DNA of 64,000 nucleotides. Origin: Halarcobacter mediterraneus. GTDB lineage: Bacteria; Campylobacterota; Campylobacteria; Campylobacterales; Arcobacteraceae. A model generated the notes under the pieces. That model worked only from the letters and a program-made list of their open reading frames with translations, did no database searches and was not told the DNA's origin. Below are positions 1 to 64,000 of the stretch, piece by piece. Each line of letters starts with the position of its first letter. The stretch's first letter is position 1. The stretch lies in the NCBI RefSeq assembly GCF_004116625.1, contig NZ_NXIE01000001.1, positions 186,001-250,000 on the forward strand, given 5' to 3'. The position numbers were made by a program, and so were the translations under genes.

Positions 1-1611
1 TCAATGTCAAATATGAGTGAAATACTTGGTGATCCTGATAGAATAAAAGCAATTGCGAAAGATTTTGTAGAACATTATGAAAAAAGAGTAAGTGAAGGTG
101 CCACACTAAAAGGCAAAGCTATGTTTGTGTCAAGCTCAAGACCTATAGCTTATGCACTCTTTCGTGAGCTTATTGCTTTAAGACCACAGTGGAATGAAAA
201 AAGTGTAGCAGATGATGGTGTAGAACTTACTGATAAAGAGAAAAAAGAGATATTACCTCTTGAAAAACTAAAAATGATTATGACTAGAAATAAAGATGAT
301 GAAAAAGAGTTATATGATTTACTAGGAACTAAAGAGTACAGAAAGACTTTAGATACACAGTTTAAAAATGAAAAATCAAACTTTAAAATAGCTATAGTAG
401 TAGATATGTGGCTTACTGGGTTTGATGTACCATTCTTAGATACTATTTATATAGATAAACCAATACAACAACACAACCTTATACAAACTATTTCAAGGGT
501 AAATAGAAAGTTTGCAGGAAAAGAAAAAGGGCTAGTAGTTGATTATATAGGTATAAAAACAGCTATGAATAAAGCCTTAAAACAGTTTTCACAAATGGAT
601 AGTCAGAACTTTGAAGATATAAAAGCCTCAATTGTAGTGGTGCGTGACCAATTGGATTTATTATCAAAACTATTCCATAAGTTTGATAGTAATTTATATT
701 TCAATGGAACACCAACAGAACAATTAGATTGTTTAAATAGAGCTAGTGAATATGTACAGCTTACAAAAGAGCTTGAGACAAGATTTATGTATCTTGTAAA
801 AAGACTTAAATCTGCTTATGATATTTGTTGTGGAAGTGAAGAGTTTACTCAAAATGAAAAAGATTATATTCACTTCTACCTAGCCATTAGAAGTATTGTA
901 ATAAAGCTTACAAAAGGTTATGCTCCTGATACTGCACAAATGAATGCAAAAGTTAGAGAGATGATAACAGAAGCACTTAAAAGTGATGGCGTTGAGGAAA
1001 TATTTAAATTAGGCTCAGAAGATGAAGCTCAAGTTGATATTTTTGATGAAGATTATATTAATAAGATAAATAAAATCAAATTACCAAACACAAAGATAAA
1101 ACTACTGCAACAACTATTAGCAAAAGCATTAGAAGATTTTAAAAAAGTAAATAAAGTAAAAGCTACAGACTTTTCTAAAAAATTTACAGCGTTAGTTGAA
1201 AAATATAATGAAAGAAAAGAAGAAGATGTCCTTGTTAGTGAAGTCTTAGAGGACTTCACTGATGAGATTATTGACCTTTATGAAGAGTTGAAAAAAGAGA
1301 AAGAATCTTTTGGGGATATGGGTATAGACTTTGAAGAAAAAGCTTTCTACGATATATTAAAAAGTATTGCTATTAAGTTTGATTTTTCATATCCAGAAGA
1401 TAAGTTAATAGAACTATCTCGTGAAGTAAAAATAGTAGTTGATGATAAAACAAAATATACAGATTGGGATGTAAGGGATGATATAAAAGCCGAACTAAAA
1501 GTTGACCTTATTATGCTTTTAGCTAAACATGGATATCCACCAATTACAAAAGATGAAGTATTTAAAGAGATATTTGAACAAGCAGAGAATTTTAAAAAGT
1601 ATAAAAATTAA
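1..1611 (+). CDS. hsdR: Type I restriction enzyme R subunit, 3' part (5' end outside window)
   Basis: The reading frame is open at the window edge, so this is the C-terminal part of a longer protein; the Met at base 4 is probably internal. Helicase lobe 2 is visible: a motif V region VVDMWLTGFDVP near residue 132 and motif VI QTISRVNR near residue 161, followed by the long helical C-terminal domain that docks on the methylase in HsdR proteins. The subunit drives ATP-dependent DNA translocation and cleavage with HsdM and HsdS, neither of which is visible here. The nuclease domain and Walker A motif lie upstream of the window. A DUF4011-like remnant follows 26 bp downstream with its own strong Shine-Dalgarno site, suggesting one defence operon. 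Confidence 0.9.
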   Translation, partial: SMSNMSEILGDPDRIKAIAKDFVEHYEKRVSEGATLKGKAMFVSSSRPIAYALFRELIALRPQWNEKSVADDGVELTDKEKKEILPLEKLKMIMTRNKDDEKELYDLLGTKEYRKTLDTQFKNEKSNFKIAIVVDMWLTGFDVPFLDTIYIDKPIQQHNLIQTISRVNRKFAGKEKGLVVDYIGIKTAMNKALKQFSQMDSQNFEDIKASIVVVRDQLDLLSKLFHKFDSNLYFNGTPTEQLDCLNRASEYVQLTKELETRFMYLVKRLKSAYDICCGSEEFTQNEKDYIHFYLAIRSIVIKLTKGYAPDTAQMNAKVREMITEALKSDGVEEIFKLGSEDEAQVDIFDEDYINKINKIKLPNTKIKLLQQLLAKALEDFKKVNKVKATDFSKKFTALVEKYNERKEEDVLVSEVLEDFTDEIIDLYEELKKEKESFGDMGIDFEEKAFYDILKSIAIKFDFSYPEDKLIELSREVKIVVDDKTKYTDWDVRDDIKAELKVDLIMLLAKHGYPPITKDEVFKEIFEQAENFKKYKN

Positions 1612-1637
1612 TTAACATTATAAATGGAGGTTAAAAA

Positions 1638-1718
1638 ATGTCAGAAGTGAGTAAATTACTAGTAGAATCAAGAAAAAAACTACTTGATTTAACTTTTGGA
1701 ATGACCCCGATAGTGTAG
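1638..1718 (+). pseudogene. Truncated 5' end of a DUF4011-type gene
   Basis: A strong Shine-Dalgarno GGAGG at 1626-1630 precedes ATG 1638. The first 20 codons read MSEVSKLLVESRKKLLDLTF, which resembles the opening of DUF4011 proteins, large helicase/nuclease-like proteins often found beside restriction genes. The frame then enters the IS3-type end at about 1702 and stops at 1716. Only this stub survives. The DUF4011 match rests on a short segment and is an inference. Confidence 0.55.
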
Positions 1719-1786
1719 ACAGTTTTTTAATCAGTTAACACCTACGACTTATTAAGATTTTCATTGTACCTTTTCTCAAATTCATT
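1702..1786 (-). mobile_element. IS3-family insertion sequence scar (right end only)
   Basis: The outer end starts TGACCCCGATAGTGTAGACA at 1702-1721, which fits the terminal inverted repeat style of IS3-family elements. Reading leftward on the minus strand, codons 1786-1742 give NEFEKRYNENLNKS and a stop, matching the usual C-terminal end of IS3 OrfB transposases. The similarity ends at 1786, directly against the terminator of hipA. So about 85 bp of the element remain, and the rest of the IS and the rest of the interrupted gene are gone. Confidence 0.75.
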
Positions 1787-1823
1787 ATAAAAATGAGGGA
1801 AGTATTATTGGCATTCCCTCATT
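1787..1823 (-). terminator. Rho-independent terminator of hipBA
   Basis: The ten-base arms AATGAGGGAA (1792-1801) and TTCCCTCATT (1814-1823) are perfectly complementary. On the minus strand the stem is followed by a T-run (A-run at 1787-1791 on the plus strand). It lies 17 bp after the hipA stop. Confidence 0.8.
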
Positions 1824-1839
1824 GCTAGTCTCAATTATT

Positions 1840-2985
1840 TTAAATAGTTTCACTCCAACATAAAATTAAGTCTTCTAAAAACTCTTTTACATCAGGTTGT
1901 ATCTGCTGAAATTGTTTGATTTCTTTTTTAGTTTTAATTATTGCATCTTTACACTCATTTAGTATTGAGGTATATTCACTATTTGATAATCCACAGCTTA
2001 GTTTTGCAAAAGCTTTATAGGTTTTTTCTTTCCACCATAGTTTACCATCACTAAGTCTTAAAGCAGGGATGTCATTTTTTAAATAAATAGTAGTAGTAAT
2101 TACATCATAAATAGGTGCAAGATATGAGTCTTCAAAATCATTTTGATAAAGAATCCCATAATTTTTAAGATGACCATCACCATTTTTTAGTAAATGATTC
2201 ATAATTATAGCTTTAAAAAAGATTTTTAAACTCTCTTTTCTTTTTGTTGGTGATATAATATCTTTTATTACTCTAACACACTCTTCATAACTTCCATCAT
2301 ATTTTTGTTCTGTTCCACGTGCTGTAAGTACACACATATCCTCAAACCCTAAATATTTGTCATTATTTATATCAAATCTTTTCATTACAAACATTGTAAA
2401 ATCATCACTTATATAAAATTCTGGTGTAGGAAGTCCAGAATAATTACAAGCTTTCATACAAAAATATTCATTTAATGCTAGATTTGGATAGTTCTTTTCC
2501 CAAGACTTTACAATAAAATGCTCAAACTTCATTGTAGTTTTATCATGTGCTTGAAGTAGTAGTTTTGGCTGCACCCCTGATACACCTGAACGTATAGCAA
2601 ATCTTTCAAGAAGTTCATCAAATAGATTTTTTGAAGATGTGTTTAGAATATCATCTAGTTTTAAACTTTCATCTATGTTAGGTACTTTTTCAAACTTTAC
2701 CCGACCTAACATATAAGGACCAATAAGTTTTAATAAGTTTATATCATCCATTGTTTGTATTTTGGAGAAATGATTAATAATAGTTTCTTTTAAAGCCCCT
2801 TCTGGCATATTCATTTGAAATATAGGATGAAGTTTTTTACTATTCCAACTAGCACTTCTAATTGGCATAGTAAGACTTACAACATCTTTTGCAGATTCTT
2901 TGTAATTAAATACGTATTGTTCATTTTCTAAAGATAAAGAACCACTATCTGTTTTGTTAATAAATACTTTAATATTATTGCTCAT
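1840..2985 (-). CDS. hipA: HipA-family serine/threonine kinase toxin
   Basis: This is a 381-residue HipA-type protein kinase. The glycine-rich loop SGVSGVQPKLLL (133-144), the ATP-binding lysine in FIVKSW (K160), the catalytic loop KNGDGHLKNYG (267-277, D270) and the metal-binding segment PIYDVITT (291-298) are all present, so the kinase looks intact. HipA toxins phosphorylate translation factors such as glutamyl-tRNA synthetase and cause growth arrest; the target here is unknown. The gene overlaps the upstream antitoxin gene by 11 bp, the usual translational coupling. It lies convergent to the damaged restriction operon. Confidence 0.9.
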   Translation of the reverse strand: MSNNIKVFINKTDSGSLSLENEQYVFNYKESAKDVVSLTMPIRSASWNSKKLHPIFQMNMPEGALKETIINHFSKIQTMDDINLLKLIGPYMLGRVKFEKVPNIDESLKLDDILNTSSKNLFDELLERFAIRSGVSGVQPKLLLQAHDKTTMKFEHFIVKSWEKNYPNLALNEYFCMKACNYSGLPTPEFYISDDFTMFVMKRFDINNDKYLGFEDMCVLTARGTEQKYDGSYEECVRVIKDIISPTKRKESLKIFFKAIIMNHLLKNGDGHLKNYGILYQNDFEDSYLAPIYDVITTTIYLKNDIPALRLSDGKLWWKEKTYKAFAKLSCGLSNSEYTSILNECKDAIIKTKKEIKQFQQIQPDVKEFLEDLILCWSETI

Positions 2986-3217
2986 CTTGTAGCTCCTCTA
3001 ATGTCTTTGGTCTTCCTTTTGGACGCAATGCAAACTCTTGACCTAATAAATCTAATAAAGTCTCAACTTTCTTTATTCCAACTTCATCTATAAATCCATT
3101 TTCAATTTTAGATATAGTTCTTTTCGTAATACCTGAATATTGTTCTAAGTCATTTTGTGACCAATTCTTACTTTTTCTTAAATGTTGAATTTCTTTTCCT
3201 AGTTGTGATAGGTTCAT
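2975..3217 (-). CDS. hipB: HipB-like XRE-family antitoxin
   Basis: This 80-residue protein is a single helix-turn-helix of the XRE/Cro type: residues 5-60 hold the WSQNDLEQYSGITKRTISKIE recognition region. The C-terminal tail contains GRPK followed by an acidic end. It should bind the operators just upstream of its start, repress the operon and neutralise HipA. The Shine-Dalgarno AAAAGGA lies 7 bp before the ATG. The start is well fixed because the operator repeats begin 12 bp upstream of it. Confidence 0.9.
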   Translation of the reverse strand: MNLSQLGKEIQHLRKSKNWSQNDLEQYSGITKRTISKIENGFIDEVGIKKVETLLDLLGQEFALRPKGRPKTLEELQDEQ

Positions 3218-3229
3218 TTTGATCCTTTT

Positions 3230-3285
3230 AAGAAGTATATTTCATATAATAGCAAAAAATTTATAAAAAAAGAAGTATATTTCAT
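3230..3285 (-). promoter_or_regulatory. hipBA promoter with two HipB operator repeats
   Basis: The 16-mer AAGAAGTATATTTCAT occurs twice, at 3230-3245 and 3270-3285, exactly 40 bp apart. Its core GAAGTATATTTC is an imperfect palindrome matching 10 of 12 positions. On the minus strand a -10-like TATTAT (3246-3251) sits between the two copies, so a dimer on each would cover the promoter. Confidence 0.7.
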
Positions 3286-3544
3286 GTTTAAAATTCATTT
3301 TAGAGTGTATTTTTGATACTTGAGGTAAAAATAATTATGACTTAAATATAATGATAAAAAATAACATGAATAAAATATGCTGATAGGTATATGAAGATTT
3401 TAGAACCAAAATGGATAGATGATAAAATATCTGAGGATTTAAGTAATTATCTCAAATTTGAATAAGTAGATAAATAAGTACACCTAAAAGTACACCTTTT
3501 AAAAATATTACTCTTTTAATGGTCTATTTAAAGTATTTCCTCTC

Positions 3545-4645
3545 CTATATAGAATAGGGCAGGAGAAACTTATTGATTAGTCTATTAGATTCTAATATTT
3601 TAGATAAAGGTATTTCTTTTTCTTGTATTAATTGAAATATAGTATTTACTATTGTTTCAAGCTTAGTATTTCCTAATTGATTTCCAAATACTAAAATATT
3701 AATCCCTGAATTAATAGCTAACTTTAGTGTTTGTTTCAAAGTATAGTGATTTGATATTGCTTTCATTTGTAAATCATCACTTACTATAAGACCTTTAAAT
3801 TTCAGTTTTTTTCTTAATAACTTAGTATTTATATTATATGAAAGTGTTCCAGGATATATTTTGTCTAGTTGTTTATTAAAAACATGTGCTGTCATTATAA
3901 AATCAGCTTTATTTTTTTTAATAAGTTCTTTATATGGGAGTAATTCTTCTTCACTCCAAGTATTTGATATATCTACAAAGCCTTTATGGGAGTCTTCTTT
4001 TGAAGAACCATGTCCAGGGAAATGTTTTAGTACAGAATAAATACCATTTTTCTTCTGTTCTTCTATAAAAATTGAAGCTATTTCAACGACTTTATTTGTA
4101 TCTTTTGAATAAGCTCTTTCAAGTTTATTTATTACATAGTTATGTTGGTTTTTATTTAGATCAACTACGGGTGCAAAGTTTAAATTAAATCCATAGCTGG
4201 TAAGTTCTTTTGAGAGTTTTGAATAAATATTTTGTATTTCTTTTTTTGATTTTTTTGAAATTTCTTTGGCACTTGGATAGTTTGTAAAACCATTTGTTTT
4301 ATTCAGCCGTTGAACTTTGCCACCTTCTTGATCAATAGAAATAATCATTTTATAGTCTGAATAGTTTTGAATATCATTTATTAGTTTTTTTAGTTGTTTA
4401 GGGGATTTTATATTTTTAAGTTGTTTTGTCTTGTAGTCTTTACTAAAAAGAATTATTCCACCAAGATTGTATTTTTTTATATCTTCTTTTAGTTGAGTAT
4501 TTAAAGAAAAACTATCAAAACCTATAATGATAGTTTTCCCTATAAATTTTTTTATTTCTTCTTCTGTATAAATATCTTTTGCATTTAAAGAAGAGAATAA
4601 AAAAAGAATTAGTAAAAAAACTTTAAATAACTGTACCATCTTCAA
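3545..4645 (-). CDS. nagZ: GH3-family beta-N-acetylhexosaminidase-like protein
   Basis: This glycoside hydrolase family 3 protein has 366 residues. It has an N-terminal signal sequence (about residues 1-22), the substrate-binding IDQEGGKVQRL segment (104-114), KHFPGHG (207-213), a His in DSH (H220) that serves as acid/base in NagZ enzymes, and the nucleophile Asp in IVSDDLQM (D290). The family removes GlcNAc from muropeptides in wall recycling. The signal sequence suggests a periplasmic enzyme, unlike cytoplasmic E. coli NagZ. The start overlaps the upstream diguanylate cyclase by 23 bp; Met3 is an alternative start. Confidence 0.85.
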   Translation of the reverse strand: MKMVQLFKVFLLILFLFSSLNAKDIYTEEEIKKFIGKTIIIGFDSFSLNTQLKEDIKKYNLGGIILFSKDYKTKQLKNIKSPKQLKKLINDIQNYSDYKMIISIDQEGGKVQRLNKTNGFTNYPSAKEISKKSKKEIQNIYSKLSKELTSYGFNLNFAPVVDLNKNQHNYVINKLERAYSKDTNKVVEIASIFIEEQKKNGIYSVLKHFPGHGSSKEDSHKGFVDISNTWSEEELLPYKELIKKNKADFIMTAHVFNKQLDKIYPGTLSYNINTKLLRKKLKFKGLIVSDDLQMKAISNHYTLKQTLKLAINSGINILVFGNQLGNTKLETIVNTIFQLIQEKEIPLSKILESNRLINKFLLPYSI

Positions 4646-5888
4646 TTATAATTTTATTTCTTCCACCTTCTTTTGCTTCATAAAGTAGCATATCTGCTTT
4701 TTGAATAGCATTTTCATAAGAAGAGTGATTATTTCTTATAGCAACACCAGCTGAGAAAGTTACATGAATTTTTTCTGATTTATATATAAAGTCATTGTCA
4801 TTTATTATTGTTTTTATTCTTTTTAAATATTTAAGAAGTTCTCTTTTTAAATTAAAATGAATAATTGCAACAAACTCTTCTCCTCCGTATCTACCTACTA
4901 TATCAAATTCTCTTGTATTTTTATTTAATACCTTTGCAAAAGTAGAAAGAATAATATCTCCAGCTTTATGTCCGTGAGTATCATTTATCTTTTTAAAATG
5001 GTCTAAATCAAAGAAAATTATTGCAAATTGATTATTTGTTCTTTCATATGCACTTTCAATTCTTTTAATTGCTTCTTCATAAGCTCCTCTTGTTAAAAGA
5101 CCTGTTAAATGATCTTTTGCACTTTCTTCTCTTGTTTTATCTAGCTCTTTTTCAAGCTCTTGCACTCTTTGTTCTAGTTTTTGAACATCAGATTTTCCTG
5201 AGTGAAGTTTTTCTCCTACACTTGTCATTTCATTTTCAATTGAAAGTGCTGCATCTATAAGTTGACTTTGAAGTTGTGATAGTTCTTCTAAACCACTTGT
5301 ATTTTCCATATCAATTGATTGGATTTGTGATTTAATATTAGAAACTTCTTCTGAACCTTTTCCACTACTTTGAATAGCATCATTAAAATATTGTCCCATG
5401 AGAGTAAGTAGTTTTGCAATATCAGAGGTTTTTTGTTTAACTATCTTTTTATCTGCTTCAAATCTTTGTGTAATGAATTCTTGCATTTCTTTTTGAATAT
5501 CTTCTTCAAATATTAAAGCAGGAGAATTACCTATTTTCACTGAGAATTTTTTTAATTCTTCATTTACCCCAATACTAATAGATGGAGTTACAGCTTCTTG
5601 AAAAAGTTTTGATAAAGAATTTACTTGGTCTTTTGAAACTCTATTTAGTAAAACAGGTATCATATCCTCAAAGGTTTCAATACCTTTTGCTTTTATTTCT
5701 ATTTGTTCATTTTTTGTTAGTTTTTGGACTAAGCTTTTAAATTGTTTACATTCTGTTACAGATAAATTGTATGTTTTTGAAACTTTACAAAACTCTTTAT
5801 GATATTCATTAGGAGTTGCGGGAACTCCTCTTTTCCTTAGGTTAAGAAGTGTGTCTTTTACAACACTATTTATTTTGTTATCCATCAA
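4623..5888 (-). CDS. Soluble diguanylate cyclase (GGDEF)
   Basis: This 421-residue protein has a helical N-terminal region, a coiled coil at about residues 190-255, and a GGDEF domain from about 255. The active site reads GGEEF (335-339), with the metal-binding FFDLDHFKK segment before it. An RxxD inhibitory site (REFD, 326-329) lies the usual five residues ahead, so product feedback is expected. No membrane segment is visible, so the input is probably cytoplasmic. It should make cyclic di-GMP from GTP. It is the gene upstream of the nagZ-like hydrolase, with overlapping ends. Confidence 0.88.
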   Translation of the reverse strand: MMDNKINSVVKDTLLNLRKRGVPATPNEYHKEFCKVSKTYNLSVTECKQFKSLVQKLTKNEQIEIKAKGIETFEDMIPVLLNRVSKDQVNSLSKLFQEAVTPSISIGVNEELKKFSVKIGNSPALIFEEDIQKEMQEFITQRFEADKKIVKQKTSDIAKLLTLMGQYFNDAIQSSGKGSEEVSNIKSQIQSIDMENTSGLEELSQLQSQLIDAALSIENEMTSVGEKLHSGKSDVQKLEQRVQELEKELDKTREESAKDHLTGLLTRGAYEEAIKRIESAYERTNNQFAIIFFDLDHFKKINDTHGHKAGDIILSTFAKVLNKNTREFDIVGRYGGEEFVAIIHFNLKRELLKYLKRIKTIINDNDFIYKSEKIHVTFSAGVAIRNNHSSYENAIQKADMLLYEAKEGGRNKIIIEDGTVI

Positions 5889-5910
5889 TTTTCCTAATAT
5901 ATTTTAAAGT

Positions 5911-6354
5911 TTATCCTAAAAGTTTTTTTGTCATTTCGTTGATTCTTTTTCCATCTGCAACACCTGCTAGTTTTTTAGTTGCTTGTCCCATAACTTTACC
6001 CATATCTTTTATTGTTGTTGCTTGTAGTTGTGAAATGATTTCTTTCATTTGTGTTTCTAAATCTTCATCAGATAATTGTTGTGGCATATATTTCTTGAAA
6101 ATATCCACTTGTTCCTGTTCTTTTTCTACTAAATCATCTCTATTAGCTTCTTTATATTGAGCAATTGATTCTTCTCTTTGCTTAATACCTTTTTGAATAA
6201 GTTTTAAAACATCTTCATCTGATAATTCTTTTCTTTCATCAACTTCAATTTGTTTAATCATTGTATTTATAGCTCTAATAGAATCTCTTTTTACAATATT
6301 TTTTTCTCTCATTGCAATTTTTAAATCATCTTTTAATTGTTGTTTTAAACTCAT
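5911..6354 (-). CDS. yqeY: GatB/YqeY domain protein
   Basis: This 147-residue protein matches YqeY along its whole length: N-terminal SLKQQLKDDLKIAMREKN, the central KRDSIRAINTMIKQIEVDER and the C-terminal helical tail GKVMGQATKKLAGVADGK. The tail domain is shared with the amidotransferase subunit GatB and is thought to contact tRNA, but the role of stand-alone YqeY is not settled. It lies in a leftward run between an ABC-F gene and a diguanylate cyclase with short gaps, so co-transcription is likely. Confidence 0.88.
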   Translation of the reverse strand: MSLKQQLKDDLKIAMREKNIVKRDSIRAINTMIKQIEVDERKELSDEDVLKLIQKGIKQREESIAQYKEANRDDLVEKEQEQVDIFKKYMPQQLSDEDLETQMKEIISQLQATTIKDMGKVMGQATKKLAGVADGKRINEMTKKLLG

Positions 6355-6414
6355 ATAATATACCTTTTTGTTTTATAAAATTATTTTTGATTAATTATAG
6401 CTTGTTTTTTTTAA

Positions 6415-8370
6415 CTACTCGTTAAAACTTTCTAAGAGTTCTTCAAGCTGTAAAAACCTTTCTACCTTTTCTTCATAAATTTCTTGAACCTCTTCAAGCT
6501 CCTTTGAAACGGCGACTATCCCTTTTTGTTCATAGCAAGCTGGATTAGCTAAACATTGATTTATTTCTTCAATTTTATCTTCAAGTTTTTCTATTTCTTT
6601 TGGTAAAGAATCATAATCCCTTTGATCTTTATATGAAAGTTTAGTTTGTTTTTTCTCTTTGTTTTTTATTTTTGTATTATTATTGTCTTGTTTATTATTG
6701 TCAGACTCTAAAAGACTTAAGTCTTTTAACTCTTTTTCTATTTCAAGGTATTCTGTATAAGGTTGAAAACTTTCTTCAACAATTCCATTATAACCTTTAA
6801 ACACAAATAGTTTTTTTGCAATTTTATCTACAAAATATCTATCATGGGATACAAAAATTAGTGCCCCTTGAAAATTTTGTAAATACTCTTCTAAAATATT
6901 AATTGTTGGGATATCTAAATCATTTGTAGGTTCATCAAGAATTAGACAATCAACTTTTTTAGTAAAAAGCAAAGCAAGGGCAACTCTATTTTTTTCTCCC
7001 CCACTTAATACACCAATTTTTTTATCTAAATATTCTCTTGGAAAAAGAAAGTTTTTTAAATATCCAAAAACATGCATATTTCTTCCATCATCAAGAACAA
7101 CTCTATCCCCACCATTTGGACAGAAAGTTTCCATCAGGTTTTTATTATCATCAAGCATTTCTCTTTGCTGGTCAAAATAACCTATATCAAAGTCTCCTTT
7201 TTTGAAGGATCCAGAATCTATTTGTAATTTTTCCATAAAGATTTTAAGTAAAGTTGATTTTCCACTTCCATTTGGACCTACAATAGCGATAGTGTCTTTT
7301 TGTAGAATTCTTGTAGTAAAATTTTTAATTAACTCTTTATCTCCTAAACTCTTACAAATATCATCTAATTCATAAAGCATTTTCTTTTTATTTTTTTGTT
7401 TCTCTTCTGTATTAAATGCTTTTTGTTCTCTTTGAAGTTCTAGAGACATTTTTTTTATAGCACCTGGATTTGTTTTAGCTTTTTTCTTTAAATCAAAGTA
7501 TTCAGCTTTTCTTCTTTCATTTCTTTTTCTTCTTGCTGTTACACCTCTTTGCATCCAGTGAGCTTCTCTTTTTACAAGTCTTAAAAGGTTTTCATGGTCT
7601 TTTTGCATATTTTCTAATATTTGTTGTTTTTGCTCTAAATAAGAAGAATATCCCCCATCAAATCTTTTTAAGTTTCCTCCTTCAACTTCCACAACAGAAG
7701 TTGCAATATTATCAATAAAATATCTATCATGGGAAATAAATAGTAAGGTAAAATTGTTTTTTAAAAGTAGGGTTTCTAAAAATTCAACCATATATACATC
7801 AAGGTGGTTTGTAGGTTCATCAAGAAGTAAAACATCAGGTTTTTTAAGAAGAAGTCCAGCAAGACTTACTCTTCTTTGTTCTCCACCACTTAAAAGATTT
7901 ACATCTTTATCTTCATATTGTTTTAGTTGAAACTCTTTTAAAACTCTTTCTATAGTATTATCTAAATCCCAAGCATTGTGGAAATCAATATATGTAGCAA
8001 GTTCACTTTGTCTTTTTAAAAGTTCTTTATTTTCATAATCACTTGCTATTTGTAAAGTTATCTCTTCATACTCTTTTTTTGCTTCTTTTATTTGAGCTAG
8101 TTGTGCTTCAATTGCATCTCTTACTTTAAGGTTAGGTTCAAACTTAGGTTGTTGATCTAGCATCTCAATTTTTAAAGATTTATCAATAGATATTTCACCA
8201 GAATCTGCTTCAACTTGGTTCATTATTATTTTAAAAAGAGTTGATTTTCCTTGACCATTTTGACCTATTACTGCTATTCTTTGACCTTCTAATAAGGTAA
8301 AATTCACATCTTTTAAAATAGTTTTTATATCATATTGTTTTGAAATGTTTTGTAAGTCTATTAGTGCCAT
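6415..8370 (-). CDS. uup: ABC-F family ATPase (Uup-like)
   Basis: This 651-residue soluble protein has two ABC ATPase domains and no membrane segment. The first P-loop is GQNGQGKST (36-44) and the second GPNGSGKST (about 365); both domains have LSGGE signatures and LLLDEPTNHLD or LILDEPTNDLD Walker B motifs. A linker of about 80 residues joins them, and a charged coiled-coil tail follows residue 560, as in Uup rather than EttA. ABC-F proteins act on ribosomes; Uup also affects transposon precise excision and ribosome assembly in E. coli. The assignment within ABC-F rests on the C-terminal coiled coil. Confidence 0.8.
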   Translation of the reverse strand: MALIDLQNISKQYDIKTILKDVNFTLLEGQRIAVIGQNGQGKSTLFKIIMNQVEADSGEISIDKSLKIEMLDQQPKFEPNLKVRDAIEAQLAQIKEAKKEYEEITLQIASDYENKELLKRQSELATYIDFHNAWDLDNTIERVLKEFQLKQYEDKDVNLLSGGEQRRVSLAGLLLKKPDVLLLDEPTNHLDVYMVEFLETLLLKNNFTLLFISHDRYFIDNIATSVVEVEGGNLKRFDGGYSSYLEQKQQILENMQKDHENLLRLVKREAHWMQRGVTARRKRNERRKAEYFDLKKKAKTNPGAIKKMSLELQREQKAFNTEEKQKNKKKMLYELDDICKSLGDKELIKNFTTRILQKDTIAIVGPNGSGKSTLLKIFMEKLQIDSGSFKKGDFDIGYFDQQREMLDDNKNLMETFCPNGGDRVVLDDGRNMHVFGYLKNFLFPREYLDKKIGVLSGGEKNRVALALLFTKKVDCLILDEPTNDLDIPTINILEEYLQNFQGALIFVSHDRYFVDKIAKKLFVFKGYNGIVEESFQPYTEYLEIEKELKDLSLLESDNNKQDNNNTKIKNKEKKQTKLSYKDQRDYDSLPKEIEKLEDKIEEINQCLANPACYEQKGIVAVSKELEEVQEIYEEKVERFLQLEELLESFNE

Positions 8371-8490
8371 TTATTTCCTAAAAAATCATATTGTTGTTAA
8401 TTTTAAAGTAGATATAATATCTAAAAAATGGTTACATATGACTTTTTTGTTAAATCCCTTTTCAATGATATTTTTTATAATTCTGCTATA

Positions 8491-9648
8491 ATGTCTTTTG
8501 TGAAAAAGTTTGATTTATTTATTATAGTTTATTGTATCATTATTATTTTATCAGTGATGTATGCTACTCAGCCTTTACAGCCACTGTTAGCAAGAGAATT
8601 TGATATCTCAGTAACAAAGGCTTCTCAGTTTACTGCGATTATTATGCTTTTTCTTGCAATTTCTCCAATAATATATGGATATATTCTTGAAAAAGTAAAT
8701 GCAAAGAAAATGCTAATAAACTCATCTATAATTCTTTTTATTACTAATATTTTTCTTGGTTCTTCAACCACATATGAATTTTTTATGTTTTTTAGAACAG
8801 TTGAGGCTTTAGTTGTTCCTGCTATTTTAACTTCGTTAATGAGTATTTTAGCAAATATGGACAAAGAAAATGTGAAGTTTAATATGTCTATTTATGTAGC
8901 CTCAACAGTTTTTGGTGGTTTAGTAGGTAGAGTTTTTTCTGGTTTTATTGCCACAAATTTTTCTTATCAATTTGTTTTTTACTCTCTTTCTTTTGCTATT
9001 TTAGTTTCTATTTATTTTATTAATAAATTAAGTTATGAAGGTGAAGCGGATATTGTTAAACCTAAAATAAGTGATGTATTAGAGATTTTAAAAGATAAAC
9101 GTTTTACTACTATTTATTTATTAATGTTTTGTGTATTTTTTGTTTTTGCAGGTGTTTTAAATGTCTTGCCTTTTAGATTAAAAGATATCTCAACAGATAT
9201 TTCAGAATTTCAAATTTCACTTTTATATTTAGGTTATGGAATGGGAATTTTAGTCTCTTTAAACTCAAAAAAGATTATTAGGTTTTTTAAAACAGAAGTT
9301 AATACTATTATCTTTGGTCTTGTTTTCTTTCTTTTTATAACAGTATTTTTAGTTTTACCAAATATTATGACGATGTTTTTACTTATTTTTCTTTTTTGTT
9401 TAGGAATGTTTACTGTACATAGTGTAAGTACTGGATTAGCAAACTCTTTAAAAGCTTCTCAAAAATCTTTGACTTCAGGAATGTACCTTACTTTTTATTA
9501 TTTAGGAGGAGCTATTGGTTCTTTTATTCCTTCTATTATATATGAAAAATTTGGTTGGAATATTGTGTTGTATATTTTTTGTTTTATACTGTTTTTAACA
9601 TTGATTTTAATATTTACTAGAAGAAAACTTTTTATTGAAGAGAAATAA
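8491..9648 (+). CDS. MFS transporter (YnfM-like efflux family)
   Basis: This is a twelve-helix major facilitator protein. The early segment MYATQPLQPLLAREF is typical of the YnfM/arabinose-efflux-like subgroup. The substrate is unknown. The start is uncertain: the frame is open back to ATG 8428, but the hydrophobic N-terminus begins at MSFVKKFDLF, encoded from 8491. A consensus TATAAT at 8487-8492 overlaps this ATG, so an mRNA from that promoter would begin near the in-frame GTG at 8500. A second TATAAT-like box at about 8412 could serve the 8428 start. The gene is divergent from the ABC-F gene. Confidence 0.8.
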   Translation: MSFVKKFDLFIIVYCIIIILSVMYATQPLQPLLAREFDISVTKASQFTAIIMLFLAISPIIYGYILEKVNAKKMLINSSIILFITNIFLGSSTTYEFFMFFRTVEALVVPAILTSLMSILANMDKENVKFNMSIYVASTVFGGLVGRVFSGFIATNFSYQFVFYSLSFAILVSIYFINKLSYEGEADIVKPKISDVLEILKDKRFTTIYLLMFCVFFVFAGVLNVLPFRLKDISTDISEFQISLLYLGYGMGILVSLNSKKIIRFFKTEVNTIIFGLVFFLFITVFLVLPNIMTMFLLIFLFCLGMFTVHSVSTGLANSLKASQKSLTSGMYLTFYYLGGAIGSFIPSIIYEKFGWNIVLYIFCFILFLTLILIFTRRKLFIEEK

Positions 9649-9656
9649 AGTAAGAT

Positions 9657-9685
9657 AAAGCTAAAGAAAAATTCTTTAGCTTTTT
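9657..9685. terminator. Bidirectional terminator between MFS gene and FAD protein gene
   Basis: The 12-bp arms AAAGCTAAAGAA (9657-9668) and TTCTTTAGCTTT (9672-9683) form a perfect stem with a three-base loop, followed by T's to 9685. It overlaps the stop codon of the convergent minus-strand gene. Confidence 0.85.
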
Positions 9686-10269
9686 ACATCATGAACAACA
9701 GCTATTTTACCTGACCATTTTTCAAATATATTGCAAGCAACTTTAGCTCCATCTCCACTAGCACAAGAAAACATTGTAGGAACGCCACTAGCTAATCCTG
9801 CAACATATAAGTTTTCAGATATGATATTATTATTGTTATCAAGATAGATAAGATTAGGTTTTGGTACAAAGTTATTATCTTTTACTTCAAGACCCTCACA
9901 ATCAATTTCAAATTTATGTAAACCTGTAGCTAAAACTACAATTTTAGCTTCAAAAGTTTCATTTTGTGTTGTAACAGTAAAATTTTCTGCATTCTTCTCA
10001 ATCTTTGTTACAGTATCACTTTTTAATTGGCAAGCAGGATAATTTTCCAATTGTTTTTTCATATTTACTAATAAGTCTACACCATTGATTCCTGGTTCTA
10101 CTCCTGCTACATTGCAGTATTTACCTACTTTTAAATCACTACCATCATTATCAAGCATTAAGTAAGTTTTATCTTTAGCCCAATCAAACTTATCATTAGC
10201 ACTTGCAAGTGTTAAAGCACAACCAAAACCAGCTGCACCTGCTCCAACAATAACTACATCATATACCAT
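9676..10269 (-). CDS. Small FAD-dependent oxidoreductase, thioredoxin-reductase-like without NADPH domain
   Basis: The protein has about 197 residues. The N-terminus VYDVVIVGAGAAGFG is an FAD-binding Rossmann motif; VVLATG follows at mid-length, and the C-terminal ENLYVAGLASG...SGDGAKVA segment is the second FAD contact. The NADPH-binding insert and the CxxC motif of thioredoxin reductases are both missing, so the electron donor and substrate cannot be guessed. An upstream ATG at 10284 exists, but the Shine-Dalgarno AAAGGA lies inside that short extension, so ATG 10269 is preferred. An inverted repeat upstream may control it. Confidence 0.75.
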   Translation of the reverse strand: MVYDVVIVGAGAAGFGCALTLASANDKFDWAKDKTYLMLDNDGSDLKVGKYCNVAGVEPGINGVDLLVNMKKQLENYPACQLKSDTVTKIEKNAENFTVTTQNETFEAKIVVLATGLHKFEIDCEGLEVKDNNFVPKPNLIYLDNNNNIISENLYVAGLASGVPTMFSCASGDGAKVACNIFEKWSGKIAVVHDVKS

Positions 10270-10326
10270 ATAAAATCCTTTCAATATAATTTTATGTAGT
10301 ATATAGTTTAGTTAATAATAAATCAC

Positions 10327-10352
10327 TTAAGTATTTTGAGAATGATACTTAA
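10327..10352. promoter_or_regulatory. Inverted repeat upstream of the small FAD protein
   Basis: The arms TTAAGTAT (10327-10334) and ATACTTAA (10345-10352) are perfect, with a 10-bp spacer holding TGAGAATG. The segment GAGAATGATA is close to a Fur-type half site. It lies about 60 bp before the start, in the promoter region, and just after the stop of the CDF gene. Operator or weak terminator; Fur is an inference. Confidence 0.4.
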
Positions 10353-10362
10353 AATTATATAA

Positions 10363-11247
10363 TTAATTTTGGTGGTCAATTTCTAAATCATCATATGGGT
10401 CAAGATGAATATTTATTTCCCATTGTTTATTTTTATCAAGGTTTTTTATCTTTTCTTCCACTTTATCTGAAACTCTGTGGGCTTCCATTAGGGTAATTAA
10501 ACAATCAAAAACTAAATGAACTTCTACAAAGATTTTATTTGCAGCTTCTCTTGTTTTTAGTAAATGAAAAGTATTAACTCTTTCTTCTTCTTTTATAATC
10601 TTTATTATATCTTCAACGATACTTTCATCAACTGCTTTGTCTAATAGTTCAAGAATACCTGTTTTAATTAGTTCAAAAGCAGAATATATTATAAAAATAG
10701 AAATTGCTCCACCTACAATAACATCAACTATTTCAAAACCTGTAAATGTTACTAACAACAATGAAACAAAAACAGCAATATTTGTATAGACATCTGTTTT
10801 ATAGTGTAGGGCATCAGCTTTTATAATCATACTATTAGTCTCTTTTGCTGTTTTATTTAGAAACAAAACTAAAGAGATTGTTATAATTGTAGAAATAAAC
10901 ATTACAATAAGTGAAATTTCTAAGTATTGAGAAGCCTCTTCATGTATTGCTTTTTTTACTGCTTGATAAAATAAAAAAACTCCAGATAAAGAGATTATTA
11001 CACCTTCAATTACAGAGGCTAAAGCTTCAATTTTTCCTCTTCCATAATTAAATTTTTCATCTGCTGGTTTTTCTGAGTTTGTGATGGCAAAGAAGTTAAA
11101 AATAGATACAAACATATCAAGTATAGAATCAACTGCAGATGCCAAAACTGCAACTGAACCACTTGCAACTCCTACTGCTAATTTAATAAGAGTAAGAATT
11201 GCAGCAACACTACTTGATATAAGAGTTGCTTTTTTTTGTGGGGTCAT
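10363..11247 (-). CDS. Cation diffusion facilitator metal exporter (FieF-like)
   Basis: The protein has 294 residues, six predicted membrane helices and a cytoplasmic C-terminal dimer domain. The metal site residues are present: D40 and D44 (VDSILD, helix 2) and H148 and D152 (HYKTD, helix 5). This D-D-H-D set is the one used for Zn and Fe in FieF/YiiP. The C-terminal domain carries HLLKTREAANKIFVEVHL. It should export divalent metal from the cytoplasm in exchange for protons. The neighbouring upstream aminotransferase gene ends only 7 bp away, so the two may share a transcript. Confidence 0.88.
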   Translation of the reverse strand: MTPQKKATLISSSVAAILTLIKLAVGVASGSVAVLASAVDSILDMFVSIFNFFAITNSEKPADEKFNYGRGKIEALASVIEGVIISLSGVFLFYQAVKKAIHEEASQYLEISLIVMFISTIITISLVLFLNKTAKETNSMIIKADALHYKTDVYTNIAVFVSLLLVTFTGFEIVDVIVGGAISIFIIYSAFELIKTGILELLDKAVDESIVEDIIKIIKEEERVNTFHLLKTREAANKIFVEVHLVFDCLITLMEAHRVSDKVEEKIKNLDKNKQWEINIHLDPYDDLEIDHQN

Positions 11248-11254
11248 AATAATA

Positions 11255-12430
11255 TTAAGAGTAGTTTTCTTCTACAAACTTTTTAACTCTTTTTATACCT
11301 TCTTCAATAGTAGCTAAATCAGTAGCAAAAGAGAATCTAAAATAACCTTCAGTTCCAAAAGCTAGTCCAGGAACTACAGCAACACCTTCTTTTTCTAAAA
11401 GGTCAGCACAAAATTTCATAGAGTCTCCACCAATTTCTTTTATATTAACAAAAAGATAAAAAGCTCCTTGTGGTTTTACACAAGAAATACCTTTGATATC
11501 ATTAAAAGACTGTACGGCTACATCTCTTCTTTTTTCAAACTCTTTTCTCATTTTTTCAATATCAGCATCTGCACTTCCATCTAAAGCTGTAACAGCTGCT
11601 TGTAAAGTAATAGAGTTGACATTTGAAGTTACTTGACCTTGTAGTTTTGTCATAGCTTTTACAAGTGCTTTATGGGCAGTTGCAACATAACCATATCTCC
11701 ATCCTGTCATAGCAACAGCTTTACTAATTCCATTTATTGTAATTGTTCTTTGGAACATATCTTCATTTACAGAAGCTACTGCAGTAAATTTATTACCATC
11801 ATAGATGATTTTTTCATACATTTCATCAGTAAATACTAAAATATCAGTTCCTTTTAAAACTTCAGCCAATGAAAGTAGTTCATCTTTCGTATAAACTGCA
11901 CCACTAGGGTTTGATGGTGTATTTAAAAGTAAAACTTTTGTTTTAGGCGTAATTGCTGCTTTTAATTGTTCTGCTGTAATTTTAAACTCTGTTGAGTCAT
12001 CTGTTTCTATAAATACAGGAGTTCCTCCTGAATATTTTACTTGTTCAGGATATGTAACCCAATATGGAGCAGGAATAATTACTTCATCTCCTTCTTCAAT
12101 TAAACATTGAAAAAGGTTAAATAATGAATGTTTTGCTCCATTTGATACAATGATTTCATCTAAATTATATTCTAATCCGTGGTCAGTTTTTAATTTCTTG
12201 ATAATTGCTTTTTTAGTTTCAATGGTACCTTCAACAGCTGTATATTTTGTATGTCCATTTTTGATAGCTTTTATTGCTGCTTCTTTGATAACTTCAGGTG
12301 TGTCAAAATCTGGTTCACCTGCACTAAAACTTAAAATGTCTTTACCCTGTGCTTTAAGTTCTCTTGCTAAAGCTGTAATCGCCATTGTAACTGATGGTGA
12401 TAGGTTTTCCATTCTACTTGCAATTTTCAT
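11255..12430 (-). CDS. aspC: Class I/II pyridoxal-phosphate aminotransferase (aspartate aminotransferase)
   Basis: The protein has 391 residues, the usual length for class I-gamma enzymes. Visible features are SAGEPDFDTPE at 36-46, TPSNPSG with N174, FTDEMYEKI with D202 and Y205, the Schiff-base lysine K237 in GISKAVAMTGWRYGY, and the FRFSFA motif near the end for the substrate carboxylate. It transfers the amino group between aspartate and 2-oxoglutarate; prephenate can be a second substrate in this subfamily. It is divergent from the YgjP-like gene. Confidence 0.88.
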   Translation of the reverse strand: MKIASRMENLSPSVTMAITALARELKAQGKDILSFSAGEPDFDTPEVIKEAAIKAIKNGHTKYTAVEGTIETKKAIIKKLKTDHGLEYNLDEIIVSNGAKHSLFNLFQCLIEEGDEVIIPAPYWVTYPEQVKYSGGTPVFIETDDSTEFKITAEQLKAAITPKTKVLLLNTPSNPSGAVYTKDELLSLAEVLKGTDILVFTDEMYEKIIYDGNKFTAVASVNEDMFQRTITINGISKAVAMTGWRYGYVATAHKALVKAMTKLQGQVTSNVNSITLQAAVTALDGSADADIEKMRKEFEKRRDVAVQSFNDIKGISCVKPQGAFYLFVNIKEIGGDSMKFCADLLEKEGVAVVPGLAFGTEGYFRFSFATDLATIEEGIKRVKKFVEENYS

Positions 12431-12501
12431 TTTATGTTTTTCCTTTAGTAAATTTAGAGTATGATTGTATCAATTATTTACTTAGAAAGTGGTCAGTAAA
12501 A

Positions 12502-13101
12502 GTGATAGAAAAATTTAAAATTGAAATAAATGAAAAAATTTATAATTTAAATTTAAAAAGAAAAATTTCAAATAAACATACATATTTAAGAATAAAATCT
12601 AAGGATTTATTAGAGATAAGTTCTCATATCTTTTTTACAAAAAAAGATGCAGTAAACTTAGTTAATAAGCAAGAAAAATGGATAGAAAAAAAAGTAAAAA
12701 TATTTTTACAAGAAGAAGAAAATAAAGATACTTATTTATTATATGGAAAAAGATATGAAAAACAAAACTTGTCTTTAGAAGATATTGAAAATATTTACAG
12801 AAATGAAACAAAAAAGCTTATACCAATTTTAGTGGAGAAGTTTTCAGGTATTATGAAATTGTATCCTTCTTCTATTAAGTATAGAAAAAATAAAAGGACT
12901 TGGGGTTCATGTAATTATAAAAATGGCTTAAACTTTAATATTTTGCTTACACAGTTTCCTATTGAAGTGATTGAGTATGTAGTAATCCATGAATTGGCAC
13001 ATATAAAACATAAAAATCATTCTAAAGCATTTTGGAAATTAGTACAAAAGTATTGTAATGATTATAAACAAAGAGAGAAACTTCTTAAGAGTTTTTTATA
13101 A
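12502..13101 (+). CDS. YgjP-type metal-dependent hydrolase (SprT-like, DUF45)
   Basis: A zinc-metallopeptidase-like protein of about 199 residues. The HELAHIKHKNHSKAFW segment holds the HExxH zinc site and a third His; before it come the WGSCN and LNFNILL segments that mark the YgjP/DUF45 family. The biological substrate is not known. The open frame extends upstream to an ATG at 12394, inside the divergent aminotransferase gene, but that extension is hydrophobic and unlike the family. GTG at 12502 (VIEKFKIEI) fits the family N-terminus better. The 3' end overlaps the convergent DciA-like gene by 17 bp. Confidence 0.75.
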   Translation: MIEKFKIEINEKIYNLNLKRKISNKHTYLRIKSKDLLEISSHIFFTKKDAVNLVNKQEKWIEKKVKIFLQEEENKDTYLLYGKRYEKQNLSLEDIENIYRNETKKLIPILVEKFSGIMKLYPSSIKYRKNKRTWGSCNYKNGLNFNILLTQFPIEVIEYVVIHELAHIKHKNHSKAFWKLVQKYCNDYKQREKLLKSFL

Positions 13102-13501
13102 TTTTTCTAATTTCTTCAATTTTATCATGAAATTTTTCATTTGTTAAGTGATTGCTAAATATTCCATATGAACGTTCTTTATAAATAGGACTATTAATAT
13201 TTATTTTTTCTTTTTTTTCTCTTTTGTTTGTAACAAAAAACTTTAGTTGTTCTACTTGAAGAATAGGGTACTTTTTTAATAGTGTATTTATTAAACTCTT
13301 GTTATACTCAAACTCCATTTTATAAACAGGATGAGTTAATACAAAATACAAAGTATCAGCCTTAATATAGGCAAACTTAATGCCTTTTTTTAAGTTAACT
13401 GGTAACAAGTCAATAAAGTTTTGAATTGTTTTTTGTGTATTGATTTTCCTGAATTCAGGATTATTTTTAAGATGACTAAGTATTTCGTTAATTTTTTTCA
13501 T
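13085..13501 (-). CDS. DUF721/DciA-like protein
   Basis: The protein has 138 residues. Residues 1-90 follow the DUF721 pattern: a helical start MKKINEILSHLKNN, then alternating strands ending VYKMEFEYNKSLINTLLKKY and the strand VEQLKFFV. DUF721 includes DciA, which recruits the replicative helicase in many bacteria lacking DnaC. The match is by pattern only. A lysine-rich tail follows residue 90. The gene is divergent from, and overlaps, the 5' end of the small lipoprotein gene. Confidence 0.5.
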   Translation of the reverse strand: MKKINEILSHLKNNPEFRKINTQKTIQNFIDLLPVNLKKGIKFAYIKADTLYFVLTHPVYKMEFEYNKSLINTLLKKYPILQVEQLKFFVTNKREKKEKININSPIYKERSYGIFSNHLTNEKFHDKIEEIRKIIKNS

Positions 13502-13600
13502 ACGCTAATTATAGCAGGAATTTTATTATCTTTTAGTGGGTGTGGATATAAAGACAATCCTACTTATGTAGATAATAATAAAAAACAAGTTTCAAAATAA
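13472..13600 (+). CDS. Small LptM-like lipoprotein
   Basis: This 42-residue reading frame is too short for normal ORF filters. It has a lysine near the N-terminus, a hydrophobic stretch TLIIAGILLSF and a lipobox ending FSGC with the lipidated Cys at 24. The mature part starts CGYKDNPTYVD, much like the CGxKGPxY start of LptM (YifL), a small partner of the LPS translocon LptD/E. It ends one base before the nadB start, so the two are probably co-translated. Its first 30 bp overlap the divergent DciA-like gene. A later start would shorten only the N-region. Confidence 0.7.
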   Translation: MTKYFVNFFHTLIIAGILLSFSGCGYKDNPTYVDNNKKQVSK

Positions 13601-13601
13601 T

Positions 13602-15050
13602 ATGATATATGATTATGTAATTATAGGAACAGGTGTAGCAGGACTCAATGCTGCAAGATTGATTCCCAAAGATAAAAAAGTATTAGTTTTATGTAAAAAA
13701 TCTCCATGGGATTGTAATACTTTTTGGGCTCAAGGTGGTGTTGCTACTGCTGTTGATAAAGAAGATATTGAACCTCATATAAAAGATACTTTAACAGCAG
13801 GAGTTAATGAAAACAATAAAGAAGCAGTAAGAGTTTTAAGTGAAAATTCTAGGGCTTGTATTGATGACTTGATAGAAGCAGGTTTAAAGTTTGATTTAAA
13901 TGCTAAAGGAGAGTTAGCCTTTACAAAGGAAGCAGCACATAGTAGAAGTAGAATATTACATGCTGATGGAGATGCTACAGGAAGAATGCTTCATTTATTT
14001 TTATTATCTTTATGTAATCATGATATTCGAACTGATGTTGTTGTTAATGATTTTTTAATTAAAGATGATATTTGCTATGGAGTTCAGTTTTTTACTAATG
14101 AAACTGAAGAAGAAGTGGTATATGCCCATAATACTATTATTGCAAGTGGTGGTGTAGGTTCAATTTATAAATATCATACCAATTCAACTGCAATAGCAGG
14201 AGAAATTCAAGGTCTATGCCTTGAAAAAGGTTTAAGACTAAAAGATATGGAAATGATGCAGTTTCATCCAACTGTAGTAAAAGGTACTCATTTTGCAAGA
14301 AAGCCACTTTTAAGTGAAGCTTTAAGAGGAGAGGGTGCTTATATTGTAGATGAAAATGGATATAGATTTTTATTTGATTATCATAAAGATGGGGAGTTAG
14401 CTCCACGGGATGTAGTAAGTCGTTCAATCTTTGATTATCATCAAAAAACAAAATTAGGAATTTATCTTTCTTTTGATAAATTTGAAAAAAACTTCTTCAA
14501 AAAAAGATTCCCAAACATTTATTCAAATTTAAAAGATTTAGGATTTGAATTGCCTTTTGAAAAAGTTCCTATCTCTCCAGCTTTTCATTATTCAATGGGA
14601 GGTATTCAAACAGATATCTCTGCAAAAGTTATTGGAATGAAAAACTTATATGCAATTGGAGAATCTGCTTGTAATGGGATACATGGTGCAAATAGATTAG
14701 CTTCAAACTCTTTGTTAGAAGGGATTGTTTTTTCAAAAATAGCTGTAGAAAATAGTCTTAAAGCTAATTTCAAAATTCAAAAAGACAATTATACTAAACC
14801 AATAAAAAAGTATGTTAGAAATCAAGAAATTGATAAAGAAATTAAAAACTCTCTTAGAAAACTTATGTGGAAAAATGCAGCAATTGTAAGAGAAAAAAAA
14901 TCTTTAAAAGAGGCTTTAAGCACTATAGAGCAATATTTACAAGAAAATGTTGGAAGACTGCTATATTTAAGGCTACTTACGGCAAAATCTATTTTAAAAG
15001 CTGCAATTGAAAGAGAAGTCTCAATTGGAGCTCATTTTATTAAGGAGTAA
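13602..15050 (+). CDS. nadB: L-aspartate oxidase
   Basis: This is a flavoprotein of 482 residues. The FAD motif VIIGTGVAGLNAARL is at the N-terminus, followed by FWAQGGVATAV, the substrate-loop segment HSRSRILHADGDATG near residue 120, and ESACNGIHGANRLASNSLLEG near the FAD C-terminal contact. It oxidises L-aspartate to iminoaspartate, the first step of de novo NAD synthesis with NadA. The C-terminal helical domain is shorter than in E. coli NadB (540 residues) but present. It sits between the LptM-like gene and nhaD with 1- and 2-bp gaps. Confidence 0.95.
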   Translation: MIYDYVIIGTGVAGLNAARLIPKDKKVLVLCKKSPWDCNTFWAQGGVATAVDKEDIEPHIKDTLTAGVNENNKEAVRVLSENSRACIDDLIEAGLKFDLNAKGELAFTKEAAHSRSRILHADGDATGRMLHLFLLSLCNHDIRTDVVVNDFLIKDDICYGVQFFTNETEEEVVYAHNTIIASGGVGSIYKYHTNSTAIAGEIQGLCLEKGLRLKDMEMMQFHPTVVKGTHFARKPLLSEALRGEGAYIVDENGYRFLFDYHKDGELAPRDVVSRSIFDYHQKTKLGIYLSFDKFEKNFFKKRFPNIYSNLKDLGFELPFEKVPISPAFHYSMGGIQTDISAKVIGMKNLYAIGESACNGIHGANRLASNSLLEGIVFSKIAVENSLKANFKIQKDNYTKPIKKYVRNQEIDKEIKNSLRKLMWKNAAIVREKKSLKEALSTIEQYLQENVGRLLYLRLLTAKSILKAAIEREVSIGAHFIKE

Positions 15051-15052
15051 CA

Positions 15053-16447
15053 ATGTTAAAACTGTTGATGGTATTACTTCTATCATCTATAACATTATTA
15101 GCTAGTGGTGGAAATTCTACCCCTGGAGAAATTGCACCTGATTTAACTATGACTTGGGTTGGATTTGCGTGCTTGTTTATATTTGTTGTTGGTTATTATT
15201 TTGTGGCAGCGGAGGAAAAGTACGGCATAGATAAAGCTAAACCTGCTTTATTTATTGGTACTTTTATGTTTGTATTAGTAGCGTTATATTATGCTTTAAA
15301 TGACTTAAGTATGGATTTAGTACATACTCAAGCTCAACATCTAATCTTAGAAATTGCAGAAATTTTCTTTTTCTTATTTGTTGCAATGACTTATATTGAG
15401 TCTTTAATTCATATGGGAGTTTTCGATAGATTAAAGTATAATCTTGTTTCAAAAGGTTTCAGCTATAAAAAAATGTTCTGGGTAACTGGATTTATTGCAT
15501 TTTTCTTATCTCCTATTGCTGATAACTTAACTACTGCATTAATTCTTTCTACTGTATTAATCACTATTGAAAAAACAAGAAAAGACTTTTTAGTACCAGG
15601 GGCTATTAATATTGTTGTTGCAGCTAATGCAGGTGGTGCATGGTCTCCTTTTGGTGATATCACTACACTTATGGCATGGACAGCAGGAAAAGGTCATTTT
15701 ACTGATTTCTTATTTTTATTCCCAGCTTCAGTTTTAGGTTATTTAGTTACTGCATTTTTATTATCTAAATTTGTTCCAGATGATAAACCAACATTTGATG
15801 CAAGTAAAGAAAGTAAACCAGAAATGGCAGAAGGTGCAAAAGTAGTAATGGGACTTGGTGTATTTACTATTTTTTGTGCAGTAATGTCTCATCAGGTATT
15901 ACATTTACCTGCTATGTGGGGTATGATGTTTGGTCTTTCTTTACTTAAAGTTTATTCTTATGGATTACAAAGAAAATATGGTACTGAGCATTTTAATATA
16001 TTCCATTCAATGGCAAAAATTGAAAATAATACTTTAATGTTTTTCTTTGGTATTTTAGCGGCAGTTGGAGCATTGTATTTTATTGGATGGCTAGGATTAG
16101 CTGCAATTGTATATCAACCTGATGTATTAGGACCTACTTGGTCAAATATTGGTGTTGGTTTCTTATCAGCTATTGTTGATAATGTACCTGTAATGTCAGC
16201 AGTTCTTAAAGCTAACCCAGATATGGGACTTGACCAATGGATGCTTGTAACACTTACAGCTGGTGTAGGTGGTTCTATGATTTCATTTGGTTCTGCTGCT
16301 GGAGTAGGTGTTATGGGTAAATTACATGGTATTTATACTTTTGGTGCCCATATGAAACTTGCATGGACTATTGTAATAGGATACTTTGTTTCTATTGCAG
16401 TTTGGTATTTTCAATATGAGATTCTAGGTTTTTATCATATTGGATAA
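15053..16447 (+). CDS. nhaD: NhaD-type Na+/H+ antiporter
   Basis: This 464-residue membrane protein starts with a signal-like segment ending in LLASGG and has about a dozen hydrophobic helices. The segments SPIADNLTTALILSTVL, AANAGGAWSPFGDITTLMAW and SAIVDNVPVMSAVL are hallmarks of NhaD in the ion transporter superfamily, with conserved Asp and Thr residues for sodium and lithium. It exchanges sodium for protons at the inner membrane, fitting a salt-exposed organism. It starts 2 bp after nadB and is followed by a strong hairpin. Confidence 0.92.
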   Translation: MLKLLMVLLLSSITLLASGGNSTPGEIAPDLTMTWVGFACLFIFVVGYYFVAAEEKYGIDKAKPALFIGTFMFVLVALYYALNDLSMDLVHTQAQHLILEIAEIFFFLFVAMTYIESLIHMGVFDRLKYNLVSKGFSYKKMFWVTGFIAFFLSPIADNLTTALILSTVLITIEKTRKDFLVPGAINIVVAANAGGAWSPFGDITTLMAWTAGKGHFTDFLFLFPASVLGYLVTAFLLSKFVPDDKPTFDASKESKPEMAEGAKVVMGLGVFTIFCAVMSHQVLHLPAMWGMMFGLSLLKVYSYGLQRKYGTEHFNIFHSMAKIENNTLMFFFGILAAVGALYFIGWLGLAAIVYQPDVLGPTWSNIGVGFLSAIVDNVPVMSAVLKANPDMGLDQWMLVTLTAGVGGSMISFGSAAGVGVMGKLHGIYTFGAHMKLAWTIVIGYFVSIAVWYFQYEILGFYHIG

Positions 16448-16459
16448 ATTTTTTTATTG

Positions 16460-16486
16460 TTGTATGAAGATTATTTCTTCATACAA
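16460..16486 (+). terminator. Hairpin terminator after nhaD
   Basis: The arms TTGTATGAAGA (16460-16470) and TCTTCATACAA (16476-16486) are perfectly complementary over 11 bp with a TTATT loop. It lies 12 bp after the stop. The tail is not a clean T-run, so termination is likely but not textbook. Confidence 0.65.
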
Positions 16487-16543
16487 TGAATTCTTCTTAC
16501 TTTTTTAAAACTTTTTTTAATTAATTTCAAATTACACTTTAGC

Positions 16544-16549
16544 TATAAT
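16544..16549 (+). promoter_or_regulatory. Probable -10 box of guaA
   Basis: TATAAT preceded by GC, within AGCTATAATCGCC, 33 bp ahead of the guaA start. The upstream sequence is T-rich without a clear -35 box, which is common in Campylobacterota promoters. A Shine-Dalgarno AAAGGAA lies between it and the ATG. Confidence 0.6.
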
Positions 16550-16582
16550 CGCCTATACTTTTAAAACAAAGGAAATTGTTTA

Positions 16583-18118
16583 ATGAAACATGTACCAATA
16601 GTTGTATTAGATTTTGGTAGTCAATATACACAAATTATTGCAAGAAAACTTAGAGAAGCTGGTGTTTACTCAGAAATTGTACCATTTAGTGAAAGCATAG
16701 AAGATATTAAAGCTAGAACTCCAAAAGGTATTATTCTTTCTGGTGGACCAGCATCTGTTTATGCTGAAGATGCTTATCATCCTGATAAAGAGGTATTTAA
16801 TTTAGGGCTTCCTGTTTTAGGTATTTGTTATGGTATGCAACTTATCTCTCAATATTTTGGTGGCTCGGTTATTCCTGCTGATCATCATGAATATGGTAAA
16901 GCAAAACTTACATTTGAAAAGACAAGCGATATTTTCAAAGACACTACAGATGGTCAAACTGTTTGGATGTCTCATGGAGATAAAGTTGATAAATTAGCCG
17001 ATGGTTTTGAAGTTATTGGAACAAGTGAAAACTCTCCTTTTGCCGCAATTGCAAATATGGATAAAAGAATTTATGCTTTTCAATTTCACCCAGAAGTTTA
17101 CCATTCAGAGCAAGGGTCAAAAATCCTTAAAAACTTCGCAAAATATATTTGTGATTGTGAATCAACTTGGAATATGGGTTCATTTGCTAAAGAACAAATT
17201 ACTAAAATCCAAGAGCAAGTTGGAAACAAAAAAGTTCTTTGTGCTGTATCAGGAGGAGTTGATTCTTCTGTAGTTGCTACACTTTTAGCTGAAGCTATTG
17301 GAGATCAACTTATTCCTGTATTTGTAGACAATGGTCTTCTTAGAGCAAATGAAAGAGAACAAGTAGAAGCTATGTTTAAAAGTAGAGGAGTTAACTTAAT
17401 AACTGTTGATGCAAGTGAAACTTTCCTTTCAAGATTAGCAGGTATTACAGACCCTGAAAGAAAAAGAAAAATCATCGGTGAAACTTTTATTGAAGTATTT
17501 GATGAAGAAGCAAAAAAACATGATGGTATAGAGTTTTTAGCTCAAGGTACACTTTATACAGATGTTATTGAATCAGTTTCTGTAAAAGGACCTTCAAAAA
17601 CAATTAAATCTCATCATAATGTTGGTGGACTTCCAGACTGGATGACATTTGAGTTAATAGAGCCTTTACGAGAAATTTTTAAAGATGAAGTTAGACTTTT
17701 AGGATTAGAACTTGGACTTCCAAAGGATATGATTGGAAGACATCCTTTCCCTGGACCAGGACTTGCTATTAGAGTTATGGGAGATGTAAATAAACCTGAT
17801 TTAGAGTTACTAAGAAAAGCTGATGTTATTATGCTAGATGTTCTTCATGCAACAGGATTATATGATAAAACATGGCAAGCCTTTACAGTACTTCTAAATG
17901 TAAAATCAGTTGGAGTAATGGGTGATAATAGAACTTATGATAACACTGTATGTGTAAGAATAGTTGAAGCAACTGATGGTATGACAGCTACATTTGCACA
18001 TATTCCACATGATATCTTAGAAACAATTTCAAGAAGAATTATCAATGAAGTTGATGGGATTAATAGAGTTGTTTATGATATTTCTTCAAAACCACCAGCA
18101 ACAATTGAGTGGGAATAA
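16583..18118 (+). CDS. guaA: GMP synthase (glutamine-hydrolysing)
   Basis: This enzyme is full length at 511 residues. The glutamine amidotransferase domain has the nucleophile C82 in GICYGMQ and the partners H169 and E171 in FHPEV. The ATP pyrophosphatase P-loop SGGVDSS is at 223-229. The C-terminal dimer domain ends KPPATIEWE, the standard ending. It converts XMP, glutamine and ATP to GMP. It stands alone, with its own promoter and a hairpin overlapping the stop codon. Confidence 0.97.
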
Positions 18119-18135
18119 AAGCGATAGCTTTTATT
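18114..18135 (+). terminator. Hairpin at the end of guaA
   Basis: The nine-base arms AATAAAAGC (18114-18122) and GCTTTTATT (18127-18135) are perfect, with a GATA loop, and include the stop codon. The stem is A/T-rich and ends in T's, so it can stop transcription. It is also the left part of a larger nested repeat. Confidence 0.6.
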
Positions 18136-18220
18136 CATCTTGCACTAGATTTAGGTTCGAAGTACTTTTAGTACATCTTCTCCTAAATCTAGCACAATCT
18201 AAACAAAATCTATCACTTTT
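18117..18220. repeat. Nested inverted-repeat element of about 104 bp after guaA
   Basis: The outer arms AAAAGCGATAG (18117-18127) and CTATCACTTTT (18210-18220) match at 10 of 11 positions, or 11 with a G-T pair. The inner arms CTAGATTTAGG (18145-18155) and CCTAAATCTAG (18182-18192) are perfect, with a further small stem GAAG/CTTC inside. No reading frame is present. The rest of the gap to the next gene (18221-18358) is AT-rich with nothing recognisable apart from a probable promoter. Confidence 0.55.
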
Positions 18221-18358
18221 CACAGTTTTTATTTTAAAAATCTAATTTTATCTTTCATTATTTTAATAGTTTTTAACTATAAATCACTTCTTAAAAAATG
18301 TATATTTACTAAAATTTCAATATAATAACTTTACATTTAATAAGGATATATAATAATT

Positions 18359-18790
18359 ATGAAAAATGACAATTTAAAAGAACTTGTGATTGAATATTTT
18401 AGGAAAGTAGATAATGGTGACTCTAGTTATCTTGAGTTATTCTCAGATGATGTTGATTTTTTCTTCCCTAAATTTGGACAAAAAAAAGGAAAAAAGGCAT
18501 TAATTGAATTTGGTAATAGAATAGGAAGTTCTTTAACAAGCATATGGCATGATATAGATGGCTTTCAAATAACAACTGCTGAAAATAAGGTAATTGTTGA
18601 AGGACAAGAAGGAGGAGTGATGAGTGATGGAACTTCTTGGCCTGATAATAATATATCAATAGGTCGTTTTTGTAGTGTATTTGAGTTTACTGGAAAATTT
18701 ATTAGTCGTATGTATGTATATGTAGATCCTGATTTCCCTAGCCGAGATTTAGAAAGAATTTCAGTATTGTCAGAGGGAAATAACACATAA
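18359..18790 (+). CDS. SnoaL-like (NTF2-fold) protein
   Basis: This 143-residue protein follows the SnoaL/NTF2 pattern: N-terminal helix LKELVIEYFRKVDNGD, then YLELFSDDVDFFFP, a central helix GKKALIEFGNRIG, and the strands GRFCSVFEFTGKFISRMYVYVDPDF. Members are small cone-shaped enzymes or binding proteins with varied ligands, so no specific role can be given. It has its own upstream region and stands at the left side of the accessory stretch. Its base composition resembles the host. Confidence 0.7.
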   Translation: MKNDNLKELVIEYFRKVDNGDSSYLELFSDDVDFFFPKFGQKKGKKALIEFGNRIGSSLTSIWHDIDGFQITTAENKVIVEGQEGGVMSDGTSWPDNNISIGRFCSVFEFTGKFISRMYVYVDPDFPSRDLERISVLSEGNNT

Positions 18791-18919
18791 TAAACTATTC
18801 AAAAAAGATTTCTGTAGGTTATATTTTCAGCTAGACATATTAGTTGGTTTTATATATAATTTATTATTGTTAAATAGTTAGATGTCAGTTAAGCACTCAT
18901 GTTTATTAAAGGAGATTAA

Positions 18920-19558
18920 ATGGATATAAATAACATCATAACTTTTATAGCGGTAGCGACCCTGTTGGTTATTTCACCTGGCCCGAATGGTTTCCTTATT
19001 GCTAAAACAGTTCCAGTGTCTGGACAAAAAGCGGGCTTCGCTAATATTTGGGGATTCGTTGGTGCTTTTTATGTGCATGGAACATTATCTATATTTGGTA
19101 TATCAGTACTTCTTGTTCAATCTTCTCAAGCGTTCTTTATCTTTAAATCTTTAGGTGCAGCTTATTTAGTTTGGATTGGTATCAAATCACTTATTGCTGC
19201 TTTCAAAGTTGATAGTATTAAAGTATCAGATTTAGCTCAGAAAACTACGAAGTCTATTTCGATGCGCACAGCATTTTTAGAGGGCTTCTTAACAAACGTG
19301 CTCAACCCCAAAGTGTCAATGTTCTATTTGGCGGCCTTTCCGCAATTTATATCCATAAACGAGAGTTCAATGAATGCATATGCATTGGTAACTGCTCACG
19401 TTGTGGTGAACTTTGTGTGGTTTTCAACAATGGTATTGATGTTGTCACGTATAAAAAGTGCTACTAACAACGTTCGATTTAGAAGGTGGTTAAGCTCCAT
19501 CACTGGTATTGTATTTATTGGTTTTGGGGCAAAGTTGGCATTAATGAAAAGTAGTTAA
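18920..19558 (+). CDS. LysE/RhtB-family exporter (cassette gene)
   Basis: This 212-residue membrane protein has about six hydrophobic segments. The N-terminal TLLVISPGPNGFLIAKT is the LysE/RhtB signature, and TNVLNPKVSMFYLAAFPQF is the second conserved block. The family exports amino acids and related metabolites; the substrate is unknown. Codon choice differs from the neighbours, with runs such as GCGGGCTTCGC and more G/C in third positions, pointing to recent transfer. The stop codon lies inside an attC-like R'' box, as in compact integron cassettes. Shine-Dalgarno AAAGGAG precedes the ATG. Confidence 0.88.
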   Translation: MDINNIITFIAVATLLVISPGPNGFLIAKTVPVSGQKAGFANIWGFVGAFYVHGTLSIFGISVLLVQSSQAFFIFKSLGAAYLVWIGIKSLIAAFKVDSIKVSDLAQKTTKSISMRTAFLEGFLTNVLNPKVSMFYLAAFPQFISINESSMNAYALVTAHVVVNFVWFSTMVLMLSRIKSATNNVRFRRWLSSITGIVFIGFGAKLALMKSS

Positions 19559-19621
19559 CAAACCAATTAATATGACCTCAAGACGCTTCGCTTCTTTTGG
19601 TAGCTTATTGGGGCGTTAGGT
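19553..19621 (+). other. attC-like recombination site 1
   Basis: R'' is AGTTAAC (19553-19559) and R' is GTTAGGT (19615-19621). The L'' and L' boxes pair as CCAATTAA (19563-19570) and TTATTGG (19605-19611), with one extra base on the L'' side, the asymmetry expected of attC. The centre AAGACGC/GCTTCTT forms a stem with a TTC loop. Total length is 69 bp, in the normal attC range. R'' departs from RYYYAAC at one base. Confidence 0.65.
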
Positions 19622-19640
19622 TAAAAAATAAAGGAAAGTT

Positions 19641-19922
19641 ATGAGTATTACAAGAATAAATGAATTCCAATCAGCAGAAGGAAAAGAAGATGAACTATTT
19701 GATTTTTTAAAATCTTTAATCCCTTACATTACTTCATCTGATGGATGTCTAATGTGTGAAGTATTAAAAAGTGATGAATTTCCAAATAAGTTTATAGTAA
19801 TAGAAAAATGGGACTCGAAAGAATCTCACATAAAATCTATTGAAGCTTTTCCAAAAGATCAAATGCAAAATGCAATGTCACTCTTTGGTGATACACCAAA
19901 AGGTGGGTATCACCACACCTAA
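19641..19922 (+). CDS. Antibiotic biosynthesis monooxygenase (ABM) domain protein (cassette gene)
   Basis: This single ABM domain has 93 residues: strand SITRINEFQSAEGKEDEL, helix FDFLKSLIPYI, the conserved small turn SSDGCLMCEVLKS, strand KFIVIEKWDSKESHIKSIE, and a short tail. Such ferredoxin-like dimers oxidise quinols or aromatic compounds, or degrade haem; the substrate is unknown. The gene begins 20 bp after attC 1 and its stop TAA is inside the R'' box of attC 2, so it fills one cassette. A second ABM protein lies at 24755-25030. Confidence 0.8.
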   Translation: MSITRINEFQSAEGKEDELFDFLKSLIPYITSSDGCLMCEVLKSDEFPNKFIVIEKWDSKESHIKSIEAFPKDQMQNAMSLFGDTPKGGYHHT

Positions 19923-19985
19923 CAAATCATAGGAGAGAAATATTTGACCCTGTGGCTCAAATATTTCTCAACTCAAACGTTATCC
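19917..19985 (+). other. attC-like recombination site 2
   Basis: R'' ACCTAAC (19917-19923) fits RYYYAAC exactly. R' is GTTATCC (19979-19985). A perfect 13-bp stem, GAGAAATATTTGA (19935-19947) and TCAAATATTTCTC (19957-19969), fills the centre. The right end CTCAAACGTTAT is nearly the same as in site 3, and both sites begin CTAACAAA. Length is 69 bp. Confidence 0.7.
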
Positions 19986-20020
19986 AAAAACAGGAAATAA
20001 ACTTTTACAAAGTTTTATGA

Positions 20021-20026
20021 TATAAT
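20021..20026 (+). promoter_or_regulatory. -10 box of the toxin-antitoxin cassette
   Basis: TATAAT at 20021-20026 within ATGATATAATACAC, 33 bp before the antitoxin start, so this cassette probably carries its own promoter. Toxin-antitoxin cassettes usually do. A Shine-Dalgarno AAAGGAG follows. Confidence 0.6.
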
Positions 20027-20058
20027 ACACTTATACATCACTACATAAAGGAGTATTT

Positions 20059-20307
20059 ATGCATAGATTAAATTTAACAATTGATGAAGAATTATATGAA
20101 CAAGTAAGAGCAGTTAGTTTTATAGAAAAGAAATCAATTTCACAAATGATTAGAGAAAGTCTTAGTGAATATATTGCAAAAAATTCAAAAACTAAAGAAC
20201 AAGCTAATTTAATACTAAAAGCAGATGATGAAAAAGAGATTTTATCAATATTAGCAAATGATGAATTTACCTCAAATGAAGATTTTAAAAATAAATTTAA
20301 CTTATGA
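20059..20307 (+). CDS. RelB/RHH-type antitoxin (cassette gene)
   Basis: This 82-residue antitoxin has an N-terminal ribbon-helix-helix: strand HRLNLTIDEELYEQVRA and helix KKSISQMIRESLSEYIA. An acidic, probably flexible C-terminal part follows (ADDEKEILSILANDEF) and should wrap the toxin. It binds its own promoter in related systems. It overlaps the toxin gene by 4 bp (ATGA), typical coupling. Confidence 0.82.
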   Translation: MHRLNLTIDEELYEQVRAVSFIEKKSISQMIRESLSEYIAKNSKTKEQANLILKADDEKEILSILANDEFTSNEDFKNKFNL

Positions 20308-20543
20308 TTATTTCATATTCTAAGACATTTGAAAAGAAGTTTTCAAAATATGATAGAAAACTTCAAGAAAAAATATTTAATGCCATTCAAAACTTGCCAG
20401 ATGGAGATGTTAAAAGATTAACAGGTAATGAGATACCTCCTATTTATAGAATCAGAGTTTCAAAGTACAGAATACTTTTTCACATGAATGAGGAAGAGAT
20501 TCAAATATTAAAAGTTGATAGCAGAGGTGATATTTACAAGTAG
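20304..20543 (+). CDS. RelE/ParE-family toxin (cassette gene)
   Basis: This 79-residue toxin follows the RelE/ParE fold: strand IISYSKTFEKKFSKYD, helix KLQEKIFNAIQNLPDGDV, strands VKRLTGNEIPPIYRIRVSKYRILFHMNEEEIQILKVDSRGDIYK. The YRIRVSKYRILF stretch is the basic core strand of RelE ribonucleases, and the terminal RGDIYK matches the family ending. It should cleave mRNA on the ribosome or poison gyrase; which one is not resolved. Toxin-antitoxin pairs are common integron cassettes, where they stabilise the array. Confidence 0.82.
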   Translation: MIISYSKTFEKKFSKYDRKLQEKIFNAIQNLPDGDVKRLTGNEIPPIYRIRVSKYRILFHMNEEEIQILKVDSRGDIYK

Positions 20544-20549
20544 TAAATT

Positions 20550-20603
20550 GTCTAACAAAACTTTGCAGTGAACGCACAGCGTCACTGAAGTCAAACGTTA
20601 TAT
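20550..20603 (+). other. attC-like recombination site 3
   Basis: R'' GTCTAAC (20550-20556) fits RYYYAAC exactly; R' is GTTATAT (20597-20603). The central stem pairs CAGTGA with TCACTG and CGC with GCG around an ACA loop, with one bulged A (20572). The outer ACTT/AAGT pair has two extra bases (20564-20565) on the left arm, like attC extrahelical bases. The end GTCAAACGTTAT matches site 2. Confidence 0.7.
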
Positions 20604-20621
20604 TATAAAGATAAACAACAA

Positions 20622-21437
20622 ATGAACTATCAAACATTTAAACCACATAAAGATTTAGAATCTATTGTTAAGTTTTATTGGACTTTAGAAGTGCCTTTTG
20701 ATTCAAAAAATAAAAAGCAAAAAATTTTACCAGATGGCTGTATAGAAATGACTTTTAATTTTGGAGACAAAATTAAAAGATATACTTCTAAAGAAGACTT
20801 TATACTTCATCCAAATGCAATGGTAATGGGGCAGAGAACAAAATCATATTATATTTTGCCTATTGGAGATGTAGATACTTTTGCTATATGTTTTTATCCT
20901 CTTGGTTTTGCAAATTTTATACAAACACTTCTTAAAGACTTGGTCGATAAAGAAACACCAATATCACAACTTTTTGAAAAAACACAAGCTGAAGAATTAG
21001 AACAACACATGGCACATGCAAAAGATACCCAAGAAAGAATCAATATTATTGAAACTTTTTTATTAAAAAAACTTAATTTAAAAAATACAATAAATAATAT
21101 TGTAAAATCAACAGTTGATACTTTATTAAAGACTAATGGAAAAACTCCAATAAATGTCATCTTGAAAGATAATATTTCAAAGAGAAGACAGATTGAAAGA
21201 TACTTTAGAAAACAAATTGGCATAAGTCCGAAGCAATTGAGCAAGGCAATTCGATTGCAAGCAACTTTACAATTACTATTCAATAAAAAATCTGAAACTT
21301 TGACAGACATTGCATATGAGAGTGAATATTTTGATCAAAGTCACTTTGTAAAAGATTTCAAAGAGCTAACTGGGATTACACCCAAAGACCTTTTAAACAA
21401 TGAACATATGGCTCTAGCTTCACTTTTTTATAAATAA
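20622..21437 (+). CDS. AraC-family transcriptional regulator
   Basis: This 271-residue regulator has an N-terminal ligand-type domain (DUF6597-like) with ILPDGCIEMTFNFGD and FYPLGFANF, and a C-terminal double helix-turn-helix from about residue 170: SKRRQIERYFRKQIGISPKQLSKAIRL and LTDIAYESEYFDQSHFVKDFKELTGITPKD. The first helix block and the SPKQ and TPKD phrases are typical of AraC regulators. It starts only 19 bp after attC 3, as a cassette gene would, but no attC is seen after it. It may regulate the VOC protein downstream. Confidence 0.85.
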   Translation: MNYQTFKPHKDLESIVKFYWTLEVPFDSKNKKQKILPDGCIEMTFNFGDKIKRYTSKEDFILHPNAMVMGQRTKSYYILPIGDVDTFAICFYPLGFANFIQTLLKDLVDKETPISQLFEKTQAEELEQHMAHAKDTQERINIIETFLLKKLNLKNTINNIVKSTVDTLLKTNGKTPINVILKDNISKRRQIERYFRKQIGISPKQLSKAIRLQATLQLLFNKKSETLTDIAYESEYFDQSHFVKDFKELTGITPKDLLNNEHMALASLFYK

Positions 21438-21531
21438 ATCTGAAGTGTCGCATTTCTACTATTTTAAATCTTATTATTAAGTTATAGTTTAAATCTCTAT
21501 ATGAGTCAAAATAAATTTAAAAGGAGAAGTG

Positions 21532-21900
21532 ATGAAAAGTTATATTTCAATGTTTGAAATTCCAGCTACTGATATTTCACGAGCAATTAATTTTTATCAA
21601 ACATTATTAGAGATTAAAATTGAAAAAATGGATGTTGAAGGTATGCAAATGGGAATATTACCTTATGAAGAACAAATGGTAACAGGAGTAATTATAAAAG
21701 CAGAAGGATATGAACCATCAGCAAACGGAGTAACAATCTACTTAAATGTAGGTGAAAATCTACAATTATTTCTTGACAAAGTAGAGAATAATGGTGGGAA
21801 AATCATAGTACCTAAAACAGCTCATGCAGATGAGAATGGCTACTTTGCAATATTCCTTGATTCTGAAGGAAACAAGATAGCTTTAAATTCACCTAGTTAA
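21532..21900 (+). CDS. VOC/glyoxalase-family protein
   Basis: This protein has about 122 residues with two beta-alpha-beta-beta-beta units of the vicinal oxygen chelate fold: YISMFEIPATDISRAINFYQTLL opens the first, VTIYLNVGENLQLFLDKVENNGGKIIVPKT the second, and GYFAIFLDSEGNKIALNSP is the standard end. The ligand is unknown. Shine-Dalgarno AGGAG at 21522-21526 favours ATG 21532 over the preceding GTG. The gene lies 94 bp after the AraC gene, so they may work together. Confidence 0.82.
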   Translation: MKSYISMFEIPATDISRAINFYQTLLEIKIEKMDVEGMQMGILPYEEQMVTGVIIKAEGYEPSANGVTIYLNVGENLQLFLDKVENNGGKIIVPKTAHADENGYFAIFLDSEGNKIALNSPS

Positions 21901-21963
21901 AGATAAAAAGTGCTATGATTTAAAAAACTAGTTGCTATAACGTTATAAAAAGGATTAAATATA

Positions 21964-22287
21964 ATGAAAAGAATAATATTGGTTATTTTACTATCAGTAT
22001 TTTTATTTGCTGAAAACAATTTACCAGAAGGGGCAATTAAAAGAGGTTCTTTATCAAATACAAAATTAATTAACGATGCTAAATTAGGAGTAATCTCAAA
22101 AGTTGCACAAATGGGATGTAAGAAACCTGAATCATTTAAGCCTTTTGTTTTGGCTATGCCAATGGGTAAAGTAGGTTCAAGAGTATGGAAAGAATTATGG
22201 ATAGTGCAGGGGTGTAATTCTAAATACCCAGTTGAAATTATCTTTAGTGAAGATGGATTAGGTGCTGCAAATTGGTCAATTAATTAA
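21964..22287 (+). CDS. Secreted protein of unknown function
   Basis: This 107-residue protein starts with a clear signal peptide (MKRIILVILLSVFLFAENN, cleavage near residue 16-17). The mature part has two cysteines (MGCKK and VQGCNSK) that could form a disulfide, and a final strand YPVEIIFSEDGLGAANWSIN. I do not recognise the family. It is probably periplasmic. An ankyrin protein that is also exported follows in the same direction. Confidence 0.6.
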   Translation: MKRIILVILLSVFLFAENNLPEGAIKRGSLSNTKLINDAKLGVISKVAQMGCKKPESFKPFVLAMPMGKVGSRVWKELWIVQGCNSKYPVEIIFSEDGLGAANWSIN

Positions 22288-22388
22288 TTATTATAGAGTT
22301 AAAAGATAATTTTTGTTATGATTTAAAATCACTCTTTATATAATTATTTAGTTGTATGAGTATCTAATTTATTCATTAAAGGAAAAAA

Positions 22389-23879
22389 ATGAAAAAAATC
22401 TTATTTATCTTCTTATTATTTTCAAATATCATTTTTGCAAACTCAAATATTACTCCAGAAACGATCATGTATGGAAATTGCCTTAATAGTTATGAAAAAA
22501 AATATATGAAAAAATCAAATAATAAAGCTTTTGCATATGCAATGCAAACTAATGGTAAAAGTTCTTGTGGTTGGGGAAGTAGATATAAAACTATAGAAGA
22601 AGCTAGACAAATGGCTTTAAAATATTGTAGTAAAAGAAAATTAAATGTTGAGTGTAAAGTTATTGATGAAAATGGAAAACTTATTGTAGAAAAAGATGAC
22701 TTTATACCAATTGTTCCAAAATCAAATAGATATTTATCAAAAGATGAATATTCTAAATATCTAGAAAATGGAAAAGAAATTATAAATAGTAGTAAATGTC
22801 TTTATTCTTTTAAAATTTATCTTAGAGGTAAAGAACATCAGTCTTTTTATTTTGCTAGGGATAGTAAAGGAAATGAAGTATGTGGAAAGAGTAAAAATAA
22901 ATTTTCTATCCAAGAAGCAAAAGAAACTGCCTTTGCTCAATGTAAAAAAGCTTTAAAGAAAGAAAATATAAATGCAATATGTAAACCTTATGCAGTTAAT
23001 TTTAAGATTGTAGGAAAAGCAGAAGATTTTGGATATGTTAAAGGTAAAGCTGATTATTTAGATGCTATTTATAGAGGGAAAATAAATAAGATTAAAAGAT
23101 ATATTTCTGAAAATGCTGATATAAATGCTATTGCAAAAGATGGTAGTTCTCCTATTTTTGTTGCTGCTGCAAAAGGGGATGAAGAGTTTTTCTTATCTTT
23201 AATTGAAAAAAAAGCAAATCCTAAACAAATAATGAATGATGGTAGTAATTTATTAATAGCAGCTGTATTAGGTGAAAATCCAAATATTATAAGATATTTA
23301 TTGTCAAAAGGCTTTGATATTAATACACAAAATGATAAAGGATATACTCCCTTGCATATTGCTTTTAAAAAGTTTGATACTTATCTTATTGAAATTTTAA
23401 TGCAAGAAGGAGCTGATGCTACTATTAAAGACAAAAAAGGTGTAAGTGGATATGATTTAGCCAAAAAATGGAAAATTGACCTTGATGTTCTAAAGAAGAT
23501 AGATATAAATCGAAAAAAAGACAATTGTAATCAAGTATTTTATGCTGCTAAAAATGGTGATGTTTTAGGTTTGAAAAAATTAGCAAAATTAAAAGCTAAT
23601 TTTAAAAAATCATGCGATTTTGATTCAATTACACTTGACTATTCAAAAGATGATAAGAGAATAACTCGAATACTTCTTGATAATGGAATAGATATAAATG
23701 TTAAAAATAATAGAGGTGAAACAGCTTTAATGAATGCAAAAACTGCTAAAAAAGTAAAAATTCTTTTGGATTTAGGGGCAGATAAAATGATTAAAGATAA
23801 AAATGGTAAAACAGCTTATGAGCGTGTTAAAAATGATAAGTATGTAAGTGAAGAGATTAAAGATTTACTTAAATATTAA
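22389..23879 (+). CDS. Exported ankyrin-repeat protein with Cys-containing N-terminal repeats
   Basis: The protein has 496 residues with a signal peptide (1-17). The N-terminal part holds two related units of about 85 residues, each with FAYAMQTNGKSSCGWG- or FYFARDSKGNEVCGKS-like strands followed by an Ala-rich helix with paired cysteines (ARQMALKYCSKRKLNVECKV; AKETAFAQCKKALKKE). From about residue 215 there are ankyrin repeats (DGSSPIFVAAAKGD, DKGYTPLHIAFKKFD, and a further set near 430-480). Ankyrin repeats bind proteins; the partner is unknown. It lies in the accessory region between secreted unknowns. Confidence 0.8.
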   Translation: MKKILFIFLLFSNIIFANSNITPETIMYGNCLNSYEKKYMKKSNNKAFAYAMQTNGKSSCGWGSRYKTIEEARQMALKYCSKRKLNVECKVIDENGKLIVEKDDFIPIVPKSNRYLSKDEYSKYLENGKEIINSSKCLYSFKIYLRGKEHQSFYFARDSKGNEVCGKSKNKFSIQEAKETAFAQCKKALKKENINAICKPYAVNFKIVGKAEDFGYVKGKADYLDAIYRGKINKIKRYISENADINAIAKDGSSPIFVAAAKGDEEFFLSLIEKKANPKQIMNDGSNLLIAAVLGENPNIIRYLLSKGFDINTQNDKGYTPLHIAFKKFDTYLIEILMQEGADATIKDKKGVSGYDLAKKWKIDLDVLKKIDINRKKDNCNQVFYAAKNGDVLGLKKLAKLKANFKKSCDFDSITLDYSKDDKRITRILLDNGIDINVKNNRGETALMNAKTAKKVKILLDLGADKMIKDKNGKTAYERVKNDKYVSEEIKDLLKY

Positions 23880-23910
23880 ATTTACTTTTTTCAAATGAAA
23901 AAGAAAGAAA

Positions 23911-24117
23911 GTGAGATATGATGTGAAAAAAGTTCTAATAGCAGGAGCTACAGGCTATTTAGGTGGATATGTAGCAAAAGGTTTAGAAAAAAATTTAAAA
24001 AATGGTTGGCGTCTTCCTACTTTTGATGAGTTAAGAACAATTCTTGATAGTAAGTGTGAAAAAAATACAATCAATTCTAAATTGTTTCCTGATATAAAAC
24101 TTTTATCTAATAGTTAA
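23911..24117 (+). pseudogene. Chimeric remnant: NAD-binding SDR start joined to a DUF1566 piece
   Basis: The frame of 68 codons joins two unrelated pieces. Residues 6-28 read VKKVLIAGATGYLGGYVAKG, the Rossmann start of an NmrA/epimerase-like SDR. Residues 29-63 read NGWRLPTFDELRTILD plus INSKLFPDI, which is the DUF1566 (Lcl) fold start. The join falls in an A-rich run near 23980-24000. Neither domain is complete, so this looks like a deletion fusion of two gene ends rather than a working protein. The GTG at 23923 is the likely original SDR start. Confidence 0.65.
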
Positions 24118-24119
24118 AA

Positions 24120-24743
24120 GTGAAAATGAATAGATTAATATATATCTTTTTTTTCTTTTTTTATACCACTATTTATGCAAACAGTGAATTATATGAATCT
24201 GATTTATATTATTTAGAGGAAAATGAAGTATTATTATACAAAGTTTTAAATTGGTGGAGCACCAAATCTCAAGAAAATAGTATTGAATTTTGTTTTAATA
24301 ATCTTAGAGTTAGAAGCAATAAAACTCTTAATTTAGATTATGATAGAAAAGCAAAAATATTGAAAATATATTTAAAAGAAGAGTTTGCTAGTTTGGTATC
24401 TATTTTTGAAAATAAGAGTACATATTTAAAAACTGATTATTTAAATAGAAGCTATTTTAAAAGTTTAAAACCAAAAAATATCAAAAGAATAGATATGATT
24501 AGTTTAAACAATATTAGTTTTAGTGAATATAAAAAGATAAAAAGTATGAAGAAAAATCTTGCTTTTGAACTTGAAGGAAAAATTGCAGGATTATTAGCTT
24601 ATACAGGACAAGTTTCTTTGCATAAAAGTGGAGATTTTTTAAGAACTTGTCCTAATAACTCAAAAGAAAAGTTTGATATCTCTTTTAAGCTTTTAAATAT
24701 AAAAACAAAAGAAATATTAGTTAAATACAATAAAAAAAATTAA
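24120..24743 (+). CDS. Exported protein of unknown function
   Basis: This 207-residue protein has a signal peptide rich in Phe and Tyr ending ...TTIYANS. The rest is mixed, with many Tyr, Lys and Asn and two Cys (FCFNN and RTCPNN). No family is recognised. The frame opens with GTG 24120; ATG 24126 is an equally possible start. It follows the chimeric pseudogene by 2 bp and precedes an ABM-type gene by 11 bp. Confidence 0.55.
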   Translation: MKMNRLIYIFFFFFYTTIYANSELYESDLYYLEENEVLLYKVLNWWSTKSQENSIEFCFNNLRVRSNKTLNLDYDRKAKILKIYLKEEFASLVSIFENKSTYLKTDYLNRSYFKSLKPKNIKRIDMISLNNISFSEYKKIKSMKKNLAFELEGKIAGLLAYTGQVSLHKSGDFLRTCPNNSKEKFDISFKLLNIKTKEILVKYNKKN

Positions 24744-24754
24744 TAAGGAAATTT

Positions 24755-25030
24755 ATGTCAAAAGTTATATTAAAAGGTTTTATTTTGGTTCCCCAATCAG
24801 AACTTGAATTAGTTAAAAAAGAGTTAATAACTCATAAAAACCTTACTTTGAAAGAGGAGGGTTGCATCACTTTTAGTGTTACAGAAAATATACACAACCC
24901 TCTTAGTTTCGAGGTTTATGAAGAGTTTGTTGATAAAGTTGCATTTGAAGAACATCAAAAAAGAGTTAAAGCTTCAAAATGGGGTAAAGTAACTGCAAAT
25001 GTAACACGCCACTATGAAATTATTGAATAA
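24755..25030 (+). CDS. YgiN-like ABM domain monooxygenase
   Basis: This 91-residue ABM domain opens with the strand VILKGFILVPQSELELVKKELITHKN, then EEGCITFSVTENIHNPLSFEVYEEFVDKVAFEEHQKRVKASKWGKV. The YEEFVDKVAFEEHQ phrase is the standard mid-domain of YgiN-like putative quinol monooxygenases. The final RHYEII strand completes the domain. The substrate is unknown. The sequence is not close to the cassette ABM protein at 19641-19922. Confidence 0.8.
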   Translation: MSKVILKGFILVPQSELELVKKELITHKNLTLKEEGCITFSVTENIHNPLSFEVYEEFVDKVAFEEHQKRVKASKWGKVTANVTRHYEIIE

Positions 25031-25202
25031 AATAATAGTTTAAAAATATGAATTTATAATGATTAAGAAAAAATATCAAAAACTTTGTTATACTCTAGAC
25101 TATTTAGATAAAAACTTAGATTTTTAGGGCATTTAGTATATTCTTAGGTAATTGATTGTTCTATTGGTTTATTTTATATAAAAACAAACAAAAAGGACAT
25201 AG

Positions 25203-25367
25203 ATGGCTAAGCCTAATTATAATTACGAGAAAAGAGCTAGAGAGATAGAAAAACAAAAGAAAAAAGAGGAAAAACGTTTAAAAAAACTAGCTAAAAAAGA
25301 GGGTGATTCTGAAGAAAATACATCAGAGATATCAGAAACTCAAAGCTCTAATATAAATATTAAATAA
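25203..25367 (+). CDS. Small lysine-rich conserved protein (54 residues)
   Basis: An ATG at 25203 with Shine-Dalgarno AAGGA opens a 54-codon frame, MAKPNYNYEKRAREIEKQKK and so on, a highly charged helix with a Ser/Glu-rich tail. The start closely resembles the MAKPNYxFEKRQRELxKK small proteins found in many proteobacteria, whose role is unknown. A -10-like TATACT (about 25090) would give a leader of about 100 nt. The gap before it (25031-25202) holds nothing else I can recognise. Confidence 0.65.
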   Translation: MAKPNYNYEKRAREIEKQKKKEEKRLKKLAKKEGDSEENTSEISETQSSNINIK

Positions 25368-25377
25368 AAAGAAAATT

Positions 25378-25944
25378 ATGTTTAATAATGATGATTATTG
25401 GGAAGAAGAGTTTAACCAATACAAATCAGAAAAGATGTATAAAATCTACTTTGATAATTGTACTTTTATTAAATGTGATTTTTCAAAAGCATTTATTGAC
25501 TCTTGTAAGTTTACAGAATGTATTTTTATAAATTGTGATTTATCTTTATCCATATTAAAATCATCTACTTTCAATGATGTTATCTTTAAAAACTCTAAAT
25601 TGATTGGTATTTCATGGAGTTCATGTGATGAACCTTTTGATGTAAGTTTTGATTCATGTAATATATCTCAAAACTCTTTTCATTTTTTAGACTTAAGAAA
25701 AATGGTATTTAAAAACTCTCTTATTAAAGATACTGGCTTTGAGGAGTGTAACTTAGAAAATTCTATTTTTGATAATTGTGACTTAGAACTGTCTTCTTTT
25801 ATAAATAACAGTTTAGTTAAAGCAAATTTTGAAACATCTAAAAACTACGTTATAGACCCTAAATCAAATGATTTAAAAGATGCAAGCTTTTCTTTACCTG
25901 AAGCACTTAGTTTTTTATCAGTACTTCCTATTAGAATTAAATAA
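25378..25944 (+). CDS. Pentapeptide-repeat protein
   Basis: The protein has 188 residues. From about residue 20 to 150 it is built of A(D/N)LXX-like pentads, here with many Cys and Phe: FDNCTFIKCDFSKAFIDSCK, FKNSKLIG, LENSIFDNCDLELSSF. These form a right-handed quadrilateral helix. Some members (Qnr, MfpA) mimic DNA and protect gyrase; nothing here proves that role. It starts 10 bp after the small lysine-rich gene, so the two may share a transcript. Confidence 0.8.
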   Translation: MFNNDDYWEEEFNQYKSEKMYKIYFDNCTFIKCDFSKAFIDSCKFTECIFINCDLSLSILKSSTFNDVIFKNSKLIGISWSSCDEPFDVSFDSCNISQNSFHFLDLRKMVFKNSLIKDTGFEECNLENSIFDNCDLELSSFINNSLVKANFETSKNYVIDPKSNDLKDASFSLPEALSFLSVLPIRIK

Positions 25945-26046
25945 ATTTTAATAGTATTGTAAGGTTATTCAATCTTTTATCTAATATAGAAATTAAAGCA
26001 AAAATGGTAGAATCAATCAAATTAAAAAATAATGAAAAGATTAATT

Positions 26047-26586
26047 ATGACAAAAGTATTGATTTTGACAGATATATTTGGGAAAAGCTATTTTTCAAAA
26101 AACTTATTAACATTTAATGAATACTATATATTAGACCCATATGAAGATGAGTTTATATTATTTGAAGATGAATATGAAGCCTATAGTAAATACATAAAAT
26201 TATGTGGACATGATAAATATTTACAAAGAGCACAAGAACTTTGTCTAAAAGAAAAGATTGAAGTTATTATTGGTTTTAGTATAGGTGGTAGTATTGCTTG
26301 GAGATTAAGTGGTTTAAATATTCCTTCATTAACAAAAGTTATCTCTTTTTATCCTTCTCAAATAAGAAACCATTTAGATGTAAGTCCACAAGTTCAAGTA
26401 AATATAGTTTTTGCAAAAGAAGAACAGAGTTTTGATACAAAAGAAATTGTTAAAATATTAGGAGACAAAGGAATAGAAAATCTTGAAATAAGTGATTTTG
26501 ATCATGGGTTTATGAATAAAAAATCAAAAAATTTTAATGAAAAAGCTTTTGAAAAATATAAAAAGGAAATATTAGATGACATTTAA
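26047..26586 (+). CDS. Alpha/beta-hydrolase-like protein
   Basis: This protein has about 179 residues. It opens with KVLILTDIFGKSYFSK, a first strand of the dienelactone-hydrolase type, and has the nucleophile elbow GFSIGGS (GxSxG) near residue 80 and a late His in DFDHGFMNK. The chain is short for the fold but keeps Ser and His. The substrate is unknown. An earlier ATG (26032) lacks a clear ribosome site. It overlaps the helicase gene by 11 bp. Confidence 0.7.
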   Translation: MTKVLILTDIFGKSYFSKNLLTFNEYYILDPYEDEFILFEDEYEAYSKYIKLCGHDKYLQRAQELCLKEKIEVIIGFSIGGSIAWRLSGLNIPSLTKVISFYPSQIRNHLDVSPQVQVNIVFAKEEQSFDTKEIVKILGDKGIENLEISDFDHGFMNKKSKNFNEKAFEKYKKEILDDI

Positions 26587-27802
26587 TGATTTTGGTTTAA
26601 AAGAACCAATAAACAAAGCCCTTGAAAAAATAGGATTAGAAAAGCCAACACAAATACAAGAAAAAGTGATACCTTTAGTTTTAGAAAAACAAGATGTTAT
26701 GGCTCAAGCAAAAACAGGAAGTGGTAAAACTGCAAGTTTTGTTATTCCTATCCTAGAATCATTAAAAGCTAATAAAACACAAAAAAAAGCAAAAATAAAA
26801 GTGTTGGTTTTAGCTCCTACAAGGGAGTTGACTCTTCAAATTGCCCAAACATTTTCAAACCTTAGTCAATATTTTCCAAAAGCCCTTTCTATAGTTTCTA
26901 TTATCGGTGGAGAAAAAATTGGGGAACAACTTTTAAAGATACAAAAGGGTTGTGATGTAGTAGTTGCAACTTCAGGAAGACTTCTTGATATTATAGGTAA
27001 AAAGCAAATTGATTTATCTACTATTGAATATTTTGTTTTAGATGAAGCTGATAAGATGCTTGATTTAGGTTTTGTTCAAGAACTTGATGAGATTCTAAAA
27101 ATTATTCCAAAAAATAGACAAAATCTTTTATTTTCAGCGACATACTCACAAAAAGTGATTGATATAGCTTCAAAAATAACTACTAATGCTGTAAGAGTGG
27201 AGATAAAAGATTCTACTACTCATGTGGAAGAGATAAATCAAAGGGCAATTTTTGTAAACAAAGAGGATAGAAGTGCACTCTTAAGACATCTGATAAAAGA
27301 AAATAAGTTTAAGTCAGTATTGGTTTTTATGGCAAACAAAAGAGCAACTGATAATATAGCAAATAAATTTATTAAAAAAGGATATGAGGCTGAATCTTTC
27401 CATGGAGATTTAAGCCAAGAAGAAAGAAATCTCACTCTAAATGATTTTAAAAATAAAAAAATCGATATTCTTTTTTCAACTGATATTGCTTCAAGAGGTT
27501 TGCATATTGATGATATTGATTGTGTTGTAAATTTTGATTTGCCAAGAAGTACAGAGGATTATATTCATAGAATAGGAAGAACAGCAAGAGCAGGAAAAAG
27601 TGGAGTTGCAATCTCATTTTTAGATAATGAAAACCTAAGTCATTTCAAACTAATTGAAAAAAGATATAAATTAGATATAAAAAAAGAGCAAATTGAAGGT
27701 TTTGATTTTACACTTTTAAAAACCACAAAACAAAAAGGAACTGCACCTGTAAAAGGGAAAAGAAAAAGTAAAAAAGATAAGTTAAGAGAGCAAAAAATTT
27801 GA
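26576..27802 (+). CDS. DEAD-box RNA helicase (RhlE-like)
   Basis: The protein has 408 residues. The Q motif (FNDFGLKEPINKALEKIGLEKPTQIQ), motif I AQAKTGSGKT, Ia PTRELTLQ, II VLDEADKML, III SAT, V STDIASRGLHI and VI HRIGRTARAG are all present. The tail is a short basic stretch (KGKRKSKKDKLREQKI) rather than a large RNA-binding domain, which fits the RhlE type. It unwinds short RNA duplexes in ribosome assembly or mRNA decay. Confidence 0.92.
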   Translation: MTFNDFGLKEPINKALEKIGLEKPTQIQEKVIPLVLEKQDVMAQAKTGSGKTASFVIPILESLKANKTQKKAKIKVLVLAPTRELTLQIAQTFSNLSQYFPKALSIVSIIGGEKIGEQLLKIQKGCDVVVATSGRLLDIIGKKQIDLSTIEYFVLDEADKMLDLGFVQELDEILKIIPKNRQNLLFSATYSQKVIDIASKITTNAVRVEIKDSTTHVEEINQRAIFVNKEDRSALLRHLIKENKFKSVLVFMANKRATDNIANKFIKKGYEAESFHGDLSQEERNLTLNDFKNKKIDILFSTDIASRGLHIDDIDCVVNFDLPRSTEDYIHRIGRTARAGKSGVAISFLDNENLSHFKLIEKRYKLDIKKEQIEGFDFTLLKTTKQKGTAPVKGKRKSKKDKLREQKI

Positions 27803-27847
27803 CAATAATGATTAAATTACATATATTTATGTATAAAAGGAGTTATT

Positions 27848-28600
27848 ATGGAAAATTATTTTGATAAAGAATTTGAATTAAGATTTTTTGAAATGAATAG
27901 ATTAGGTGAAGCTTCACCTATTGCCATATTAACACTACTTCAGGAAACTGCTGCTGATCATTGTCATTATGCAGGGCATGATCTTCTTTCTTTGATGTCT
28001 GAAAATCTTGGATGGGTATTGCTTTCAGGTGCAATGAAAATGGAACGTTATCCTCTTTATAAAGAAAAAATAATTATAAGAACATGGATATCAAAATATC
28101 ATTCTATTAGAGGATTTAGAGAAAATATTATTTATGATGAAAATTACAATATTATAGGAAGAGCAAGAGGTTTATGGGTTTTTTATGATATAAAAAGAAG
28201 AAGACCCAAGAAGATACATTCTGATTTTTTAAAAAGATGGTCATCTTATAAAATAACATCCCTTGAACATGATATAACTAATAAAATTGAATCTTTTGAT
28301 TCTGTTCAATATAGAAAAGAATTTAAAGTTAATATGTATGATACCGATACTAATAAACATGTTAATAATCTGAGGTATTTACAATGGCTTATAGAATCTA
28401 TACCTGATGAGATATTAAACAATTATTATTTATATTTTATTGATGGACGTTTTATTTCAGAGGCTCAATATGGAGATGTAATTTTGTCTTCAACAAAAAG
28501 AGATATTGAGGAAAACTCTTTTATCCATACTATTCAAATTAAAGGTAGTAATAAAGTTTGTGCAACAGGAAAAACAGTATGGAAACAAATACATAAATAA
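27848..28600 (+). CDS. Acyl-ACP thioesterase family protein
   Basis: This 250-residue double hot-dog protein opens with YFDKEFELRFFEMNRLGEASPIAILTLLQE and has the second-domain catalytic region YDTDTNKHVNNLRYLQWLIE with the conserved Asn and His. FatA/FatB-like enzymes release fatty acids from acyl-ACP; bacterial members have varied acyl preference. It has a Shine-Dalgarno AAAAGGAG and is followed by a bidirectional terminator. Confidence 0.85.
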   Translation: MENYFDKEFELRFFEMNRLGEASPIAILTLLQETAADHCHYAGHDLLSLMSENLGWVLLSGAMKMERYPLYKEKIIIRTWISKYHSIRGFRENIIYDENYNIIGRARGLWVFYDIKRRRPKKIHSDFLKRWSSYKITSLEHDITNKIESFDSVQYRKEFKVNMYDTDTNKHVNNLRYLQWLIESIPDEILNNYYLYFIDGRFISEAQYGDVILSSTKRDIEENSFIHTIQIKGSNKVCATGKTVWKQIHK

Positions 28601-28603
28601 TTA

Positions 28604-28626
28604 GAAAAAGGTATTTTACCTTTTTC
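28604..28626. terminator. Bidirectional terminator
   Basis: GAAAAAGGTA (28604-28613) and TACCTTTTTC (28617-28626) form a 10-bp stem with a TTT loop, between the convergent thioesterase and flavodoxin-fold genes. T-rich in both directions. Confidence 0.85.
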
Positions 28627-28632
28627 TTTCTT

Positions 28633-29157
28633 TTATAAATTTTTTACATAAGTTATATAATCATGTGTATATTCATTAAGAGTTTCTTCACTTAAAACTG
28701 TTTCTGTATCATATGTAATATAAGCTTTTCTATAATTCATTTTTACATATTTAGCAGTAATCTCAAATGGATATAAAAACTCTTCAACTCTTTTTTTATC
28801 TTTCCCTGTTGGAGAAAACACTTCTTTAGAACCTCCACAACTAACTGCAACTGCAAAAGATTTATCCTTAAGCATAGATGCACCTGCATGGGCAAATCCT
28901 GGCTCTAATACTTTATCAAACCATTCTTTTAAAAGTGAAGGAGAGCTAAACCAATACATTGGAAATTGAAAAAGAATAATATCGTGCTCTAAAAGTAATT
29001 TTTGTTCTTCTTTTACATCTATTTTAAAATCAGGATATTTTTCATATAAATTATTGATTGTTATATTTTTTATATCTTTTATTCCATTTACTAATCTTTT
29101 GTTTACTATTGATTGTTCAATATTTGGATGAACTACATTCACTAATATTTTTTTCAT
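28633..29157 (-). CDS. NAD(P)H oxidoreductase, flavodoxin-like fold (MdaB/KefF family)
   Basis: The protein has 174 residues. It starts KKILVNVVHPNIEQSIVNKR, a flavodoxin-like-fold phosphate loop variant, and has the conserved ILFQFPMYWFSSPSLLKEWFDKVL and AVAVSCGG segments for FMN and substrate binding. Two-electron quinone reduction is the family role. It is divergent from a HxlR regulator gene, a common pairing in which the regulator controls the reductase. Confidence 0.88.
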   Translation of the reverse strand: MKKILVNVVHPNIEQSIVNKRLVNGIKDIKNITINNLYEKYPDFKIDVKEEQKLLLEHDIILFQFPMYWFSSPSLLKEWFDKVLEPGFAHAGASMLKDKSFAVAVSCGGSKEVFSPTGKDKKRVEEFLYPFEITAKYVKMNYRKAYITYDTETVLSEETLNEYTHDYITYVKNL

Positions 29158-29259
29158 TTTTAATCCTTTTAATGTGATTTAAGTGAATTGTATTATAAAA
29201 TAAAACAAAATGTAAGTATGTACTTTTTTGTAGTATACTATACAAAAGGATAGTTTAAA

Positions 29260-29622
29260 ATGAAAAAATCTGATTTAAAACCCCTAATAGACACACCTTT
29301 TGGTTATACCTTGTCTCTTATATCAGGTAAATGGAAAATGGTAATTTTATATTTATTAGATGAATATAAAGTCATAAGATATAATGAATTACAAAGAAAA
29401 ATAGGCTCAATTACTTATAAAATGTTAAGCTCTCAATTAAAAGAATTGGAAGAAAATAAATTAATAAATAGAAAAGAGTATCCTTCAATTCCACCAAAAG
29501 TAGAATATAGTTTGACAAAGAAAGGAAAGTCTCTTATTCCTATTTTAGATGAAATGTGTAAATGGGGGTCAAAAGAAAGACCTGATTTAGTTAAGTATAT
29601 AGAATTAGATTCCATATGCTAA
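29260..29622 (+). CDS. HxlR-family transcriptional regulator
   Basis: The 120-residue winged helix matches HxlR: FGYTLSLISGKWKMVILYLL, RYNELQRKIGSITYKMLSSQLKELEENKLI and PPKVEYSLTKKGKSLIPILDEMCKWG. These regulators respond to reactive or electrophilic compounds in several bacteria. It is divergent from the quinone-reductase-like gene and probably controls it. The 3' end overlaps the convergent TetR gene by 18 bp. Confidence 0.9.
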   Translation: MKKSDLKPLIDTPFGYTLSLISGKWKMVILYLLDEYKVIRYNELQRKIGSITYKMLSSQLKELEENKLINRKEYPSIPPKVEYSLTKKGKSLIPILDEMCKWGSKERPDLVKYIELDSIC

Positions 29623-30213
29623 GATGAAAACATTAACTGCTTTTTTCGCCATTTCATTCATCTGTTTTTCTGTGAATTTTTCATCAGTTTTGAAAAGGAA
29701 AGGATAAAGGATTTCTGATTCTAAAAGACCAAAAAAATGTTTTGCTGCTAAATCTGTATTAGTTTTCTTTAGTTTATTTACTTCTATTGCTTTATTTAAA
29801 TATTTTGAAAGTATTTCTTGACTTTTTAAAACTCGATTTTTGTAAGTGATTTTTCCTAAGTCAGTAATTCCTGATTGACTGATAGTAAGTCTTCTTATTT
29901 CTATCATTTTTTTCGAATATACGAAATTAAGAAATCTTTTACCAAATTTATATAATTGAGTAGGTAAATCGTTTATTTCATTTTTTGTATCTATAACTTT
30001 ATGAACAAAATCAGATTCTTGAGCATTCTCTATAGATATAACTTCAAAAAAAAGTTCTTCTTTAGAAGAGAAATAGTTATATAAAGTTGCTTTCGAACCA
30101 CCAAGTCTTGAGCTAATTTTAGACATTGATGCTCTTTCAAATCCAAATTCTTTAAAGATTTCTGATGCTGCTTTTAATATTTCTTCTTTTTTTTCTTGGG
30201 TTTTTCTTCTCAT
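29605..30213 (-). CDS. TetR/AcrR-family transcriptional regulator
   Basis: This 202-residue protein has the TetR DNA-binding region at 5-55: EEILKAASEIFKEFGFERAS, MSKISSRLGGSKATLYNYFSSKEELF. The rest is a helical ligand domain with a C-terminal helix pattern (FGLLESEILYPFLF) seen in AcrR-like proteins. It is divergent from the membrane-kinase fusion gene, which it may control; ligand unknown. Confidence 0.9.
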   Translation of the reverse strand: MRRKTQEKKEEILKAASEIFKEFGFERASMSKISSRLGGSKATLYNYFSSKEELFFEVISIENAQESDFVHKVIDTKNEINDLPTQLYKFGKRFLNFVYSKKMIEIRRLTISQSGITDLGKITYKNRVLKSQEILSKYLNKAIEVNKLKKTNTDLAAKHFFGLLESEILYPFLFKTDEKFTEKQMNEMAKKAVNVFILAYGI

Positions 30214-30314
30214 AAAATTACTTTCTAATTAGTTAAAGGAATATTAACATTTAAATGGATAATATTCCTTTAAGTATACCGTACTGTACAGTTAAAATTA
30301 TAAGAAAGAATTAA

Positions 30315-31622
30315 ATGAAAAAAGAAAAAGTTATTAATCTAAATTTTATAAAAAGGTTTTTTGTATTTATTATTGGGCTTTTTATTATGGCTTTTGGAGT
30401 TTCCTTTTCCGTTAAAGCAGATATAGGAGTATCCCCAATTTCATGTGTGCCTTATATTTATAGTTTAGGCTTTCCCTTATCTATAGGAGAATTTACAATA
30501 CTTTTAAATGCCTTATTTATGCTTATTCAAATAGCAATACTAGGTAAGAAATATAATCTTATTCAATTAATACAGCTTCCAGCTATTATCCTTTTTGGTT
30601 ATTGTATTGATGCTGCAATGATTTTAGTTGAGAATATAGTTTTATCAAACTATATAGAACAATTAATTTTATGTTTAATTTCTTGTGTTGTTTTAGCTTT
30701 TGGAATATTACTTGTCGTTAAAACTAGGCTTACTTATCTTCCTTTAGAAGGTTTAGTAGTTGTAATTTCTCAAGTTTTTAAAAAAGAATTTGGGAAAGTA
30801 AAAATTTCTATGGACAGTATAATGGTAATAATAGGAGTAATTAGTTCTTTTATTTTTTTAAATCAATTAGTTGGAATCAGAGAAGGTAGTATTATTGCTG
30901 CTTTATCTATAGGTGCTTTAATTAAGTTTTTTAATACTAATTTACCTTTTATTGAGAAATGGCTTACTAATGAAGTTATTGAAAAATCAAATATTGAAAA
31001 TATCAGTAATAAATATAATGAGACTTTTATAATTACTATTTCAAGAGAATATGGAAGTGGTGGGCATGAGATTGGACAATTCTTGGCAAAAGAGCTGAAA
31101 ATCCCTTTTTATGATAAAGAACTAATTGATTTAACAGCAGAAAAAACAGGTTATACACCAGAATATATCCAAGAAAATGAACAAAAACTTACAAACTCAT
31201 TATTATATGACTTATATGAACAAAATTTTACTTATGTAAATGATGAATTGCCACCTAAAGATGTACTTTTTTTAATTCAAAGTAAAATCATAAGAGATAT
31301 TTGTATGAAAGAGTCTTGTATAATTGTAGGACGATGTGCTAATTTTATTTTAAAAGACCATCCAAATTGTGTTAATATTTTCATTCATGCTAACAATGAA
31401 TATAGAAAAGAAAAAATCAATAAAGTTTATGGTGTAAATCCACCTTTTACAGATAATGATTTAAAAGATTCAGATGAACAAAGAGCAAATTATTGTACTC
31501 ACTTTACAAAAAAAGATTGGAGAGATGTTACAAATTATCATATTACACTTGATAGTTCTTTATATGGTTCAAAAGAAAGTGCAAAAAAACTTATTAAACT
31601 TATAAAAAGTAGAAATTTATAA
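30315..31622 (+). CDS. YczE-like membrane domain fused to cytidylate kinase-like domain
   Basis: This is a two-part protein of 435 residues. Residues 10-215 form about five hydrophobic helices with FGVSFSVKADIGVSPISCVPY, typical of YczE/YitT-like (DUF6198) proteins. Residues 238-430 are a cytidylate-kinase-like domain, opening ITISREYGSGGHEIGQFLAKE and IPFYDKELIDLTAEKTG, with IIVGRCANFILKDHPNCVNIFIHA following. The kinase phosphate loop is the GSGG type, without the usual GK(S/T). The nucleotide or substrate is unknown. A linker of about 20 residues joins the two domains. Confidence 0.8.
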   Translation: MKKEKVINLNFIKRFFVFIIGLFIMAFGVSFSVKADIGVSPISCVPYIYSLGFPLSIGEFTILLNALFMLIQIAILGKKYNLIQLIQLPAIILFGYCIDAAMILVENIVLSNYIEQLILCLISCVVLAFGILLVVKTRLTYLPLEGLVVVISQVFKKEFGKVKISMDSIMVIIGVISSFIFLNQLVGIREGSIIAALSIGALIKFFNTNLPFIEKWLTNEVIEKSNIENISNKYNETFIITISREYGSGGHEIGQFLAKELKIPFYDKELIDLTAEKTGYTPEYIQENEQKLTNSLLYDLYEQNFTYVNDELPPKDVLFLIQSKIIRDICMKESCIIVGRCANFILKDHPNCVNIFIHANNEYRKEKINKVYGVNPPFTDNDLKDSDEQRANYCTHFTKKDWRDVTNYHITLDSSLYGSKESAKKLIKLIKSRNL

Positions 31623-31684
31623 GTAGATTTTTTTAAGGCAGATTAATATAGAATATCTTTCTTATTAAAACTTAAAGAGATGAA

Positions 31685-31897
31685 ATGAATATTGATACCT
31701 TAATACTTTTTATGATTATGACTATTGTATTTCTATTAATTTCATTTTTTTCATTATGTACATATGGATTATTAGCAAAGAAATCTAAAGTTTGCTTATC
31801 AAATAATAACAGAATGACTTGGTTCCATCGTATTACAGGTGGTATATTTATTAAAATGAGACTGGGGTTATTACAATTAAAAAATACACAAAATTAA
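31685..31897 (+). pseudogene. C-terminal fragment of a LysE-family exporter
   Basis: The 70 codons hold one hydrophobic helix and then RMTWFHRITGGIFIKMRLGL, which corresponds to the last helix region of LysE/RhtB exporters (compare RRWLSSITGIVFIGFGAKLA in the exporter at 18920-19558). The N-terminal five helices and the PGPN motif are missing. The fragment starts with an ATG but has no good Shine-Dalgarno. Probably a relic. Its 3' end overlaps the extended START-like frame. Confidence 0.6.
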
Positions 31898-32724
31898 ATT
31901 ATTTAAAGTCTATTTTTATTTTTCTGCTTCTATTATCTTTACAAATTTTAATATATTTTATTTATATAAAACCTATAATCATACAATGGGGTTCATCTAA
32001 TAAAGAGTTTTCTATGCAAATGCTTGGAGATAATAAATCTCTGCCTATAACCTCTACAAGAGCCATTACAATAGATGCTTCAAAAGATATTGTATGGCAA
32101 TTACTTATGCAATTAGGTGCAAAAAAACAAGGATTTTATAGTTATGACTTTTTAGAAGAGAATTTAAAAAGTAAAGATAAAAATCCAGATTTAAAAATAG
32201 GTGATATTATTCATGGTTCAGCAAAAGAAGATGGCAGATTAAGTTCTTATAATTTTAAAGTTTTAGATCTCAATCCTAATGATTCTATTGTTCTAGAAAA
32301 TTGGGGGACTTTTTTACTTAAAAGTATAAATAAAAATCAAACACGTTTGATTATACGAACTCAAGAAATAAAAAGTACAAGTCTATTGACAGCTTTTAAA
32401 AATGAGTTGATTATACCTTTTCATTTTATTATGGAAAGAAGGATGATGTTAGGTATTAAGATGGAAGCAGAACAAAAGAAAAATCCAATTTTATCATTTA
32501 ACAAAGATTTAGTTTGGTTAGTGGGTGTTGCACTTTCCTTTTTTCTTATTTTATTGATTTTTATTGCTTTAAAGAGCACTTTTTATAAAATATTAATTAG
32601 CTGTCTCCTTAGTACTATATGGCTAGTTATTGTTTTTTTATTTAATCCTGAACCAACTTATATTATGGCTTTTTTATTAGTATGTTTCTTTTTATTTATA
32701 AAACTTAATAGGATTAAATCATAA
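31876..32724 (+). CDS. SRPBCC (START-like) membrane-anchored protein with unclear start
   Basis: An SRPBCC-fold protein: TRAITIDASKDIVWQLLMQLGAKKQGFYSYDFLEE is the usual central block, with two membrane helices near the C-terminus. The first ATG is at 32014, but the same frame is open upstream and encodes the family's conserved WGSSNKEFSMQMLGD segment and an N-terminal membrane helix (about 31909-31968). No ATG, GTG or TTG exists in that frame after the stop at 31852. ATT at 31876 (ATT AAA AAA TAC) is the best candidate. From ATT the length is 282 residues; from ATG it is 236. The start given here is an inference. Confidence 0.65.
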   Translation: MKKYTKLNYLKSIFIFLLLLSLQILIYFIYIKPIIIQWGSSNKEFSMQMLGDNKSLPITSTRAITIDASKDIVWQLLMQLGAKKQGFYSYDFLEENLKSKDKNPDLKIGDIIHGSAKEDGRLSSYNFKVLDLNPNDSIVLENWGTFLLKSINKNQTRLIIRTQEIKSTSLLTAFKNELIIPFHFIMERRMMLGIKMEAEQKKNPILSFNKDLVWLVGVALSFFLILLIFIALKSTFYKILISCLLSTIWLVIVFLFNPEPTYIMAFLLVCFFLFIKLNRIKS

Positions 32725-32731
32725 GCTTATA

Positions 32732-35248
32732 ATGAAAAGTTTACCAATAAATGATGTTTTAGATGACATCAAACAAACATTAAATCAAAATTCAACACTT
32801 ATACTACAAGCACCTCCTGGGGCAGGGAAAAGTACAGTTGTTCCTATTTCACTTTTAAAAGAGTCTTGGGCTGAAGATAAAATAATTATTATGTTAGAAC
32901 CAAGAAGAGTTGCTGCAAGAATGGTAGCTCAACAAATGGCAAAACTACTAGGAGAAGAAGTAGGGCAAACAGTTGGTTATCAAGTTAGGATGGATAGTTG
33001 TAAATCTAAGCAGACAAAACTATTGCTTGTAACAGAAGCCATCTTAGTACGAAAATTACAAAGCGATCCAGCTTTGGAAGATGTAGGTTTAATCATTTTT
33101 GATGAGTTTCACGAAAGAAGTATTCATACTGATTTATCCCTTGCTTTATCTTTGCAAGTTCAAGAGTTACTAAGAGAAGATTTAAAGCTTCTTATTATGT
33201 CTGCAACTTTAAACTCTAAAGAGTTAACAAAACTTTTAGGCGATGATGTCCCAGTTGTAAGTTCTAAGGGGAAAAGCTATGAAGTAGAAGAGTTTTTCTT
33301 AGATGAAAATATCAAACAACCAGATTATAAAACCATAAGTACAGTTTTATTAAATACTATACTAAAAGCAGTAAATGAAGATGAAGGGGATATTTTAGTT
33401 TTTCTTTCAGGGGCTAAAGAGATAAATAGTTTACAAAAACTTCTTTGTGAAAAATTAGAAGATACTACAATAGAGGTTTTACCTTTATACTCAAGTTTGA
33501 GTAAAGAAAAGCAAGATAAAGCCATATCAAAATCAACTAAAAGAAAAATTATACTCTCAACAAATATTGCTCAAACTTCACTTACAATCGAAGGAGTAAA
33601 AATTGTTATAGATACAGGATTAGAAAAACAATCTTTTTATAACTACTCAAATGCAATGAATCATTTAGAACAAGTTTTTATTTCACAAGATTCTGCAACT
33701 CAAAGAGCAGGACGAGCAGGAAGACTAAGTAATGGGAAATGCTATAAGCTATGGCATAAGGGAAAGATACTACAAGAGTCAAGTAAGCCAGAGATACTAA
33801 GGACAGATTTAAGTTCATTCTTACTAGAAGTTGCACTTTGGGGAGAAGATATAAATGAACTAAAACTACTAGATATTCCTTCCCAAGAAGTTTTAAATAG
33901 TACAACAATAGTTTTACAAGAACTAAAGATGTTAGATGAAAAAAGTAATATAACAGCTATTGGTAAAAAAGCACTTGCTTTAGGAGTTCATCCAAGGTTT
34001 GCATATATGATACTAAAAGCAAATGAGTTAGGCTTTGCCTATGAAGCTTGCCTTTTAGCTTCACTTTTAATAGAAAAGGATATTTTAAAAAGCAAATTCC
34101 AAGATGCAAATATTTATTCAAGATTTATACACTTGTATGAAAAAGATTTGGATAACTCTTTTATAAATAAACATGTAGCAAAAAATATTTTAACTGCATC
34201 AAAATTTATATTTTCAAAACTAAAAGCAGTTGAAGATATAAAAAAAACAAATAAAAGAATAGACGAAGAGGGTGTATCTATTTTAACGCTTTTTTCTTAT
34301 CCTGATAGATTGGCAAAATTAAGGGTTAAAAATGACAATAAATATAAACTAAGTAATGGCAAAGGAGCTATTTTAAATAAGGAAGATACACTATTTAATG
34401 AAAGCTTCTTGGTAGTTCCAATTTTAAATGCAAATAACAAAGACTCATATATAAATCTTGCTTCAAGAATATCTTTAGATACTATTTTAAAAGAGTTTGA
34501 ATCAGATATAAACATTCAAAAGAGTATCACATATAATAAAGAAAATAAAAAATTTGATATAAAAGAGCAATACTTTTTTTATGAACTAGAACTTTTCTTT
34601 AAACCTATAAGTGATGAAAACCAAGACTTTTCTAACTTACTTTGTTCCCTTTTGCAAAAAGAGGGATTAGAGCTTTTAACTTGGAGTAAAAAAGCAAAAG
34701 CCTTAAGACAAAGAATAAACTTTATAAATGAAAATAGTGATTTAGAATTTCCTAGTTTCAAAGAAGAAGCATTAATAGAAAGTATTTCCATATGGCTAGA
34801 ACCACATTTACATAATATAAAAACAGTAAAAGAGTTGGAGTCCTTAGATACATATTCAATGTTACTTAGTCTTTTACCTTGGGATAAACAACAACTTTTA
34901 GATACTCTTGCTCCAACTCATATAAAAGTTCCAAGTGGTTCAAATATTAAAATTGATTATAGTGATATTACAACTCCTATTTTAGCAGTAAAGATACAAG
35001 AGATGTTTGGTATGTCTGAGACACCAAAGATACTAAATAATAAAGTACCTCTTCAAATTCATCTTTTAAATCCAGCCTTAAGACCTATTCAAATAACTTA
35101 TGATTTAAAAAGTTTTTGGGAAAATTCATATGATGAGGTTAAAAAAGAGTTATTTTCTAAGTACAAAAAACATTATTGGCCCAATAATCCTTTTGAAGCA
35201 ATTGCCACAAACAAAACTAAAAAGAATATGAAGGATAAGCTATCTTAG
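32732..35248 (+). CDS. hrpB: ATP-dependent helicase HrpB
   Basis: The protein has 838 residues, the normal HrpB length. Motif I APPGAGKST (29-37), Ia EPRRVAARM, II DEFHER, III SAT, V STNIAQTSLTI and VI QRAGRAGR are in order. The C-terminal part has the HrpB-specific end: TYSMLLSLLPWDKQQLLDTLAPTHIKVPSG and KKHYWPNNPFEAIAT. HrpB is a DEAH helicase of uncertain cellular role. It is the first gene of a tight rightward run with pnuC, a kinase-like gene and an EamA gene. Confidence 0.93.
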   Translation: MKSLPINDVLDDIKQTLNQNSTLILQAPPGAGKSTVVPISLLKESWAEDKIIIMLEPRRVAARMVAQQMAKLLGEEVGQTVGYQVRMDSCKSKQTKLLLVTEAILVRKLQSDPALEDVGLIIFDEFHERSIHTDLSLALSLQVQELLREDLKLLIMSATLNSKELTKLLGDDVPVVSSKGKSYEVEEFFLDENIKQPDYKTISTVLLNTILKAVNEDEGDILVFLSGAKEINSLQKLLCEKLEDTTIEVLPLYSSLSKEKQDKAISKSTKRKIILSTNIAQTSLTIEGVKIVIDTGLEKQSFYNYSNAMNHLEQVFISQDSATQRAGRAGRLSNGKCYKLWHKGKILQESSKPEILRTDLSSFLLEVALWGEDINELKLLDIPSQEVLNSTTIVLQELKMLDEKSNITAIGKKALALGVHPRFAYMILKANELGFAYEACLLASLLIEKDILKSKFQDANIYSRFIHLYEKDLDNSFINKHVAKNILTASKFIFSKLKAVEDIKKTNKRIDEEGVSILTLFSYPDRLAKLRVKNDNKYKLSNGKGAILNKEDTLFNESFLVVPILNANNKDSYINLASRISLDTILKEFESDINIQKSITYNKENKKFDIKEQYFFYELELFFKPISDENQDFSNLLCSLLQKEGLELLTWSKKAKALRQRINFINENSDLEFPSFKEEALIESISIWLEPHLHNIKTVKELESLDTYSMLLSLLPWDKQQLLDTLAPTHIKVPSGSNIKIDYSDITTPILAVKIQEMFGMSETPKILNNKVPLQIHLLNPALRPIQITYDLKSFWENSYDEVKKELFSKYKKHYWPNNPFEAIATNKTKKNMKDKLS

Positions 35249-35253
35249 ACTTT

Positions 35254-35871
35254 TTGCAAACAATATTAAACTCTTTGTCGGTGATGAGTACTTATGAAGC
35301 CATTGCAATGATTTTAGCAATAGCATATATTCTACTTGCTCTAAGACAAAGCTTATGGTGTTGGCCAGCAGCATTTATCTCAACACTTATTTATACAATA
35401 CTATTTTTTGATGTATCTTTACTTATGGATTCAGCTTTAAATGCTTATTATCTTATTATGGCAATTTATGGTTGGTATTCATGGAAATATGGTGGAAAAT
35501 TACAAGAGCAAGAACTTGAAGTATCAAATTATGGTTTAGAAAAAAATATAAAAATTATAATTGTATTATCCCTTGTATCTTTAATTTTTGGTTATATTAT
35601 GGCAAATTATACAAGTGCTGACTTTGCATATGTAGACTCTTTTACCACTGTATTTGCAGTTTTTACAACATATATGCTTGCAAAAAAGATATTAGAAAAC
35701 TGGATTTATTGGATTGTAATTGATATGATTTCTATTTATATCTATATTCAAAAAGGACTCAATCTTACAGCTATTTTATTTGTGATTTATACAGTTTTAG
35801 CACTTATTGCTTTTAGAAAGTGGAAAGAAGAGTATGACCAAAGAACAGTTAAAACAATACAATATATTTAA
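35254..35871 (+). CDS. pnuC: PnuC-family vitamin transporter
   Basis: This 205-residue membrane protein has about seven helices. The segments RQSLWCWPAAFISTLIYTIL, YYLIMAIYGWYSWKYGG and KILENWIYWIVIDMISIYIY are the conserved PnuC blocks. PnuC carriers bring in nicotinamide riboside, and close relatives (PnuT) bring in thiamine. The start is TTG 35254, with ATG at about 35284 as an alternative. The following gene is a kinase-like protein overlapping by 38 bp, which would trap the imported vitamin by phosphorylation. Confidence 0.88.
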   Translation: MQTILNSLSVMSTYEAIAMILAIAYILLALRQSLWCWPAAFISTLIYTILFFDVSLLMDSALNAYYLIMAIYGWYSWKYGGKLQEQELEVSNYGLEKNIKIIIVLSLVSLIFGYIMANYTSADFAYVDSFTTVFAVFTTYMLAKKILENWIYWIVIDMISIYIYIQKGLNLTAILFVIYTVLALIAFRKWKEEYDQRTVKTIQYI

Positions 35872-36592
35872 AAATGAAGAATTTTTAAGTCTTAAACTAC
35901 TTAAAAACCAAGGTTTTTGTAATATTAATTATTTACTAAAGACTTCAAAAAACAAATACTTAATAAGAGTCTTTAAAAATGAAGATACTGTAAATATAAG
36001 TAGAGAGTTTGAGTTCAAAATTCAGAAAAAAGCTTTTAAAAAAGGTATTGCAGGAAAGCCACTATTTTTAGATAATAATAAAACCTTTATGGTATGTGAG
36101 TATTTAAAAGGAAAGCATAAATACAGTTTATCAAATATTGAACTAAAGAATTTAGTAAAGACTATAAATAAGCTTCATTCTATAAATATAAATTCAATAG
36201 AGCTAGATTTAAGCAAAGAGTTAAAAAAATATACTCATCTAAGTAATAAAAAAGCTAAAAAGAGTATATTAAATATAAAAAATGAGATAAAAAAACTAAA
36301 AACTTACAAAAAACAGCTAGTTTGCTCACACCATGATTTAAATCCAAAAAATATCATTTTTGAAAAAAGAAAAATCAAGTTTATTGACTGGGAGTACAGT
36401 TCTATTAGTGATTGTTTTTTTGATTTAGCAACTATTTGTTATGAGTTTGATTTAAATAAAAAACAAGAAAAAATTTTGTTAAAAACTTATTTTAAAAAAG
36501 TAGTTAAAAATGATATGAAAAAACTTGAAATTTATAAAACTATTTATAAGCATATATGTAAATTGTGGTTTATTAGTTTGGAAAAAAATTGA
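35834..36592 (+). CDS. Choline/ethanolamine/thiamine kinase-like phosphotransferase (APH family)
   Basis: This protein of about 252 residues has the APH kinase fold. The catalytic loop CSHHDLNPKNIIF (HxDxxxxN) and the metal-binding FIDWEYSS segment are intact. FLSLKLLKNQGFCNINYLLK and KYLIRVFK form the N-lobe. The order pnuC-kinase suggests vitamin salvage, with thiamine the likely substrate by analogy with the thiamine kinase ThiK, but this is inferred from position only. Start ATG 35834 has a purine-rich ribosome site; an earlier in-frame start lies deeper in pnuC. Confidence 0.75.
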   Translation: MTKEQLKQYNIFKNEEFLSLKLLKNQGFCNINYLLKTSKNKYLIRVFKNEDTVNISREFEFKIQKKAFKKGIAGKPLFLDNNKTFMVCEYLKGKHKYSLSNIELKNLVKTINKLHSININSIELDLSKELKKYTHLSNKKAKKSILNIKNEIKKLKTYKKQLVCSHHDLNPKNIIFEKRKIKFIDWEYSSISDCFFDLATICYEFDLNKKQEKILLKTYFKKVVKNDMKKLEIYKTIYKHICKLWFISLEKN

Positions 36593-36600
36593 GGAATTAT

Positions 36601-37473
36601 ATGTCAGAAAAATTAAAATCTATGGATAAAGGTGTTTTATTTATGATAGTAAGTGCTTTACTTGCTGCTTTTAACGGAGCAGTAGCAAAAGCATTATCCG
36701 AAAGTATGGATCCAATAGAGATAGTATTTTACCGAAATCTTATAGGTTTTATAATAGTTCTTTATAGTTTTAAAAGAGTAAAAGCATCTTTTAGTTTTAC
36801 AAAAATACATTTATTACTTTTAAGGGGTGTTTTTGGAGGAACTGCAATGGTTCTATTCTTTTATACTATTGCTACTATTCCTTTAGGTGAAGCTGTAGTA
36901 TTAAATAAAACTTCGCCATTTTTTGTAACAATTCTTGCATATTATTTGATGAAGGAAAAAATAAACCTTTCTACTTTCTTTGCTCTTATTATAGGTTTTT
37001 TAGGTGTTGTTTTTATTATGAAACCTTTCGGTATTGAAATCTCAATTGAACATATTTTTGGTGTTTTAAGTGGATTTTTCTCAGCAGCTGCATATGCAAC
37101 AATAAAAAAAATCAAAGATATTTATGATGCAAGAATTATTATGCTTTCTTTTATGGGTGTGGGAATGCTTATACCTTTAGGTTTATATTTATTTACTCCT
37201 TACGTACAATTTCAAGTTTACACTGAAGCTTATATTTGGTTTTTTCTTTGTCTTATGGCTATTATTTCTACAGCTTCACAATGGTTTTTAACAAAAGCAT
37301 ATAGTCTAAGTAAGGCTAGTATTATTGGAGTGGTTAGTTATACAAATATTCCTTTTGCTTTAGGTTTTGGAGTTATGTTAGGAGATACTTTTCCCGATAT
37401 TTATACTTTTATAGGTATTGTACTTATTGTTATTGGTGGAATTTTGGTTAGCATAAAGCCTAAAAAAGTTTAA
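36601..37473 (+). CDS. EamA/DMT-superfamily transporter
   Basis: This protein of about 290 residues has ten hydrophobic helices in two EamA halves: LLAAFNGAVAKALSESMDPIEIVFYRNLIGFIIVLY opens the first, and FGVLSGFFSAAAYATIKKIKD opens the second. The substrate is unknown. ATG 36601 has Shine-Dalgarno GAGGA nearby; an earlier TTG at 36589 overlaps the upstream kinase stop. It may export or import a metabolite connected with the pnuC operon. Confidence 0.85.
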   Translation: MSEKLKSMDKGVLFMIVSALLAAFNGAVAKALSESMDPIEIVFYRNLIGFIIVLYSFKRVKASFSFTKIHLLLLRGVFGGTAMVLFFYTIATIPLGEAVVLNKTSPFFVTILAYYLMKEKINLSTFFALIIGFLGVVFIMKPFGIEISIEHIFGVLSGFFSAAAYATIKKIKDIYDARIIMLSFMGVGMLIPLGLYLFTPYVQFQVYTEAYIWFFLCLMAIISTASQWFLTKAYSLSKASIIGVVSYTNIPFALGFGVMLGDTFPDIYTFIGIVLIVIGGILVSIKPKKV

Positions 37474-37479
37474 TTTAAA

Positions 37480-37495
37480 ATTAACATATGTTAAT
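37480..37495. promoter_or_regulatory. Perfect 16-bp palindrome upstream of the N-acetyltransferase gene
   Basis: ATTAACATATGTTAAT at 37480-37495 is a perfect dyad, 53 bp before the start, next to a TATAAT-like stretch. It could be an operator; no regulator is assigned. Confidence 0.4.
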
Positions 37496-37548
37496 GACTT
37501 TTAGAAATTATAATCTTATAATCTAAGAAAATATTCTAGGAATAAGAT

Positions 37549-38349
37549 ATGAATAATGAAATTGTAAAAAAGTATTTAGCTAAATTAAATATAAATGAAA
37601 ATATACAAACTATTGAAGATATTTCAAATTTAATGTGTCTTCATCAAAAAACTTTTCCTTTTTCAAGTTTAAAGGTTTTATTAAAAAAAGAGATATCTTT
37701 AAATTTAGAAGATATTTATGACTCACTTATTGAAAAAAAGCAAGGTGCTTATTGTTTTGAACACAATAAACTTTTTTATGAAGTGTTAAAAGAACTAGGC
37801 TTTGATGTTGATTTTTATTTGGCTAGAGTTGTAAATAATACAGATAATGAAGTTCCTCAAACCCATAGGTTCACACTTTTAAATTTTGAAAATGAAAAAT
37901 ATCTAATAGATGTTGGAATAGGGTTTCGTTCTCCTTGCATTCCTGTAAAGTTTACAAAAGAGTTTTCTTTTAGTCATTTAGGTTTTTCTTATAGAGTAAT
38001 AAAAGAAGATAATGTTTATCTTTTACAATCAAAAAAAGAAGACAAAATTTTTACTATGACAAAGTTTGATTTAAATAGATGTTATGAAAGTGATTTTGAG
38101 TTAGCACATTTTTATTCACATAAACATTCAAATGCAATTTTTGTAAATAATTTAGTACTTTCTTTAATAAATGAAAAAGAAATACGAAGTTTGAGAAACA
38201 ATGAATATTTCAAAATATATGAAAACTATCAAGAAAAATCCACTTTTAATTGTTTTGATGAATTTAAAAGCATTTTAAGTAGTGATTTTAATATCTCTTT
38301 TAGTGATGAAGAACTTAAATTACTCTATAATAAATATTCAAGAATATAA
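37549..38349 (+). CDS. Arylamine N-acetyltransferase family protein
   Basis: The protein has 266 residues, the normal NAT length. The catalytic triad is visible: C69 in KQGAYCFEHN (equivalent to RGGxCxExN), H106 in THRFTLL and D121 in LIDVGIG. NATs transfer acetyl groups from acetyl-CoA to arylamines and hydrazines. The gene is followed by an amino-acid permease in the same direction after 68 bp. Confidence 0.88.
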   Translation: MNNEIVKKYLAKLNINENIQTIEDISNLMCLHQKTFPFSSLKVLLKKEISLNLEDIYDSLIEKKQGAYCFEHNKLFYEVLKELGFDVDFYLARVVNNTDNEVPQTHRFTLLNFENEKYLIDVGIGFRSPCIPVKFTKEFSFSHLGFSYRVIKEDNVYLLQSKKEDKIFTMTKFDLNRCYESDFELAHFYSHKHSNAIFVNNLVLSLINEKEIRSLRNNEYFKIYENYQEKSTFNCFDEFKSILSSDFNISFSDEELKLLYNKYSRI

Positions 38350-38417
38350 ACAAATTTCTATTTTGCTTTTAAATAAATTTTGCTATATTAATTTTTAAAT
38401 AAAAAGAAAGGCTTTTA

Positions 38418-39731
38418 TTGTCAAAAGTAGAAAGAAGTATTGGATTATTTGGTGCCATTTCAATAGGTGTTGGAGGAATGGTAGGTGGGGGAATTTTTGC
38501 TGTTTTAGGTGAAGCTGTATCTTTAGCTCATGGTGCTACAGTTCTTGCTTTTTTATTTGCAGGAGTAGTAGCTTTATTGACTTCTTATTCTTATGCAAAA
38601 TTATCTGTAAAATTCCAAAGTAGAGGTGGAACAGTAAGTTTTATTGATAATGCTTTTGGACATAACTTTTTATCAGGAAGTGTAAATTTTATGCTTTGGT
38701 TAAGTTATCTTGTAACAATATCCTTATATGCAGTTGCTTTTTCTTCTTATGCTCAAGCACTTTTTTTTGATAATTCAAATAATCTTCTTAATCATCTTTT
38801 TATTAGTTTGGCTATTGTTTTACCCTTACTTATAAATTTAGTAAGTGCGTCTTTTGTTAGTAGATCAGAAACTATAATTGTAATAACAAAAGTTCTTTTA
38901 CTTATACTGATTATTGTAGTTAGTTTTTCTTTTCTTGATACAAAAAGGTTAGACCCTTCTAAGTGGGAAGATGGTTTTTCTATTTTAGTTGCGGGTATGA
39001 TTATTTTTGTTGCTTATGAAGGTTTTGAGTTAATATCAAATTCAGCAGAAGAGATTAAAAGTCCTAATAAAAATCTACCTAAAGCTTTTTATATTTCAGT
39101 TGTTTTAGTGATTATTCTTTATTTATTAATAGCTATTATTACAATTGGAACTGTAGATGAAAAGACTTTAATGGAAGCAAAAGATTATGCTTTAGCAATT
39201 GCAGCTAAACCTGCACTTGGTCAAATAGGTTTTATAATTGTTTCAATTACAGCCTTACTTGCTACTTTTTCAGCTATAAATGCAACAATTTACGGAAATG
39301 GTAGATTGGGTTATATCTTAGCTATAAAAGGAGAACTTCCAAAGGTATTTAATAAAGAAAAAAATAGTATTCCTACTTTAAGTATTTTTATAACTGCTTT
39401 TTTTAGTCTATTTTTAGCAAATAGTATTGATATTAATCAAATAGCAATTATAGGTAGTGCGAGTTTTTTACTTATATTTTTTATAGTAAATTTAGCCGCA
39501 TTAAAATTATATAAAGAATTAGAAGCAAATAAGATTATCATTATTCTATCTTGTAGTATAAGTTTTATGGCTTTAATTACCTTATTGGTACATACTTTTT
39601 TCACAGATAAAAATGCAATAATTATCTTTTTTGTTTTTATTATTATTTCTATTTTATTTGAGTTATTTTATGGAAGAATTGTAAGAAAACAGATTTTTAA
39701 TAGAAATTATGAAAATAGTAATAAATATTAA
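38418..39731 (+). CDS. APC-family amino acid permease
   Basis: This 437-residue protein has about twelve helices. IGLFGAISIGVGGMVGGGIFAVLGEAVSLA is the first helix with the GGG(I)FAVLG substrate motif, and FVAYEGFELISNSAEEIKSPNKNLPKA is the conserved helix 6 region. The substrate is unknown. The start is TTG 38418 after a purine-rich ribosome site. Confidence 0.85.
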   Translation: MSKVERSIGLFGAISIGVGGMVGGGIFAVLGEAVSLAHGATVLAFLFAGVVALLTSYSYAKLSVKFQSRGGTVSFIDNAFGHNFLSGSVNFMLWLSYLVTISLYAVAFSSYAQALFFDNSNNLLNHLFISLAIVLPLLINLVSASFVSRSETIIVITKVLLLILIIVVSFSFLDTKRLDPSKWEDGFSILVAGMIIFVAYEGFELISNSAEEIKSPNKNLPKAFYISVVLVIILYLLIAIITIGTVDEKTLMEAKDYALAIAAKPALGQIGFIIVSITALLATFSAINATIYGNGRLGYILAIKGELPKVFNKEKNSIPTLSIFITAFFSLFLANSIDINQIAIIGSASFLLIFFIVNLAALKLYKELEANKIIIILSCSISFMALITLLVHTFFTDKNAIIIFFVFIIISILFELFYGRIVRKQIFNRNYENSNKY

Positions 39732-39826
39732 AATTTATGCTTAAGTAAATATTTATCTTATAATTATTTAAATATAATAAAGAAAAAAAGAAAGTAAACT
39801 TACTCCTAAGTTATAGGGTTTATAAA

Positions 39827-40345
39827 ATGAAAATTTTAAAATATGAAAAAATTGAAGCAAGGTTTATACCTTGGAATGAAGACTATTTTCATGTAGCAAA
39901 TGCTTTAATTGATTTTATTCGTACAGATATTTTCGATGTGTTACATATTGGATCAACTTCAGCAATGGTGGGTGGAAAAGGAATTATTGATTTATCTATT
40001 CTTTATGAAAGAGACCAGTTGGATTTAGCTGTAAAACATCTTAAGTCTTTAGGTTTTCAAGATCAAATTAGTAATAATCCTTTTCCAAATGAAAGACCAA
40101 GAAAAGATGGAGCAGTTATTTTTAATGAGAAAAAATATTTAATTCATGTACATGTGATAAGAAAAGGAAGTATCGAGTATAGAAAGCAATTAAAGTATAA
40201 AGATTTTATGCTCTCAAATCCAAAAGCAAGGGAAAAATATGAAGAGTCTAAAAAGCTTATTTTAGAGCAAGGGATTTTGGATCAAGAAGAGTATGGAAAA
40301 CAAAAATCCCCTTTTGTAAAAGCTGTTCTTGAGAAAATAGAATAA
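39827..40345 (+). CDS. GrpB family protein (UPF0157, nucleotidyltransferase fold)
   Basis: The 172-residue protein matches GrpB: LHIGSTSAMVGGKGIIDLSILYE is the GSTS..G.K..iDl nucleotidyltransferase-like core, followed by LIHVHVIRKGSIEYRKQLKYKDFMLSNPKAREKYEESK. Family members include possible dephospho-CoA kinase fusions and small ligases; the activity is unknown. The gap before it (39732-39826) shows no other feature. Confidence 0.85.
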   Translation: MKILKYEKIEARFIPWNEDYFHVANALIDFIRTDIFDVLHIGSTSAMVGGKGIIDLSILYERDQLDLAVKHLKSLGFQDQISNNPFPNERPRKDGAVIFNEKKYLIHVHVIRKGSIEYRKQLKYKDFMLSNPKAREKYEESKKLILEQGILDQEEYGKQKSPFVKAVLEKIE

Positions 40346-40402
40346 AAAAACTAATTATAAATATTTATTTTTTTTTAATTCAATTCTTGATAAAAAGTAA
40401 TT

Positions 40403-41098
40403 ATGAAAGAAAAAATATATTTAATTCCAGGTCTTATGACCGACGAAAGACTTTGGAGTAGAATAACTCCACATTTAGAAAAAAATTATGATTTAATACA
40501 TCTGCCTATTCCTTTAAGCGAAAATTTTGATGATGTTATAAATCTAATAGACAAAGATATAAGAGAAGATAATATAAACTTGTTAGGTTTCTCTTTAGGT
40601 GGATATATTGCATCTTATTATGCAGTAAATTTTCCTAAAAAAGTTAATAAATTGTTTTTATTGAGTTCTACTCCTAGTGAAACAGAAGAAAAAGATATTT
40701 TAAGAAGAGAAAAAAAACTGCATAGTTCAAGAAATGGTAGTTTCACTCCTTTAAATGAAAAAAAAGCATTGGACTTATCTGAAATAAAAAATGATGAAGA
40801 ATTATTAAAAATTATTTGTGATATGTTTAATGATTTAGGAAATGAAGTTTTTGTGCCTCAATTATCACTTACTCTAAAAAGGAAGAATCTCTTTAAGCCT
40901 TTAAAAGAGTTACAAATACCAGTACACTTTTTTTATAGTTTAGGCGATAGATTATTAAATCATACTTCAATTGATGAATTAAAACATTTAGATCATGATT
41001 TTGAGTTTTTTGCAAGAGAAGGATCTAGTCATAATATTTCATTAGAGTTTCCAGAAATCCTAAGTGAAAGGATAAGGAAATGGATGGAAACAAGTTAA
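40403..41098 (+). CDS. Alpha/beta hydrolase
   Basis: The 231-residue hydrolase opens IYLIPGLMTDERLWSRITPHL and has the nucleophile elbow GFSLGGYIA, with a late His in GSSHNISLEFPE. The acid residue is likely the Asp in YSLGDRLLNH. The substrate is unknown. Its end overlaps the next gene by 19 bp. Confidence 0.83.
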   Translation: MKEKIYLIPGLMTDERLWSRITPHLEKNYDLIHLPIPLSENFDDVINLIDKDIREDNINLLGFSLGGYIASYYAVNFPKKVNKLFLLSSTPSETEEKDILRREKKLHSSRNGSFTPLNEKKALDLSEIKNDEELLKIICDMFNDLGNEVFVPQLSLTLKRKNLFKPLKELQIPVHFFYSLGDRLLNHTSIDELKHLDHDFEFFAREGSSHNISLEFPEILSERIRKWMETS

Positions 41099-42164
41099 TT
41101 TTTAATTTTCTTTTTCTTATATTTTTTTCATTTTTAAATGCAAATGAATTAAAACCAGAAAAGTTAGTATCTAATTTAGAAGGAGTTCCTTGGGGAATGA
41201 CTTTTATTAATAATAAAGAGATGCTAATTTCTTTAAAATCAGGTAAACTCTTACATCTTGATTTAATCAATAAAAAAGTACAAACATTAAAACTTAATCT
41301 TGATGTCTCTTATCGAGGTCAAGGTGGTTTAATGGATATAAAAAAATCTCCTAATTTTGCTCTTGATAATTATATTTATTTAACCTATGTAAAAAATATA
41401 GAAGGTACACCTACAACGTTGGCAAGAGTAAAATATAAGGACAAAAAGTTATATGACTTTAAAGACTTATTAATTACAAAATCTCAAAGTGATACTGCAA
41501 GGCATTTTGGTAGCAGAATTACTTTTGATGAAAAGAATTTTATTTATTTTTCAGTTGGAGATAGGGGTGTAAGAAAAAACTCTCAAGATTTATTAAACCA
41601 TTCTGGAAGTATCTTAAGATTGAACTTAGATGGTTCAATACCTAAAGATAACCCTTTTATAGAAAATAAAAAAGCTTTAAATGAGATTTATTCTTACGGT
41701 CATAGAAATCCACAGGGGGTTTTTATGATAGAAAGACTCGTAGATTATGGATAAATGAGCATGGCCCAAGAGGTGGAGATGAAATAAATCTAATTAAAAA
41801 AAGTAAAAATTATGGTTGGCCTATAATTTCTTATGGTAAAGAGTATTGGGCTCCTTTATCTGTCGGAGAAGGTACACATAAAAAAGGGATGGAACAAGCT
41901 ATAAAATATTATATCCCTTCTATTGCTCCAAGCTCATTAATTGTTTATTCAGGGAAAAAATTTAAAAAACTAGAAGGAAAACTTTTAGCAGGCTCTTTAG
42001 TATTAACACATTTAAATGTAATAACTTTAGATAAACAAGGGAAATTTTTAAAAGAAGATAGACTTTTTGAAAATTTACATGAAAGAATAAGAAATATAGT
42101 TGAGTCTCCAAGTGGAGAAATATTATTCTCAACTGATAATGGAAATATTTATATTTTAAAATAA
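41080..42164 (+). pseudogene. PQQ-dependent sugar dehydrogenase (YliI-like), interrupted by a frameshift
   Basis: The first 220 residues form a signal peptide and the beta-propeller start, with WGMTFINNKEMLISLKSGKL, YRGQGGLMDI, RHFGSRITFDEKNFIYFSVGDRG and YGHRNPQG. The frame then runs into a stop at 41752. In the -1 frame the protein continues FYDRKTRRLWINEHGPRGGD, YGWP..SYGKEYW, then the end at 42164. The break lies at GGGGGTTTTT (41715-41724). One more base there would restore the whole enzyme of about 360 residues. Family members oxidise aldoses in the periplasm. Confidence 0.8.
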
Positions 42165-42190
42165 ATTTGCCACTAAATTTAGTGGCAAAT
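42165..42190. terminator. Bidirectional terminator (perfect 26-bp dyad)
   Basis: The arms ATTTGCCACTAAA (42165-42177) and TTTAGTGGCAAAT (42178-42190) are perfect, between the convergent sugar dehydrogenase and DUF2892 genes. Confidence 0.8.
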
Positions 42191-42195
42191 CATTA

Positions 42196-42396
42196 TTACT
42201 TACTTTGTAAGTTTTTTGGTGTACATTTTTTTGAAATAATACATAATGGACAAAAATCTGCAAGTCCAGCTATCAATGGAATAATACCTAAGTAAAACCA
42301 TACAATACCAGTATAAATTCCTACTGCAATTAAAACAATACCTATAAGAATTCTAAATTTTCTACAGAAATTTCTAATCTTATCAAATTTATTCAT
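42196..42396 (-). CDS. DUF2892-family small membrane protein
   Basis: The protein has 66 residues: a basic start MNKFDKIRNFCRKFRILIGI, then two hydrophobic helices, with LIAVGIYTG and WFYLGIIPLIAGLADFCPLC. The last part with CPLC and a further Cys matches DUF2892 (YgaP-type membrane end) proteins, of unknown role, often near sulfurtransferases; none is present here. The gene has its own upstream region of about 150 bp with no other visible feature. Confidence 0.75.
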   Translation of the reverse strand: MNKFDKIRNFCRKFRILIGIVLIAVGIYTGIVWFYLGIIPLIAGLADFCPLCIISKKCTPKNLQSK

Positions 42397-42544
42397 TATA
42401 ATCTCCCCTTATACTTTTTTATAATTTTATCTTATTTTGCTTAGATAAAATTTAGTTATATTAATTAAATAAAATTTTCTTTGATGATTTTTTAATGCTA
42501 CGTTTTAGTGATACAATTATTTTAAATAATAAATGAGGGACAAA

Positions 42545-42832
42545 ATGGATAAAAATCAAATAAAAAAAGAGTTTGCAATAGTTATTAGAAATGCAAAAAT
42601 TGCAGCAGCGATATTTTTTATACTCTTGACTCCTAGTATTGTAATGGTTGTAAAAGATGTAAACTATGTTTTTGGGCAGGATGAAACTTTTTGGTTTCGT
42701 GCTTCAATTGCTGGTTTTGTAATATATATGGGATATACTATTTTTTTATGGAAATGTCCAAATTGTAAAAAGTTTCCTGGACGTGGTTGGTTTAGAAAAG
42801 AGTGCCAACATTGTAAAGCGGAACTTTCATAA
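42545..42832 (+). CDS. Small membrane protein with C-terminal zinc ribbon
   Basis: The protein has 95 residues, two hydrophobic helices (AAAIFFILLTPSIVMVV and FVIYMGYTIFLW), then CPNCKKFPGRGWFRKECQHC, a four-cysteine zinc ribbon. Family unknown to me. ATG 42545 has Shine-Dalgarno GAGGGA; an upstream ATG at 42533 overlaps that site and is less likely. Confidence 0.7.
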   Translation: MDKNQIKKEFAIVIRNAKIAAAIFFILLTPSIVMVVKDVNYVFGQDETFWFRASIAGFVIYMGYTIFLWKCPNCKKFPGRGWFRKECQHCKAELS

Positions 42833-42851
42833 AGGGTTATTTTAACCCTTT
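42831..42851. terminator. Bidirectional terminator between zinc-ribbon gene and sfsA
   Basis: AAAGGGTTA (42831-42839) and TAACCCTTT (42843-42851) form a nine-base stem with a TTT loop; a T-run follows on the plus strand. It includes the sfsA stop codon region. Confidence 0.8.
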
Positions 42852-43546
42852 AGTTTTTTATTTTCACCTTTAATATTTATCTCTTCAAAATTAATATCTG
42901 ATTGATAAACTAAAACTTCAACTCCACTTGAAATAACTTCTTGAAAAATTTCATTATATCTTTTATCTATTTCATGTGCAATTCTAAAAGGCAAATTATC
43001 TGTTCTTTGAATAACATAAAGCATAACAGCTCTATGACCTTCTTGAACCATATCTCTTAACTCTTCTAAATGCTTTTGACCTCTTGTTGTTTTTGCATCG
43101 GGAAAGGCAAGAGTATCACCTAAGTTTAGACTTACACTTTTGATTTCAACAAAGCATTTTTTATCGCTATCATTATTCCAAAGAAGAATATCTATTCTAC
43201 TATTTTGATTTCCATATTTTTGTTCTGGCTTTAGATTATCATAGCCTTGCAGTTCCTTTATTGTTCCATTTTCAATAGCTTCAATTGCAATTTTATTTGC
43301 AACACCTGTATTTGTACAAATAAGGTTTTCACCCATCTTTGTTAGTTCTAAAGTATATTTTAGTTTTCTTTTTGGATTATCATGGTGAGTAACCCAAACA
43401 TCACAGTTGTCTTCAATACAAGAAGTCATGGCTCCACTATTTGGTACATGAGCTGTAATTTCTTCCCCATTGTCAAGTATAATATCAGCTAAAAATCTTT
43501 TATATCTTTTTATAAGTTTTCCATGTATTAATTCTTCAAATTTCAT
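42842..43546 (-). CDS. sfsA: SfsA sugar fermentation stimulation protein family
   Basis: The protein has 234 residues, full length for SfsA. Segments HGKLIKRYKRFLADIILDNG, AHVPNSGAMTSCIE, SRIDILLW and CFVEIKSVSLN are the family core, with a PD-(D/E)XK-like nuclease site (D in RIDILL and E-x-K in VEIKS). SfsA binds nucleic acid and has been linked to maltose gene expression in E. coli. The gene is divergent from the RNase H-like gene. Confidence 0.93.
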   Translation of the reverse strand: MKFEELIHGKLIKRYKRFLADIILDNGEEITAHVPNSGAMTSCIEDNCDVWVTHHDNPKRKLKYTLELTKMGENLICTNTGVANKIAIEAIENGTIKELQGYDNLKPEQKYGNQNSRIDILLWNNDSDKKCFVEIKSVSLNLGDTLAFPDAKTTRGQKHLEELRDMVQEGHRAVMLYVIQRTDNLPFRIAHEIDKRYNEIFQEVISSGVEVLVYQSDINFEEINIKGENKKLKG

Positions 43547-43624
43547 AAAAGGCCTTTTTGTTTTTTTGTATTTTATAGAACTTGGCTTATTTTTATATAA
43601 AATCTTTAATATAGAAAAAGTAGC

Positions 43625-43630
43625 TATAAT
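43625..43630 (+). promoter_or_regulatory. -10 box almost touching the RNase H-like start
   Basis: TATAAT at 43625-43630 in AGCTATAATCTCACATGG; the ATG begins only 6 bp after the box. Transcription would start on or beside the start codon, predicting a leaderless mRNA. No Shine-Dalgarno is present. Confidence 0.5.
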
Positions 43631-43635
43631 CTCAC

Positions 43636-44121
43636 ATGGAAAAAATAAAAAAAGTTTTTGTAGATGGTAGTGTAAATCCTCAAAAGAAAATAGGTATAGG
43701 TGCTTTTTATCTCTATGATGAGTTAAATAAGTTTAATGAAGAAGATATTAATACAAAAAGATTTGAAAACACTTCTTCTACTAAATTAGAATTAGAGTGT
43801 TTACTTTGGGCTTTGAAAACTATTGATAGTAAAGATAAACTTCTTATTTATACCGACTGTCAAAATATATTTTCTCTTTTAAATAGAGAAGAGAAATTAA
43901 AAAAAAATAATTACTTTACATCAACAAATAAAAAAATAAAAAACCACTTACTATATGAAGAGTTTTTTTATTTAAATGAAATATATGATTTGGAGTTTAT
44001 AAAAGTAAAAGGACATAAAAAAAGCTCAGAAAAAGATGAAATAGATTTGATTTTTTCTAAAGTTGATAAGAAAGCTAGAAAAGAGCTTAGAAATATAACT
44101 TTGGATACAATTTTAAAATGA
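43636..44121 (+). CDS. RNase HI-like protein
   Basis: The 161-residue RNase H fold has all acidic site residues in order: D10 (KVFVDGS), E52 (TKLELEC), D74 (IYTDCQN) and D144 (VDKKARK), with H127 (VKGHKK) in between. It should cleave the RNA strand of RNA-DNA hybrids. It is first in an operon with a GreB-like factor and a methyltransferase; the genes overlap by 4 and 14 bp. The promoter predicts a leaderless message. Confidence 0.8.
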   Translation: MEKIKKVFVDGSVNPQKKIGIGAFYLYDELNKFNEEDINTKRFENTSSTKLELECLLWALKTIDSKDKLLIYTDCQNIFSLLNREEKLKKNNYFTSTNKKIKNHLLYEEFFYLNEIYDLEFIKVKGHKKSSEKDEIDLIFSKVDKKARKELRNITLDTILK

Positions 44122-44597
44122 AAGAATTAATAACAGAGTATGGATATCAAAAGTTTGTAAAAGAGTTTAACAATCTTTTAAAAGTAGAAAAACCCCATTG
44201 GGTAAAAGAGAAAGAAATAGCAGCTCAATTTGGTGATAGAAGTGAAAATGCTGAGTATATTTCTGCAAAAGAGATGATAAGAAATATTGATAAAAGATTA
44301 AGATTTTTAGATAAAATTATTAAAAATAGTGATGTTATTGATATAAATAAAATTCCCCATGAAAAGGTAAATTTCGGTTCATGTGTAAAGCTTTTAGATT
44401 TAGAAAATGAAGAAGAAAAAACTTTTTGTATAGTTGGTACATATGAAACAAATCCAAATGAAAATCTAATCTCAAATAAATCTCCACTTGGAAGAGTACT
44501 TTTAGGAAAAAAGTTAAATGAAGAGTTTGAATTTACAATAAATGAAAAAAACTATGAATATGAAGTAATAGAGATAAAAGAATATGAACATAAATGA
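44118..44597 (+). CDS. greB: GreA/GreB-family transcription elongation factor
   Basis: This 159-residue protein has the GreB start LITEYGYQKFVKEFNNLLKVEKPHWV, then the coiled-coil tip GDRSENAEYISAKEMIRNIDKRLRFL with the acidic tip residues, and a C-terminal FKBP-like domain containing ISNKSPLGRVLLGKKLNEEF. It binds the RNA polymerase secondary channel and stimulates transcript cleavage. The E. coli GreB-like wording RPEV(T)KK and KPHWVKE suggests greB rather than greA; Campylobacterota usually also have greA elsewhere. Confidence 0.82.
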   Translation: MKELITEYGYQKFVKEFNNLLKVEKPHWVKEKEIAAQFGDRSENAEYISAKEMIRNIDKRLRFLDKIIKNSDVIDINKIPHEKVNFGSCVKLLDLENEEEKTFCIVGTYETNPNENLISNKSPLGRVLLGKKLNEEFEFTINEKNYEYEVIEIKEYEHK

Positions 44598-45495
44598 TTT
44601 AGAAAATATTTTAAAAAATAATCTAAAAGATAGAACAAATGAATTTAAAAGAGTTTTTCATGGAAGAGGAAACTTTTATGAGGGCTTTTCTTTTCTGACT
44701 ATTGATAGTATAGATAAAATACTCTTTGTAACTTTTTTTGAAGAGATTTCTCAAAAGCTTGAAAGTGAAATTTTACAATGTTTAGATTCACTTTATAATG
44801 AGTTTAACTTTAGGTGTTTTATTTTACAAAGAAGATATTTAAATGGTGGTGAAAATGAAGTTTTAAAAGGTAACTTATCTAACGAAGTTTATGCTTTTGA
44901 AAATAAGTTAAAATATCAATTAAATTTTTTAAATAAAAATATTGGTTTTTTTGCTGATATGAAAAAAGGAAGAGAATTTGTACTTTCAAACTCAAAAGGT
45001 AAAAAAGTTTTAAATCTATTTTCATATACCTGTTCTTTTAGTGTTTGTGCTTTAAAAGGTGAAGCTAAAGAAGTAGTAAATGTGGATATGTCAAAAAGTA
45101 GTTTAAATACGGGAAAAATTAATCATAATCTAAATAATTTAGATACAAAAAAAGTAAAGTTTCTACCCCATAATATTCTTAAATCTTGGAGTAAAATTAG
45201 AAAATTAGGACCTTATGATTTAATTATTATTGACCCGCCTTCCTTTCAAAAAGGAAGTTTTGCAGCAAGTAAAGATTATGAAAAGATTATAAAAAGACTC
45301 GATGAATTTGCAAATGAAAACTGTTTAGTTTTATCTTGTTTAAATGCTCCAGAACTTGATACAAATTTTATCAAAGAGTTATTCTTTTCAAAAGCTCCTT
45401 CTTTTAAATATATAAGAAGAATTGATAATTTACAAAGTTTCCCTTCTAAAGATAAAGATAGAGCTTTAAAAATAATGCTTTATCAAAAGGCTTAA
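44584..45495 (+). CDS. Class I SAM-dependent rRNA methyltransferase-like protein
   Basis: This 303-residue protein resembles RlmI/RlmL-K-type enzymes (Methyltrans_SAM). The motifs are FADMKKGREFVL, VLNLFSYTCSFSVCALKG (motif I, SAM binding), VVNVDMSKSSLNTGKINHNLN (motif II) and DLIIIDPPSFQKGSF (motif IV). The target base is probably in 23S rRNA, but cannot be fixed from sequence. It ends the operon begun by the RNase H-like gene. Confidence 0.83.
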   Translation: MNINDLENILKNNLKDRTNEFKRVFHGRGNFYEGFSFLTIDSIDKILFVTFFEEISQKLESEILQCLDSLYNEFNFRCFILQRRYLNGGENEVLKGNLSNEVYAFENKLKYQLNFLNKNIGFFADMKKGREFVLSNSKGKKVLNLFSYTCSFSVCALKGEAKEVVNVDMSKSSLNTGKINHNLNNLDTKKVKFLPHNILKSWSKIRKLGPYDLIIIDPPSFQKGSFAASKDYEKIIKRLDEFANENCLVLSCLNAPELDTNFIKELFFSKAPSFKYIRRIDNLQSFPSKDKDRALKIMLYQKA

Positions 45496-45541
45496 TAAGT
45501 TTTTTGATAAAATTACACAATTTTTACATTTTAGGAAGAGT

Positions 45542-46786
45542 ATGGTTGAAAAAAATAGATGGCTAATGGCTTTAAGTGCCGTTGGTGTACATATTTGTAT
45601 TGGTTCTGTTTATGCATGGAGTGTTTATGTAAATCCTATTCAAGAACAAATGAATTGGTCTTTAACTGATGTAACAATTTCTTTTAGTATAGCAATTTTC
45701 TTTTTAGGATTATCAGCTGCACTTATGGGTAAATTTGTTGAAAAAAATGGTCCAAGAGTAGCTGCAATTATTGCAGCTTCATTATTTGGTTTAGGAACAA
45801 TTGGATCTGGTCTTGCAATTTTGATGGAATCAAAAATGCTTTTATATTTCTTTTATGGAGTATTAGGTGGTTGTGGTTTAGGAATAGGGTATATTGCTCC
45901 TGTTTCTACTTTAGTTAAGTGGTTCCCTGATAAAAGAGGAATGGCAACAGGACTTGCTATTATGGGCTTTGGTTTTGCTTCTGCTATTTGGGGACCTGCA
46001 ATAAAGGTTTTAATAGAAAAAGTTGGTATTGCAAGTACTTTTTTTATTTTAGGCGCAATTTACTTTGTAATAATGTTTCTTTCTGCTTTATATCTTCAAA
46101 AGCCAGAAGAAGATTATTTACCTAAAAAGTTTAAAAAGAAAATAAAAGAGGGTAAGAAAAAACTAAAAGAAGACTTAGAAACTTTAACATTAAAAGAAGC
46201 TATAAAAACTCCAAGATTTTATGGTCTTTGGATAATGCTATTTATAAATATAACTTGTGGTATTGCAATTATTGGTGTTGCATCTCCTTTACTTCAAGAG
46301 GTTATAGGTATATCTGCAATAGCAGCAGCTGCAGCTGTTGGATTAATGGGAATTTTTAATGGAGCAGGAAGACTTATGTGGGCTTCAATTTCAGATTATA
46401 TTACAAGACCCGTTGTATATGTGATTTTCTTTGTAACACAAATACTTGCTTTTTATATGTTGCCTTCAATTAGTGAGATTATTGTATTTCAAGTAGTATT
46501 ATATTTTATTATGACTTGTTATGGAGGTGGATTTGCTTCAATTCCTGCATATATTGGAGATATCTTTGGAACTAAAGAATTAGGGGCTATTCATGGATAT
46601 ATCTTAACTGCATGGGCTGCTGCTGGACTTGTTGGACCTCTTATTATTTCTATGGTAAAAGATTCTACAGGTTCATACTCTCAAACTTTATATGTATTTG
46701 CAGGTTTTTTTGTAGTTGCTTTAGTTGTATCTATTGCAATGATTATAAATATTAAATCTATTAAAAAACAAAAATATAATCATTAA
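45542..46786 (+). CDS. OFA-family MFS carrier (oxalate/formate antiporter family)
   Basis: This 414-residue MFS protein opens NRWLMALSAVGVHICIGSVYAWSVYVNPI, the usual OFA signature, with GKFVEKNGPRVAAIIAASLFGLGT and GGCGLGIGYIAPVSTLVKWFPDKRGMATGLAIMGFG. OFA carriers exchange oxalate and formate or import other monocarboxylates such as pyruvate or lactate. A charged loop of about 40 residues (residues 190-230) separates the halves. It is followed by a strong terminator. Confidence 0.9.
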   Translation: MVEKNRWLMALSAVGVHICIGSVYAWSVYVNPIQEQMNWSLTDVTISFSIAIFFLGLSAALMGKFVEKNGPRVAAIIAASLFGLGTIGSGLAILMESKMLLYFFYGVLGGCGLGIGYIAPVSTLVKWFPDKRGMATGLAIMGFGFASAIWGPAIKVLIEKVGIASTFFILGAIYFVIMFLSALYLQKPEEDYLPKKFKKKIKEGKKKLKEDLETLTLKEAIKTPRFYGLWIMLFINITCGIAIIGVASPLLQEVIGISAIAAAAAVGLMGIFNGAGRLMWASISDYITRPVVYVIFFVTQILAFYMLPSISEIIVFQVVLYFIMTCYGGGFASIPAYIGDIFGTKELGAIHGYILTAWAAAGLVGPLIISMVKDSTGSYSQTLYVFAGFFVVALVVSIAMIINIKSIKKQKYNH

Positions 46787-46788
46787 AT

Positions 46789-46814
46789 AAAAAGAGTAGC
46801 TTTCTACTCTTTTT
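46789..46814 (+). terminator. Rho-independent terminator of the OFA carrier gene
   Basis: AAAAAGAGTAG (46789-46799) and CTACTCTTTTT (46804-46814) form an 11-bp stem with a CTTT loop, ending in a T-run, 2 bp after the stop. Confidence 0.9.
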
Positions 46815-46827
46815 AGCATAAATTTAT

Positions 46828-46878
46828 TTGACAATTTTGTAAATTTCTATTATTATTTTAACTTGTCCAATGATTGGA
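46828..46878 (+). promoter_or_regulatory. Sigma70 promoter and operator of the GntR regulator
   Basis: -35 TTGACA (46828-46833), 17-bp spacer, -10 TATTAT (46851-46856). The palindrome TCCAATGATTGGA (46866-46878) sits right at the expected start of transcription, an ideal place for autorepression by the FCD/GntR product. Confidence 0.75.
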
Positions 46879-46906
46879 TGAAATTCTTAAAACATAGGAA
46901 AAATAA

Positions 46907-47563
46907 ATGCAAATAAAAAAACCAGTTAAACTATCTTTACCAAAACAAATAACACTTGAAATAGAAAAAGCTATAAAAAATGGTATTTTTAAAGTAGGTG
47001 AAAGAATTCCTTCTGAACCTGATTTAGTAAAAAAGTTTGCTGTTAGTAGAAATACAATTCGTGAAGCAATTCAATCTTTAATTCAAGCGGGAGTTTTAGA
47101 ATCAAGACAGGGTAATGGAACTTATGTTTTAACAAATGATAGGTTTGAAGCAAATATTTTAACTCGTTTAAGTAACTCTAAAATTCAAGAAGTACATGAA
47201 GTTCGTAGCTCTTTAGAAAAAGAGATAGTAAAGTTAGCCGCACAAAGAAGAACGCAAAGTGATTTAGAAGAGATTAAAAAAGCATTAGATGAAATAAATA
47301 TAAATAAAGGCTCTTTTGAAGAAAATAGTGAAGCAGATTTGAAGTTTCACTTAGCCATTGCAAAAGCTTCTCATAATTCGATTTTTTATGATTTATATAA
47401 ATCAATTTCTCAATATATTTGTTTTTCTGTAGCTAAAAGATTGGAATTAACACTTATTGAAGAAAAGTTGATTTCTCAACTACATATAGAGCTTTATGAA
47501 GCTATTTTTTCCCAAGATGTGAAAAAAGCAGAAGAAACTATAAATAAAATTTTAAAGATATAA
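46907..47563 (+). CDS. FadR-type (FCD) GntR transcriptional regulator
   Basis: This 218-residue regulator has an N-terminal GntR winged helix, QITLEIEKAIKNGIFKVGERIPSEPDLVKKF, AVSRNTIREAIQSLIQAGVLESRQGNGTYV, and a C-terminal FCD domain with EVRSSLEKEIVKLAAQRR, DLKFHLAIAKASHN and a late HIELYEAI segment with metal-binding His residues. Ligands in this class are usually carboxylic acids. It lies ahead of a NimT-type MFS gene with a 9-bp gap and most likely controls it. Confidence 0.9.
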   Translation: MQIKKPVKLSLPKQITLEIEKAIKNGIFKVGERIPSEPDLVKKFAVSRNTIREAIQSLIQAGVLESRQGNGTYVLTNDRFEANILTRLSNSKIQEVHEVRSSLEKEIVKLAAQRRTQSDLEEIKKALDEININKGSFEENSEADLKFHLAIAKASHNSIFYDLYKSISQYICFSVAKRLELTLIEEKLISQLHIELYEAIFSQDVKKAEETINKILKI

Positions 47564-47572
47564 AGGTTTTTG

Positions 47573-48757
47573 ATGAAAATAAATTCACAATTGATTCTAG
47601 TCTTTATAGGATTAGTTTTTGTCTCTTTTAATTTAAGAGCTCCAATTACTTCTGTTGGTCCTATTTTAGATTTAATACAAAATGAATATAGCTTAAATAG
47701 TAGTATGCTAGGTTTTATTACAACGCTTCCATTATTAACCTTTGCAATTTTTTCTCCTTTTGTTGCGAAAATTAATCATAAATTTGGACATGGTTTAACT
47801 ATGTTTTTTGGACTTCTTTTGATTATTTTAGGAGAATTAATCCGTTCATACACAAATATTTATGGGCTTTTTTTAGGAACAACTTTGATAGGAATTGGTA
47901 TAGCTATTGGAAATGTATTAATTCCTAGTGTAATAAAACATAAATTCAAAAAAAATATGGGAAGTGTACTAAGTATTTATATTACTTCTTTATGCGTTTT
48001 TGCGGCAATTGGTTCAGGATTGAGTATTCCTTTAACAAATATTTTTACTTGGAATACCTCTTTAGCTATTTGGGTTCTTTTAGCAATTATTTCTTTGATT
48101 ATCTGGTTGCCACAATTAAAAAAGAGTGAAAAGTATAATAATACAGATGATTTAAGTATAGAAAATGATATGCAAAGTAAATCTATTTGGAAATCACCAC
48201 TTGCTTGGTGGGTTACTTTGTATATGGGGACGCAATCTTTGTTATTTTATACTTTAATTACTTGGCTTCCTTCAATTTTGGTTTTTAAAGGTTTTGATAA
48301 TCATTTTGCTGGGATGATGTTATTATTTTTCCAATTAGTAAGTTTACCAATCACTCTTTATGTACCGATTTTAGCCAATAAAATTAAAGAGCAGAAGTTA
48401 ATTGCAACAATAATTTCTTTAAATTATTTACTTGGAATGATTATTCTTTTATTTGCAACATCAACTTTTTTTATTATTATTTCAATGATATTCTTAGGAA
48501 TTGGAATGGGTGGAGCAATTAGTCTTGGAATAGGGTTTATAAGTTTACGAACTCCCCATTCAAAAAAGGCGGCAGAACTTTCAGGAATGTCCCAATCAGC
48601 AGGTTATCTTTTAGCAGCAGTTGGTCCTATTTTAATAGGTTTTATTTATGATATGACCAATTCTTGGATATTTTCACTTTGGGTATTGATTCTTTTAATA
48701 TTTTTATTAATAATTTTTGGAATAAAAGCTGGAAAAGATGAAGTTACTCATCATTAA
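47573..48757 (+). CDS. CynX/NimT-family MFS transporter
   Basis: This protein of about 394 residues has twelve helices. FVSFNLRAPITSVGPILDLIQNEYSLNSSMLGFITTLPLL is the CynX/NimT opening, and FISLRTPHSKKAAELSGMSQSAGYLLAAVGPILIGFIYD is the conserved late part. The family includes cyanate and 2-nitroimidazole carriers; the substrate is unknown. ATG 47573 follows TTG 47570 directly. It is cotranscribed with the GntR regulator. Confidence 0.88.
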   Translation: MKINSQLILVFIGLVFVSFNLRAPITSVGPILDLIQNEYSLNSSMLGFITTLPLLTFAIFSPFVAKINHKFGHGLTMFFGLLLIILGELIRSYTNIYGLFLGTTLIGIGIAIGNVLIPSVIKHKFKKNMGSVLSIYITSLCVFAAIGSGLSIPLTNIFTWNTSLAIWVLLAIISLIIWLPQLKKSEKYNNTDDLSIENDMQSKSIWKSPLAWWVTLYMGTQSLLFYTLITWLPSILVFKGFDNHFAGMMLLFFQLVSLPITLYVPILANKIKEQKLIATIISLNYLLGMIILLFATSTFFIIISMIFLGIGMGGAISLGIGFISLRTPHSKKAAELSGMSQSAGYLLAAVGPILIGFIYDMTNSWIFSLWVLILLIFLLIIFGIKAGKDEVTHH

Positions 48758-48781
48758 TATGATATGATTAATTATCATATT
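48756..48781. promoter_or_regulatory. Inverted repeat between MFS and ZIP genes
   Basis: AATATGATA (48756-48764) and TATCATATT (48773-48781) flank an 8-bp spacer, 14 bp before the ZIP start. It could be a metal-regulator operator or a terminator of the MFS gene; it overlaps the expected promoter region. Confidence 0.4.
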
Positions 48782-48795
48782 TTGGAGTTTCTTAT

Positions 48796-49506
48796 ATGCT
48801 TATTAAAGTAATTATCTTTTCTTTTTTAGCTGGAATAACAGTTTTTATAGGAGGAGTTTTTTCTTATTATTTTGAAAAAACAATTCATAATCGGAAAATA
48901 AAAATAACCACTATTCGATTTTTAACTGCTTTTGCTACTGGTATTATGCTTGCAGCTGTATCTTTTGTATTAGTACCAAAAGGTATGCATGAATTATCAG
49001 CTATTTCAAGCATTTCTATTTTTTTATTAGGTGCACTTATTTTTTATTTTCTAGATGATTATATTCATAAGAATAGTAAAAATATCCCTCAAGTCATTGC
49101 AATGCTTTTAGATTTTATACCTGAATCCATAGCTTTAGGAGCACTTTTTGTATATGATTATAAAGTAGGAATTTTATTAGCTATTTTTATTGCTTTTCAA
49201 AACCTTCCTGAATCTTTTGGCTCATATATTGAATTAAGAGCTTCTGCTTTTTCTAAGAAAAAGTCTTTAATTATTTTATTTCTATTTAGTTTTATAGGAG
49301 TGTTTTTCTCTTTGTTAGGATATTTCTTTTTAAAAGATAGTCCAGTTTTAACATCTTCTTTAATGCTTTTTGCAGCTGGAGGAATTTTATATTTAATTTT
49401 TGAAGATATTGCTCCTTCAATGAAGTTAAAGAATAGTAGATTTATTGCTTTTGGTGTTAATTTAGGTTTTATAGTAGGAATGTTAGCAGAAGTATTAATT
49501 TCTTAA
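48796..49506 (+). CDS. ZIP-family metal transporter
   Basis: The protein has 236 residues and about eight helices. FATGIMLAAVSFVLVPKG, MLLDFIPESIALGALFV and IFIAFQNLPESFGSY hold the helix 4 and 5 residues of ZIP carriers. The site reads DFIPES and QNLPES, where many bacterial ZIPs read HxIPE and HNIPEG; the metal-binding His is replaced by Asp and Gln. So the substrate may differ from zinc. It has an inverted repeat immediately upstream. Confidence 0.8.
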   Translation: MLIKVIIFSFLAGITVFIGGVFSYYFEKTIHNRKIKITTIRFLTAFATGIMLAAVSFVLVPKGMHELSAISSISIFLLGALIFYFLDDYIHKNSKNIPQVIAMLLDFIPESIALGALFVYDYKVGILLAIFIAFQNLPESFGSYIELRASAFSKKKSLIILFLFSFIGVFFSLLGYFFLKDSPVLTSSLMLFAAGGILYLIFEDIAPSMKLKNSRFIAFGVNLGFIVGMLAEVLIS

Positions 49507-49515
49507 TTTCTTCTA

Positions 49516-52077
49516 CTATTTTGAAGTTACAAAATTATCTGTAGGTCTTCCTATATGATACCCTTGACAATAATCAACATTTAATTGTTTTAAAGTCTTT
49601 ACAATTTCTTCATCTTCTACAAATTCAGCTATTGTTTTTATATTTAATTCCTGCGCTAAAGTTGTTATGCTGTTTACAAAAGCTTTATCTTTTTCATCTT
49701 TATTTATATTTATAATAAAATCTCCATCTATTTTTAAATAATCAATTGGAAATTTTTTAATATAATGAAATGATGAAAATCCACTTCCAAAGTCATCTAT
49801 AGCAAATTTATATCCTTCTAATTTCAAATTATTTACAAATTTCTCAAGTAAAGAAAAGTTTTTTACTGTTTCTCTTTCTGTTATTTCAAAAACAATTCTT
49901 TCTCTATTTATTTCATATTCAGTAACAAGAAAATTTATTTGTTTTATAAAGTTATTTACAATTAATGATTTTGGAGAGAGATTAATAAATAAAATACCTT
50001 TATAATCTGTTTCTTTTATTTTTTTAAAGGCTTTTTCTATAACCATTAAATCCATTTTATTAATAACTCCTCTTGCTTCTGCAATTTCAATAAATTCAAA
50101 AGCGGAAACAATCTTATTATTATGTTTAATTCTCATTAGTAATTCATGAATTACTAAATTATTAGACTCATCTGCAAGTGTTTGAATTGGTTGAAAATAT
50201 GGATATATTTGATCATTTTCTAGTGCTGATATTAGCAGAGCTGATTTTTCATGATTTTCTTTTAGAACATTAGATATATCTTCTTTTGTTGGAGTTTTAA
50301 TTGAATTTTTACCTTCTTCTTTAGCTTTATACATCATATGATCAGCAATAATAAACAACTCTTTTTGAGAATGAGTATGGTCGGGATAAACTGAAATACC
50401 AATTGAAATAGTTATTCCTACATTGGTTCCATCAGGAGCTGTTAATTTTTCTTTTGCAATTCTTTGGGCAATTCTATTTGCTACAACAATTGCACCATTT
50501 ACATCACATTCTGGAAGAATTACTGTAAATTCATCTCCACCATATCTTGCAGGTATATCTTCATCTCTTTTTTCTTCTTCTAGAATATCAGCAATTGTTT
50601 GTAAGAATCTATCTCCAAAAGCATGACCAAAGTTGTCATTTATAGGTTTAAAGTTATCACAATCAATAACCATTAGTGCAAAAGAATAGTTGTGCCTATT
50701 TGCTCTTTTTATTTCATACATCATCATATCATTGAAAACTCTTTGATTAAAAAGATCTGTTAAAGGATCTCTTGCTGCATAATATTCTAAATCTTCTGTG
50801 TATTTGTTTATTGCTTTTACAGAACCAACAAGGTTTGCCATAGTTGTTAAAATTGAATCAACAACTATATATCTTATCGGATCTGTCGAAAGTACTGATT
50901 GTAAACCTATTCCTACAATTCCTCCAATTTTTGGAGAATCCAGAAATAATGATTTGGATCTGTATTCAACATCTTCTTTTTTTAAGTTTTCAATACTTAA
51001 TCCTCTATTTGCAATTATGTGTTTAATTGTAAAGTCAGTCATTCCTTCAAAGTATTCTGAAGATTTTATCATTCCATGAATATATTCTTCAAATACTTCT
51101 TTTATACCTTCTTTTGGGTTTCCTAGCCAAAAAATATCTACTTCAAATTGGTCATCATCAACTCTAAAAATAGTCATTAAAGTATAAGTTTCCATAATAG
51201 TGTTTATTTGAACTAATAAATCACTAATATATTCTCTCCAATCTTTAACTACATCAGAGGTAATGATAAATTTATCTAAGAGTTTTATTTCAAATTCAAG
51301 AAGTTCTTTATCAACAGCAACATTTTTAAGTTTTTTAGCCATTGAGTCTACATTTTTTATAATTTCATTAAATTCTTTGAAGTATAAGTCAATATCTTTT
51401 GAATCAAACTCTTTAAAGTCACTAATAGAATTAATATCTTCAACTTTTTCTTTAAATAGTTCTAGTTTTTTAGTTACTTTTTTTGTTGTATATCTTGATG
51501 AAATAAATACAGAAATTAAAAATATTGGAATAATAATTAAAAAGAAAATTGAAAATTGGTATTTAGATTCAAAGAAGATAGAATTTAAATCTTGTTTTAC
51601 TTCTACAGCTCCTAATACATCACCTACTTTTGCATTTGTATGACATTGTAAACATTCATTCGATGCTGTTAGGGGTAGTATCTTTCTTACTATATTCTTT
51701 TCAAAGCTTTCAAAAGAGTTTATATCTTGGTTTAATATAGATACCAAAGTTTTATCTTTATGTTTTTCTTCTATATCTCCAAAAAGAGCTTTAACTTTAT
51801 TAGCTCTATAAATGTTAATTTCATAATTACTGTTTTCAAAATTATCTTCTAAGGATTTTGTAAAGAGATTTAAATCTTCTCTACTCCAACCTTTTTTCAT
51901 AATTTGATACATTGAAGAGAATACTTGTTTTGAAATTGTTTCTGAGTGATCTATTGCTTCTTTTTTTATTAAAGAAGTATGAAGATAAGTACTAAAACCA
52001 TAGCAGAGAAGAAAAATTATTATTGCTAAAATAATTTTACTAGAAAAAATATAGTTTTTGAATGTTTTGCTTTTCAT
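49516..52077 (-). CDS. Periplasmic haem-c sensor with GGDEF and EAL domains
   Basis: An 853-residue protein. A helix at 14-35 and another at about 175-195 enclose a periplasmic region holding CLQCH (142-146), a c-type haem motif of the DUF3365/Tll0287-like sensor kind. A coiled linker and a GAF-like region (about 260-420) follow. The GGDEF domain has RYGGDEF (GGDEF at 513-517) and an RxxD site (504-507). The EAL domain has ELL in place of EAL (E645), FINLSP, EITERE, DDFG (761-764) and YLKIDGDF, so the phosphodiesterase looks intact. Probably controls cyclic di-GMP in response to redox or gas. Confidence 0.9.
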   Translation of the reverse strand: MKSKTFKNYIFSSKIILAIIIFLLCYGFSTYLHTSLIKKEAIDHSETISKQVFSSMYQIMKKGWSREDLNLFTKSLEDNFENSNYEINIYRANKVKALFGDIEEKHKDKTLVSILNQDINSFESFEKNIVRKILPLTASNECLQCHTNAKVGDVLGAVEVKQDLNSIFFESKYQFSIFFLIIIPIFLISVFISSRYTTKKVTKKLELFKEKVEDINSISDFKEFDSKDIDLYFKEFNEIIKNVDSMAKKLKNVAVDKELLEFEIKLLDKFIITSDVVKDWREYISDLLVQINTIMETYTLMTIFRVDDDQFEVDIFWLGNPKEGIKEVFEEYIHGMIKSSEYFEGMTDFTIKHIIANRGLSIENLKKEDVEYRSKSLFLDSPKIGGIVGIGLQSVLSTDPIRYIVVDSILTTMANLVGSVKAINKYTEDLEYYAARDPLTDLFNQRVFNDMMMYEIKRANRHNYSFALMVIDCDNFKPINDNFGHAFGDRFLQTIADILEEEKRDEDIPARYGGDEFTVILPECDVNGAIVVANRIAQRIAKEKLTAPDGTNVGITISIGISVYPDHTHSQKELFIIADHMMYKAKEEGKNSIKTPTKEDISNVLKENHEKSALLISALENDQIYPYFQPIQTLADESNNLVIHELLMRIKHNNKIVSAFEFIEIAEARGVINKMDLMVIEKAFKKIKETDYKGILFINLSPKSLIVNNFIKQINFLVTEYEINRERIVFEITERETVKNFSLLEKFVNNLKLEGYKFAIDDFGSGFSSFHYIKKFPIDYLKIDGDFIININKDEKDKAFVNSITTLAQELNIKTIAEFVEDEEIVKTLKQLNVDYCQGYHIGRPTDNFVTSK

Positions 52078-52167
52078 TTAAGGCCCTATAAAAAATAAGT
52101 TTATACTTTTTGTAATTATTAAAGTATCCAAATAATAATTATATAAGGCTTAGACTTAAGTATATCT

Positions 52168-52869
52168 TCAGATTTTTCTTACATCAATAAAACTTCCACT
52201 TTCAAATTCATCTTTTCTTTTTAAGGTTTCAAATAACTTATTAGCTGCTTCAAAAGATTTTTGAATTGGTCCATTTTTTAAAGTTTTTGCAGAAGTGAAA
52301 ATTTCATCATCAATATCAAATCTTATATAGTCAGTCATAGGTGTTTCAATTACACCAGGAGCAATTGCTAATAGTTTTGTGTCTAACATTTCCTTTGCAT
52401 AAAGATTTAGTAACATATTTAAAGAGGCTTTTGATAATGAATAAGAAGCCCAGCCTTTAGAGCCTTTTATTGCAGCACCTGATGATATACCTATGATAGT
52501 TGAAACTTTTATACTTGCTAAAATATCAAGAAGTTCTTTATTTGTAAATAGGTTTAAATCAAGAACTTCTTTTATTTCTTGTGTAGCTAGTTTTGTAACT
52601 TCTTTGATTTCTCCTAACATTCCTGCATTTAAAAATACTGTATCTATACTTTTTATATCATTTTTAATAAAGTCTTTTAATCCTAGTTTTATTTCATTTA
52701 ACTTTGATAAATCAAACTCTTTAAATATAAAATTTTTATTTTCAATATTAGGTTTTGTTCTACTTATCCCATAAACTTTAAAGCCTTTTTCTAAGTATAG
52801 ATTTGTTAATGCTAAACCTAAACCAGAACTACAACCTGTTATTAAGATATTTTTTATTTTAACTCCCAT
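52168..52869 (-). CDS. Short-chain dehydrogenase/reductase
   Basis: This 233-residue Rossmann protein has TGCSSGLGLALTNLYLEKG (TGxxxGxG) at the start, the NAG segment LNAGMLGE, and the active-site Ser with YSLSKASLNML (YxxxK). It is an NAD(P)-dependent reductase of unknown substrate. The start overlaps the upstream lipoprotein gene by 16 bp. Confidence 0.88.
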   Translation of the reverse strand: MGVKIKNILITGCSSGLGLALTNLYLEKGFKVYGISRTKPNIENKNFIFKEFDLSKLNEIKLGLKDFIKNDIKSIDTVFLNAGMLGEIKEVTKLATQEIKEVLDLNLFTNKELLDILASIKVSTIIGISSGAAIKGSKGWASYSLSKASLNMLLNLYAKEMLDTKLLAIAPGVIETPMTDYIRFDIDDEIFTSAKTLKNGPIQKSFEAANKLFETLKRKDEFESGSFIDVRKI

Positions 52870-53360
52870 TCGTAATTTTTGTCATTTTTAACTTTTGAAA
52901 AATATAAATTTCCTGTATTTCTCCAAGCATCTAAAACAATACTATTTTCAAAACTTATATCTTTTCTTGTTAGAATTAAGGCACTATGCTCAAAATACTC
53001 ATTTCTATTAGCAATAATTCTTTTAAACTCAAAACTTTTATATTTTTTTCTTTTTAAAAAACTTAATAAATCATTAGCATAATGATAACATAAACCTTTA
53101 TCTTTGATTCCTAAGTTTATTAAAGTATTATGGAATAAAGCATAAGTAGTTACTCCATATGAATGAGCTAAGAATTTAGAATATAAAATTATATCTTTAG
53201 AAAAGTTTTTAGCTTCTTCTTTATCTATTCTTTTAGAGGTACTAGTAACAGTTTTATATAATGAGTTTGTTTTATTTTCTATTTTGATATAAGATATATT
53301 CTTAGTAGAACAAGCACTAAAAAAAATTATAAAAAGAAAACTTAATAAATAGATTCTCAT
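52854..53360 (-). CDS. Lipoprotein with Cys-His-Asp (transglutaminase-like) motif
   Basis: This 168-residue protein has a signal sequence with lipobox FFSAC (Cys17). The mature part contains KGLCYHYANDL (C91), FEHSALILT (H125) and IVLDAWRNTG (D144), an order that fits a transglutaminase- or papain-like catalytic triad. It may act on peptides or peptidoglycan, or have lost activity. The family is not one I can name. It overlaps the downstream SDR gene by 16 bp. Confidence 0.6.
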   Translation of the reverse strand: MRIYLLSFLFIIFFSACSTKNISYIKIENKTNSLYKTVTSTSKRIDKEEAKNFSKDIILYSKFLAHSYGVTTYALFHNTLINLGIKDKGLCYHYANDLLSFLKRKKYKSFEFKRIIANRNEYFEHSALILTRKDISFENSIVLDAWRNTGNLYFSKVKNDKNYEWELK

Positions 53361-53469
53361 AGCTTTATTATAGTTTTATTAATTTAAAGTGACTTTACAA
53401 AACATTACTCTTTGGCTATAATCAGCAAAATTAATGAATTATGGAGTTAGAAGCTAAGCTTCTTTATAG

Positions 53470-54597
53470 TTGGTGCAACAGTTAAAAATAAACAATGATA
53501 TAAAAAATTTAAACTTTACAAAAATAGAAAAAAACCTTTTTTATTACAAATATGATTTAAGAAATGTAAAACCTTTATTAAAATCTACAAATCCAGATAT
53601 TTCTCTTGAAGATACTGCAACTTTTAATAGTTTTAAGGGGGAAGTTTATGAAAATATAATTTATGAATTATTATTAGAATATGCTTCAAAAAATGACTTT
53701 ATAAAAAGTTTTGTTTTAAAAGGTCCTCATCAAAATAGGGTTGATAAATTCTATAAAACAGGCTTAATGATAGATAGAAGTCTTCAAATAGTGTATAAAT
53801 CAAATTATAAAGATATTTCAGAATTTGATGCATTATTTTTTACAGAGGATGCTTTATATTTTGTTGAAATGAGTACTTCAAAGAAAACAGTTAGTTTAAA
53901 TAAAAGACTTGATAAAAAACAAGCTTTATTAAAAGCTTTATTCCCTCATTTGCATATAAGAGCTTTAATAGTTTTAACAGAAGGGACTATAGGAATTAAA
54001 AGATTTCCTTCTTATTGTACTATTTGGATTACAAAAGATTTAGAAGATATAGATTTTTTAAAAAGAATAGTTTTTAATAGAAAGAAAAATGGCTTTAAGA
54101 CTAAGTTTACTTCTTCTAAATTTATAGAAGCTTATACTATAGAACATAAGAGATTTATATATTTTCAAACCTTAGAATGGATTTTAAAAAGAAGTAGACA
54201 AAATAAAGATTTAATAATAGATTTGAAGTTTTTTAAGACAAAAAAACTTTTACAATATTTTGATATTTTTACAAAATTGTATATTGGTTTTTTAACAAAA
54301 GAGGAGTTTAAAAAATTAGTTCCTTCTTATGAGGCTGAAATTCAAAATGTTTTTGTATCTTTAGAAAAAATAAATACTAAAGAATTTGATCTTGTTTATT
54401 ATGTTAAAAATATAAATGGCAAGCTAAGAAGAGTACGACTTACAAAAAAAGAATTATCTATAAAAGACAAAGCTTTAGATGGTTTTACAAATGCCGAAGT
54501 AAGGTTTATGAAGTATTTAATTGAAGATAAATATTTATTAAGTTTAAATCAAATTGAATTGATTCAAAAAAAACTACATGAAAGTGGATTTAAATAA
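53470..54597 (+). CDS. Unknown protein with PD-(D/E)XK-like motif
   Basis: This protein of 375 residues has no signal or membrane segment. Residues 55-72 form a helix GEVYENIIYELLLEYASK, then D120 in SEFDALFF and E133 in FVEMSTSKKT follow on consecutive strands, the D-x(n)-E-x-(K/S) order of PD-(D/E)XK nucleases; Ser replaces the usual Lys, though lysines lie next to it. The rest is Lys/Phe-rich. Start is TTG 53470 or GTG 53473. A TATAAT (about 53420) is upstream. The end overlaps the convergent transpeptidase gene by 24 bp. Confidence 0.6.
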   Translation: MVQQLKINNDIKNLNFTKIEKNLFYYKYDLRNVKPLLKSTNPDISLEDTATFNSFKGEVYENIIYELLLEYASKNDFIKSFVLKGPHQNRVDKFYKTGLMIDRSLQIVYKSNYKDISEFDALFFTEDALYFVEMSTSKKTVSLNKRLDKKQALLKALFPHLHIRALIVLTEGTIGIKRFPSYCTIWITKDLEDIDFLKRIVFNRKKNGFKTKFTSSKFIEAYTIEHKRFIYFQTLEWILKRSRQNKDLIIDLKFFKTKKLLQYFDIFTKLYIGFLTKEEFKKLVPSYEAEIQNVFVSLEKINTKEFDLVYYVKNINGKLRRVRLTKKELSIKDKALDGFTNAEVRFMKYLIEDKYLLSLNQIELIQKKLHESGFK

Positions 54598-56223
54598 GAT
54601 TTTTTCTTGTATCTTATCATATTCATAAATATCTTTTCTAAATTGTAACTTATCTTTTTCATCAACCCAAGTTGTTAAATATATAAAGTGAACAGGTATT
54701 TTATTTGATAATATAAAACTAGTTTCTTTTTTTTCTTCAAATATATCTTTATCTAATTGACTTATATTATTATCTAATAGTGAAATCTTTTCAAATAGTT
54801 CAAAAGGCTTTTCAATCCTTACACAGCCATGAGAGAGCATTCTATTATTTAATTTAAAATAGTTTTTATCTGGTGTATCATGTAAATAAACAGAATATTG
54901 ATTGGGGAACATAAATTTAATTTTTCCTAAAGGGTTTGTTCCTCCTGGTTCTTGAATAAATCTCATTGGTGCTTTTTTTGGTGTTCCTATTAAATCATTA
55001 TTTAAATAATCTATCCAATTAATATTTAAGGAGTTAAATTCAGCAGAGTTTGGCTCCCAATTTTCATGAACTCTAATATTCTCTTTTATTAAATAACTTG
55101 AATCTCTTACTAATTTGGGAATAATTTCATCTTTTACAATTGTTTGTGGTATTTTCCAATAAGGATTTATTGTGATTTTTGACATTCTATGGCTAAAAAT
55201 TGGAGTAGGGGAGTTTTGTTTACCTACTATTACATTCATTTTTAATGCTAATTTATTTTCTTGAAAAACTTTTAATTTATATTCTGGAATATTTATTAAA
55301 ATATAAGTATTTCCTAAATTTCTAGGAAGCCATCTCATTCTTTCTAGATTTATTCTTATTTTTTTTATTTTTTTTTCTATTGGCATATTTAGTTTCTCAA
55401 ATGTCTGATTTCCTACAATACCATCTTGAATAAGACCATATCTTTTTTGAAATTGAATTACTGCTTTATATAATTTATTATCAAAATACTCAAGACAATT
55501 TTCTTCTATTTTTTCACATGAAAAAGTATTTAAATCTTTGCTTTCATAAAGTCTTTGTCTTAAATATTTAATTTCAGGACTAAAATCTCCTCTTTTAAGA
55601 AACTCTTTTTTTTGTGGAACTTTTGTATACCCGCCGTCATTTAGCAAATTTTGAAGTTTTTCTATTTTTTTTTCTAGTTTTTTAGCATAGTGTAAACTAA
55701 AATCAACTTGATTAATGGCAATTCTTATATTATTTTCTTTAAAAGCTTTTTTTAAAAGAGTCACATTATTTTTATTTGCTTGATATTTTAACCATTTTGC
55801 TTTGATTTGTTTATTTTTCTCTAAATTCTTTAAGTATGATAAAAAATCCTGCCAATTTATATAACCTTTTGATAAATAATTCATATATTTTTCGTAGCTT
55901 TGTGTTAAAAGAATATCAATTAAGCTAATTTCTTTTTTTGATAAATAATTCTTTTTTTCTAGAAGCTTTTCTATTCTTTCAATTTCAAATAACTTATTTA
56001 TAAAAGGTTCTAATGTTTTATTATTTTTGATTTCATATATTAGTTTAAATGCAATATCTTTTAATTCTTTATTTTTTTCAAACCAAATTATCTCTTTTTT
56101 AAAAGACGAGTAATATTTTTGAATATTAAGAGTATCTTTTGTTTTTAAATCAAATGATGCAAAAACTTCAATAGAGTGGCTCAATAAAATAATTAAAAAA
56201 AGAAAAAGAATTTTTGTTTTCAT
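54574..56223 (-). CDS. L,D-transpeptidase (YcbB/LdtD-like)
   Basis: The 549-residue exported protein has a signal peptide, a helical scaffold (40-200), a peptidoglycan-binding region (AVIQFQKRYGLIQDGIVGNQTFEKLN, about 260-290) and a YkuD catalytic domain from about 310. The motif MLSHGCVRIEKPFEL holds the active Cys at about residue 467. It forms 3-3 crosslinks in peptidoglycan or attaches proteins to it. The protein ends within the convergent unknown gene. Confidence 0.9.
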   Translation of the reverse strand: MKTKILFLFLIILLSHSIEVFASFDLKTKDTLNIQKYYSSFKKEIIWFEKNKELKDIAFKLIYEIKNNKTLEPFINKLFEIERIEKLLEKKNYLSKKEISLIDILLTQSYEKYMNYLSKGYINWQDFLSYLKNLEKNKQIKAKWLKYQANKNNVTLLKKAFKENNIRIAINQVDFSLHYAKKLEKKIEKLQNLLNDGGYTKVPQKKEFLKRGDFSPEIKYLRQRLYESKDLNTFSCEKIEENCLEYFDNKLYKAVIQFQKRYGLIQDGIVGNQTFEKLNMPIEKKIKKIRINLERMRWLPRNLGNTYILINIPEYKLKVFQENKLALKMNVIVGKQNSPTPIFSHRMSKITINPYWKIPQTIVKDEIIPKLVRDSSYLIKENIRVHENWEPNSAEFNSLNINWIDYLNNDLIGTPKKAPMRFIQEPGGTNPLGKIKFMFPNQYSVYLHDTPDKNYFKLNNRMLSHGCVRIEKPFELFEKISLLDNNISQLDKDIFEEKKETSFILSNKIPVHFIYLTTWVDEKDKLQFRKDIYEYDKIQEKILFKSTFM

Positions 56224-56354
56224 ATTAAATAACCATGTGATTTTTTTTATTATAGATTAAAATAGCTAAAAGAAGGGAAAAATACATTTTTATTTAATTT
56301 AAACTAATATTAAGAAATGTGACAATATACTTAAGTAGTATAAAGGAGTTTACT

Positions 56355-56990
56355 ATGGAAGTAACAAATGGGAACTTTAAAAATTTAGATATATTTAAAA
56401 AAAATATTTCTAATGAAGAACAAAAGGTAGAAAAAACAGAAGAAAATATGAATAGTGAAAAAAATAGTTTAGTTCATAATTCTGCTGTAAATGTATCTAT
56501 TTCAATGGAAAGTGTTAAAGTATTTCTAAATATTAAAAGTGTTGAGTTTACTCAAGCTAATACAAATGCTCAAAATTCTTTAATGAATATTATCAATAAT
56601 ACAGAAGTTTATGATTTTCTTTCAGGTAGGGAAATAGATGGAGGCTTAAGTCTTTCTTCAATAGGCTATGAAGGTAAACCAATTACTGAATTATCTTCTG
56701 ATGAAGCTAAAGAGTTAGTATCAGATGAAGGTTTTTTTGGAATAGAAGAAACTTCTCAAAGAGTAGGTTCTTTTGCAATAAGCTTAGCTGGAAATGATCT
56801 TGAAGCATTAAAAGAAGTGAGAAAAGGTATTGTTCAGGGTTTTGAAGAAGCAGAAAAAATGTGGGGTGGAACTTTACCTGATATTTCTTATAAAACTCAA
56901 GAAAAGACTTTAGATATAATTGATAAGAAAATAGAAGAACTTCTTAGCACAGACTCAGAAAAAGAATTAGAAAATACTTTAAATGAATAG
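56355..56990 (+). CDS. Conserved Campylobacterota-type protein (DUF5610-like)
   Basis: This protein has about 211 residues and no signal or membrane helix. The middle and end hold ELSSDEAKELVSDEGFFGIEETSQRVGSFAISLAGNDLEALKEVRKGIVQGFEEAEKMWGGTLPDISY, the kind of segment seen in DUF5610 proteins, some of which carry the misleading name hydrogenase-4 component G. The N-terminal third is low-complexity. Role unknown; surface or flagellar links have been suggested for similar proteins. ATG 56355 has Shine-Dalgarno AAGGAG; the ORF continues upstream without need. Confidence 0.55.
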   Translation: MEVTNGNFKNLDIFKKNISNEEQKVEKTEENMNSEKNSLVHNSAVNVSISMESVKVFLNIKSVEFTQANTNAQNSLMNIINNTEVYDFLSGREIDGGLSLSSIGYEGKPITELSSDEAKELVSDEGFFGIEETSQRVGSFAISLAGNDLEALKEVRKGIVQGFEEAEKMWGGTLPDISYKTQEKTLDIIDKKIEELLSTDSEKELENTLNE

Positions 56991-57047
56991 GGTTTTATAG
57001 ATATTTAAGTAGAGTTAAATAATAATTCGTTTAAAAAAGGATAATTA

Positions 57048-57386
57048 TTGGCTTTACTTGATAATGCTAAAGATGTTTTACCTTTAAGTAGTATTGCAGA
57101 ATTATTAACTGCAAAGGTAAGAACTTTAAAAATGTATGAAGATAAAGGTCTTCTTCCTCATAAGAAGTCTTCTAAAAAGTTATATTCTATAAGTGATGTA
57201 AAGATGATAGCTTTTGTTCACTATTTAGCAAGTGTTAAAAAAATCAATGCAAATGGAATAAAGTATATTATCGAGATGCTTGAAAGTAATATGGATGAAA
57301 AAAATAGAACAGATTTTCTTAACTTAATAGAACAAAAACTAGAAAAACTTTCAGGTGTAGATGTAACAGATGTAGAAGTAATTTAA
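57048..57386 (+). CDS. MerR/HspR-type transcriptional regulator
   Basis: A MerR winged helix occupies residues 10-75 of 112: LPLSSIAELLTAKVRTLKMYEDKGLLPHKKSSKKLYSISDVKMI. The C-terminal part is a coiled helix for dimerisation with no cysteines, so it is not a metal or redox sensor of the usual kind; HspR (heat shock repressor) is a possible relative. Start is TTG 57048 with a purine-rich ribosome site. It is convergent with the CNNM gene. Confidence 0.7.
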   Translation: MALLDNAKDVLPLSSIAELLTAKVRTLKMYEDKGLLPHKKSSKKLYSISDVKMIAFVHYLASVKKINANGIKYIIEMLESNMDEKNRTDFLNLIEQKLEKLSGVDVTDVEVI

Positions 57387-57403
57387 TACTTCTTCATCTT
57401 TAT

Positions 57404-58453
57404 TCAAGCTTCTTTAGAAGCTCTTTCTTTTCTTTTAGCTTTCATTTTATTTAAAGCAAGTCTTCTCATATCAGCAGTTGTATCAAGTTCATCCATTATT
57501 TCTAAACCTAATAATGTTTCAATACAATCTTCTAATGTAATTAATCCCTCAGTTTGATCATAGTTATCTAATACTAAAAACATATGTTCTTTTTTCTGAA
57601 TAAATTTATTTAAAGCTTTTCCTACAGGTATATTTTCATTTAAAGCAAATAATGGTTTCATTATTGATTCCATAGTTGCATTTGTATCTCTAATAGCTTG
57701 CTTAAAAAGTTTTTTTGTAAGAACAACACCTACAATATTATCAATTGATTCGTCATAAACAGGAACTCTTGAAAACTTATATGTTCTTTTATCTTCTAGC
57801 ACATCTTTTATTATTGTATTTTTATTTACTGAATACATTACTGATCTTGGAGTTAAAATGTCTTTTATTTTAATCTCATTTAAAGTTAATGTATTTTCAA
57901 TAATATCAGACTCTAAGTCACCAATTACACCTTCTTCTTCACTAAGAAGTGTTGTATGTATTAACTCTTCTCTTGATATAGAGTCACTATTATCATTGCC
58001 TTTTATTTTTTTTGTAACAAATTGAGTTGTTTTAATTATCGGATATGTAAGTAAAACAAAAAATCTAATAGCTCTTGCAGCGAAAGGCGCTAATTGTTTC
58101 CAATATACTGCACCTATAGTTTTAGGAATAATTTCTGCAAAGAATAAAATTGCAAATGTAAGTACAATAGATACAAACATAACTAGAGTTTTATCTCCAT
58201 TAAATACATTTTGTGCTTGAACACCAATTGCAGTTGCCCCTAAAGTATTTGCAATAGTATTAAGTATTAAAATTGAGGCAATAGAACTATCTATATCTGT
58301 TTTTAGATTTTTTAAAAGTTTCCCTGCAATAGGGTTATTTTGTTCTAAAACAGAAATATAAGAAAAGTTTGTTGATAGAATCACTGATTCTAAAACTGAA
58401 CATAAAAACGAGATACCAATAACGGCAATAAAGAGGATTATTAAAAGTTCCAT
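57404..58453 (-). CDS. CNNM/CBS-domain transporter (DUF21, CorC/HlyC-like)
   Basis: The 349-residue protein has a DUF21 membrane region of three to four helices (about 1-150; ESVILSTNFSYISVLEQNN, IIPKTIGAVYWKQLAPFAA) and a CBS pair (about 190-320; DILTPRSVMYSV, FSRVPVYDESIDNIVGVVL, HMFLVLDNYDQTEGLITLEDCIETLLG). The final CorC/HlyC transporter-associated domain is missing, making it shorter than CorB/YfjD types. CNNM proteins export magnesium or other divalent cations. The 5' leader of about 70 nt is discussed in the findings. Confidence 0.85.
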   Translation of the reverse strand: MELLIILFIAVIGISFLCSVLESVILSTNFSYISVLEQNNPIAGKLLKNLKTDIDSSIASILILNTIANTLGATAIGVQAQNVFNGDKTLVMFVSIVLTFAILFFAEIIPKTIGAVYWKQLAPFAARAIRFFVLLTYPIIKTTQFVTKKIKGNDNSDSISREELIHTTLLSEEEGVIGDLESDIIENTLTLNEIKIKDILTPRSVMYSVNKNTIIKDVLEDKRTYKFSRVPVYDESIDNIVGVVLTKKLFKQAIRDTNATMESIMKPLFALNENIPVGKALNKFIQKKEHMFLVLDNYDQTEGLITLEDCIETLLGLEIMDELDTTADMRRLALNKMKAKRKERASKEA

Positions 58454-58454
58454 T

Positions 58455-58525
58455 TTGAACCTTTAAATAGTAGAAATAAGCTACGCCTCTGGGAACTATC
58501 TTCCAAGTAAGTCTCCTTAATAAAA
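58455..58525 (-). promoter_or_regulatory. 5' leader of the CNNM gene with a small hairpin
   Basis: On the minus strand TATTAT-like and TATAC boxes (about 58532-58540) precede a leader of about 70 nt. It contains CTTGGAA and TTCCCAG (58486-58507), which form a small stem around GATAG with one mismatch. No known riboswitch consensus could be matched. Confidence 0.3.
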
Positions 58526-58569
58526 TTAACAACGTATAATAGCAAATTTTATCTTTAAATCAATCTTAG

Positions 58570-58599
58570 TTGACAAAAAAAATAAAAATCTTGTATAAT
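58570..58599 (+). promoter_or_regulatory. Promoter of the small unknown gene 58629-58997
   Basis: -35 TTGACA (58570-58575), 18-bp spacer, -10 TATAAT (58594-58599), followed by a Shine-Dalgarno AAGGAGG and ATG at 58629. Confidence 0.7.
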
Positions 58600-58628
58600 T
58601 ATTAAAGAAATGCAATAAGGAGGTTATT

Positions 58629-58997
58629 ATGGAATATGGACTAATACCGAATATTGATCAATTTTCAAAAAATAGTGAAATTTTATCTCAGCAAATTCAA
58701 CCTTCAAATGAAATTTCTAAGATAAAACAAGGAGAAGAATCTAAAGAAATTGCAAAAGAAAAGTTTCTTAAAAACAAAGATGTAGAAGAAACTTCAAAAA
58801 CAACATCAGAAAGTGTATCACAATACCAAGAAGTTGTTTTGACAAATCTAAACTTTGGTTTTAATAATCAATCAAAAGATTTTTATGTAAAAGCAATAAG
58901 AGGTGAAGCAGAAAATCAGTATCCAACTGACGAAATGATGAGATTAAAAGCCTTTTTTTTAGCAGAAGCTAAAGAAGAAGCAGCTAAAGCTGTATAA
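58629..58997 (+). CDS. Conserved protein of unknown function
   Basis: The 122-residue protein has a low-complexity, Lys/Glu/Ser-rich first half and a more ordered end: VVLTNLNFGFNNQSKDFYVK, AIRGEAENQYPTDEMMRLKAFFLAEAKEEA. No signal peptide or membrane segment. I do not recognise the family; similar small proteins occur in Arcobacter-type genomes. It has its own strong promoter and terminator, so it is a separate unit. Confidence 0.55.
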   Translation: MEYGLIPNIDQFSKNSEILSQQIQPSNEISKIKQGEESKEIAKEKFLKNKDVEETSKTTSESVSQYQEVVLTNLNFGFNNQSKDFYVKAIRGEAENQYPTDEMMRLKAFFLAEAKEEAAKAV

Positions 58998-59011
58998 TTT
59001 AGCTGCTTTTT
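58979..59011 (+). terminator. Terminator of the small unknown gene
   Basis: AGCAGCTAAA (58979-58988) and TTTAGCTGCT (58998-59007) form a 10-bp stem, followed by T's to 59011. The stop codon lies in the loop. It also sits just after the convergent uvrA stop. Confidence 0.8.
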
Positions 59012-59012
59012 A

Positions 59013-61826
59013 TTAAGAGTTTATTTCTTTGTCTAAGTAAAAACCTGTATAGGATTTTGTTTCTTTATGATTTCTTGCTAGTTCTTCAGGTGTTCCTTGT
59101 GCAACAATTTTACCACCTTTACTTCCACCTTCTGGTCCTATATCGATTATCCAGTCAGAATTTTTTATAATATCTAAATTATGTTCTATTACAAGTACAG
59201 AGTTTCCTACTTCAACTAAGTGATGTAAGACTTTAGTAAGTCTATCTACATCCGCAAAGTGTAAACCTGTTGTTGGTTCATCTAATACATAAAGAGTATT
59301 TCCTGTATCTTTTTTACTTAATTCTTTACTTAACTTGATTCTTTGAGCTTCTCCCCCTGATAAAGTAACTGCATTTTGTCCTAAAGTAATATATCCAAGC
59401 CCCACATCTGAAAGGGTTTGTAATTTTGCTTTTATTTTAGGTACTTTTACAAAAAACTCTAAAGCTTCATCAACACTCATATTTAAAACGTCAGAAATAT
59501 TTTTCCCTTTGTAAAGAATTTCTAAAGTTTGAGCATTATATCTTCTTCCTTGGCAATCATCACATTTAACCATAATATCTGGTAAAAAGTGCATTTCTAT
59601 TTTTATTTCACCTTCTCCTTGGCATTTTTCACATCTTCCACCTTTTACATTAAAAGAAAATCTTCCTATTTTATATCCCCTTAATTGTGCTTCTTTTGTT
59701 TTTGAAAATAATAATCTTATTTCGTCCATTAGTCCTGTATAAGTGGCTGGGTTACTTCTTGGAGTTCTTCCAATAGGAGATTGGTCAAGATAAATTACTT
59801 TATCTAATTTTTCTAAACCTTCAATTTCAACACCATCTATTTTTTTAACTCTTTTTGCATGGTTTAATAACTCTTTTGCAACAGGAAGTAGAGTTTGTAA
59901 AATTAGTGAAGATTTACCACTTCCTGAAACACCTGTTATTGAAACAAGATTTTTAAGAGGAATTTCAACATCTAAATTCTTGATATTATTAATATTAACA
60001 TTTTTTATTTCTATGAACTCTTTTTGTGGTCTATTATGTAAATAATCTATTTTTTTCTTTCCACTTACATATTGTGCTGTTAAAGTTTTTGCTTTATTCA
60101 TTTGTTTTAATGTACCAGCGAAAACAATTTCTCCTCCATATTTCCCAGCATTTGGACCTATATCTACAATATAATCTGCTGCTTCAATAGTTTCTTTATC
60201 ATGTTCAACAACAATTACTGTATTACCTTTTTCTTGTAAGGCTTTTAGTGTTTTAATTAATTTATTTGTATCTCTTTCATGTAAACCAATTGATGGCTCA
60301 TCAAGTACATACATAACTCCTGTAAGTCCAGAACCAATTTGTGAAGCAACACGTATTCTTTGTGCTTCTCCTCCTGATATTGTCCTAGCATCTCGACCTA
60401 AAGTAATATATCCAAGTCCTACATCATGTAAAAAGAAGACTCTTTCTTTGATTTCTTTTAAAATTGGAGCTGAAATCATTTTTTCTTGTTCATTTAAATA
60501 GTCAAAGTTTTTTTCATCTTGAAAAAATGCATGGGCTTCTTCAATAGGTTTATTGATTATATCTGCAATGGTTTTTTTAGCTACATAAACACTTTGAGAA
60601 GAGGGCTTTAATCTATTTCCTCCACAATCAGGACAAACTTTTTCTGTCATAAACTCTGCCATATCTTTTTCATCTTTTATCATGTCATAGGCAATTTTTA
60701 TAATACCTTCCCATTTACGTGTTAGTTTGTGTCTTTTCCATGTAAATTTAGCTTCTTCAACTCCTCCATGAAGAATTGATTTTTGTTGATGTTCTGGTAG
60801 ATCTTTAAATGGTATTGTTATATCAATTGAAGCAGCTTCACAATATGCAATAAGCATTTTAAAGTAATAACCTTTGTTAAAGCCATAAATAATTTTTATA
60901 GCTCCATCTTCAAGTGGTAACTCTTCATTTACAACTTTTTTCATATCTAAAGTATATCTAATACCTAATCCATCACAAGAGGGACAAGCTCCCTTTGGAG
61001 AGTTAAATGAAAATGATAAAGGCTCTAAAGGTTCAAATGAAATTTTACAATCAAAACATGCCATATGCTCAGAGTAATGAATATGTTTTTCACATTTTAC
61101 TTCTTCATGGTTTAATACTTCAATTTCAAGTTCCCCAAAACTTTCTTTTAATCCTTTTTCTACATCTTGCGCAATTCTATCTTTATTTTCATCTTTAATT
61201 ACAACTCTATCTATTACAACTTTAATAGTATGCATTTTGTTTTTTTCTAATTCAATATCTTCATCAAGTCTAGCCATAACTCCATCAATCATAGCTCTTA
61301 CATAACCTTTTGTTCTTAAAGATTCAAGAAGATCTGCAAAAGTACCTTTTTTTCTATTGATTAGTGGAGCTAGTATTACAGTTTTTGCTCCTTGAGGTAA
61401 GTTTAATACTTGTTCTATTACATCACTTGCACTCATTTGAGAAATCGGTTTACCACATTTGTGGCAGTGCTGTTTTCCTATTCTTGCATATAATAGTCTA
61501 AAGTAATCATATACTTCTGTAATAGTTCCTACTGTAGAACGTGGATTTTTAGAAGTGGTTTTTTGATCAATTGCAATTGCAGGAGTTAATCCTTCTATTC
61601 TCTCAACATCTGGTTTTCCAACTTTATCTAGAAATTGTCTTGCATAAGCACTTAAAGACTCAATATATCTTCTTTGTCCTTCAGCATATAGAGTATCAAA
61701 GGCTAAAGTAGATTTACCAGAGCCACTTAAGCCTGTAAAAACTATTAGTTTATTTTTTGGTATTTCTAAATTTATATTTTTTAAGTTATTTTCTTTTGCA
61801 TTATATATTTTGATTGTATCTTGCAT
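59013..61826 (-). CDS. uvrA: Excinuclease ABC subunit A
   Basis: The protein has 937 residues, full length. Two ABC domains: P-loops GLSGSGKST near the start and GVSGSGKSS in the C-terminal half, with ISGGEAQRI and LSGGEAQRI signatures. The zinc fingers appear as CxxC pairs (CEKHIH/CFDC, CPDCGG and CEKCQGEGE/CDDC). UvrA scans DNA for bulky damage and loads UvrB. The upstream region has a good -10 (GGTATAATGC, about 61863). Confidence 0.97.
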   Translation of the reverse strand: MQDTIKIYNAKENNLKNINLEIPKNKLIVFTGLSGSGKSTLAFDTLYAEGQRRYIESLSAYARQFLDKVGKPDVERIEGLTPAIAIDQKTTSKNPRSTVGTITEVYDYFRLLYARIGKQHCHKCGKPISQMSASDVIEQVLNLPQGAKTVILAPLINRKKGTFADLLESLRTKGYVRAMIDGVMARLDEDIELEKNKMHTIKVVIDRVVIKDENKDRIAQDVEKGLKESFGELEIEVLNHEEVKCEKHIHYSEHMACFDCKISFEPLEPLSFSFNSPKGACPSCDGLGIRYTLDMKKVVNEELPLEDGAIKIIYGFNKGYYFKMLIAYCEAASIDITIPFKDLPEHQQKSILHGGVEEAKFTWKRHKLTRKWEGIIKIAYDMIKDEKDMAEFMTEKVCPDCGGNRLKPSSQSVYVAKKTIADIINKPIEEAHAFFQDEKNFDYLNEQEKMISAPILKEIKERVFFLHDVGLGYITLGRDARTISGGEAQRIRVASQIGSGLTGVMYVLDEPSIGLHERDTNKLIKTLKALQEKGNTVIVVEHDKETIEAADYIVDIGPNAGKYGGEIVFAGTLKQMNKAKTLTAQYVSGKKKIDYLHNRPQKEFIEIKNVNINNIKNLDVEIPLKNLVSITGVSGSGKSSLILQTLLPVAKELLNHAKRVKKIDGVEIEGLEKLDKVIYLDQSPIGRTPRSNPATYTGLMDEIRLLFSKTKEAQLRGYKIGRFSFNVKGGRCEKCQGEGEIKIEMHFLPDIMVKCDDCQGRRYNAQTLEILYKGKNISDVLNMSVDEALEFFVKVPKIKAKLQTLSDVGLGYITLGQNAVTLSGGEAQRIKLSKELSKKDTGNTLYVLDEPTTGLHFADVDRLTKVLHHLVEVGNSVLVIEHNLDIIKNSDWIIDIGPEGGSKGGKIVAQGTPEELARNHKETKSYTGFYLDKEINS

Positions 61827-61946
61827 AGTATTCCAGTACTTTTTGATTTTAAATTTGCATTATACCAAATAAAAATGAAACTAAATATAGATAAAATGTA
61901 AGTTAGTAAATTTATCTCTTTTCTTAACTATTTTAAAAAATAATTA

Positions 61947-62681
61947 TTAGAAAAGAGTTTTATAAAGCATAGTAGTTAAAATAATAAAATTTAAAATAAG
62001 AATATATTTTTTATAAGAAGTGGCTTTTATAGAGTTTTTCATTTTTATACCAAAAAATACACCAATTAAAGATGCAAGCCCTACAACAAGCCCTTCTTTA
62101 TAAAGCATTTGTTCACTTATTGCCAAAGAAGTGAATCCTGCTACGGAAGAGAAAATTACAAAAAATAGACTTAGGCTAGTAGCTACTTTTAATGGATATT
62201 TCATAAAACCAACTAAAATTGGTATTAACATTACTGCTCCACCAACACCAATACTCATTGCAATAATTCCAATAAAAAAACCAACTGTAAAAAGTCTTAA
62301 TTTACTATGTTGTTTTATTTCTTCAGTGGGTTCAGAAGGTGAGAAAAAAATTTTTACAATAGAAAATATAATGATTAGTATAAATAAATATTGTAAAAAG
62401 AGGTCAGAAACTAAAGAGTGGATAAAGCTATTTTGCAATCCTCCTACAAAACCACCAAGTCCAATAACAATACCATCTTTGAAAACAGATTTTGCTTTCT
62501 TTGAGTTTAAAAAAGAACCATAAATTGAAGAAAAAACCATTTGCATAATAGAAATTGCAATGGCTTCTTTCATAATAAAACCACTAGCTATAAGCATAGG
62601 AACAAGAATCATTCCTCCTCCTACACCAAAAAAACCAGATACAAAACCTGTAATAATTCCAAATATTGAAAGTTCTAACAT
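61947..62681 (-). CDS. TauE/SafE-family sulfite/organosulfur exporter
   Basis: The 244-residue membrane protein has about seven helices and a twofold repeat: GFVSGFFGVGGGMILVPMLIASGF at the start and GIIAMSIGVGGAVMLIPILVGFM in the middle are the two conserved TauE loops. Members export sulfite, sulfoacetate or related anions. It starts 1 bp before the cysE stop side and lies in the same operon, fitting sulfur metabolism. Confidence 0.87.
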   Translation of the reverse strand: MLELSIFGIITGFVSGFFGVGGGMILVPMLIASGFIMKEAIAISIMQMVFSSIYGSFLNSKKAKSVFKDGIVIGLGGFVGGLQNSFIHSLVSDLFLQYLFILIIIFSIVKIFFSPSEPTEEIKQHSKLRLFTVGFFIGIIAMSIGVGGAVMLIPILVGFMKYPLKVATSLSLFFVIFSSVAGFTSLAISEQMLYKEGLVVGLASLIGVFFGIKMKNSIKATSYKKYILILNFIILTTMLYKTLF

Positions 62682-62682
62682 T

Positions 62683-63465
62683 TTATTTCTTTATTGAATT
62701 CATAGCATCAATAAATCTATTGTAATCTTCTTCTAATTTTTTATCTTTGTTGCTTACATCTATACCATCTTCTTCTTTAAGTACTTCTTCTAAAATATGA
62801 ATTCTCTCTATAAGATATTTAAACATCTCTTTATTAATATCTGGTAAATCATCATGGGCAAGTCTACAGTTTTTCTTATCTTTTTTAATAATTTTAGCTG
62901 GAACTCCAACGGCTGTAGAGTTTTTAGGAACATTACAAACAACTACAGAATTTGCACCAACTTTTGAGTTTTTATCAATTATGATATTTCCTAATACTTT
63001 TGCTCCACTTCCTATAACTGCATTTGATCTAATAGTAGGGTGACGTTTACCTTTATCCAGACTTACTCCACCTAAGGTTACTCCTTGATAAATAAGAACA
63101 TCATCTTCAATAATAGTTGTAGCTCCAATAACAACCCCAATTGCATGATCTATAAATACTCTTCTTCCAATTGTTGCAGCTGGGTGAATATCTGTTTTTG
63201 TTAGTAAAGATCCTATTCCTACTAAAGCTCTTGCTGTTTTTGTCCAACCTTTATTATAAAGTTTATTTGCAATTCTATGATTAATAATTGCCCAAACACC
63301 TGGATAGTTAAAGAATAGTTCAAAACTAGAGTCTAATGCTGGATCATTTAATTTAGGAACGGAAAAATCTTCTTTTATTTGTTTCCATAAAGATATTTTC
63401 TTTTGATCATTTAAAATATGTGTTTTAATTTTTTCATGTATATTTTTTTCTTTTGCTTCACTCAT
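62683..63465 (-). CDS. cysE: Serine O-acetyltransferase
   Basis: This 260-residue protein has an N-terminal helical region (SVPKLNDPALDSSFELFFNYPGVWAIINHRI) and a left-handed beta-helix: DIHPAATIGRRVFIDHAIGVVIGATTIIEDDVLIYQGVTLGG, then GSGAKVLGNIIIDKNSKVGANSVV. The catalytic His and Asp are in IDHAIG. It makes O-acetylserine for cysteine synthesis. It overlaps the speA end by 8 bp, a typical cysE neighbour in these genomes. Confidence 0.93.
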   Translation of the reverse strand: MSEAKEKNIHEKIKTHILNDQKKISLWKQIKEDFSVPKLNDPALDSSFELFFNYPGVWAIINHRIANKLYNKGWTKTARALVGIGSLLTKTDIHPAATIGRRVFIDHAIGVVIGATTIIEDDVLIYQGVTLGGVSLDKGKRHPTIRSNAVIGSGAKVLGNIIIDKNSKVGANSVVVCNVPKNSTAVGVPAKIIKKDKKNCRLAHDDLPDINKEMFKYLIERIHILEEVLKEEDGIDVSNKDKKLEEDYNRFIDAMNSIKK

Positions 63466-64000
63466 TATAACTCCATGCTGTTTTTAGATAGCTATTTTCA
63501 TGTAAATATTTTTCTAAAATTTCATAGGTATTTCTATCTAAATCTTTTTCTAATATATTTTTTATTTCACCTGTGTCATAATCAATATCTTCTAAGATAT
63601 CAATAATTTTTTGAGATTCAATAATCTTTTCTAATTTTAATTCATTATTTTCAAAAACAACATTAACCTCTGTAGGATGAGAAAATAGATTATGTTTCAT
63701 TCCTAAAGTATCTTGATATGCTCCTACATTAAAAAATGCAAGATAATATTCTTCTTTTTCTAAATCTACATTATGTAAATATAAAGGTTTTTTAGCATTA
63801 AACTCTATTTCTCCATCACTATCACAAGTAATATCCCATAAAGAAGCACTTCTTGTAGGTTTTTTATCTAAATGACTAATTGGCATGATAGGAAACTCTT
63901 GATTTATCCCCCATAAATCAGGAAGTGATTGGAAGATAGAGAAGTTTAACAGATATTTTTCTTGTATCTTATTATCGATTCTTTTTAACTCTTCATAGTC
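63458..64000 (-). CDS. speA: Biosynthetic arginine decarboxylase, 3' part (5' end outside window)
   Basis: The frame is open at the right edge; 181 residues are in view. The end of the SpeA barrel/beta domain is clear: FSIFQSLPDLWGINQEFPIM, PISHLDKKPTRSASLWDITC, DSDGEI and LAFFNVGAYQDTLGMKHNLF. It converts arginine to agmatine for polyamine synthesis, with PLP and Mg. The C-terminal helical tail (about 60 residues) is that of the biosynthetic family. Confidence 0.93.
   Translation of the reverse strand, partial: DYEELKRIDNKIQEKYLLNFSIFQSLPDLWGINQEFPIMPISHLDKKPTRSASLWDITCDSDGEIEFNAKKPLYLHNVDLEKEEYYLAFFNVGAYQDTLGMKHNLFSHPTEVNVVFENNELKLEKIIESQKIIDILEDIDYDTGEIKNILEKDLDRNTYEILEKYLHENSYLKTAWSYNE

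What the first reader, a model, noticed from the sequence alone, without database searches (positions are those of the whole stretch)
19553..20603. Integron-type cassette array (three attC-like sites, no integrase in view) in a Campylobacterota genome
Three attC-like sites, each 54-69 bp, follow three successive inserts: a LysE exporter, an ABM protein and a RelB/RelE pair. Each has a RYYYAAC-type R'' box, a GTT-start R' box and a hairpin between; sites 1 and 3 show the extra bases on one arm typical of attC. In cassettes 1 and 2 the stop codon is inside R''. Sites 2 and 3 share the right end TCAAACGTTAT and left CTAACAAA. LysE codon use differs from the host, and toxin-antitoxin cassettes with their own promoters are classic integron cargo. 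Together this fits a CALIN-type array, which would be unusual in this phylum as far as I know.
Basis: partly seen in the sequence, partly recalled or inferred. Interest (0 to 1): 0.85.

Follow-up and report, generated by a model that had tools for sequence, protein, structure and literature searches.

The report
Decayed integron array downstream of guaA
This stretch is the leftover of a bacterial gene-capturing platform (an integron) that has lost its integrase gene but keeps its docking site, a likely promoter and three captured genes, one apparently imported from marine gammaproteobacteria; related bacteria show successive stages of the loss, and such platforms prove common in this phylum.

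Summary
All three attC-like sites are present. A covariance model built only from attCs of other Campylobacterota integrons finds site 2 (E=1e-12) and site 3 (E=2e-7), and nothing else in the 64 kb below E=0.1. Site 1 is of a different, gammaproteobacterial type; its LysE gene has relatives in marine gammaproteobacteria that sit between attC sites.

The array is more than an isolated CALIN. Immediately before cassette 1 lies an attI site (18851-18876) with a likely promoter (TAGACA-17-TATAAT). Just after guaA lies a stump of the intI start. In congeners intI at this same guaA locus is intact (2 genomes), frameshifted, internally deleted, truncated to 120, 55 or about 30 codons, or gone. The window genome has no intact intI: a frameshifted copy lies beside guaB. 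So this is a guaA-linked chromosomal integron whose integrase eroded, leaving a frozen array.

The claim 'unusual in this phylum' fails: 34 of 397 sampled Campylobacterota genomes carry a full integron integrase, and 58 of 104 family genomes carry attCs. By-product: most genomes of the genus carry 2-8 attI-like sites but never more than one intact integrase.

The parts
16583..18118 (+). guaA, left core flank of the integron locus in the genus
   Evidence: present in all 16 genus genomes; attC arrays and/or intI follow it in most
18231..18342 (-). stump of the intI start (about 17 decayed codons, LKTIKIMKDKIRFLK against MAKKLLEIMRDRIRFKH) plus part of the intI-attI leader
   Evidence: 83% identity over 18238-18342 to the intI 5' end and leader of G396
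18359..18790 (+). SnoaL-like gene lying between the intI stump and attI; no attC of its own
   Evidence: Pfam SnoaL_2 just under cut-off; 90% DNA identity to a gene directly after an attC in congener G401
18832..18860 (+). putative cassette promoter Pc: TAGACA, 17 bp, TATAAT
   Evidence: sequence; the -10 is part of the motif shared by attI sites of the genus
18851..18876 (+). attI site; crossover point at the G of GTTAGAT, 18877
   Evidence: 3 mismatches to the attI motif of the genus at 18853-18880; best in 20 shuffled windows was 6
18878..19615 (+). cassette 1: LysE/RhtB-type exporter (ORF 18920-19558)
   Evidence: Pfam LysE; GC3 0.33 against 0.07-0.24 in neighbouring genes; closest relatives in marine gammaproteobacteria
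19553..19621 (+). attC site 1, gammaproteobacterial type
19616..19979 (+). cassette 2: ABM-domain protein (ORF 19641-19922); cassette start GTTAGGT is the exact reverse complement of its R'' ACCTAAC
   Evidence: Pfam ABM; no homologue at E<=1e-12 in 103 other family genomes
19917..19985 (+). attC site 2, Campylobacterota type
   Evidence: R1 E=1.1e-12; 94-95% identical to attCs in other families of the phylum, L107 and L112
19980..20597 (+). cassette 3: antitoxin (20059-20307) and ParE-like toxin (20304-20543)
   Evidence: 93-94% identical pair in a different array of congener G396
20550..20603 (+). attC site 3, short Campylobacterota type
   Evidence: R1 E=1.6e-7; similar site in L114
20622..21900 (+). 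AraC-family regulator and VOC protein after the last attC; possible cassette(s) that lost their attC
   Evidence: AraC gene has no match at E<=1e-60 in 103 other family genomes; cassette status inferred
25378..25944 (+). right-hand gene shared with congeners; the variable region lies between guaA and it
   Evidence: 66-91% homologues downstream of guaA in several congeners

Best explanation
The window holds a relic of a sedentary chromosomal integron that stood immediately downstream of guaA. In its active state an integrase, transcribed away from the array, inserted circular cassettes at attI (G^TT at 18877) by recombination with folded single-stranded attC sites; the promoter inside attI transcribed the first cassettes. 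In this lineage intI was deleted down to its first codons, and a SnoaL-like gene now separates the stump from attI. The array (LysE, ABM, antitoxin/ParE) remains but is frozen: the only other intI of the genome, beside guaB, is frameshifted. Shown: sites, attI, stump, graded decay in congeners, foreign type of cassette 1, cassette copies at other loci. Inferred: that the promoter is active, that these sites were once recombined by IntI, and that the array is immobile now.
For: attC hits by an independent model. attI motif with G^TT exactly at the cassette 1 start. intI leader and stump after guaA. Decay series at the same locus: intact in G292 and G401; two frames in G399; internal deletion in G406; N-terminal 120 aa in G403, 55 aa in G400, about 30 aa in G402, a short upstream fragment in G396. 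attCs follow guaA on the same strand in most congeners, with different cassettes. Own genome: intI beside guaB broken into three frames, no full-length IntI. A GNAT cassette occurs twice in this genome and the homology starts exactly at the G^TT. ABM cassette start and its R'' are perfect complements. LysE relatives sit between attCs in Colwellia, Microbulbifer, Vibrio and Kangiella.
Against: Site 1 has a weak folding energy and is not found by R1. Cassettes 1 and 3 have only 5 of 7 complementary bases between cassette start and R''. The SnoaL gene between stump and attI is unexplained. The window attI is the most diverged of those compared. No strain-level comparison shows a cassette moving in this species.
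Confidence: 0.92

Rival explanations
1. A CALIN created by off-target insertion of cassettes by an integrase elsewhere in the genome; no integron ever stood at guaA.
For: No integrase within reach; other arrays exist in this genome at guaB and on contig 2.
Against: attI, a likely promoter and an intI stump are present, and congeners carry intact or partly decayed intI at exactly this place.
Confidence: 0.05
2. The stem-loops are intrinsic terminators or chance palindromes between ordinary genes.
For: Sites lie between genes and form hairpins; a crude box-and-stem scan gives similar scores in shuffled sequence.
Against: Specific model hits at 1e-12 and 1e-7, near-identity of site 2 to attCs in distant genera, G^TT boundaries, neighbouring attI.
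Confidence: 0.01
3. The array is still alive: an integrase missed by the assembly, or one acquired by transfer, serves attI and the attCs in trans.
For: attI and the attC boxes are still recognisable; the genus carries several attI-like loci per genome and sometimes one intact IntI.
Against: The genome is estimated 100% complete and holds no full-length IntI; the attI is diverged.
Confidence: 0.08

Closest known systems
Xanthomonas integrons downstream of ilvD (PMC12444791)
   Same: Ancestral chromosomal platform at a fixed housekeeping gene, intI inactivated by frameshifts, stops or deletions in most strains, array retained, further CALINs at other loci.
   Different: Here the anchor is guaA (with guaB as a second locus), another phylum, a distinct attC/attI family, and many extra arrays of the genus carry attI and leader sequence.
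CALIN elements (IntegronFinder; PMC9024848)
   Same: At least two attCs without an adjacent integrase.
   Different: A recognisable attI with a likely promoter and an intI stump remain, so the origin by integrase loss in place can be read off.
Integron elements reported in Sulfurovum and Sulfurimonas (PMC10295459, Table 1)
   Same: CALIN or In0 elements in Campylobacterota genomes.
   Different: Seen there only as table entries; no attI, locus conservation or decay series described in the passages read.
Marine gammaproteobacterial cassette arrays (Colwellia L132, Microbulbifer L140, Vibrio hepatarius L145, Kangiella L166)
   Same: LysE cassette with the stop codon inside R'' and a GCGTTR-type R' end.
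   Different: Those attCs are mostly longer; the window LysE is about 70-80% identical in DNA to its nearest relatives, so the donor is not identified.

Membership tests
Integron (complete) | functional integron integrase gene intI next to attI | tested here: not met
   only a stump of about 17 decayed codons near 18231-18275; no full-length IntI anywhere in the genome
Integron (complete) | attI site | tested here: met
   18851-18876, 3 mismatches to the genus motif; shuffles 6-8
Integron (complete) | cassette promoter Pc at attI | tested here: inconclusive
   TAGACA-17-TATAAT present by sequence; activity not testable here
CALIN | two or more attC sites without integrase nearby | tested here: met
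   two sites by covariance model, a third by type-specific filter and homology
attC site | R''/R' and L''/L' boxes folding as one strand with unpaired spacers | tested here: met
   boxes at all three; canonical bottom-strand fold for site 1, strong stem at site 2, modest at site 3
Gene cassette | homology between copies starts at G^TT and ends in attC | tested here: met
   met for the GNAT cassette of the same genome, which starts exactly at GTTATAT; for the window's toxin pair the match ends in R'' but its 5' end is blurred
Gene cassette | excision and insertion by IntI | not testable with these tools
   needs a recombination assay

The most novel reading that the evidence does not exclude
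In this genus the integron is a distributed system: several dispersed attI-promoter-cassette platforms per genome, most without their own integrase, served in trans by at most one integrase; the window array is one such platform after the last integrase was lost. Support: 2-8 attI-like sites in each of 13 of 16 genomes (reversed-pattern control: 2 hits in all), an attC in 42 of 60 fetched stretches around such sites, and never more than one intact IntI. Repeated insertion followed by independent integrase loss would leave the same traces and is not excluded.
Probability: 0.3. Interest if true: 0.7.

Novelty: new member of a known kind. Interest (0 to 1): 0.5.

Why it matters
Integrons are studied mostly in gammaproteobacteria. 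Here a genus of another phylum shows graded loss of the integrase at one conserved locus while attI, a likely promoter and cassettes persist, a natural series for asking how and why integrases are lost. The array also mixes attC types of two phyla, which suggests that cassettes cross phylum borders. The several attI-like sites per genome make a direct test of integrase action in trans possible.

Tried and rejected
Rfam had no usable attC match at gathering or relaxed threshold. The home-made attC scan was not significant by itself. LysE copies downstream of guaA in G401 and G402 looked like the same cassette but show no attC at their ends and only 68-69% identity, so they are not counted as cassette relatives. 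A plasmid search for LysE gave nothing above 60% identity. A 76% match of the leader region to contig 3 at 212.8 kb showed no attI motif and was dropped as chance. SnoaL was considered as a cassette inserted at a secondary site; the boundary is not clean enough to say.

Full report
1. Observation. The three sites are present at the stated coordinates, with the stated boxes, and the stop codons of LysE and ABM lie inside R''. To test them without circularity I collected attC-like sites from arrays next to full-length integrases in other Campylobacterota genomes, aligned 54 and built covariance model R1. R1 finds site 2 at E=1.1e-12 and site 3 at E=1.6e-7; the third-best hit of the 64 kb is E=0.14. 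E-values of this tool are rough. Site 2 is 94-95% identical to attCs of other families, L107 and L112. Site 1 is missed by R1. It has R'' AGTTAAC, an L-box pair CCAAT/ATTGG and R' GTTAGGT, its bottom strand takes the canonical shape, and a filter for gammaproteobacterial-type attCs finds it as the only match on both strands (0.087 expected per strand). That filter was designed after seeing the site, so it is support, not proof; the homology of the LysE cassette below is the stronger argument.

2. Surroundings. Window 18238-18342 is 83% identical to the integrase start and leader of congener G396; on the minus strand it reads LKTIKIMKDKIRFLK where G396 IntI begins MAKKLLEIMRDRIRFKH. Comparison of the regions between intI and the first cassette in 12 loci gives a common attI motif, TATATAATGTATnnTnAATAAATA|GTTA. 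The window has it at 18853-18880 with 3 mismatches; the best in each of 20 shuffled windows has 6 to 8. Its crossover G^TT at 18877 is where the LysE cassette starts by comparison with gammaproteobacterial relatives. The attI includes TATAAT, with TAGACA 17 bp upstream. A SnoaL-like gene lies between stump and attI; how it came there is open.

3. Relatives. guaA is in all 16 genus genomes. On its 3' side stands an intact, tail-to-tail intI in G292 and G401; G399 has it in two frames, G406 with an internal deletion, G403 as 120 N-terminal residues, G400 as 55, G402 as about 30, G396 as a short upstream fragment. attCs follow on the guaA strand in most of these genomes, with other cassettes than in the window. 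ABM and AraC have no comparable homologue in 103 other family genomes. The toxin pair occurs at 93-94% identity in a different array of G396. In the window's own genome a GNAT cassette is present beside guaB and on contig 2, and the homology of the two copies starts exactly at GTTATAT. The guaB copy sits at the attI of an integrase broken into three frames; contig 2 has a run of attCs with an attI but no intI.

4. Origin of cassette 1. LysE has higher third-position GC (0.33) than its neighbours. Its nearest relatives in GTDB species genomes are Alteromonas, Spongiibacteraceae, Marinomonas, Aliikangiella, Microbulbifer, Colwellia, Vibrio and others. In Colwellia L132, Microbulbifer L140, Vibrio hepatarius L145 and Kangiella L166 the gene is preceded and followed by attCs. 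Spongiibacteraceae L127 shares the left half of site 1, AACAAACCAATTAATnTGA. A gammaproteobacterial origin of the cassette is the simplest reading; the donor is not identified.

5. Mechanism. By established integron biology, IntI recombines the folded bottom strand of attC with double-stranded attI at G^TT, and a promoter at attI expresses the first cassettes. Everything needed except IntI can be recognised here. With no intact IntI in the genome the array should be immobile, while its first genes may still be transcribed. These last two points are inferred.

6. What is known. Integrons in Campylobacterota are listed in PMC8618304; CALIN/In0 elements of Sulfurovum and Sulfurimonas appear in Table 1 of PMC10295459. 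A closely parallel case, ancestral integrons downstream of ilvD with mostly inactivated intI, is described for Xanthomonas (PMC12444791). I found no paper in the held library describing the guaA/guaB platforms, but subscription journals are largely absent.

7. A wider pattern. The attI motif occurs 2-8 times per genome in 13 of 16 genus genomes; the same pattern read backwards occurs twice in all. Some hits with 3 mismatches are probably chance. Of 60 fetched stretches 42 hold at least one R1 attC; a few stretches overlap. Many keep leader sequence without intI. Yet only 4 of 16 genomes have a full-length IntI, one each. Either integrons inserted repeatedly and lost their integrases one by one, or attI platforms are copied within genomes and served in trans. 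L251, with a C-terminal intI stump as well as the leader, favours loss in place at that locus.

8. Verdict. As a kind it is known; the locus, the decay series and the mixed-phylum array are new details worth a specialist's look.

Noticed in passing
L109 (minus) 2196, 2756, 3644; L112 (minus) 3272; L115 (minus) 2372; L118 2196 and 8814; L108 4855; L110 (minus) 481; L111 443: A GC-rich unit of about 150 bp without obvious ORF, very similar in genomes of several Campylobacterota families and three times in one array, following other cassettes; it is built of nested palindromes (GATAACGGGGGCGCGGG ... CCCGCGCCCCCGTTA). Possibly an ORF-less cassette or a composite attC.
   Followed up: partly
window 18117-18220: A 104-bp imperfect inverted repeat directly after guaA, well conserved in several congeners between guaA and the integron; no Rfam match.
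   Followed up: no
G000 contig 1, 773199-774990 (L049): Second integron remnant of the same genome, tail to tail with guaB: intI broken into three frames, attI, one GNAT cassette with attC, then what looks like a transposase fragment. An intact intI stands beside guaB in G203, another genus.
   Followed up: yes
G000 contig 2, 65354-73421 (L121): Third array of the same genome with at least four strong attC hits and an attI matching the motif exactly, no integrase.
   Followed up: partly
G396 contig 1, 2651609-2655637 (L262-L264): Three attI-like sites about 2 kb apart in the same orientation, an odd tandem arrangement.
   Followed up: no
window 20622-25030: AraC regulator, VOC protein, a 107-aa protein, an ankyrin-repeat protein and a second ABM-like protein fill the variable region up to the shared gene at 25378; some may be old cassettes without attC.
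   Followed up: no
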